Assembly (NCBI GenBank): GCA_001871925.1
Contig: MNWZ01000154.1
Span: 1 to 35,251 of the forward strand
DNA: 35,251 bases
Reading direction: 5' to 3'
DNA from: Zetaproteobacteria bacterium CG1_02_53_45
GTDB lineage: Bacteria > Pseudomonadota > Zetaproteobacteria > Mariprofundales > Mariprofundaceae
The position numbers were made by a program, and so were the translations under genes. The notes below the pieces were generated by a model that worked only from the letters and a program-made list of their open reading frames with translations, searched no databases and was not told the DNA's origin. Below are positions 1 through 35,251 of the stretch, in pieces. Position 1 is the first letter of the stretch. Each line of letters opens with the position of its first letter.

Positions 1-102
1 CATGTCGGGATTCGGAGGGGCTCATAGTACTGTTTGAGGCATCGGGACAACATAACCCGCAGCTGAGGGAAGGAGCCCTACTTTGTTACACACTTTTGAA
101 GG

Positions 103-1461
103 ATGGAGGATCAGGGGATTGCAGATATGCTAGTAACTCCGCTGAAGATCAGGACATTACAGAGAAAGCTATATGCCAAGGCCAAGCAGGAACCAGGCTA
201 TCGTTTTTATGCTTTGTACGACAAGGTTTATAGGGCTGATATATTGCATCATGCCTATCGCCTTGTTCGGTCGAACAAGGGTGCGCCGGGAATAGACGGT
301 GTGAGCTTTGCAGCCATCGAGGCAGAAGAAGGGGTGGAGACGTTTCTTGAAGGGCTGGCAGAGGAAGTGAAGAGCAGGACGTATCGGCCTATGCCAGTAC
401 GCCGTGTGATGATCCCGAAAGCAGACGGGAGCCAGAGGTCACTGGGCATTCCCACGATTCGTGATCGTGTGGTGCAGATGGCTGTGAAGCTCATGATAGA
501 ACCGATCTTTGAAGCGGACTTTTGTGATTCTTCGTATGGTTTTCGTCCAAAGCGCTCAGCTCATGACGCCATGGGTGATATTTCCAGTGCGCTACGAAAA
601 GGGCATTGTGAAGTGATTGATGCCGACCTTTCCAAATACTTTGACACCATACCACATGCCAAATTGATGGCTGTGGTTGCAGAACGCATAGCTGATAGTG
701 GGATATTGCATCTCATCAAGCAATGGCTGAAAGCACCTGTGGTAGAAAAAGGGAAAGATGGCAAAGATTCAACCAGTGGCGGCAAGGGTAATCGACGCGG
801 GACACCGCAGGGTGGTGTGATCTCTCCATTATTGGCAAACCTTTACCTGCATCTTTTGGACAGGATATGGGAACGCCATGGTCTGGAGAGGAAATATTCT
901 GCCCGTTTGGTACGCTACGCTGACGATATGGTGTTGCTATGTGCCAAGGGAACAGCCAAACCGCTGGGCATGCTTATGCTTAGATACATTCTTGATCGTC
1001 TTGAACTCACATTGAACGAGACGAAAACGAAGGTGGTCAACGCATGGGATGAGAGCTTCGGCTTTCTTGGCTTTGAGGTTCGTATGAACCTAGGCCGCAG
1101 TGGTAAAGCTTATCCGCACATACAACCCAGTAAATCGGCAGTAAAACGTATCAATGCGAAAGTAACCGCATTGACGCAAAGAAACCTGACACCAATTCCA
1201 CTCCCAATCATAGTTCAGCGACTGAATCAGTCTCTACGTGGCTGGGCATGTTATTTTGATTACGCTAACAGCACGCAAATATTTGGTGATGTTAAACGAC
1301 ATGCAGAAGAGCGGATGCGGACACACTTACGCAGACGGCATAAAGTGAAAGCCCGAAGGGTTGGTCAGGGCAGGTTTCCAAATCGAGTGCTGTATGATCA
1401 TCATGGACTGTTTAAACTTCCAACAACAGCTCCTTGGAAGAGGGCGCATGCGTTGGCATGA
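103..1461 (+). CDS. ltrA: Group II intron reverse transcriptase/maturase (LtrA-like, no HNH endonuclease domain evident)
   Basis: Motifs NKGAPGIDGVSF, SLGIPTIRDRVVQMAVKLMIEPIFEADFCDSSYGFRPKRSAHDA, GTPQGGVISPLLANLYLHLLD, RYADDMVLL; C-terminal GLFKLPTTAPWKRAHAL. Confidence 0.95.
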   Translation: MEDQGIADMLVTPLKIRTLQRKLYAKAKQEPGYRFYALYDKVYRADILHHAYRLVRSNKGAPGIDGVSFAAIEAEEGVETFLEGLAEEVKSRTYRPMPVRRVMIPKADGSQRSLGIPTIRDRVVQMAVKLMIEPIFEADFCDSSYGFRPKRSAHDAMGDISSALRKGHCEVIDADLSKYFDTIPHAKLMAVVAERIADSGILHLIKQWLKAPVVEKGKDGKDSTSGGKGNRRGTPQGGVISPLLANLYLHLLDRIWERHGLERKYSARLVRYADDMVLLCAKGTAKPLGMLMLRYILDRLELTLNETKTKVVNAWDESFGFLGFEVRMNLGRSGKAYPHIQPSKSAVKRINAKVTALTQRNLTPIPLPIIVQRLNQSLRGWACYFDYANSTQIFGDVKRHAEERMRTHLRRRHKVKARRVGQGRFPNRVLYDHHGLFKLPTTAPWKRAHALA

Positions 1462-1471
1462 AAAACATCGG

Positions 1472-1505
1472 AAAGCCGTGTACGGGAAAACCGTATGCAC
1501 GGTTT
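1472..1505 (+). ncRNA. Group II intron domain V hairpin
   Basis: 34-nt hairpin with AGC triad at 1474-1476, GAAA-type loop and a 2-nt bulge, just after the maturase stop. Confidence 0.8.
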
Positions 1506-1569
1506 GATGAGGGAGGGCAGGGAGATCTGCTCTCTACTCTACCATTTGCTCTCCAGGAGGAATCCCGCT

Positions 1570-1809
1570 ATGCCAAACAAGTTGAATACGGTACATCACC
1601 AAGAAATTGGTAACCAAAAACGAAGTATGGAAATGCAAAACAAAACTGCGTGGGCAACCCCCACCATAATTTGCGTAGCCTCGGAGAGACCGGAGGGTAC
1701 CGCTAGAGCGGCCTCCCGCGGATGGCTGAACCCAACTATGACATGGACCGTCCTAACGGCGCGCAGCGTCGCAGCGCCCGCAATTCCGCGTCGTTTTTGC
1801 ACCGGGTAG
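1570..1809 (+). CDS. Short ORF (79 aa), possible peptide precursor; function unknown
   Basis: ATG preceded by AGGAGG (1555-1560); MPNKLNTVHHQEIGNQKRSMEMQNKTAWATPTIICVASERPEGTARAASRGWLNPTMTW...; no overlapping known gene; leader-like W-x-x-P-x-I segment. Confidence 0.4.
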   Translation: MPNKLNTVHHQEIGNQKRSMEMQNKTAWATPTIICVASERPEGTARAASRGWLNPTMTWTVLTARSVAAPAIPRRFCTG

Positions 1810-1843
1810 TAGTCTCCACCTCGACGGCCTGCGGCCGTCAGGT
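1650..1843. other. Cluster of stem-loops, candidate structured RNA/terminator region
   Basis: GTGGG/CCCAC (1650-1664); GGAGG(GTA)CCGC-TAGA-GCGGCCTCC (1692-1716); GGCGC/GCGCC (1758-1778); ACCT(C)GACGGCC-TGC-GGCCGTCAGGT (1818-1843). Confidence 0.5.
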
Positions 1844-2716
1844 AGGGGCGATCCATCCACCAGTGTGTTTGATATGCGTTAAGACAGCTATCCATATTCG
1901 GGTGAATCGCCCGTAGGTGCTAACCCGGCCGCGCAAGCCCCCGTGCAGCCAGGCGTACCAACGCTGAACGTACTGCCGGAGCCGATCACGGTCGGCTCCT
2001 TGCTCATAAAGCCGGCGAGCACGTTGCAACAGTCGGTCCAGGCAAAGCTTGGAAGGTCGCAGTTTACGGCCGGGGTGCAGGCGATACCCCAAAAAATCAA
2101 ACCCTCCGCTGGTTCTTCCAATATAGCGTTTGTCCGGGTGGAGGGTGAGTTTCAGCGCATCGAGAACCCTGTACATGCCGCGCAGGACCGCCCGTAGCTT
2201 GTGGCGGATCGGTGCGAAGATCACGAAGTCATCTATGAAACGCTCATAGTATATACCGTATCGCTCCCGATAGTGCCCCATCAGCCGATCCAGTGGTGTC
2301 AGATAGAGCGCAGCCAGCAGTGGAGAGATGGCGCCACCTGCTACCATGCCTCGGCCGCTTCGATGCGTATCGGGAAGGCTCAGATAGTCCCGGACTATCG
2401 CCTGAAGCGACGGGCCCACTTTGGCTGTTTGTAACTGATCCAGCAGGATGGTGTGATCGATGCTCTCGTAGTAGCTCCGGATATCAAAGCGGGCCACAAA
2501 CGGGAATTGCCCGTTTGCCCTGTTTGCCCGGCGGATGGCCCCCTTGGCACCGCCTCGCCCCTTCAGGTGGGCACAGCTGCTACTGAGATGTGGTCTGAGT
2601 TCCACGCCCAGTCGATCTTTTACCCTGTGCAACAGCGCCTGAGTTTGGGGAGCCCAGCGAACGAAACACCGCCCTTCGGCAAGCCAGCTATTAGCCAGCG
2701 TCAGTAATGACGGCAT
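1838..2716 (-). CDS. Reverse transcriptase (RNA-directed DNA polymerase), short, group II-like, FIDD active site
   Basis: ORF 1838..2740; FVARFDIRSYYESIDH, MVAGGAISPLLAALYLTPLD, YYERFIDDFVIFAP, TLHPDKRYIGRTSGGFDFLGYRLHPG; likely start at the internal ATG near 2716 (ORF opens at 2740). Confidence 0.85.
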   Translation of the reverse strand: MPSLLTLANSWLAEGRCFVRWAPQTQALLHRVKDRLGVELRPHLSSSCAHLKGRGGAKGAIRRANRANGQFPFVARFDIRSYYESIDHTILLDQLQTAKVGPSLQAIVRDYLSLPDTHRSGRGMVAGGAISPLLAALYLTPLDRLMGHYRERYGIYYERFIDDFVIFAPIRHKLRAVLRGMYRVLDALKLTLHPDKRYIGRTSGGFDFLGYRLHPGRKLRPSKLCLDRLLQRARRLYEQGADRDRLRQYVQRWYAWLHGGLRGRVSTYGRFTRIWIAVLTHIKHTGGWIAPT

Positions 2717-4604
2717 CACCGCTGCCGAATTGTTGCTCAATATCGAGCAATAACTGGTAACTACTCAGTAAAAAGAGGGCCGATTCGTGGCTGGCCAACT
2801 GTTGCAGGCGGTCAGGGTCACAGTAGGTTTGCGCAAGCCTGCTGTCGCGAAGCTGTTGAACCAGATTGTCTGACAGATCCTTTTTATTGTGATCGATTTG
2901 AGGATGAGATACATCCGCTTTCACACGCCATTGAATGCGCTCGGTGGTTACGCCCTCAAGTATACGGCGGAACATATAGCGTTCGATACCGTTGTAGACC
3001 TTCAGATGCGAAGGCATGTTGTAGGCCAGCTCCACCAGCGGTACATCGAGCATCGGGTAGCGGTATTCGATGCGGAACATGCGTGCAGCCAGCTCCGAGC
3101 CGACCAGCCGATTTTCCACGCCGACATCGAAGAGCTCGCGGCGATGGTGCGCCTTGACCGAGTAGCGCTGGTAGTTGTCGGTGAACTGCCGGAGTTTATG
3201 GCGCAGCCGGTAGCGCGCGATGAACGCCTCTTTCAGCGGATGCATGGCGGCGCGCTCATGCTGCGCCCGCTCCAGCCCGCCGCGCCTGCGCAGCCGGCGA
3301 CGATAGAGCGGCGGAGCCGCATGCTTGAGCAGCAGGTGAGCCCACGCTTTGGCCGGCCTGCCGCAGCGCTCGCGTGCGTACTTCTGCTTAAGTAATCGGT
3401 GCAGGGTAACGAGCCGGCCGGCTTTCAGCAGTTCGCTTTCGTAGAAGTCACCGTAGGTGGAGACGCAGTGGTCGCCACCCCAGCCGGAGAGCAGCACGCG
3501 GGCACCGGTTGCCGAGGCCAGGCGGCAGTGGTGGGTATTGCCGCCGATTCCCACCGGCAGGCCACCCATGGCGTGGCGCTGGAGATTCTCCTGATCCTGC
3601 TGCTGTTGTCGACACTCCTCCTCGGTGGCGGTTCGCCATACCGGACGGATATTGTCGTGCATCGCATGCATCCCGAAGATGTCCTCGTAGGTCTTCTCCC
3701 AGATGTGGCGATTGTCGTCGGTGAGTTTATCGCAGCCGTAAGAGAGGGTGTGGAGCGGCTGCTCGCCCAGCATGCGGGCGGCGAAACCGGCGATACCGTT
3801 GGAGTCGAGCCCCTCGCTGAGTTCAGCGGCCAGCGGATATTCGCTCTCCAGCCGTACCCGAACCGCCTGTTCGAAGCGCAATTTCAACGCCTCGATCAGC
3901 GCCTCGTCATCCACGCCATCCCAGTCTGATTTATCTTCCAGCGACCAGTAGCGGGATGGATTCGAGCCGCTTGCATCGATGATCATGCTATGGGCCGGCG
4001 CCAGCACCTCGATACCGACAAAGGGCGAGGTGAAGGCGGATGGTCCCACGCCCCACAGCTCTTCGGCCAGCCACGCCTCGTCAACCCGCTTCTCCATGGC
4101 CTGTTCGGCAAACAGGGCATTGTGCTCGTTGGTGACCATCCAGCCGAAACGGGTGCGGGCATAAAAGAGCACCTTCACACCGAAGTGGTCGCGGGCGCAG
4201 AAGAGGCGGCGCTTCGCCGCATCCCAAATGATAAAGGCGAAATCGCCGAGCAGGTGCGCCGGGCACGCTTCTCCCCACTGCCGGTAGGCGGCTAGGATCA
4301 ATGCTCCATCCGACATTGCAGCAAGCGTGTCCACGTCAATACCGAGTGCCTCGGCCAGTTCGGCTCGATTATCCAGCCGCGCGTTGGCGCTGATCATGTT
4401 GCTCGCATCGTCGCTATGCACCGCCTCCAGTTTCGATTGGGCGGTGTTGAACAGGGCGGCGCGGGCCATGCGGCAGTGGCCGTCGGGGCTGGCGGCAAAG
4501 CTCCCGGCATCGGGTCGCCAGTAGTCGGAGGCGGTCAGCATGGCGGCAATCGTCGATTCGGCGACCGGCGTATCGGGATCGAAGCAGGCGAATATCGTGC
4601 TCAT
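2691..4604 (-). CDS. Asparagine synthase-related protein (AsnB-like; possible lasso-type macrolactam synthetase)
   Basis: N-terminal glutaminase-like fold without Cys2 (MSTIFACFD), RDHFGVKVLFY, LAAELSEGLDSNGIAGFA (PPi-loop variant), VLLSGWGGDHCVSTYG, YRYPMLDVPLVELAYNMP. Confidence 0.85.
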   Translation of the reverse strand: MSTIFACFDPDTPVAESTIAAMLTASDYWRPDAGSFAASPDGHCRMARAALFNTAQSKLEAVHSDDASNMISANARLDNRAELAEALGIDVDTLAAMSDGALILAAYRQWGEACPAHLLGDFAFIIWDAAKRRLFCARDHFGVKVLFYARTRFGWMVTNEHNALFAEQAMEKRVDEAWLAEELWGVGPSAFTSPFVGIEVLAPAHSMIIDASGSNPSRYWSLEDKSDWDGVDDEALIEALKLRFEQAVRVRLESEYPLAAELSEGLDSNGIAGFAARMLGEQPLHTLSYGCDKLTDDNRHIWEKTYEDIFGMHAMHDNIRPVWRTATEEECRQQQQDQENLQRHAMGGLPVGIGGNTHHCRLASATGARVLLSGWGGDHCVSTYGDFYESELLKAGRLVTLHRLLKQKYARERCGRPAKAWAHLLLKHAAPPLYRRRLRRRGGLERAQHERAAMHPLKEAFIARYRLRHKLRQFTDNYQRYSVKAHHRRELFDVGVENRLVGSELAARMFRIEYRYPMLDVPLVELAYNMPSHLKVYNGIERYMFRRILEGVTTERIQWRVKADVSHPQIDHNKKDLSDNLVQQLRDSRLAQTYCDPDRLQQLASHESALFLLSSYQLLLDIEQQFGSGDAVITDAG

Positions 4605-5116
4605 GGGCGATCCTTTTTCCTGTTTCGAGGGCCGATGATTTCGAGGATCAGCGGAAACAGCCTGATCCCGGTCAGCAGCAGCGGGGCATGCTTCTTGCGC
4701 ATCTCAATCTGCTGCTCCTGTGGCATTTCATTGAAGTTCAGTGCATTGCGGATTTGAAGGATGCTCATATCGGCAAATTCCGGAAAGTTCGCGCGGGCAC
4801 GATTGAACTGCCGATTGAGTTTAACGGCTCTGACGATCATCTCGCTCGCTTGCTGTAGTGAAATCCGTTGCTGTTTCACTTCACGAACAGGGTTGCAGAA
4901 GTATGCGCCGCAGACGTGCGGCCGCTCGCTGTCATAGATCGTGCATTGTTGATGGAAATGCTGCTGCTCTTTCTTCATCCCGGTTGTCAGTCCCAGCGTT
5001 TCGGCCAGAGCCTTGTCATCGTCATGCTTGATGTTGGCATGGCGAAACAGCGTGCCGTCGCAACACATGCCGCAACTGGTGCATATCCCGGAGATCTGTT
5101 CGATTGAGGCGCTCAT
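4601..5116 (-). CDS. YkgJ-family cysteine cluster protein
   Basis: ICTSCGMCCDGTLF, HFHQQCTIYDSERPHVCGAYFCNPVRE. Confidence 0.75.
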   Translation of the reverse strand: MSASIEQISGICTSCGMCCDGTLFRHANIKHDDDKALAETLGLTTGMKKEQQHFHQQCTIYDSERPHVCGAYFCNPVREVKQQRISLQQASEMIVRAVKLNRQFNRARANFPEFADMSILQIRNALNFNEMPQEQQIEMRKKHAPLLLTGIRLFPLILEIIGPRNRKKDRP

Positions 5117-6003
5117 GCGGCGATCTGCTCCAGCGGCAGCGCGGGAACCGGATTGCCATCTGCATCGAGATAACCGAATCGCTGCATCACCGCATGGTGA
5201 TCATTGATAATGCGATCAATCTGTTCGGGCGAGAGCGTTTCCTGCCAGTCGCCGACTTTACCCTTGCGAAAGAATGCCTCGTGCTTCGGCGACTTTTCGC
5301 AGAAGCCCTTCTCCTGTTCCTGAGCCTGCAACTTCTCGAAGGCGCATTTGTCCAGTGCCGCCTGCACCGAAGCAGCATCATCGGGCAGTTGCAGAAAACT
5401 GCAGATGCGGGTGAAGGTGGCAAGCGAATCGTGGCGCATATCCTCGTAGCGTACGACGAGTCGGTCGATCTCATCGGCATCGGCCCAGCTCTCCACGTGA
5501 GCGGACCAGGAGAGCAGCTTCTGGCGCAGCTGGTTGTCCATTCGTTTGGTGGCTCGAGAGAAGGCGAAGTCGGGATTGCCCATGTTCGCGATCGACTGAT
5601 CGATTGTGCAGTGGTTGTGGTGAGCGAAGGAGATCGCCACGTCGAGCGGATTGCGGATGATACAGAGGGCACCGGCGGTGCACGCAGCCGGGAATAGCGG
5701 TTCGCCGTTGGCGAGATATGTGTAGGCGTCGTGCACCTTGTGATAGCCGTGCTCCTCTGCCTCATCGGCATGCCAGCGATAGACGGCCGGGCGCAGCAGG
5801 TCGATCTCGTCGTGATCGAGATCGGCGGAGTCGAAGCCGAGAACCTCATCGATCCAGCCACGGTCGCTGGCGATGGCGCCGGTGTGCAGGGCGTTGATAT
5901 CGACCTCCTCCGGCTCCTCGTGACGCAGACTGGCAATAAAGGCGCGTGTCCAGGTGTTGCCCGATTTCGGATAGGAGGCGAGCCAGAAGATGCCGGCGCT
6001 CAT
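5113..6003 (-). CDS. Sulfotransferase domain protein
   Basis: N-terminal PAPS-binding-like FWLASYPKSGNTWTRAFI; CIIRNPLDVAISFAHH; VVRYEDM. Confidence 0.9.
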   Translation of the reverse strand: MSAGIFWLASYPKSGNTWTRAFIASLRHEEPEEVDINALHTGAIASDRGWIDEVLGFDSADLDHDEIDLLRPAVYRWHADEAEEHGYHKVHDAYTYLANGEPLFPAACTAGALCIIRNPLDVAISFAHHNHCTIDQSIANMGNPDFAFSRATKRMDNQLRQKLLSWSAHVESWADADEIDRLVVRYEDMRHDSLATFTRICSFLQLPDDAASVQAALDKCAFEKLQAQEQEKGFCEKSPKHEAFFRKGKVGDWQETLSPEQIDRIINDHHAVMQRFGYLDADGNPVPALPLEQIAA

Positions 6004-6917
6004 GCCGCCACGATCCCCTTGTTGCGCAGGTCGCCCATGATCATCTCCACCAGCTCGTCCAGCTTGAAGCCGTGGTTGGGGCGGGTGATGCGCGAGAGGT
6101 GGATACGGCCGGCGAGTTTACTGCATAGCCCCAGATGCTCCGCCTTCAGCCCCAGACCGTCGAGGTAGCCGACGCGGTAGGTGTTGTTCTTCAGCGGATT
6201 GAACTTCTGCATGCCTCTGATCGATTCGATCTCGAACTCATCGCGATTGTGGCTGTTGAGAATATAGATCGCAGCGACGGGCAGATGCTCCATGGCCGGA
6301 TTATCGAGCGGATAGGCGTACTTCTCCACCTGCAGCCGGATGCGGTTGAGCTCGTCGGTATCGATCGAAAGCCGTTTTGCGGCATCCTGCCAGAGCTTGA
6401 GCTGTGGAAAGCTCGGTGCCACATGCCCCTCGGCATCAATGGCGCAGACATCATCGGCCAGAATCTCGTGGCCGCGTTTATGAAAGGCGGCGGCGAGTGT
6501 CGATTTGCCCGCCCCCGAGTGGCCGGCGAACACCACGCAGCGATCGCCGAAGCGCACGGCATTGCCGTGCATCACCAGCACGCCGCGCTGATGCAGGATC
6601 GCCCCCATGCAGGAGCCGAGCAGATAGAGCCGGATGCTCTGCTCATCGCTGCCGGAGTATGGATCGACAACAATGCTGTTGCCGTCCCGGACCAGAAAGC
6701 GGGCAATATCGGGCACATTCAGCCACAGGATGTTTTCAGCGCTCTGGTAGAACGGGGTTGCCTTGTTTGGTTTTTCCAGGCCGCTGGCCGATACCGGGCC
6801 GATGCTGATAAAGACATCTGCAGTGACTTCGCCGATTGCCGGAGGTAGTGCAGGCAACTCGATATGACTGTGAATATTCAGGCCGAAGGCGTTATATCGA
6901 TAGGCGGGGCTATTCAT
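6000..6917 (-). CDS. HPr kinase/phosphorylase-like kinase (HprK-related)
   Basis: VFAGHSGAGKSTLAAAFHKRGHEILADDVCAI Walker A and following aspartates. Confidence 0.8.
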   Translation of the reverse strand: MNSPAYRYNAFGLNIHSHIELPALPPAIGEVTADVFISIGPVSASGLEKPNKATPFYQSAENILWLNVPDIARFLVRDGNSIVVDPYSGSDEQSIRLYLLGSCMGAILHQRGVLVMHGNAVRFGDRCVVFAGHSGAGKSTLAAAFHKRGHEILADDVCAIDAEGHVAPSFPQLKLWQDAAKRLSIDTDELNRIRLQVEKYAYPLDNPAMEHLPVAAIYILNSHNRDEFEIESIRGMQKFNPLKNNTYRVGYLDGLGLKAEHLGLCSKLAGRIHLSRITRPNHGFKLDELVEMIMGDLRNKGIVAA

Positions 6918-8103
6918 GACGATGCTTTCCTTTGTGTCGGAGTCAGGCGCCGGAGCAGGAACGAGAAGGGGCGCATCAGGTAATATGCAAAAAAGAGCGA
7001 GTCGGGCAATGGGAATCGCTTGAAATCGTTGATGGCAATCGGCGCATGGACAAGAAAATATTTGATCAGGCTGGTCCGTGGCGCCCAGAAGCCTATACGG
7101 CGGATATAGGCCATGCCGCTCACCGATTGCATATTGAGCAAGCGGGCAGCTGACCAGTTTATCTGGCGCTGAATGGTGAAATGATTGTCGATATGAGGCT
7201 GAACGGCTCTACCGGCACGGGCATACGATAAAACGCGCATGCCAGACCGACCGCTTCCAGCAGGCTGTTGCGGCAGTGGTATTTTTTCGCCTGTTGCAGC
7301 AGCGCATGCCACGCGGGCGGGTGGTCGTGCATCAGCAGCGCGATATCGCAGAGCCAGCGCAGGCGATACCAGCCGGAGACCGAACCGTGCAGACACTGGT
7401 AGAGCCAGAGCAGCGGGCCAGAGAGTGTCGGGATCGATTCGCCGTGGATGCTTACCCACTCGGCATCAGCCAGCAGCTCTTTCAGCGACGGGTTGAACGG
7501 GTGGGCCACATCGATCAGGCGCCAGTGCAACTCCACCCGCGTTCGATCCCGGCCATGAATATATTCGCGATCCTTCTTGTGGCGATCGAGAAAACGCAAC
7601 TGTTTCGGCGTCGCCTCCGCATGCGGCATGGTGCGCATGAATCCGGCCGCGAACAGGATGGCCTCGACCCGGTCGACGTTTTCGGCATCCACCATGATAT
7701 CGATATCCCGGCACTGCCTGTAGCCCTGGTTGCCATAGAGCCGCTGCGATAGTGCCGCTCCCTTGGGAACAATGAATGCGACCCTGTCGGTGCGCAGGGC
7801 TCGCGCAATACCAGCCAGCCATGTCGCCTGCCGCAGGTGCTGCTGACGGCAGTGCATGTTTTCCGCTTGCAGGCGTTGAAAAAAATCGGCGGGCAGATCG
7901 CTTCCGGCAGCGGCAAGCCGCTGATAGACCTGCGGCGTGACCCGGTGCCACCGCACCATCTGCAGGAATGTATGCTGATTAAAATGCGGATCATTCACTG
8001 CCGCTACCATCTCCGGAGCCTGCATGGCGCCATTCGGATGGGTCAGTTCAAGCAGCAGGTTGAAGGCGGCGGCATCAGGAGCCGCAGGCAGTGTCGTTTG
8101 CAA
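6914..8103 (-). pseudogene. Nucleotidyltransferase family protein (NTP_transf_5-like), apparently frameshifted
   Basis: ORF 7159..8103 has GAALSQRLYGNQGYRQCRDIDIMVD and VELHWRLID; the continuing C-terminal part (INWSAARLLNM...FKRFPLPDSLFFAYYLMRPFSFLLRRL) is in the other frame (ORF 6914..7459). Confidence 0.7.
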
Positions 8104-8337
8104 GTTCCCCTCCTGGCCATTTCACCTTATCGCGTTTGAAATCTAATATACTCGTCCTGTAGAAGACGATCATTTTTGGCCAAGCGACACTAGTCTATGG
8201 GCCTTTTAACTGCCACCTATCTTTGCTGACAGCTTCTGCTTATGTTTGACCATTCTCTCTGCGCATATCGATCGTCAGACCGGCCAGCAGTCAGAAGCGG
8301 GTGAATCCCGGCGGGTACACATAAGGAGCGCAAGCGC

Positions 8338-9327
8338 ATGTTAAAAAAAACAGCCCTGGTATTTGTTGCCGTAGTGATTGCGCTTGCGGCTGCGGAGATC
8401 GCTCTGCGCGCCTGGTTTCCACTCTACCTGACCGGAGCGGTTGATTCCTATCGCTATGATGCGGAGACAGGTATCACGCTGAAGAGCGATCTCAACAGCC
8501 TGAAGATGACAGACTACCTGCAGGAGATTGTCACCAATAGACTGGGTACGGTGAATTATCAGCAGAGCTTTGATCACTACGCCAGGCTGGTCTTTGCCGC
8601 AGGTGACTCCTATACGCAGGGCAGCGGCCTGCCGGCCGATGCTGCCTATCCGTTTCAACTGGATCTGCTGCTGAATAACGAACATGGCCATTATCAACCG
8701 GCGTACGGGGTTGTGAATCTCGGCGTGGCATCTTATGGCGGCAGGCAATCGCTTTTGCGGCTGCAACATTTTATCCACGCTGTCGGCAGGCCGGATTACA
8801 TCCTCTATCTGGTCAGCAGCAACGATGCCATGGATGACCGGCTGTTTGAGCAGGGCTACCGGCATCGCCATCTGGTTGATGGCAACCCCTATTGGGGTGT
8901 CTGGTTGAAACCGTTGCAGTGGCTGGGGCACGAGTGTGAAATCGGCAAGCGCGTCCGTTTGGCCTGGACCATGTTCAAACGCCGCGCTGCCACAAATCAC
9001 AAGCCAGCTACCGGCAAGCCGCGCATCAGTGTCGCCGAACAAGAGCTGCCGGTGCTCAGGCAATTGCAGCAGATCGCTACGCATAACCATGCCCGCCTGA
9101 TTATCGGCTGGTCAGGTCCACCCATGCATGATGACGGCTCCTATGGCTGGATGAAGCAGTGGGCGGCCGAAAACGGCACAGGCTTTGCCGACTGGCAACC
9201 GGCAGTAGCGGCAGATCAACAGGCCATGCCCTCCCTCGCCATGGCCAATCCGCACTCAGGCGGACATTATCGTAGCTGGGTACAGCGCCGGATTGCAATG
9301 GCGTACGCTGAAGCTATGCGCCGTTAG
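8338..9327 (+). CDS. SGNH/GDSL hydrolase family protein with N-terminal membrane anchor
   Basis: Hydrophobic N-terminus; VFAAGDSYTQGSGLPADAAYPFQLDLLL; YGVVNLGVASYGGRQSL; RBS AAGGAG upstream. Confidence 0.75.
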   Translation: MLKKTALVFVAVVIALAAAEIALRAWFPLYLTGAVDSYRYDAETGITLKSDLNSLKMTDYLQEIVTNRLGTVNYQQSFDHYARLVFAAGDSYTQGSGLPADAAYPFQLDLLLNNEHGHYQPAYGVVNLGVASYGGRQSLLRLQHFIHAVGRPDYILYLVSSNDAMDDRLFEQGYRHRHLVDGNPYWGVWLKPLQWLGHECEIGKRVRLAWTMFKRRAATNHKPATGKPRISVAEQELPVLRQLQQIATHNHARLIIGWSGPPMHDDGSYGWMKQWAAENGTGFADWQPAVAADQQAMPSLAMANPHSGGHYRSWVQRRIAMAYAEAMRR

Positions 9328-10655
9328 CAGGCGGGGCTTGCTGCACTGCTGCTTTTATCTGCTTCAGAGACAGGCATCAGGAACAGACTGCGCGCCAGCA
9401 CTAGCCCCAGTATCACATTCACTGGAAACAGTTCGGTGACGATCGTCGTCAGGCTGGCAATGGCAATGGCCAGATAGAGTGGTGCGGCTGTTTCATCCCG
9501 CCATGCCGCATAGGCCAGCAGCAGATAGAAGGCGAGCAGGCCTGTTATGCCAAGCTGTGCCAGCAGTGCCAGCGGGGTAGAGTCTGCAGTAAACAGCCTG
9601 CTGCTTATCTTGACCTCCTGAAAACCACCTTGCCAATTCATCATTATATTCAGTGCAGCATTGGTGCCTGCACCCAGTCCCTGGCCAAAGAGAAGTGTAT
9701 ACACATCAGGCAGGCCAGACACATAGCCTTCAAATGTATAAAGTCGTCCCCAGAGTGAGTCATATACATCCGGCCGCTGCACGATGCTGGGCAGCATGGT
9801 GACCAGCAGAATAAAGGCGGTTCCACCCCATAACAGAAGTCCTACTCGGTATCGCACGGCCAATAGCAAGTATACTTTTGCAGAGAGCAGAATCAGTAAC
9901 AGCAACAAGGCAGCTGCCGATTGTGAATATACAACGAGTATGGCCGTGGCAATAAAGGCAGGAACAGCCAACATTCGGTGACTGGAAAATTGCAGGTAGA
10001 ATACAAAGCCGATCACGGCCATCAGGCCAAGGCTGCTTGGCTGTAGCATGGTGCCTGCAGCCCTGGCACCGAAATAGGTACCAAACAAATGCACGCCATG
10101 GTGTATTTCTGTCGGCACAAGCAACACCTGCAGCAGTAGAAACAGCAGCAGACACTGAGCCAAGAAATGCAGGCTCTTCTGTTGTACAGCCCAGTAACCA
10201 AGCGTGGCAATGATCAGGAATGAGAAGAAACGTATGCCGCCGAGCAGCATGGCCGGCCCGAACTGGATTAGTGAAACCACACTGCCGATCGCGGTCACAG
10301 CGATCATCACAGTCAGTGGCCATGGCGGTTTGCGCACAGGCAGATCCGGTGAGCGCCACAGCAGTAGCAGTGAAATGATCAGAAAGGCTCCGATCCACAG
10401 CACTTTGCCCAGTTTGAGCAGACGCTCATTGCCAACAGACTGGTAAACATTATGGGTAAAATCACCCAGCTGCTTCCGCTCTTCATCGGTCCACTGGTGG
10501 CCGAGACCCACAGAAAAGTTGTTCATATAATACTGATGCAGTTGTGGTTCATACCAGCCGACACGCTTGAGCCAGAAGGAGGCGCCATTGAATATGGCTG
10601 CCATCATCAGCATGACAAACAGGAAACGGACAAGCGATGTTGCGGAATGATTCAA
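9324..10655 (-). CDS. O-antigen polymerase/ligase-like polytopic membrane protein
   Basis: ORF 9324..10769 with many hydrophobic segments; large periplasmic-type loop and GQGLGAGTNAAL; the first ~38 residues look non-genuine so a start near 10655 (TTG) is possible. Confidence 0.6.
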   Translation of the reverse strand: MNHSATSLVRFLFVMLMMAAIFNGASFWLKRVGWYEPQLHQYYMNNFSVGLGHQWTDEERKQLGDFTHNVYQSVGNERLLKLGKVLWIGAFLIISLLLLWRSPDLPVRKPPWPLTVMIAVTAIGSVVSLIQFGPAMLLGGIRFFSFLIIATLGYWAVQQKSLHFLAQCLLLFLLLQVLLVPTEIHHGVHLFGTYFGARAAGTMLQPSSLGLMAVIGFVFYLQFSSHRMLAVPAFIATAILVVYSQSAAALLLLLILLSAKVYLLLAVRYRVGLLLWGGTAFILLVTMLPSIVQRPDVYDSLWGRLYTFEGYVSGLPDVYTLLFGQGLGAGTNAALNIMMNWQGGFQEVKISSRLFTADSTPLALLAQLGITGLLAFYLLLAYAAWRDETAAPLYLAIAIASLTTIVTELFPVNVILGLVLARSLFLMPVSEADKSSSAASPAC

Positions 10656-10891
10656 AGGTACCTCTCGTGTTGCACAACCTAATGCAACAGAGCAGTGGCG
10701 AACAGGGAATCGTCTGTGCACTGGCAATGGTGAGCGGTGTCGCAGGCGATAGGTGGCTGTAGTATTCACGACCGCCGTTGCGGTTTCACATTCGCTTTAA
10801 CATGTTTGATGCATGCTTCCGTCTGCTACGGCTGTTATCATGCCGCGCCGGTGGCCCCTCTTCCCACCATGAATTCACCCTGGAGGTCCAT

Positions 10892-12256
10892 ATGAATACG
10901 CTGGAGCGCAAGGCGGTTTTTCCGCTCGCCGGTATTTATGGTCTGCGTATGCTCGGCCTGTTTCTTATTCTGCCTGTGTTTGCCCTGTATGCCGATGGTC
11001 TCGAAGGCGTGACGCCGGCGCTGATGGGACTGGCACTCGGTGCCTACGGTTTTACCATGGCCATGCTACAGATTCCATTCGGCTGGTTATCCGATCGTAT
11101 CGGGCGAAAACCGGTGATTGCCGCCGGTCTGCTGATCTTTTTTGCCGGTAGTATTGTTGCGGCGATGGCTGATTCGATCTGGGGCGTGATTCTCGGGCGT
11201 GCCATCCAGGGGGCCGGCGCTATTGCCGCGGCCATGATGGCATTGCTGGCCGATCTGACGCGTGAAGAGGTGCGCAGCAAGGCCATGGCTGTTGTTGGTA
11301 TGACCATCGGCCTCTCTTTTACCGTGGCGCTGATTGCAGGCCCATTGCTGGACACATGGATAGGTGTGCAGGGCATCTTCTGGCTGACTGCAGTACTGGC
11401 GTTGCTCAGTATTGTGGTGCTCTATGTCATGGTGCCCAACCCGGGGCGTATCGGCATGCATCGCGATGTGGAATCCAGACCGGGCGAATTCGGCCGTATT
11501 TTGTCCAACCCGCAGCTGCTGCGTCTGGATATGGGTATATTGATACTCAATGCGATCATGACCTCGCTGTTTATTGCCTTGCCGTTTGTGCTGCGCGATC
11601 ACCTGCATATTGTTGCCAATCACCACCCATGGGTTTATCTGCCCGTACTGCTGGTGGCAATGGCGGTGATGATACCGCTGATTATCATGGCCGAGAGCAA
11701 GGGCAAGATGAAACAGGTATTCCTGATCAGTATCAGTATGATCGCGATTGCCTGTGCGCTGCTGGGTGGTTTGCACGATTCGCTGACCAGTGTGATCATC
11801 GGTCTGTTTCTCTTCTTTGTTGCCTATAATGTGCTGGAAGCCACGTTACCCTCGCTGATCTCCCGTATGGCTCCGATCGATGCCAAGGGTACAGCGATGG
11901 GGGTCTACTCCTCATCGCAGTTTTTCGGCGCTTTTCTGGGTGGCGCCGTGGGCGGCTGGTGCTACGGCCATTATGATGTGCAGGGCGTCTTTTTTGGAGC
12001 CGCTACACTGGCCCTGCTCTGGTTACTGGTGGCATCGGGCATGCGCATGCCCGCCATGCGCTCGGCGATTATGCGTTATGTGAAATCCGATGCGGATGCA
12101 GCCGCGCTGGAAGCAGAGCTGCTGCAGCTTGCCGGTATCCATGAAGCTAAAGTCGTACCGGAAGAGAATACCGCTTTTTTGCGTGTAGATAAAAAAATAC
12201 TGGATCTTGCCGCCCTGGATGCCCTGCTGGGTAGTTCGGCCGAGGAAACCCTATGA
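10892..12256 (+). CDS. MFS transporter with C-terminal ferredoxin-like domain (YajR-like)
   Basis: GWLSDRIGRKPVIAAGLLIFFAGS MFS motif; soluble C-terminal ~60 aa; ATG at 10892 follows GGAGG. Confidence 0.85.
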   Translation: MNTLERKAVFPLAGIYGLRMLGLFLILPVFALYADGLEGVTPALMGLALGAYGFTMAMLQIPFGWLSDRIGRKPVIAAGLLIFFAGSIVAAMADSIWGVILGRAIQGAGAIAAAMMALLADLTREEVRSKAMAVVGMTIGLSFTVALIAGPLLDTWIGVQGIFWLTAVLALLSIVVLYVMVPNPGRIGMHRDVESRPGEFGRILSNPQLLRLDMGILILNAIMTSLFIALPFVLRDHLHIVANHHPWVYLPVLLVAMAVMIPLIIMAESKGKMKQVFLISISMIAIACALLGGLHDSLTSVIIGLFLFFVAYNVLEATLPSLISRMAPIDAKGTAMGVYSSSQFFGAFLGGAVGGWCYGHYDVQGVFFGAATLALLWLLVASGMRMPAMRSAIMRYVKSDADAAALEAELLQLAGIHEAKVVPEENTAFLRVDKKILDLAALDALLGSSAEETL

Positions 12257-13908
12257 GTGCAACACCGAATACCAAACAGGTTATATTAAGCCCGGCCGAA
12301 GGCCCGGTACTGCTGCTGATTATGGATGGCTGGGGCATTGGCACCGGTGGCCCTGAAGATGCCATTGCGCAGGCCAACACACCGGTTTTTGACCGGCTCT
12401 GGTCCGGCTATGCGCATACCGAGCTGATGACGCACGGTCACTTTGTCGGCCTGCCTTCCGGTAAAGATATGGGGGGCTCGGAAGTGGGGCACCTGACCAT
12501 GGGGGCAGGTCTGATTCTTGATCAGGGCCCAACCCGTATCAACAAGGCCATCGAGGATGGTTCGTTCTACGCCTCCGATGCGCTGGAGCAGGTGCTGTCG
12601 ATTGAGCCGGGCAAGGCGCTGCATCTGGTCGGTCTGCTCTCCGATGGCAACATCCACTCCCATCTGACGCATTTTCGCGCGCTGATCAATGCGGCCTTCG
12701 AGCGCGGTATTCATCACCTTTATGTGCATGCATTGCTGGACGGGCGTGATGTCGGTATCCAGACCGCTCAGCAGTATGTGGGTGAACTGGAAGCAGATTT
12801 TACCCGCATCAACGATCATCAGGGCTTCCATTACGCCTTTGCCTCTGGCGGCGGTCGTGAGCGCATTATTATGGATCGGGATGGTGACTGGGCGAAGGTG
12901 GAAGCCGGCTGGAACCTGATGGGGCATGGTGCGGGCGAATACCACTTTCCATCAATGATGGCGGCCATTACCCATTTTCGTCAGCAGGATGCGGATCTGG
13001 TGGATCAGGATATGCCCGGCTTTGTCATTGTCGATGGTCAGGATGCGCCGATTGGCAAAATCAGCGACGGTGATGCGGTTGTTATGGTTAATTTCCGTGG
13101 TGACCGCGCCATTGAGATCACCGAGGCATTCGAACTAGATGATTTTTCCGGTTTTGATCGCGGTGTGCGCCCCGATATCATCTATGCCGGCATGATGGTC
13201 TATGATGAGGATCGCAATCTGCCGGCCCTGCAGTTGATGGGGCCGACCAAGGTGGATGAGCCGTTCGGTAAGCGCATACTGGAGCTGGGCATCAAGCAGT
13301 TCCGCCTGACCGAAACACAGAAGTATCCGCATGTGACCTTCTTCTTTAATGGTGGTTATCGCCAGCCGCTGGATGCCAGCATGGAAGACTATATCCTGAT
13401 CCCCTCGGACAAGAGGGTATCGTTTGCCGACGAGCCGCAGATGAAATCTGCCGAAATTGCCGCCAGGGCGGTTGAGTTGATTCAATCCGGTGAATATGGT
13501 TTCGGCCTGATTAACTTTGCCAATGCCGATATGGTGGGCCATTGCGGCAAGATCAAACCGGCGATCATCGCTGTTGAGGCAGTGGATGCGGCGGTTGGCA
13601 AGATCATTGATGCGCTGCAGGCCTGTGGTGGTCGCGCCCTGATTACGGCCGATCACGGCAATGCCGAAGAGATGCAGGTGTATGACAAGTCGGGTCGTGC
13701 CGAAGCCTGTACCAAGCATTCAACCAACCCCGTTCCCTGTATCCTGTTCGATCCCTCTTATGATGGCAGCTATCGTCTGCATCAACCGCGCAGCGGTGAT
13801 GACAAGGCATTGATGCCGGGTCTGTCGCATCTGGCAGCGACCTTGTATGCGATGATGGGTAAGGAGCCGCCGGCCGATCTCAATAGCTCACTGATCGAGG
13901 CGATCTGA
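12253..13908 (+). CDS. gpmI: 2,3-bisphosphoglycerate-independent phosphoglycerate mutase
   Basis: LLIMDGWGIG, GKDMGGSEVGHLTMGAG, HALLDGRDV, NFANADMVGHCG, ITADHGNAEEM. Confidence 0.97.
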   Translation: MSATPNTKQVILSPAEGPVLLLIMDGWGIGTGGPEDAIAQANTPVFDRLWSGYAHTELMTHGHFVGLPSGKDMGGSEVGHLTMGAGLILDQGPTRINKAIEDGSFYASDALEQVLSIEPGKALHLVGLLSDGNIHSHLTHFRALINAAFERGIHHLYVHALLDGRDVGIQTAQQYVGELEADFTRINDHQGFHYAFASGGGRERIIMDRDGDWAKVEAGWNLMGHGAGEYHFPSMMAAITHFRQQDADLVDQDMPGFVIVDGQDAPIGKISDGDAVVMVNFRGDRAIEITEAFELDDFSGFDRGVRPDIIYAGMMVYDEDRNLPALQLMGPTKVDEPFGKRILELGIKQFRLTETQKYPHVTFFFNGGYRQPLDASMEDYILIPSDKRVSFADEPQMKSAEIAARAVELIQSGEYGFGLINFANADMVGHCGKIKPAIIAVEAVDAAVGKIIDALQACGGRALITADHGNAEEMQVYDKSGRAEACTKHSTNPVPCILFDPSYDGSYRLHQPRSGDDKALMPGLSHLAATLYAMMGKEPPADLNSSLIEAI

Positions 13909-14015
13909 TAGCGGAAAAATCGCCCCGGCTGTTGTCATGATCACGAGAATTTGCCATTGCGTCGATACATGGCCGGTGTGAGATTGGCAGGGTGTCATCA
14001 CGACAGGAGTGAGCC

Positions 14016-14723
14016 ATGGAACAGTTAGACCAGATTTCACAGACCCTTGCCCTGGCAATGGGGGCGGCATGGGGTAGCGGCATCAACCTCTATGCCACGA
14101 TTCTGATGCTCGGCCTGTTGGCTACGACCGGTAATATCCAGCTGCCGCCGGGTCTGGATATCCTGACCGATCCGGTGGTGCTGTTTGCCGCCGGCGCCAT
14201 GTATATCACTGAATTTGTGGCTGACAAAATCCCCGGTGTCGATACCGGCTGGGATGCGCTGCATACCTTTATCCGTATTCCTGCCGGTGCGCTGCTGGCA
14301 GCAGGTGCGCTTGGTGATGTGACGCCGGCCCTGACTCTGGCGGCAGCACTGATGGGCGGTGGTCTGGCAGCCGGCACACATGCCACCAAGGCCGGCTCGC
14401 GCGTGCTGATCAATACCTCGCCCGAGCCGTTCAGCAACTGGACGGCATCGGTGAGTGAAGATATCGCTGTTGTTGCCGGCCTGTGGACGGCACTGAATCA
14501 TCCGACCCTGTTTCTGGTGCTTTTGTTTGTATTTATCCTGCTGATGATCTGGTTGTTGCCGCGTTTGTGGCGTGGAATCAAGACCGTGTTCCGTAAGCTG
14601 GGCGAATGGTTCGGCGGCAAGAAAGGGACGCCTGCGGATGCACCACCATCGGTCCCGATCGCTGTAGCATCTGCAAGCGACACCGACGACATCAAACCGA
14701 AGCCGGATAACAGGGCACGCTAA
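14016..14723 (+). CDS. DUF4126-type membrane protein
   Basis: AMGAAWGSGINLYATILMLGLL; GTHATKAGSRVLINTSPEPFSNWTASVSEDIAVV. Confidence 0.75.
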   Translation: MEQLDQISQTLALAMGAAWGSGINLYATILMLGLLATTGNIQLPPGLDILTDPVVLFAAGAMYITEFVADKIPGVDTGWDALHTFIRIPAGALLAAGALGDVTPALTLAAALMGGGLAAGTHATKAGSRVLINTSPEPFSNWTASVSEDIAVVAGLWTALNHPTLFLVLLFVFILLMIWLLPRLWRGIKTVFRKLGEWFGGKKGTPADAPPSVPIAVASASDTDDIKPKPDNRAR

Positions 14724-14795
14724 GGCGCAGCTATTAACAATCCGGCCAATATACCCGGCAACTACGCAATCGGTCCCGGATGATTTAAGCGGTCT

Positions 14796-16082
14796 TTATA
14801 AGCTGGAATAACGTTGTGGCAGCGTGGCGGACTTGTTGGCCGGTTGCGGGCTGTCCGATCCCGTCACCTGTCGTATGCGCTTATCCAGCACTTCGGCAAG
14901 AAATGTATTGGGTACGTCCAGGTGATGCAGGCTGTCCAGCTGGCGGATTTTTTCCACCGCTGCCTGGGCCTGTTGAATGTCGCCTCTGTTCAACCATGTT
15001 TCGCCGGCACGGAAATACCAGTTGGCCGCATCGCTGCCGCTGGGTTTGATGCCTCTTGTTTCGCTGTAGATACGAGCCAGATTGAACTGGACTTCGGGAT
15101 CGCCTTGCTCGGCCTCTCTGAGGAACCAGTTCAGGGCGGTCTCACTGTCGCTGTCGATGCCGCCGCCCTTGAGGTAGAGCACCGCGAGATTATGCTGGGC
15201 CTGAGCATGGCCCTGTTTGGCCGCCTTGCGCCACCATGCGGCGGCCTGCGCCATATCCTTGTGCTCACTACTCTCGGCATAGAGCAGGCCCAGACAATAC
15301 TGTGCGTTGGCCTCACCGCGTTGTGCGGCTTTTTCCAGCCACTGTTTTGCCTTGTTTTCGTCGCGATCGATCCCGGTGCCCTGATAGTAGATCAGCCCGA
15401 GTGTATACTGGGCTTCGGTCAGCCCCTGACCGGCGGCCATGGTAAACATGTCTAATGCCTGCAGGTCATCTTTTTCGACACCTACCCCTTCATGAAACAT
15501 CAGTCCGAGCAGGTAGCGGGCATGGCTGTCGCCGGCTTCGGCATCGGTCATATATTGGCGGAACAGCAGTTCATCGGCGCTATAATGGACAGGTAATACG
15601 GGCCTTGCGGGGGTGGCAGGGGGAGCAATGGCTTCTGCTGCCGGTGCGGCTGGTGTGCTGATTTTTTCTGCAACAGGAGGCATGCTTATCGCAGCTGGAG
15701 GCTCTGAGCGGGTGATCTCCTGCGCTGTTTTGCCGCTTGTCTGCTTCCGGCTTTCCAGATACTTCTGTTGCCAGTCATCAGTCGCTTCGTCCTGCAGGAT
15801 TTGCAGTTTGTAGCTGGCTGCTGCATAACCTTGCTTTGCAGCCTTGCTGTACCACACTCTTGCCTGTTTACTATCTCTTTTTACGCCATGGCCTTTGTCA
15901 AACATCAGGCCCAATACATATTGAGCCTGGTTGTCACCTGCATCCGCCGCCTGGCGACAGGGCTCAACGGCATGCAGATAGTCTTTAATATAAAACAGTT
16001 TCAGACACTGACCTGCACTGTCGGCCACAGCCGGCGTAGCGGTCAGCAGGCAGGCCAGTGCCAGCAGCAGGCGAGCACTCAT
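14796..16082 (-). CDS. Sel1-repeat (TPR-like) protein with signal peptide
   Basis: Repeated AQYxLGLxYxxGxGVxxDxxxAxxWxxKAAxQG units; N-terminal signal peptide ..LTATPAVADS. Confidence 0.9.
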   Translation of the reverse strand: MSARLLLALACLLTATPAVADSAGQCLKLFYIKDYLHAVEPCRQAADAGDNQAQYVLGLMFDKGHGVKRDSKQARVWYSKAAKQGYAAASYKLQILQDEATDDWQQKYLESRKQTSGKTAQEITRSEPPAAISMPPVAEKISTPAAPAAEAIAPPATPARPVLPVHYSADELLFRQYMTDAEAGDSHARYLLGLMFHEGVGVEKDDLQALDMFTMAAGQGLTEAQYTLGLIYYQGTGIDRDENKAKQWLEKAAQRGEANAQYCLGLLYAESSEHKDMAQAAAWWRKAAKQGHAQAQHNLAVLYLKGGGIDSDSETALNWFLREAEQGDPEVQFNLARIYSETRGIKPSGSDAANWYFRAGETWLNRGDIQQAQAAVEKIRQLDSLHHLDVPNTFLAEVLDKRIRQVTGSDSPQPANKSATLPQRYSSL

Positions 16083-16094
16083 ACGTCTGCCTGT

Positions 16095-16790
16095 TTAACG
16101 ATGTTGATTGAGCAGATCAAAGGTGCCATTCGGTTGTTCGACAAGGTGGGATATGCTGGTGTTGGATAATTTGTAACGACCGACTGGCTCCATTCCCTGC
16201 AGGATTTCCAGCAGGCGTGATCCTGCATGATAATGACCGACAACCAGAATGGTTTTATCCGATTGACCAAAACGTTTTTTCAACCGGTCTGCAGCCATCA
16301 GGGTTTGCAGGATGCCTTCCGAATAGTTACGTGTGTCGTAGCTGTAATGTGAATCGCCAGCGGCAAATGAGAACCAGGGTGCCATCCCGGATGTCAGTTC
16401 GATTTTTTCTCCACGCTTCAGGTCGAAGGCGGATGATTGCCTGTGCTCTTTCTGCCAGCAGCACTCTGCCAGCTCCGGCCATATCTCTGCCGTGAGCCGG
16501 TGTTTCTTCAGGTAGGGGAGAATGGTTTTCAGGGCGCGCTGTTTGGGGCTGACTACGATGTAGTCAATGTTCAGTTGTTCCAGGCTGCGCGTGAGCTCCT
16601 CCACCTGTCTGATGCCTTCGGGGGAGAGTGTGCGGTCATCCTGTTTGCTGTGGCTATGGGTGAGGTTACCCATGGTTTCGGCGTGACGGACAAAATATAC
16701 TTCGGTCTGGCCGGCGGTAGCACTCTGCGCCACGGCAATCAGCATGGATGGCAGGAGCAGTACAAGTGTAGTCATAAGCTTGATATGCAT
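16095..16790 (-). CDS. Histidine phosphatase family protein (exported)
   Basis: EVYFVRHAETMGN RHG motif and signal peptide; ATG at 16790 preceded by GGAGGATACC. Confidence 0.85.
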   Translation of the reverse strand: MHIKLMTTLVLLLPSMLIAVAQSATAGQTEVYFVRHAETMGNLTHSHSKQDDRTLSPEGIRQVEELTRSLEQLNIDYIVVSPKQRALKTILPYLKKHRLTAEIWPELAECCWQKEHRQSSAFDLKRGEKIELTSGMAPWFSFAAGDSHYSYDTRNYSEGILQTLMAADRLKKRFGQSDKTILVVGHYHAGSRLLEILQGMEPVGRYKLSNTSISHLVEQPNGTFDLLNQHR

Positions 16791-16875
16791 GGTATCCTCC
16801 GACCGGCTCGCTCCGGTATATGCGTCAACAATATGCGCATCACGGTGCGTTGGCAAAGGGGATCGTGTACGCCAG

Positions 16876-17232
16876 TCACGCTTCTGTACGCATTGATGGC
16901 TGGCAAAACAGGGCCAGCCAGACGGTATCCTGATCCGGGTCGGTCCATGCCACCCTGTGGCGTATCCCGGCCGGAATCATCAGGTGATCGCCGGCCCGCA
17001 GTGGCTGTGGTGGTTTCCCATCATCAAATGCCACGCTTGCAGCGCCTGCGAGCAGTATCACCCATTCATCCTCATGCTGATCATACCAGAAACCGGCCGG
17101 TGAGCACTGACCATGGGATACAATACGCTCAACGCGCATGCCGGCCGCGCGCAGCAGTGTGGTGATCTGTTCGGTATCATCCGCTGTGCCGGGCAGCGGG
17201 AAGATGTTCTCTATCTGACCATTAATCGGCAT
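16876..17232 (-). CDS. Cupin domain protein
   Basis: GFWYDQHEDEWVILLAGAASVAFDDG...LRAGDHLMIPAGIRHRVAWT; start assigned to internal ATG. Confidence 0.8.
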   Translation of the reverse strand: MPINGQIENIFPLPGTADDTEQITTLLRAAGMRVERIVSHGQCSPAGFWYDQHEDEWVILLAGAASVAFDDGKPPQPLRAGDHLMIPAGIRHRVAWTDPDQDTVWLALFCQPSMRTEA

Positions 17233-17845
17233 ACGGTTCGATGTGACGGCAGTCGGGGTATTGTTCACATACCCAGAACAGTGTTCCCTTCTGTGTGCCG
17301 CTGTTGGCCCGTTTGATGTGCATGCGCGACTGGCAACGCTGGCACAGGTAGAGGGCCTCCATGGATATGGTTGCCACCATCTCATCCGGTGTGGGGAGCG
17401 GCTTTTTCAGCAGAGGTGCGAGCAACTGGCGCATCTCGAGAATACTATAGCTTGTTTTCCGTTGCAGGCGGAATACAGGGATGCCCGCCTGTTCGGCGCT
17501 TTTCTGAAGTTGCGCCTGCAGTTTATGCCCAGGCTGCTGCAACCAGATAGCAGCAGCTGTCTGATGTTGCACATCATCATAGAGAATGAAATCAACTATC
17601 TGATCGGCCTGCTTGCCATAGCCTGCTGTCAGCTCAGCTATGGGGGCTTTGCAGATGATGCGGTATTCACCGGCGACAACCGTCTGCAGCGTTTGCAGAC
17701 AGGCTTGCTCCATCTCATTCAACGGGGGGGCGACGGCTGTAGCCGCTGTGGGTCGGTCATGCCGCAACATTCTGATGGTATAGAGCACAAGCAGCAGTAC
17801 CGCGGTACTCAGTACAATAGCAATCCAGGCGGTTTGATCGGGCAT
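17222..17845 (-). CDS. DUF2726-like protein with C-terminal zinc-ribbon
   Basis: N-terminal TM; VDFILYDDVQHQTAAAIWL; C-terminal CQRCQSRMHIKRAN...FWVCEQYPDCRH. Confidence 0.65.
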   Translation of the reverse strand: MPDQTAWIAIVLSTAVLLLVLYTIRMLRHDRPTAATAVAPPLNEMEQACLQTLQTVVAGEYRIICKAPIAELTAGYGKQADQIVDFILYDDVQHQTAAAIWLQQPGHKLQAQLQKSAEQAGIPVFRLQRKTSYSILEMRQLLAPLLKKPLPTPDEMVATISMEALYLCQRCQSRMHIKRANSGTQKGTLFWVCEQYPDCRHIEPYAD

Positions 17846-17901
17846 GAAACCTCCTTCTTTCGGTTGAAGCCTGCGCGCAGGCGACCGGTTACTTCCTGTG
17901 C

Positions 17902-20664
17902 TTATAAACCGTGCGCATCATACCAGCTGTGGCCAGTGCCGATGTCCACGGTTAGTGGCACGCTTAGTGTGACTGCCTGTTCCATGGTCTGTCGCATTAT
18001 AGCTGAAACGGCATCGATCTGGTCAGCAGGGGCTTCCACGATCAACTCATCATGCACCTGCAGGATAATGACAGCTGCCGGCGCCTCCTGTTGCAGGCGC
18101 CGGTGTAGATTGATCATGGCCACCTTGATGATATCTGCGGCAGAGCCCTGCAGCGGGGCATTGATCGCCGTGCGTTCGGCATAAGCGCGGCGCATACCGT
18201 TACTGCTGGTGATTTCCGGCACATAGACCCGGTGACCGAGCAGGGTTTCCACATAGCCCTGCTCACGCGCCAGAATCAGCGTCTCATCCATAAAGCCGCG
18301 CACCGACGGGTAGCGTTCAAAATAAGTGTCGATGAACTGCTGTGCTTCACCACGCGCCATGTTTAACTGCTTGGCCAGTCCGAAGGCGCTCATGCCGTAG
18401 AGAATGCCGAAATTGATGGCTTTGGCGCGCCTGCGCATTTCACCGCTGACATCGGCCAGTGCAATGCCGTTAACGGTGGCGGCAGTGGCGGCGTGAATAT
18501 CCTCGCCATTGGCAAAGGCGGCACAAAGGGTGGCATCACCGGAGAAGTGCGCCATCAGCCTCAGCTCGATCTGCGAGTAGTCCGCCGCCAGCAGCATGCA
18601 TCCATCTTCGGCAATAAAGGCCTTGCGTATCTCACGTCCTTCGACGCTGCGAATGGGAATGTTCTGCAGGTTCGGATCGGAGGAGGAGAGGCGGCCTGTG
18701 GTGGTGATTGCCTGATTGAATGAGGTGTGTACGCGGCTGGTTTTCGGATGGATCAGTTTGGGCAGAGCATCGCTATAGGTGGATTTCAGTTTGGCCAACT
18801 GGCGAACCTGCAGGATAAGACTGGGTACTTCATGCTCATCAGCCAGCTTTTCGAGCACCTCCTGACCGGTCGCCCACTGCCCGGATTTGGTTTTTTTGCC
18901 GCCGGGAATAGCCAGAGTTTCAAACAGCAGTACGCCAAGCTGTTTTGGCGACTGGATATTGAACACCTCGCCTGCGGCGGCATGGATCTGCGATTCCAGC
19001 TCGGCAATGCGCAAGCCGAAACGACTGGACAATTTTGCCAGCATCTCTGCATCGACACGTGCGCCGGTCCACTCCATATCGGCCAGCACCAGTGACAAAG
19101 GGAGTTCGATATCGTCATGACGCGGGAGACGATTCTCCTGTTGCAGCAGATCGCCGAGATGGCGGGTCAGGCGCAGGGATACTTCCGCATCCTCGCAGGC
19201 ATAGGGGGCCGCGACGGACACAGGCACCTCATCAAAGCAGACCTGTTTCGCGCCTTTTCCTGCTACTTCCGCATAAGCCGTACAGTGATGGCTGAGATAA
19301 TCCTCAGCCACGCTATCCAGCTTGGGTGGGTATTTGGCGGGATAGAGGCAGTAGGCCAGCAGCATGGAATCAGCGCTGATACCGGCAAGCACAATGCCTG
19401 CCCGGCGCAATACCTGTGCATCATATTTCAGATTATGGCCGCATTTTGGGCGGCTGCTCGCTTCCAGAATGGGTCGCAGGCTGTCGAGCACATGGGCAAG
19501 CGGCAGCTGTGTAGGCGCCGGTACAAGCAGATCGGTGCTGCGGTGGCCTACCGGGATATACCACGCCTCACCGGGCCGGGTGGCAAAGGAGAGGCCGACC
19601 AGCTCGGCATCATGGGTTTGCAGTGAGGTGGTTTCAGTGTCCAGTGCAATCATGTCGGCACCGGCCAGTACGGCCAGCAGTGCCTGCAGACTGCTTTCAT
19701 TGTCGACAAGGTGATCGATGCGCGGGGCGTTATCGACTACGGCAGGAATCGTTTCAGGCGTAGAAACTGGCGCCTGTTTGACTGCCTCACCAGCCGCTTC
19801 GGCGGCGGCCGGCAGGTCGCTGAACTCGGCCAGCATGCGGCGGAACTCCAGCTGCGTGAATAACTCGGCCAGCCGTTCGCGATCCGGCGCCATGACGGCC
19901 AGATCATCCAGCGAAATGGCCAGTGGTACCTGTTCATCGAGAGCGACCAGTCGGTAGGAGAGGCGCGCATCTTCGGCAAATGCAATCAGATTCTCACGCC
20001 GCTTCTGCTGTTTTATCTCTGCGGCATGGTTTAGTACGCCTTCCAGGTCGCCGTAAGCCTCCAGCAGTGTTACGGCTGTTTTCGGGCCGATGCCCGGCAC
20101 ACCCGGGATGTTATCGGCACTGTCGCCGGCCAGAGCCAGCAGATCCTGAATACGATCAGGCCCGACACCCCAGCGCTCTTTCACCTCTTCCGGGCCGTAG
20201 TCTTTGCGCTTCATGGTATCGAGCATCCATACCCGCTCGCCAACGAGCTGCATCAGATCCTTGTCGGTTGACACGATGCTGACATCCCAGCCTCTGGCCT
20301 CAGCCTGACGGGCCAGTGTGGCAATCACATCATCGGCTTCATAGTCCTCAACACAGATGCGGTTCAGCCGGAAGGCATCGGTGATATCGAACACGGTCGG
20401 CCACTGTGCAGCCAGATCTTCGGGCATCGGCGGGCGGTGTGCCTTGTAGTCGGCATACATGCGATTGCGAAATGTGCCGCCCTTGGGATCAAAGGCTACA
20501 GCAACGTGGGTTGGTCCCAGCTCCTTGAGAATGCTGCGCAGCATCTGCACATAACCGAACACGGCATTGGTCGGCTCTCCTTTTGAGTTGGTGAGGTTAT
20601 GGCGCACGGCATGAAAGGCGCGAAATACGTAATTGGGTCCGTCGATCAGAACAAGATGTGGCAT
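17902..20664 (-). CDS. polA: DNA polymerase I
   Basis: 5'-nuclease domain LIDGPNYVFRAFHAV..GVPGIGPKTA; 3'-5' exo MIALDTETTSL; polymerase LLAADYSQIELRLMAHFS, LQVHDELIVEAP. Confidence 0.98.
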   Translation of the reverse strand: MPHLVLIDGPNYVFRAFHAVRHNLTNSKGEPTNAVFGYVQMLRSILKELGPTHVAVAFDPKGGTFRNRMYADYKAHRPPMPEDLAAQWPTVFDITDAFRLNRICVEDYEADDVIATLARQAEARGWDVSIVSTDKDLMQLVGERVWMLDTMKRKDYGPEEVKERWGVGPDRIQDLLALAGDSADNIPGVPGIGPKTAVTLLEAYGDLEGVLNHAAEIKQQKRRENLIAFAEDARLSYRLVALDEQVPLAISLDDLAVMAPDRERLAELFTQLEFRRMLAEFSDLPAAAEAAGEAVKQAPVSTPETIPAVVDNAPRIDHLVDNESSLQALLAVLAGADMIALDTETTSLQTHDAELVGLSFATRPGEAWYIPVGHRSTDLLVPAPTQLPLAHVLDSLRPILEASSRPKCGHNLKYDAQVLRRAGIVLAGISADSMLLAYCLYPAKYPPKLDSVAEDYLSHHCTAYAEVAGKGAKQVCFDEVPVSVAAPYACEDAEVSLRLTRHLGDLLQQENRLPRHDDIELPLSLVLADMEWTGARVDAEMLAKLSSRFGLRIAELESQIHAAAGEVFNIQSPKQLGVLLFETLAIPGGKKTKSGQWATGQEVLEKLADEHEVPSLILQVRQLAKLKSTYSDALPKLIHPKTSRVHTSFNQAITTTGRLSSSDPNLQNIPIRSVEGREIRKAFIAEDGCMLLAADYSQIELRLMAHFSGDATLCAAFANGEDIHAATAATVNGIALADVSGEMRRRAKAINFGILYGMSAFGLAKQLNMARGEAQQFIDTYFERYPSVRGFMDETLILAREQGYVETLLGHRVYVPEITSSNGMRRAYAERTAINAPLQGSAADIIKVAMINLHRRLQQEAPAAVIILQVHDELIVEAPADQIDAVSAIMRQTMEQAVTLSVPLTVDIGTGHSWYDAHGL

Positions 20665-20826
20665 CGGCGCAGCATGCCCGAGTCACGCTTCTTTGGGTAG
20701 CGCTAACGCTGTTGCAGGCTGCTTGTCGGAGGGCATGGCAAGCTGGTGGTAAATTTACTATCATCGCCCACTTGGGAAGCGTCCGGGCTATATGGGGCGT
20801 AGAAAAACTCAGCAAGGGGAGGCCCC

Positions 20827-21543
20827 GTGGCCCGCAAAGTTCAACGTAATGAATCATGCCCGTGTGGCAGTGGCAAGAAATATAAAAAATGCTGCATGAT
20901 CAATGAGCGTGATCAGGCTGTAGCCAGCATGGGGCGGCGCGAAGGTGTGCAGCATGCCCTCTCATGGGTCAGCCAGCACTACAATGAAGAGATTACCCGT
21001 TGGGTGGAAGACGTCTGGCTGGCTGATATTTCGGATGAGGAGCGGCAGGGCATTGCCAGTGCTGATGCAAGAATCCGCAGTATCCATGATGTGAACCTGC
21101 TGGAATATCTTGTGGCCGAAGGGCGCTTTGCCGATATGGCAGGTGAAAACAGTCCGCTGCAGTTGATTCTGAACACGGATGAGCTGGAACTGAATCAGGC
21201 TCAGCGCGACTATCTGACACAATTGCCCACGCGCTCGCTGCGCCTCTTCACGGTGGATCACTGCCTGCCCGGTGTGAGTTTCAGTGTTCGCGATATTCTG
21301 GCAAGTGACAGTGAGGTGATTGATATTGCCGATGCATATGGCAGCCGCATGTTTGATGCCGGCGATACAGTCGGCCTGCGTCTGCTCGAAACACCGGCCG
21401 GTTGGGAGACCTCCGGCGCGATATATCACATTCCTGCAGAGTACCTCTCCGAGCTGGAGCAGCTGTTGCAGCAGACTGATGCGGATGAGCGAGCCGCCGT
21501 GTTGACTCACTACTGGTTGAAGCTGGTGGCTGCGCATGTGTAG
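20827..21543 (+). CDS. SEC-C motif protein
   Basis: N-terminal RNESCPCGSGKKYKKCCM. Confidence 0.85.
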   Translation: MARKVQRNESCPCGSGKKYKKCCMINERDQAVASMGRREGVQHALSWVSQHYNEEITRWVEDVWLADISDEERQGIASADARIRSIHDVNLLEYLVAEGRFADMAGENSPLQLILNTDELELNQAQRDYLTQLPTRSLRLFTVDHCLPGVSFSVRDILASDSEVIDIADAYGSRMFDAGDTVGLRLLETPAGWETSGAIYHIPAEYLSELEQLLQQTDADERAAVLTHYWLKLVAAHV

Positions 21544-21561
21544 TACAGCAGGAGATCGTTA

Positions 21562-23205
21562 ATGGCACAGGTGACGAAGAAGGTCTCCAATAGTAAGAGG
21601 CGACAGATCGATGCACTGGTTGAGCAGTCGGCGAAAGCGCTGAATCAGGCCCGCCCTGATCTGTGTGAGCAGCTTTGTATGCGTATCGACCAGATACAGC
21701 CCGGCAATGCCGATGCTGCCAGTATGCGTGGCGTGATAGCCAGCCGCAGAGGGTATTTGCCACAGGCTGTGCAACTGTTTCGCCAGGCTGTTGCTGTGGC
21801 ACCACGCCGCTGCGAGTTCCATGCAAACCTGGCCGCTATCCATCTGATGCAGGGCGAGGCTGTGGCTGCACTGGAGTCATATCGCCGTGCACTGGCGCTC
21901 AAGCCGTATCAACTGCAGATCCAGATGGGTTGTGCCAGTGCTCTGGTTGCGCTGTCCCGGTTTGATGAAGCCGTGTCGCTGATGCAGTCGGCCCACAAGC
22001 AGAAGCCGCGTGATACCGCTGTGCTGATGAAGCTGTTTCATATCTGCCATGCGGCTGATCGTATGCCAGATGCCGAGGCAGCGTTGCAGCAGCTATTAGC
22101 GATCGATCCTGCCCATGTTGAAGCGCACTGCCGTTATGGGGAGTTGTTGCTGGAGGCAGGGCGTAAGCCGGAGGGCGAGCGTGAAATCAGGGAAGTGTTG
22201 CGCCTGGATCCCGATTATGCCGATGCCGCACGCCCTCTGTCAGTGTTGAAGCGCTATAGCGAGTGTGATGCGGATGTGACGCTGCTTGCCGGTATGTATG
22301 AGCGCTCATCGGAGGGCTCGCCTGAGCAGCTCAAGCTGGCCTTCGCCTATGGCAAGGTGCTGGATGATCTGGGTGAATATGACGCCGCTTTCGATTGCTT
22401 TGCACAGGGTAATGCGATTCTCGCCGCTGAGCGTCATTACGATCAGGATCAGGAGTTGGCCCATCTGCAGATGGTGATGCAGACCTACACGCCGGCGGTA
22501 GTGCAGCAGCAGGCAGCTATTGATGATGCTTCGCCGCTGTTTATTGTCGGCATGCCGCACAGTGGCGGTGCGCTGGTTGAGCAGCTTTTAGGGGCGCATC
22601 CTGATGTGGCGGTGCGTGGCGAGTGCGGTTGTCTGGAAGAGGCGCTGCAGCGTTGCAGTTCACAGGATGCCCCGCTGTCGCTGGAAGCGATGGCTGACTG
22701 GCAACCGGAGCAGTGGCAGGCACTGGGCCAGCGCTACCTGGAGTTGCTGCATAGCGATTCTGCCACCTGTTATACAGACAGTACGCTGTCGAATATCCGC
22801 CTGATCGGCGCCATCCATTGCGCGCTGCCGAAGGCGCGGATTATTCATGTGCGTCGCGATCCATTGGATACCTGTCTCTCCATCTACCGCAATAGCCTGT
22901 TTGGCAGCGCATCCGGTTATGAGAATAACCTTGGCCAGTTGGGCTATTACTATCGGATGTACTTGCAGTTGATGCAGCACTGGCGTGATGTTTTGCCGAC
23001 GGGCGCGATCTGCGAGGTGGAGTACGCGTTACTGGTCAGCGATCCGGAGACGGAGATGCGCAAGTTGCTGGACTACTGTGGCCTTGAGCCGAATGACGCA
23101 TGCCTGCAGCCGGATCATGGCGACCTTGCTGATGCCGTGGCGGCATGGAAACATTATGAGAAGCAGCTACAGCCGCTGGTTAAAATTCTCGGCGTGACAG
23201 CATAA
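21562..23205 (+). CDS. TPR-repeat sulfotransferase family protein
   Basis: TPR N-terminal half; FIVGMPHSGGALVEQLLGAHPDVAVRGE; IHVRRDPLDTCLSIYRNSL. Confidence 0.9.
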   Translation: MAQVTKKVSNSKRRQIDALVEQSAKALNQARPDLCEQLCMRIDQIQPGNADAASMRGVIASRRGYLPQAVQLFRQAVAVAPRRCEFHANLAAIHLMQGEAVAALESYRRALALKPYQLQIQMGCASALVALSRFDEAVSLMQSAHKQKPRDTAVLMKLFHICHAADRMPDAEAALQQLLAIDPAHVEAHCRYGELLLEAGRKPEGEREIREVLRLDPDYADAARPLSVLKRYSECDADVTLLAGMYERSSEGSPEQLKLAFAYGKVLDDLGEYDAAFDCFAQGNAILAAERHYDQDQELAHLQMVMQTYTPAVVQQQAAIDDASPLFIVGMPHSGGALVEQLLGAHPDVAVRGECGCLEEALQRCSSQDAPLSLEAMADWQPEQWQALGQRYLELLHSDSATCYTDSTLSNIRLIGAIHCALPKARIIHVRRDPLDTCLSIYRNSLFGSASGYENNLGQLGYYYRMYLQLMQHWRDVLPTGAICEVEYALLVSDPETEMRKLLDYCGLEPNDACLQPDHGDLADAVAAWKHYEKQLQPLVKILGVTA

Positions 23206-23222
23206 GGCCAAGGCCATCGCTG

Positions 23223-23675
23223 TTACCGGGGGTCATGCAATGTTTCCGGCGACAGCAATGGCGGCTGGCTCCTTTTCTTACGCATGGCATTTACCGCCTG
23301 CAGAATCAACGGGCGATGAATGAGCCAGCGCTCCAGCCGGTATTTGCCGGGATAGTTTATAATCATCAGGCCGACCAGCATGCAGATAAGCCCCGGTCCG
23401 GGTGTAAACAGCATGATAAAACCTGTCAGCAACAGAATTGAGCCCAGTATGTTTTTCAACACAACGATGGCCATTTCGATGACAGGATGGCGCCGGTCTC
23501 CCTTTATATGCTGGCGCCTGTCGTGGATAAAATAGTCGACCGGGATGCGAGCGACGATAAATGGCATCGATATCAGACCGATGATGAATATGGCGACGGA
23601 CCCTATGGCCAGCCACAGTCCCCATGCATGCATGAGCGCTATCAGGTCTGTCCAGGCGGCTTGCATGACGCTCAT
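23223..23675 (-). CDS. PGPGW-type transmembrane protein
   Basis: GFIMLFTPGPGLICMLVGLMIINYPGKYRLERWL; ATGA overlap with upstream gene places start at 23675. Confidence 0.75.
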   Translation of the reverse strand: MSVMQAAWTDLIALMHAWGLWLAIGSVAIFIIGLISMPFIVARIPVDYFIHDRRQHIKGDRRHPVIEMAIVVLKNILGSILLLTGFIMLFTPGPGLICMLVGLMIINYPGKYRLERWLIHRPLILQAVNAMRKKRSQPPLLSPETLHDPR

Positions 23676-24277
23676 TTGGGCAGATTCAGATGCAGGCGCC
23701 ACGCCAACAGACGCGTGCCGGTGGTCACCAGCATCACCGACCAGATGATGACTGTATTTGAACTATCCAGTGCGTTCATGGCCAAATAGGTCAAGGCACC
23801 GAACAGGCTGGCAGAGGCGTAGATCTCTTTTTTCAGAATGAATGGTATTTCGGCAACCAGCATGGCCCGGAGCACGCCGCCGCCGGTGGCTGTCAGCATG
23901 GCGATAAACAGGATGCCGACACTGCCGAGTCCCGCCTGATCTGCTACCCATGCGCCGACCAGTGTGAACACACCAAGTCCTATGGCATCAAAGGCAATCA
24001 GCCAGCTCTCCTGTTCCCTGATGGTGCGGCCCCAGAAAAACACGGCAATACCAACGATGATGGCAATCAGCAGATAGGTCTGATCGGCAAATGCTGCAGG
24101 CGGGTGCCGGCCGAGCAGTGCATCGCGCATCATGCCACCGCCCATTGCTGCGACCACGGCCAGCACGACCGCGCCCATCAGATCGAGCTTGCGGGTCAGC
24201 GCTCTGAGTGCGCCGGTAAGGGCAAACACAGCCGTACCGAACAGATCGAGCGCGTGAACGACAGGCGGTAGTGTCAT
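23672..24277 (-). CDS. Trimeric intracellular cation channel (UPF0126) family protein
   Basis: LDLFGTAVFALTGALRALTRKLDLMGAVVLAVVAAMGGGMMRDALLG; GGGVLRAMLVAEIPFIL; start probably near 24277. Confidence 0.9.
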   Translation of the reverse strand: MTLPPVVHALDLFGTAVFALTGALRALTRKLDLMGAVVLAVVAAMGGGMMRDALLGRHPPAAFADQTYLLIAIIVGIAVFFWGRTIREQESWLIAFDAIGLGVFTLVGAWVADQAGLGSVGILFIAMLTATGGGVLRAMLVAEIPFILKKEIYASASLFGALTYLAMNALDSSNTVIIWSVMLVTTGTRLLAWRLHLNLPK

Positions 24278-24483
24278 GGTTGAAATCAATGCAGGCCTCG
24301 CTGTTGCAGGTTTTATCAAGCACGGCACATTGTCATCAGCCGCTCTACTGTCAAGTAGTTGCCGAATCCTGATATGGGCCGTTGATTGGCAGTGTGGTGA
24401 TTGGAAGTAAGTGCCCTGTCATGCTTTGCGGAGCGGAGAAGATCAAGCAGACGCTGGAATATGATGAAGTATAACGGTGCCGG

Positions 24484-24663
24484 TTTTGCTTTCTGCGCGA
24501 TCTTAAGTTATTGCCGTTTGATGGCTTGAAGATTGATTGCAGTCTTGTCGAGTTCATGGATCAGGATAATGAACAGGTTGTGCTGGTGAAGGCGATGATA
24601 GCGCGGGCGCATAATCTGAAGGTGGCGGCCGAAGATGTGGCGCGTGCTCCTGTTGTGGATTAG
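24484..24663 (+). pseudogene. EAL-domain (c-di-GMP phosphodiesterase) relic
   Basis: FLRDLKLLPFDGLKIDCSLVEFMDQDNEQVVLVKAMIARAHNLKVAAEDVARAPVVD*; upstream NGAGF segment is in another frame. Confidence 0.75.
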
Positions 24664-24751
24664 TTCAGGGTAATCTGCCGGGCTGGCCACCAGCGCCCTG
24701 CTGAAGAGTAACCTGAGCAGCTGCAACAGCGACAGTATAAACGCTAAAAGC

Positions 24752-24777
24752 AAAAGCCGGGCTGAAGCCCTGCTTTT
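24752..24777 (-). terminator. Rho-independent-type terminator downstream of csrA
   Basis: Minus strand AAAAGC-A-GGGC-TTCA-GCCC-G-GCTTTT, 10 bp with one mismatch and T-rich tail. Confidence 0.8.
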
Positions 24778-24798
24778 CAATCAGTCAGATCAGTTAAA

Positions 24799-24978
24799 TC
24801 AGGCTGAAGCGGGAATTGCAGCGGCACCGCCTTCCAGACGCTCTTCCCTGTTTACCTGTACTTCTCGCGGCGCTTCAATGCCAATGCGAACCTGTCCGCC
24901 TTTTACATTCAGTACCTGAATCTGGATGTTATCCCCGATCGCGATGGATTCACCTTTTTTGCGTGTCAAAATAAGCAT
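24799..24978 (-). CDS. csrA: Carbon storage regulator CsrA (59 aa; absent from supplied ORF track)
   Basis: [59 protein letters not shown]. Confidence 0.97.
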
Positions 24979-25036
24979 GAGATCTCCCGTTGCTACCAGT
25001 TAAAGACTATCTTCGAAGATAATGCAAGGAGGAGCG

Positions 25037-26266
25037 TTAGCTCTCCTCCGCTTCAGTATCCAGTCCGAAGGCTGTGTGCAGTGAGCGCACGGCCAGTTCG
25101 ATATATTTCTCCTCTATGACGACGGTGATCTTGATTTCACTGGTGGTGATCATCTGGATGTTTACGCCCTCTTTGGCCAGCGCGTCGAACATCGTCTTGG
25201 CGACGCCCGCATGGGAGCGCATGCCCACACCAATGACCGATACCTTGGCCACACCATCATCTCCGCGCACATCTCGCCCGTGCAGGGATTCGCACAGCTC
25301 GCGCATCAACTGCATGGTTGCGCGGTAGTCGCTGCGCGGCACGGTAAAGGTGAGATCGGTGAATCCCTGTGCCGATACATTCTGCACGATAACATCGACA
25401 TTGATGCCTGCATCAGCCACCGGCCCGAATACATTGGCGGCAATGCCCGGGTGATCGGGGATGCCCAGGATCGTTATTTTGGCCTCGTCACGGTTGTAGG
25501 CCACACCGGAAATAGCGGCTCTTTCCATTGTATCATCCTCTTTTACTACCATTGTGCCGACAACGTCCCTGAAACTGGAACGCAGGTGTATCGGCATATT
25601 ATAACGCATTGCCATCTCCACCGAGCGTGTCTGCAAGACCTTGGCGCCCAATGAAGCGAACTCGAGCATCTCCTCATAGGCGATGCGGTCAATCTTGCGC
25701 GCGGACTTCACAATACGCGGGTCGGTGGTGTAGATGCCATCGACATCGGTATAGATATCGCAGACATCGGCCTTGACTGCTATGGCCAGTGCTACAGCCG
25801 AAGTATCCGAGCCGCCACGCCCCAGCGTGGTGATATTACCATTGTCATCCACACCCTGAAAGCCGGTCACTACCGGCACTTCACCGGCCTGCAGATGGCG
25901 CTGCAGATGCTCGCTGCGGATATCCCTGATGCGGGCGCGCTTGTGCTCGCTGCTGGTCATGACCCCGGCCTGAGCGCCGGTGTAGGAGTAGGCCTTGATG
26001 CCGCGGTGCTGCAACTCAATGGCCAACAGGGCCGCGCTGACCTGCTCACCGGTTGCCACCAGTGCATCCATCTCCCGTTCGCACGGGGATTCATCCATGT
26101 CCATGGCCATGGCAATCAGGCGGTTGGTCTCTCCGCTCATGGCGGAGACCACGACGGCAATCTGATTGCCGCGCGCCAGCTCTGCCTGTACCAGATCAGC
26201 TGTGGCGCGAATGCGCTCGATTGAGCCGACCGATGTGCCGCCGAACTTCTGTACAATGCGCATCAC
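25037..26266 (-). CDS. lysC: Aspartate kinase
   Basis: [29 protein letters not shown]; tandem C-terminal ACT domains. Confidence 0.97.
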
Positions 26267-26682
26267 TGATTCTCCTGTGCGTCGGAAGAGATAGTGGCAA
26301 TACCAATTTTACTCATGTTCAGTCCTTGCAGGGTATCGAGTACATAAACCACGCGCTTGTGGTGCGACTCTGAATCGGCACGCAACACCACGCGTATGTT
26401 CGGGTCGCCATGGGTGGCATTGAGGATGCGCGGACGCAGCTCTTCATCGGTCACCGCCTCATCCTGTACAAACAGCTTGCCATCAGCACTGATGGCGATC
26501 GTGACCTGCTTGATCTCCTTCTGCTGAGCGGTGGCATGGCTGGATGGCAGTTCCAGTTTGAGGCTGGATGTGACATTGAAGGTGGTGGAGACCATGAAGA
26601 AAATCAGCATCAGAAAAACGACATCGACCAGTGGGGTAATATCCACCAGAAAATCCGCACGCTTTTTCTGACGCAGTTTCAC
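26263..26682 (-). CDS. ExbD/TolR family biopolymer transport protein
   Basis: ADFLVDITPLVDVVFLMLIFFMVSTTF. Confidence 0.93.
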   Translation of the reverse strand: MKLRQKKRADFLVDITPLVDVVFLMLIFFMVSTTFNVTSSLKLELPSSHATAQQKEIKQVTIAISADGKLFVQDEAVTDEELRPRILNATHGDPNIRVVLRADSESHHKRVVYVLDTLQGLNMSKIGIATISSDAQENQ

Positions 26683-27287
26683 GTACGCTCTCCTTTGAGC
26701 AGCTCAACAAAGCGCAGCGCATGATGCTCGATCTCGAGCACGAAACTATCCACACGTGATTCATAATAACGGTAGGCCACAATGGAAGGGATGGCCACTG
26801 AGAGACCGAAGGCCGTGGTGTTCAGGGCCTTGGAGATGCCGCCGGCCAGTACATCGGCCTTGCCGACACCAACCAGTGAAATTTGCTGAAATACCTCAAT
26901 CATACCGATGACTGTACCCAGCAGGCCAAGCAGCGGTGCAACGGCGGCGATGACGCCGAGTATGGCAACAAAACGCTCCAGATGAGCGACCTCCTGACGG
27001 CCGGACTCTTCCAGGATCTCTTTCATCACGGAGCGGTTTACGCCGCGGTTGGCCAGTGCGATCCACAGGATGCGGCTCATGGCGGTATTGTGATTCTGAC
27101 AGAATGTCATGGCGGATTTAACATCGCCGTCGCGTACGGATGTCTCCACTTGCTGGACGACTTTCAGTGGAATGACTACGGAGCGACGCAGGCTCCAGGC
27201 TCGTTCGAAAATGATCGTTAACGACAGGACAGATGCTGCCAGCAGGAAGTACATCACCGTACCGCCCTGTTGAATAAATTCTATCAC
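26679..27287 (-). CDS. MotA/TolQ/ExbB proton channel family protein
   Basis: VAPLLGLLGTVIGMIEVFQQIS; GISKALNTTAFGLSVAIPSIVAYRYY; start within ORF 26679..27335 uncertain (27287 GTG or 27254 ATG). Confidence 0.93.
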   Translation of the reverse strand: MIEFIQQGGTVMYFLLAASVLSLTIIFERAWSLRRSVVIPLKVVQQVETSVRDGDVKSAMTFCQNHNTAMSRILWIALANRGVNRSVMKEILEESGRQEVAHLERFVAILGVIAAVAPLLGLLGTVIGMIEVFQQISLVGVGKADVLAGGISKALNTTAFGLSVAIPSIVAYRYYESRVDSFVLEIEHHALRFVELLKGERT

Positions 27288-27358
27288 TTCTGCCTCCGTC
27301 CTGTTTCCGATGAAAATAATAAACTGTTGCGGCAATTATCATGATGAGCGGGCAAATG

Positions 27359-29821
27359 TCACCCGGCTACTTTTTTCAGCCATTGCCAGTAGTGCTGCGC
27401 CTGTTCGCGCCGGGAGGGGCTCGGCGCTGACCAGTAACGGGCCTGCGGCTGGCTGTCGCGCCATGTTACCATTACAGCACCCTCGGCCGTATTGCGGATC
27501 TCTGCACCGATGCTGCGATAACGGGCGACAACCTTTGCGGCCGGAAACCGGTAATGATTATGCGCACCCGTCTGTGCCACGGCCAATGCAGGCGCCAGCC
27601 GTCTGATAAAGCTGGCCGTGCTGGATGTGCGGCTGCCATGATGCGGCATCAGCATGGCACCTACAGCCTCTATGTCGCTGGCAAGCAGTGCCCGCTCACT
27701 TGCCGTTTCAATATCGCCCGGCCACAACAGATGTATCGCGTCGCTCAATGCCACGGATACCACCAGAGAGGTGTTGTTTTCATTGTTCGGGGCAAAACCG
27801 CGCGGCGGCCACAGGATGGTAAGCGCTGCGGCGGTTTTGCTACCGGGGTCTTCTAGCCGGTGACTGTCGCCTCTGGCCAGCCAGCGCACGCGCGTGCCCT
27901 GTGCTGCTGCCTGCGCGATGATACTGTGCACCTGTTGGTCTCTGCGCGCTGCCGGCGCATCCGGTAGCCAGATCTCATCAATGTGATTGACCGCTTGCAG
28001 CAGGGAGAGCGCACCGCCGAGATGATCGGCTTGCGCATGACTGAGAATCAGCAGATCCACATGGGTAAAGCCCAGGGTGCGCAGGCCGGCAGCTACCGTG
28101 GTGCCGCCGTTATAGCGGCTGCCGGCCCGACCCGGCACATCCACAACGATAACCCTGCCACCGGGCAGCAGCAGGGTGGAGGCTGCTGCCTGACCGACAT
28201 CCCATGCCACCCAGAGCGGTGCATCCACATCGCGCTCGTGCAGTACTGCTGCCGTATAGAGGCCGACAACCAGAGAGGCCAGCAGTGCTGCGCGCGCATA
28301 CGATCTGTGCAACAGCAGCCAGCCGGCGAACAGCATGCCGGCGAAATAGAGGCCGCCCAGCCATAACGGCGGATGCACGGCCCATACCACGCCGGCAGGC
28401 AGGGTCATCAGCCAGTGCAGCACGACCAGGCCGATCTCTACAGCGAAGCCTGCCGCCTGCATCAGCAGTGCCGCCAGCGTCGGCAGATTGAACAGGGCGG
28501 CCAGCTCCGCCAGCACGCCCATCGGCATGACCAGCAGCCCGTAGATCGGCACCAGCATCAGGTTGGCCAGCAGCGTATAGACGGGCAGCCGACCGAAAAT
28601 CGCCAGTGTGATGGGCAGTGTCGCCAGCGTGGCAACCAGCGATACCCAGAGCAGTGTTCTGGCCGCCGGGATCAACTGCCGCACGGAGAGTGTGGCGCGG
28701 CTCTCTGTTTTCATATCTGTCGCCCAGAGCAGTAGTGCGGCGGTTGCGGTAAATGAGAGCCAGAGGGAGAGCGAGGCAACCGAGGCAGGATCAAACAGCA
28801 GGATCAGCCCGAGGGCCGCCAGCAGGATGTTCAGCGGTGCATGACGTGCCGACAGGCTTAATGCCAGCACGCCTGCTGCCAGCATGATGGCGGCACGCAC
28901 GGCAGGCAGCGGCCAGCCGGCGATCAGCGCATAGGCCATGGCCGCCACGATCCCGCCCAGCATGGCCAGCGTACGCACAGGCAGCGTGACGATCCAGGCC
29001 TCCCTGCGCGTTAACAGCCACCAGAGCAGGGCCATGCCTGATGCCGCCACCATGCCGACATGCATGCCGGAGATAGCCAGCAGATGCGCGGTTCCTGTTG
29101 CCGCGAAGGCCGTGTTGACGCTATCAGCTACAAGTGAGCGCTCGCCGAGCAGTAGCGCCCGCAGCACGCCAGCCGGCGCTTGGATCACTCCTGTCAAAGC
29201 CTTGCTGATGCGCTCTCGCCCCTGTTGCAGTGCGGAGTTGCCGGGCGAGAGCAGCTGCAACGCTCCGCGTATGCTGCCGATCAGGGCAATATGGTGATCA
29301 AAACACCATGCGCGATAATCAAAAGCACCCGGATTGTACCTGTTTTCGGGTCGGTGCCAGCGGGCAGAGAAATGAATGCGGTCACCGGCATGCAGCTCTG
29401 TGTGGCCGGATGGATTGTGGTAGATATAGAGCAGCGCCTTGCCGGCGAGAGCCGCACCATCATCGCGAAGCATCTCATGCAGTTGCAGGCGGGTAAAAGC
29501 GGGGGTCTGTACTATCTGCTGAATACGGGCCGAGCTGCTTGCGGGGGTTGCCAGCCAGCTCTGATCCACGTTTACGCTGCCGGCATCCAGCAGCAGATCG
29601 CCCGTGCCCCAGAGGAAGGCCAGCAATAATAGCAGGGCAGGGGTGCGGCGGCGCAGGATCAACAGAGACAGTGCCAACAGAGGCAGCAGTAGAGCAGAGG
29701 AAAGCAGCGAAACAATATCGCTGCGTGCCAGAGCTACTCCGGCTGCCCATGCGCATACCGGCCATAGCATCGGCAGGCTGTCGGGTTGTATATACGCAGC
29801 AAACCGGCCGGTTTGTGTCAT
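27359..29821 (-). CDS. comEC: DNA internalization-related competence protein ComEC/Rec2
   Basis: LLAISGMHVGMVAASGMALLWW competence domain plus C-terminal metallo-beta-lactamase-like LILSHAQADHLGG. Confidence 0.93.
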   Translation of the reverse strand: MTQTGRFAAYIQPDSLPMLWPVCAWAAGVALARSDIVSLLSSALLLPLLALSLLILRRRTPALLLLLAFLWGTGDLLLDAGSVNVDQSWLATPASSSARIQQIVQTPAFTRLQLHEMLRDDGAALAGKALLYIYHNPSGHTELHAGDRIHFSARWHRPENRYNPGAFDYRAWCFDHHIALIGSIRGALQLLSPGNSALQQGRERISKALTGVIQAPAGVLRALLLGERSLVADSVNTAFAATGTAHLLAISGMHVGMVAASGMALLWWLLTRREAWIVTLPVRTLAMLGGIVAAMAYALIAGWPLPAVRAAIMLAAGVLALSLSARHAPLNILLAALGLILLFDPASVASLSLWLSFTATAALLLWATDMKTESRATLSVRQLIPAARTLLWVSLVATLATLPITLAIFGRLPVYTLLANLMLVPIYGLLVMPMGVLAELAALFNLPTLAALLMQAAGFAVEIGLVVLHWLMTLPAGVVWAVHPPLWLGGLYFAGMLFAGWLLLHRSYARAALLASLVVGLYTAAVLHERDVDAPLWVAWDVGQAAASTLLLPGGRVIVVDVPGRAGSRYNGGTTVAAGLRTLGFTHVDLLILSHAQADHLGGALSLLQAVNHIDEIWLPDAPAARRDQQVHSIIAQAAAQGTRVRWLARGDSHRLEDPGSKTAAALTILWPPRGFAPNNENNTSLVVSVALSDAIHLLWPGDIETASERALLASDIEAVGAMLMPHHGSRTSSTASFIRRLAPALAVAQTGAHNHYRFPAAKVVARYRSIGAEIRNTAEGAVMVTWRDSQPQARYWSAPSPSRREQAQHYWQWLKKVAG

Positions 29822-29842
29822 GGTTCAGCCGGTTGCACGGGA

Positions 29843-30922
29843 TCAGTCCGGGTAGACTATCCGGCCACGAATCATCTGGTCCGAATCCAGCATCAGGCGC
29901 TCTACCTGCTCGAGGTGCGGTGCCTCCGCCATGGTATCCACCCCCCGGCCGGACCAGAGGGAAACGGCATCGCGCCCGCCGATCAGTATAGGTGCCTGAT
30001 AGAGGACAAGCTCATCGGTGCAGTGTGCTTCAAGAAAAGAGGCGTGCAGCTCGCCGCCGCCCTCAAGCAGTAGCTGCAGTCGACCATCGCGGGCCAGATG
30101 TTTGAGCGCATCGCCCAGACTGCCGACCTGTTCGATTGCGACACCCGCCTGCCGCCATTGCTCCGTATGTGCATTGATGCTGCGCACATAAAATCGAGCC
30201 GGCGCCTCTGCTGACAGCAGCTTGCAGTCGGCAAAGAATTTAGGCGTTTCAAAGCACATGACGACGCGAAGCGGCACATCGCCGATGATAGGAACCCCGC
30301 GCACGGTCAACGATGGATTATCATGCTTCAAGGTGCCGGCGCCAACGATAATGGCATCGCTGGCGGCTCGCAGTCTCTGCGCATGCAGGCGTGATGCTTC
30401 ACCGCTGATCCATTGTGACTGGTGGGTGCGCGTGGCCATTTTGCCATCCAGAGAGATGGCCGCTTTGGCGGTGACATAGGGTCTGCCTGTGCGTAGATAG
30501 TGGAAGAACGGCAGATTCAGCCCCTCGGCCTGCGCGCGTAGTACACCGGCAGTCACACTGATGCCTGCGGCTTCCAGTATTTTATGGCCGCCGGCCATTT
30601 TCGGGTTAGGGTCGGATGAAGCATAGACCACATGGCGAATGCCGGCGCGCCGGATGGCTTCGGTGCAGGCGGGTGTGCGTCCGTGCGAGGCACAGGGCTC
30701 AAGCGTGACGTAGAGTGTGCCGCCACGCGCTCTTTTGCCGGCCACCTGTAGTGCCACGGCTTCGGCATGCGGGCCGCCCGCGCGCTTGTGCCAGCCCAGC
30801 CCGACAACCTCCCCGTTGTTGACAACAATAGCGCCAACACGCGGGTTCGGATGCGTTGTACCGCCGCCTTTCTTGGCCAGCTCAATGGCCTGCTGCATCA
30901 ATACTTCATGTGGGTTTGACAT
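29843..30922 (-). CDS. ribD: Bifunctional pyrimidine deaminase/reductase of riboflavin synthesis
   Basis: MQQAIELAKKGGGTTHPNPRVGAIVV; GGPHAEAVAL; VTLEPCASHGRTPACTEAI; reductase domain SLDGKMATRTHQSQWISG. Confidence 0.96.
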   Translation of the reverse strand: MSNPHEVLMQQAIELAKKGGGTTHPNPRVGAIVVNNGEVVGLGWHKRAGGPHAEAVALQVAGKRARGGTLYVTLEPCASHGRTPACTEAIRRAGIRHVVYASSDPNPKMAGGHKILEAAGISVTAGVLRAQAEGLNLPFFHYLRTGRPYVTAKAAISLDGKMATRTHQSQWISGEASRLHAQRLRAASDAIIVGAGTLKHDNPSLTVRGVPIIGDVPLRVVMCFETPKFFADCKLLSAEAPARFYVRSINAHTEQWRQAGVAIEQVGSLGDALKHLARDGRLQLLLEGGGELHASFLEAHCTDELVLYQAPILIGGRDAVSLWSGRGVDTMAEAPHLEQVERLMLDSDQMIRGRIVYPD

Positions 30923-30980
30923 CTCTTCTGGCACCATCCCATTAAGCTGGCGTTTTCTTTTCCGCAAATCAAGCCATAGC

Positions 30981-31754
30981 ATGCGGCTCATGCTGATGAT
31001 GATCTCTCCCGCCAAGAAGCTCGATAGTGCTACCTGTGCCGAAACGACCCGTTTCAGCGAAGCGGAGTTGCTGGAGCACGCTGCCGAGCTGGCCACATTG
31101 ATGCGCGATATGGACAGTTTTCAGGTGGCCGGCCTGATGAAGCTGTCGATGAATCTGGCCGACCTGAATGTGCAGCGCTTTCAACGCTGGCAACGCCCGT
31201 TTACCGCCGCCAATGCCAGAGAGGCGATCTTCAGCTTTCGCGGCGATGTCTATCAGGGCATGGATGCCGATTCGTTCAGCAGCGATGAGTTGAGCTTTGC
31301 CCAGTCTCACCTGCGTATCCTCTCCGGCCTCTATGGTTTGCTGCGCCCGCTGGATCTGATGCAGCACTACCGGCTGGAGATGGGCACGAAACTGGCCAAT
31401 GCCCGCGGGCCTGATCTCTATGCCTTCTGGGGATCCATCATTACCGATGCAGTGAATCGGGCACTGGCGGGGCAGGGTGATGATATCCTGATTAATCTGG
31501 CTTCCGGCGAATATTTCAAGGCTGTGCAGCAGCAGGGTATTCGCGGACGTATCATAACGCCGGTGTTCAAGGAGTGCAGGAACGGGCAGTATAAAATTAT
31601 CAGCTTCAACGCCAAGCGAGCACGCGGCCTGATGTGCCGGTATATCATTCAGCATGCGCTGAGTGAGCCAGAGCAGCTCAAGGATTTTGATTTGGCCGAC
31701 TATCGCTATTCAGCTGAGCTGAGCGCAGGCGATCAGTGGGTTTTCATCCGCTGA
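30981..31754 (+). CDS. yaaA: YaaA family protein (peroxide stress/DUF328)
   Basis: MMISPAKKLD; GLYGLLRPLDLMQHYRLEMGTKL; NLASGEYFKAV; KRARGLMCRYII. Confidence 0.94.
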   Translation: MRLMLMMISPAKKLDSATCAETTRFSEAELLEHAAELATLMRDMDSFQVAGLMKLSMNLADLNVQRFQRWQRPFTAANAREAIFSFRGDVYQGMDADSFSSDELSFAQSHLRILSGLYGLLRPLDLMQHYRLEMGTKLANARGPDLYAFWGSIITDAVNRALAGQGDDILINLASGEYFKAVQQQGIRGRIITPVFKECRNGQYKIISFNAKRARGLMCRYIIQHALSEPEQLKDFDLADYRYSAELSAGDQWVFIR

Positions 31755-31931
31755 GGCAGTGCCCGACCGGGATGCGTCTACTCTATTCCGCGGAAATATG
31801 GGCCGGGTAAGTGAGCCCTCGGCCGAGCGGGGAGCAGACGGGTGGTACGCACATCGCTTCGATGGGTTGATATATTTTAAATAATTGTAATAATCATTTG
31901 TTTGCTTCAGCACGGCAGGAGGGCAGCCAGC

Positions 31932-33428
31932 GTGGTTGATAAGTGGACCGACAGATTCAGCATAGAAGATAAAAGGCTCAGCGATCAGTTTCGTATTTTC
32001 GCTATCCTGCTGCTGCTTACCCCTACGGCTGTATTTCTCTATATCGCCAGTGACCTGGCCTCTTTGTCCGAACTGCTGCAGGCCCGGTATATTGTCCCTT
32101 ACCTCTTCTCGTTTATCATCACGCTGGGTGTGCTGGCCCTGCTACAGAGCATGTTTTCGCAACTCTCCTCCATTTCGTCGGCGATGATGAGCCGGGTGGA
32201 ACATCAGCCGGGCGCGCTCGAGGATGTGCAGGGTGCATATGAGCTGCGTGGTATTGTCGGCAGTTTCGGTACACTGCTCGAGCAGTACCAACGCGCCACC
32301 ACCGACCTCCAGCGCAGGGCGCTTGAACTGCTGTTGATCAAGGAGCTGTCCAACGAAGCCAGTGCTAATCTGGATATGCTGACACTGCTCAATATCCTGC
32401 TCGACAAAATCATGCAGGTGAACAAGGTCAATATAGGTTCTGTTTTTCTCGTTGAGGAGGATGGTGAACATTTCCGTATTATTGGTTGCCGGGGCATTGA
32501 GGGTGACAACATCATTGGCAGCACCGTTGCGATCAAAGACTCCATAGCCCACTCGCTGGTTGAGCAGGGCAGCAAGTCATTGCTGGTGGATGATATCGAA
32601 ACAGATCTGCGCTTCGGAAAAAAGAATGATCCGAAATATGGTTCGCCATCGTTTCTGTCACTGCCGGTGCGTTGTGGCGAGGATCTGGTTGCGGTTATTA
32701 ACCTGGCTCACAAGGATAATGATGAGCTCTTTCAACAGGAAGATGTCGAACTGGCAACGATCATGATTCATGAGATCGGTTTTGCACTGGAGAATGCCCG
32801 TGCCCATTCCGAAATCAAACACCATGTCGAGCTTCTTGAGCAGCAGACCATTGTGCTGAAGGAGGAGATTCGTCGGCGCAAGCTGGCAGAGAAAGAGCTG
32901 GAAAGCCTTGCTCTCAAGGACACGCTGACGGGGATTTCCAACCGCTATATGTTTATTGATCGGCTGGAAGTGGCGGTAGCGCATGCGCAGCGGCGCAGGG
33001 CAAAGCTGGCCGTGATGTTTGTTGATCTGGATCGGTTCAAGTTTATCAATGATACATATGGCCATGCGGCCGGTGATGAGGTGTTGCGCAATGTTGCCAC
33101 GCGCATGACATCCTGCCTGCGTGAGATTGACCTGATTGCCCGCTACGGCGGGGATGAGTTTACCGTTACGCTGATGGATGTGACCGATAGAGCCGGGATC
33201 ATGCACGTTGCCAATAAGATTATTCAGGCCCTGCAGCAGCCGATCAGGCTCAATAGTGTTGAGCTTGCTGTAGGGTGCAGTATCGGCATCACTATTTATC
33301 CTGACGATTCGGAGAACTTTGAAGCGCTGATCCGCAATGCTGATGCGGCCATGTATGTTGCCAAGCAGGATCGCGATGCCAGTTTTCACTTTTATACACC
33401 GCCACTACCCGAGACTGAAGCCGGCTGA
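31932..33428 (+). CDS. GAF-GGDEF diguanylate cyclase with N-terminal TM region
   Basis: Two N-terminal TM helices; GAF-like segment; DTLTGISNRYMF...VDLDRFKFINDTYGHAAGDEVL...ARYGGDEFTV; GTG start at 31932 after GGAGGG. Confidence 0.93.
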   Translation: MVDKWTDRFSIEDKRLSDQFRIFAILLLLTPTAVFLYIASDLASLSELLQARYIVPYLFSFIITLGVLALLQSMFSQLSSISSAMMSRVEHQPGALEDVQGAYELRGIVGSFGTLLEQYQRATTDLQRRALELLLIKELSNEASANLDMLTLLNILLDKIMQVNKVNIGSVFLVEEDGEHFRIIGCRGIEGDNIIGSTVAIKDSIAHSLVEQGSKSLLVDDIETDLRFGKKNDPKYGSPSFLSLPVRCGEDLVAVINLAHKDNDELFQQEDVELATIMIHEIGFALENARAHSEIKHHVELLEQQTIVLKEEIRRRKLAEKELESLALKDTLTGISNRYMFIDRLEVAVAHAQRRRAKLAVMFVDLDRFKFINDTYGHAAGDEVLRNVATRMTSCLREIDLIARYGGDEFTVTLMDVTDRAGIMHVANKIIQALQQPIRLNSVELAVGCSIGITIYPDDSENFEALIRNADAAMYVAKQDRDASFHFYTPPLPETEAG

Positions 33429-33439
33429 CGCTGGCCGGG

Positions 33440-34810
33440 CTAGCGGTTCTTCTCTCCGCCGGTTCTGGCGCTGTTTTTCTCCAGTCCTGCAAGTACCATC
33501 TCCTTGAGTGTCTGGTGCTGCATGGCCTGATCCATTGCTTCATCCCGCGCCTGCAACAGCCGGTCAACCGCAGGCTCTGCCGGCAGTCGCCACAGCATCA
33601 TGCCATCGCCTTCGTTGCCGGAGCGGATGGCTTCGAGGATATGTCGGGTTTGCAGGGTATCCATATCCCGGGCCGGCACATAAGGCGGCTTCCCCTCGCT
33701 GGTAAGAAGAATGAGCTCAGCGCTGTGCAGTTTATCCAGTATGGTCTCCGACACATTTAACGGCACGCCGAGCCAGCGCGCCATTTCGTCGAGTTGCCAG
33801 TCGCTCTGCTGCCGGTAGTAGTGGCGACCGATATAGAACATGGCCAGCAGGGCCAGCTTTTCTGTCATGCGGGCGCTCAGTTGCTGTGTGCCGTGCCGGA
33901 CAGCCAGATGTTCGGGATGCTGGCAGTAGAAAGCGATGCTGGTGCCCAGCAGTAAAATCAGCCAGCTGACAAACAGCCAGATCATGAACATGATCAGGAT
34001 GGCAAAGCCGGAATAGATGGCCGTGTAGTTGCCTGAATTGGCAACAAAGGTGCCGAATGCCCAGCCGGCGGTCTCCCAGGCAATGCCGGCGACAGTGCCA
34101 CCGATCAGTGCCGGACCGATCTTCACACGGGTGTTCGGCATGAATATATAAACAAAGGTAAAGGCGATGATCACCAGCACATAGGGGATGATCTGGCCGA
34201 TGGAGTGCACAAGCAGGCCGAGAACAGGCATGCCGGCCAGGGTGTCAACCACGGTCGAGTTCATCAGTGATGCTGTCATGCCGAGTGCGGAGAAAATCAG
34301 CAATGGTCCGACGAGAATCACGCTCAGGTACTCGCTGAAGCGTTGGCCCAGTGGTCTGGCCTGTTCGATGTGCCAGATATAATTGAAGGACTTCTCGATC
34401 TTGTGCAGCAGCGAGATGACCGTGTAGATCAACATGCCTAGTCCCAATGAGCCCAATACGCCGACCTTGATGTTATCGACAAAGCCGACAATCTGCCGGG
34501 CTATCTCTTCGCCCTTGTCGCCGAGCGCCGACAGGGTACTCACCAGCATCGGTTCAAGCTGGTTCTGGACGCCAAAGCCTTTGAGTACCGAGAAGGTGAG
34601 TGCCAGCAGTGGCACCAGCGACAGCAGCGTTGTGTAGACCAGGCTCATCGAACGCAGGGTGAGCTGGCCTTCGAGGAAATCGCGCACCACGGCAAAGCTT
34701 ACCTGCAGCATGCGCGTAAGCAGCACCTTCCAGCTTGGAAATGATTCGATATCTTCCGGCCAGAGCATCTGCAGCAGGTCGGTTTTCCATTTCAATATCT
34801 GATTGTACAT
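33440..34810 (-). CDS. YihY/UPF0761 family inner membrane protein
   Basis: SLVYTTLLSLVPLLALTFSVLKGFG; YNYIWHIEQARPLGQRFSEYLSV-like region; GGTVAGIAWETAGWAFGTFVANSGNYTAIYSGFAILIMFMIWLFVSWLILLLG. Confidence 0.92.
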   Translation of the reverse strand: MYNQILKWKTDLLQMLWPEDIESFPSWKVLLTRMLQVSFAVVRDFLEGQLTLRSMSLVYTTLLSLVPLLALTFSVLKGFGVQNQLEPMLVSTLSALGDKGEEIARQIVGFVDNIKVGVLGSLGLGMLIYTVISLLHKIEKSFNYIWHIEQARPLGQRFSEYLSVILVGPLLIFSALGMTASLMNSTVVDTLAGMPVLGLLVHSIGQIIPYVLVIIAFTFVYIFMPNTRVKIGPALIGGTVAGIAWETAGWAFGTFVANSGNYTAIYSGFAILIMFMIWLFVSWLILLLGTSIAFYCQHPEHLAVRHGTQQLSARMTEKLALLAMFYIGRHYYRQQSDWQLDEMARWLGVPLNVSETILDKLHSAELILLTSEGKPPYVPARDMDTLQTRHILEAIRSGNEGDGMMLWRLPAEPAVDRLLQARDEAMDQAMQHQTLKEMVLAGLEKNSARTGGEKNR

Positions 34811-34999
34811 AGCACCTTCAGGCTGCCTGAGCAGCGGGTATCTCGCGTTATTGTAGCTTTTATATCACCCACGACAGCATGATGCAATCCGGTCTGCTCT
34901 GCAATCGCCGGGGCAAAGGCGGTGTTAGTGGTTTACCCGTCACTTTTGCATGGACGGATTTGAAGCCCCGCCTATAGTGTGACTATGAATAATACCATG

Positions 35000-35251
35000 T
35001 CACTGCTGTCCGGTTAAAGATTTCGCAGTAATAAAGTAGGCCTGAATTCCCAACGTTTATGGTATATTTGTAGTTATCTAGACAGCAAATTTACCCACTG
35101 GAGAATTCAGACCATGCAGCACACTAACACGATTTTTCACCAGATAATAAGAACTGTTCCTCGTCACCTTTTCGATCAGGTGGCACAGCGTTATAACGGG
35201 GATAAACGGACGCGCAGTCTCTCCTGCTGGACGCAGTTTTGTGTCATGGTT
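35000..35251 (+). mobile_element. Left end of an IS element (IS4-type), truncated by window edge
   Basis: Transposase start with short upstream region; exact left terminus uncertain. Confidence 0.6.
35114..35251 (+). CDS. Transposase N-terminus (DUF4372/IS4-family-like), partial
   Basis: MQHTNTIFHQIIRTVPRHLFDQVAQRYNGDKRTRSLSCWTQFCVMV runs off window end. Confidence 0.8.
   Translation, partial: MQHTNTIFHQIIRTVPRHLFDQVAQRYNGDKRTRSLSCWTQFCVMV

Follow-up and report, generated by a model that had tools for sequence, protein, structure and literature searches.

A UG4-like reverse transcriptase recurs with convergent lasso-peptide precursor genes in Zetaproteobacteria

Introduction

What is a reverse transcriptase (RT) doing at the end of a peptide-tailoring operon? 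In a 35,251-nt contig binned with Zetaproteobacteria bacterium CG1_02_53_45 (the window, meaning the whole stretch analysed here), a run of minus-strand genes for a nucleotidyltransferase (NTase), an HprK-like kinase, a sulfotransferase, a YkgJ-like protein and an AsnB-like protein leads directly into an RT gene whose reading frame begins inside the AsnB gene. An original prediction, made from this DNA alone, likened the operon to lasso-peptide pathways with kinase tailoring, named a polysaccharide pathway as the alternative, and proposed that the RT might have a function in the pathway, for instance by copying or diversifying an RNA linked to the peptide substrate. Among open-licence publications, we found no paper on RTs associated with lasso peptides.

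The window is contig C138 of the metagenome-assembled genome (MAG) G000 and matches G051 contig C58 (Zetaproteobacteria bacterium CG_4_9_14_3_um_filter_54_145) at 99.98% identity. This match, together with a second gpmI (75% identical) on contig C88 of G000, makes it probable that the window is mis-binned in G000 and belongs to a G051-type organism, an iron-oxidising bacterium. The two MAGs were apparently sampled at one site or at linked sites.

Results

The operon belongs to a lasso-peptide pathway

The predicted minus-strand gene order and tight packing hold, with 4-nt overlaps at each of the four junctions from AsnB through the YkgJ-like protein, sulfotransferase and HprK-like kinase to the NTase (the last once a frameshift is recognised):

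2691..4604, minus strand: AsnB-like lasso macrolactam synthetase (C protein), full length (Asn_synthase and GATase)
4601..5116, minus strand: YkgJ-like Cys-cluster protein; orthologues 53% (G054) and 49% (G008) identical, beside the same genes
5113..6003, minus strand: sulfotransferase (Sulfotransfer_1, PF00685, 3.6e-27); orthologue in G054 78% identical
6000..6917, minus strand: HprK-like kinase (Hpr_kinase_C, PF07475, and HprK_rel_A, both weak)
6914..8103, minus strand: NTP_transf_5 nucleotidyltransferase (PF14907, 1.4e-53), frameshifted; N-terminal frame 7159-8103, C-terminal frame 6914-7459

A single 390-aa NTase in G054 covers both window frames, and the true gene therefore spans 6914-8103, overlapping HprK by 4 nt. 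The frameshift is also present in the near-identical G051 contig and may be a sequencing or assembly error rather than true decay even so, given the seemingly shared or linked origin of the two MAGs. Among NCBIfam models, AsnB matches that of the lasso isopeptide cyclase best (E 8e-90, below the model's cut-off), and its C-terminus is untruncated, with ..DAVITDAG* reaching the stop of the G054 orthologue in the alignment (..EMEITKAS*). The YkgJ-like protein has no Pfam match, and its label rests on the Cys cluster and on the orthologues beside the same genes.

Relatives supply the remainder of the pathway. The operon NTase-HprK-sulfotransferase-YkgJ-AsnB is intact in G054, at 37-78% identity per gene; in G008, HprK, AsnB, NTase and YkgJ genes occur together with PqqD, B2, ABC exporter and ATP-grasp genes; and the same four accessory genes lie on contig C2 of G000 (G000:C2), where the lasso PqqD (NF033536) and lasso B2 (NF033537) both score above curated cut-offs. 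PqqD, B2 and exporter had been noted as missing, which is correct for the window, and neither B1 (PqqD) nor B2 protease was found there or in 40 kb of the corresponding G051 contig; all three are found in G008 and G000:C2.

Furthermore, two small genes that follow the AsnB operon of G054 on the opposite strand are lasso precursors, ..SWDTPVMIRLDGSETH/GKPYVDATESHRFLSTGGGASYGPS and ..QWEQPRLILLNSAGTE/GKTFVDPTESHSSFSGGGGKNYGPS (slash before residue 1), both carrying the lasso signature (Thr at -2, Gly1, Glu9) and a C-terminal GPS*. Thr at -2, a ring from G/A1 to D/E7-9 and a C-terminal Ser are present in the precursors at G054, G053:C1 and G051:C23, the window copy being broken, and the ...GPS end is invariant among the precursors of these relatives. 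The canonical precursor at G053:C1 (..NNTD/GGKGAFFTETAVGSSKSIGPS*, locus L105, 6681-6860) is an orphan, with no lasso genes on the 14 kb examined.

The operon is thus a lasso-peptide pathway of the paeninodin/pseudomycoidin type, as had been proposed, and the lasso genes and precursors rule out the polysaccharide operon. In paeninodin and pseudomycoidin, HprK-like lasso kinases phosphorylate the C-terminal Ser, and an NTase-family partner acts on that site (PMC9266682). As the invariant ..GPS end fits this known job, the C-terminal Ser of the precursor is the expected target of the HprK-like kinase here, and the NTase would also modify it. The window shares with those clusters the AsnB-like C protein, HprK-like kinase and NTase, and its relatives share PqqD, B2, the ABC exporter and precursors with T(-2) and a C-terminal Ser (PMC9266682); unlike them, it has a sulfotransferase and a YkgJ-like protein in addition (and, in relatives, an ATP-grasp), it lacks B1, B2 and exporter, and an RT module lies between AsnB and a broken precursor. 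With the NTase frameshifted and the precursor broken, we read the window as the tailoring half of a phospho-lasso-peptide cluster in decay.

The RT is related to the UG4 class

1838..2716, minus strand: UG4-like RT, 292 aa from ATG 2716 (TTG 2740 possible) to the stop at 1838 (RVT_1 4e-17; PADLOC RT_UG4)

As predicted, the RT frame starts in the 3' end of AsnB, with ATG 2716 lying 26 nt inside that gene. The best profile is PADLOC RT_UG4 (5e-61, 204 bits, profile positions 60-305 of 307), followed by a general RT profile (97 bits) and UG17 (86 bits). A full UG4 member scores 458 bits on the UG4 profile, and profile positions 1-59 are missing both here and in a second RT copy on contig C31 of G051 (G051:C31), hence "UG4-like" rather than a plain member. 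In a tree confined to 14 rows (the two RT copies, nine UG4 and three group II RTs, other UG classes left out), the two copies form a sister clade to the nine UG4 RTs, at 100/100 and apart from group II RTs. The catalytic Asp residues of the FDI and FIDD motifs (D78, D162 and D163) are invariant in the alignment. With group II introns, one of which (1-1542) lies directly beside the module, the RT shares domain ancestry; unlike them, it has no GIIM maturase match within 1838-2716 and no nearby domain V of its own, the sole Rfam domain V match, at 1471-1542, being on the opposite strand and part of that neighbouring intron. The RT is missing from most genomes of the class. A GTDB scan with narrow peptide patterns returned only the two G051 copies as closer relatives, and IMG/VR only RTs of 24-33% identity.

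The two copies are 74% identical, with Ka/Ks of 0.13 at Ks 1.29 over 200 codons, which indicates that the RT protein was long under strong purifying selection before its copies decayed. This argues for an RT that was active at least in the past; its activity is in doubt, as both copies lack the N-terminal fingers part found in UG4 and group II RTs.

At the 3' end of the gene lie a block of low divergence and a long predicted hairpin:

1869..2085, minus strand: RT 3' block, near-identical DNA in the two RT copies (Ks ~0.1 versus 1.29 upstream)
1795..1911, minus strand: conserved RT 3' end and long hairpin (model R1), between the RT and a convergent precursor; holds the 24-nt core 1870-1893

Over the last ~72 codons, Ks between the copies drops to ~0.1, and the G051:C31 copy differs in the block by a 50-bp insertion and a short divergent patch beside it. 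The insertion (locus L010, 411-461), which frameshifts this second copy, consists of two palindromes, CCTTCATGGACGAAGG and a CCTGTTTT...AAAACAGG stem. Among copies, the distances measured in the block and in the hairpin disagree: the window and G051:C31 differ at 0 of 42 block sites and at 27 of 72 hairpin sites, while G051:C31 and G053 differ at 3 of 42 and 6 of 72, respectively. On account of this conflict we read the near-identical block as gene conversion; nucleotide-level (RNA) constraint would explain it equally well. The hairpin model, built from 3 sequences only, has 32 predicted pairs, 4 of them with changes on both sides. It matches no known RNA family in Rfam and was found in neither plasmids nor IMG/VR, and its 24-mer core is confined to G000, G051 and G053 among 399 genomes. 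An integron attC site, suggested by eye from TTAAC...GTTAG-like ends, was rejected; the GTTAG-like end occurs in the window copy only.

A module of RT, hairpin and convergent precursor recurs

Two features absent from the original prediction converge on the RT 3' end, a decayed precursor frame and a group II intron:

about 1627..1756, plus strand: decayed lasso-precursor gene (three-frame reading), convergent with the RT
103..1461, plus strand: group II intron maturase (RVT_1 and GIIM; TIGR04416 above cut-off), the intron 5' end lying off the contig
1471..1542, plus strand: group II intron domains V and VI (Rfam RF00029, 55 bits)

The decayed gene has the leader-like MEMQNKTAWATPTII (WATPTII) in one frame and ...HGPS* in another; intact precursors read WRTPTITKL...GPS* and WQKPQI...GPS*. 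The module or decayed pieces of it are found at six places in four MAGs, all of one genus-level group:

(a) window: AsnB, RT, hairpin, decayed precursor, group II intron
(b) G051:C31: EF-hand gene with the start and most of the signal peptide missing, RT carrying the frameshifting 50-bp palindromic insertion, hairpin, precursor 3' half
(c) G053:C10: dnaB, RT tail, hairpin, intact precursor
(d) G051:C23: transposase, hairpin, intact precursor, group II intron
(e) G000:C2: precursor core ..TQGKRVWPSEGTPYYTEGQS*, 24-nt RT core, near lasso genes
(f) G054: degenerate RT tail (71% over 78 nt; WFA*LHDSLPG*VTI*GRFT), about 1 kb past AsnB

At (b), the precursor 3' half reads ..TFGAKTPLKSEYNSISAGPS*, and the matching 5' half lies at the end of G051 contig C94, with TTTGGTGC repeated at both IS junctions. 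Two different group II introns sit just upstream of two precursor modules (window 1-1542; G051:C23, locus L093, from about 5960). At G000:C2, two Phd/YefM antitoxin frames, one of them shortened, flank the precursor core (locus L082, 1949-2227 and 2421-2771), as if the module had split or duplicated a toxin-antitoxin locus.

At the other edge of the module, the window and G051:C31 share the RT 5' edge AATAGYTGG, beyond which the DNA is AsnB in one and antisense EF-hand gene in the other. The same edge in two unrelated contexts marks the edge of the module; the start codon is therefore borrowed from the host DNA, and the AsnB/RT overlap is no evidence for an old operon partnership. What recurs is an RT-precursor module, not an RT-AsnB operon: the precursor leader is conserved and its core is variable, with the RT 3' end and hairpin as conserved flanks. 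The proposed membership of the RT in the pathway therefore stands in part. The RT is linked to the gene for the peptide substrate, its 3' end facing a precursor, whole, decayed or partial, at the window, G051:C94/C31, G053:C10 and G000:C2; it does not belong permanently to the AsnB/HprK/NTase operon, since no intact RT accompanies these genes in G054 and G008 and the second copy lies by the EF-hand gene.

UG4 relatives lie beside surface-ligand genes

Fimbrial domains have been reported near 66% of UG4 RTs (PMC8934634). In all 13 of the UG4 loci inspected here, the RT lies beside a surface-ligand gene. The eight fimbrial loci (L016, L017, L018, L045, L108, L109, L110 and L111) have pilin genes on one side of it and another secreted, adhesin-like protein on the other; of two such proteins scanned for the C-terminal domain of the fimbrial adhesin MrpH (MrpH_C), one scores above and one just below the cut-off. 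Beyond the adhesin gene, partial second UG4 RT copies (90-95% identical) occur at L108 (3657-4051 and 7508-7902) and L111 (4276-4438 and 6347-6512).

In the five remaining loci, on Salmonella plasmids, RT and inverse-autotransporter adhesin genes converge, and wherever both have been annotated their 3' ends overlap. One plasmid, from S. Poona (L115, NZ_CP019190.1, 98000-122000), carries two adhesins that are identical for about 1350 aligned residues and then fall to 26-59% identity toward the RT-facing C-terminal end; one faces a full UG4 RT and the other a 96% identical 3' half of that RT. We found no paper on this pattern of end divergence among open-licence publications.

The window RT resembles these RTs in best profile, in sister-clade position, in the motifs ISPLLA, xIDD/xMDD, HPDK and GFDFLG, and in lying beside a gene for a variable secreted ligand. 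Unlike them, it is only about 30-34% identical and lacks about 60 N-terminal residues; it comes from Zetaproteobacteria MAGs, UG4 being found on Enterobacterales plasmids; and its partner is a lasso-peptide precursor rather than a fimbrial or inverse-autotransporter adhesin, with AsnB and precursor in place of fimbrial neighbours.

Discussion

We propose, giving it an even chance, that the RT is part of a small dispersible UG4-like retroelement module tied to genes with exchangeable ends, acting on its own module by copying the precursor end and hairpin, and is not a tailoring enzyme. As a retroelement enzyme, it would copy the transcript across the precursor end and hairpin, and new precursor ends might thereby be duplicated or recombined into other sites; the kinase and NTase would modify the invariant Ser of ...GPS*, as in paeninodin and pseudomycoidin. 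Several observations weigh against this retroelement reading. Copies are few, all fall within one genus-level group, and only two of them have an RT gene, one with a frameshift; we identified no target-site duplications at the module copies; and lasso precursor cores vary without any RT. Among the module copies, none agree at both ends, and nothing points directly to reverse transcription or to recent movement. A LINE-like fixed 3' end with 5'-truncated copies was also considered and rejected, as homology between the G053 and G051:C23 copies continues past that end into the precursor.

Perhaps, and this is possible though clearly less probable to us, the RT is a hitch-hiker, a UG4-derived gene duplicated or moved beside precursors by IS elements, introns and homologous recombination with no benefit to them, in which case the conserved flanks would reflect shared ancestry of a few copies. 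The IS/transposase genes or group II introns at several module copies, the RT frameshifted by its palindromic insertion, the many genomes of the class without the RT, and the decay of the window cluster itself all agree with such a history, whereas purifying selection on the RT over Ks 1.29, the recurrence of the convergent RT-precursor order and the like placement of Enterobacterales UG4 relatives beside ligand genes speak against it. Lasso and adhesin loci alike are compatible with cassette exchange in which the RT is either active (as cDNA donor) or passive (as shared homology).

The other readings are improbable. There is only a slight chance that this is an RT of anti-phage defence (DRT/UG class) that happens to lie in a variable region: UG4 is filed among the DRT models in PADLOC, but no toxic partner or fused effector domain is seen, and the relatives lie in adhesin operons, not defence islands. 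Slighter still is the chance that the RT works in the lasso tailoring operon and is translationally coupled to AsnB, as its start within AsnB and the degenerate tail past AsnB in G054 might suggest; intact lasso clusters exist without an RT, the second copy adjoins an EF-hand gene, and the 5' edge of the RT is also that of the module, its start codon borrowed from AsnB. Least probable of all, and largely refuted, is mutagenesis of the kind carried out by diversity-generating retroelements (DGRs), in which the RT would introduce errors at adenines while copying a template RNA into the precursor core. A variable core between a conserved leader and a conserved 3' flank does recall a DGR, as do an RT adjoining a gene with a varying end and a hairpin directly downstream, as at DGR targets. 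However, no template/variable repeat was found within window positions 1543-2800 or in the 13 UG4 loci, no Avd gene was seen, the core differences and those of the S. Poona adhesins are block-wise rather than adenine-specific, and the best RT profile among the PADLOC models is UG4.

To return to the retroelement module, this poorly known class of RTs may be associated with genes that require variable ends. In a broader form that we consider doubtful, UG4 RTs would make up a retroelement system by which exported ligand genes have their variable ends exchanged or diversified; the RT gene would serve as the conserved 3' flank of the exchangeable segment (a fimbrial tip adhesin, the C-terminal end of an inverse autotransporter, a lasso precursor core), and its cDNA would seed recombination of new ends into paralogues.

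We know of no function for UG4 RTs. The one published lead that we found is the presence of fimbrial genes near them; new here are a UG4-like RT with an altered N-terminus and a new partner, the lasso precursor, which extends the ligand-gene pattern to a different exported ligand, again with the RT adjoining a gene with a varying end. With two adhesins on the single S. Poona plasmid differing only toward the end that abuts the RT, this orphan class is now directly testable. If it is true that the RT drives end exchange, it would represent a second bacterial route, besides DGRs, by which reverse transcription is used to vary displayed or released products.
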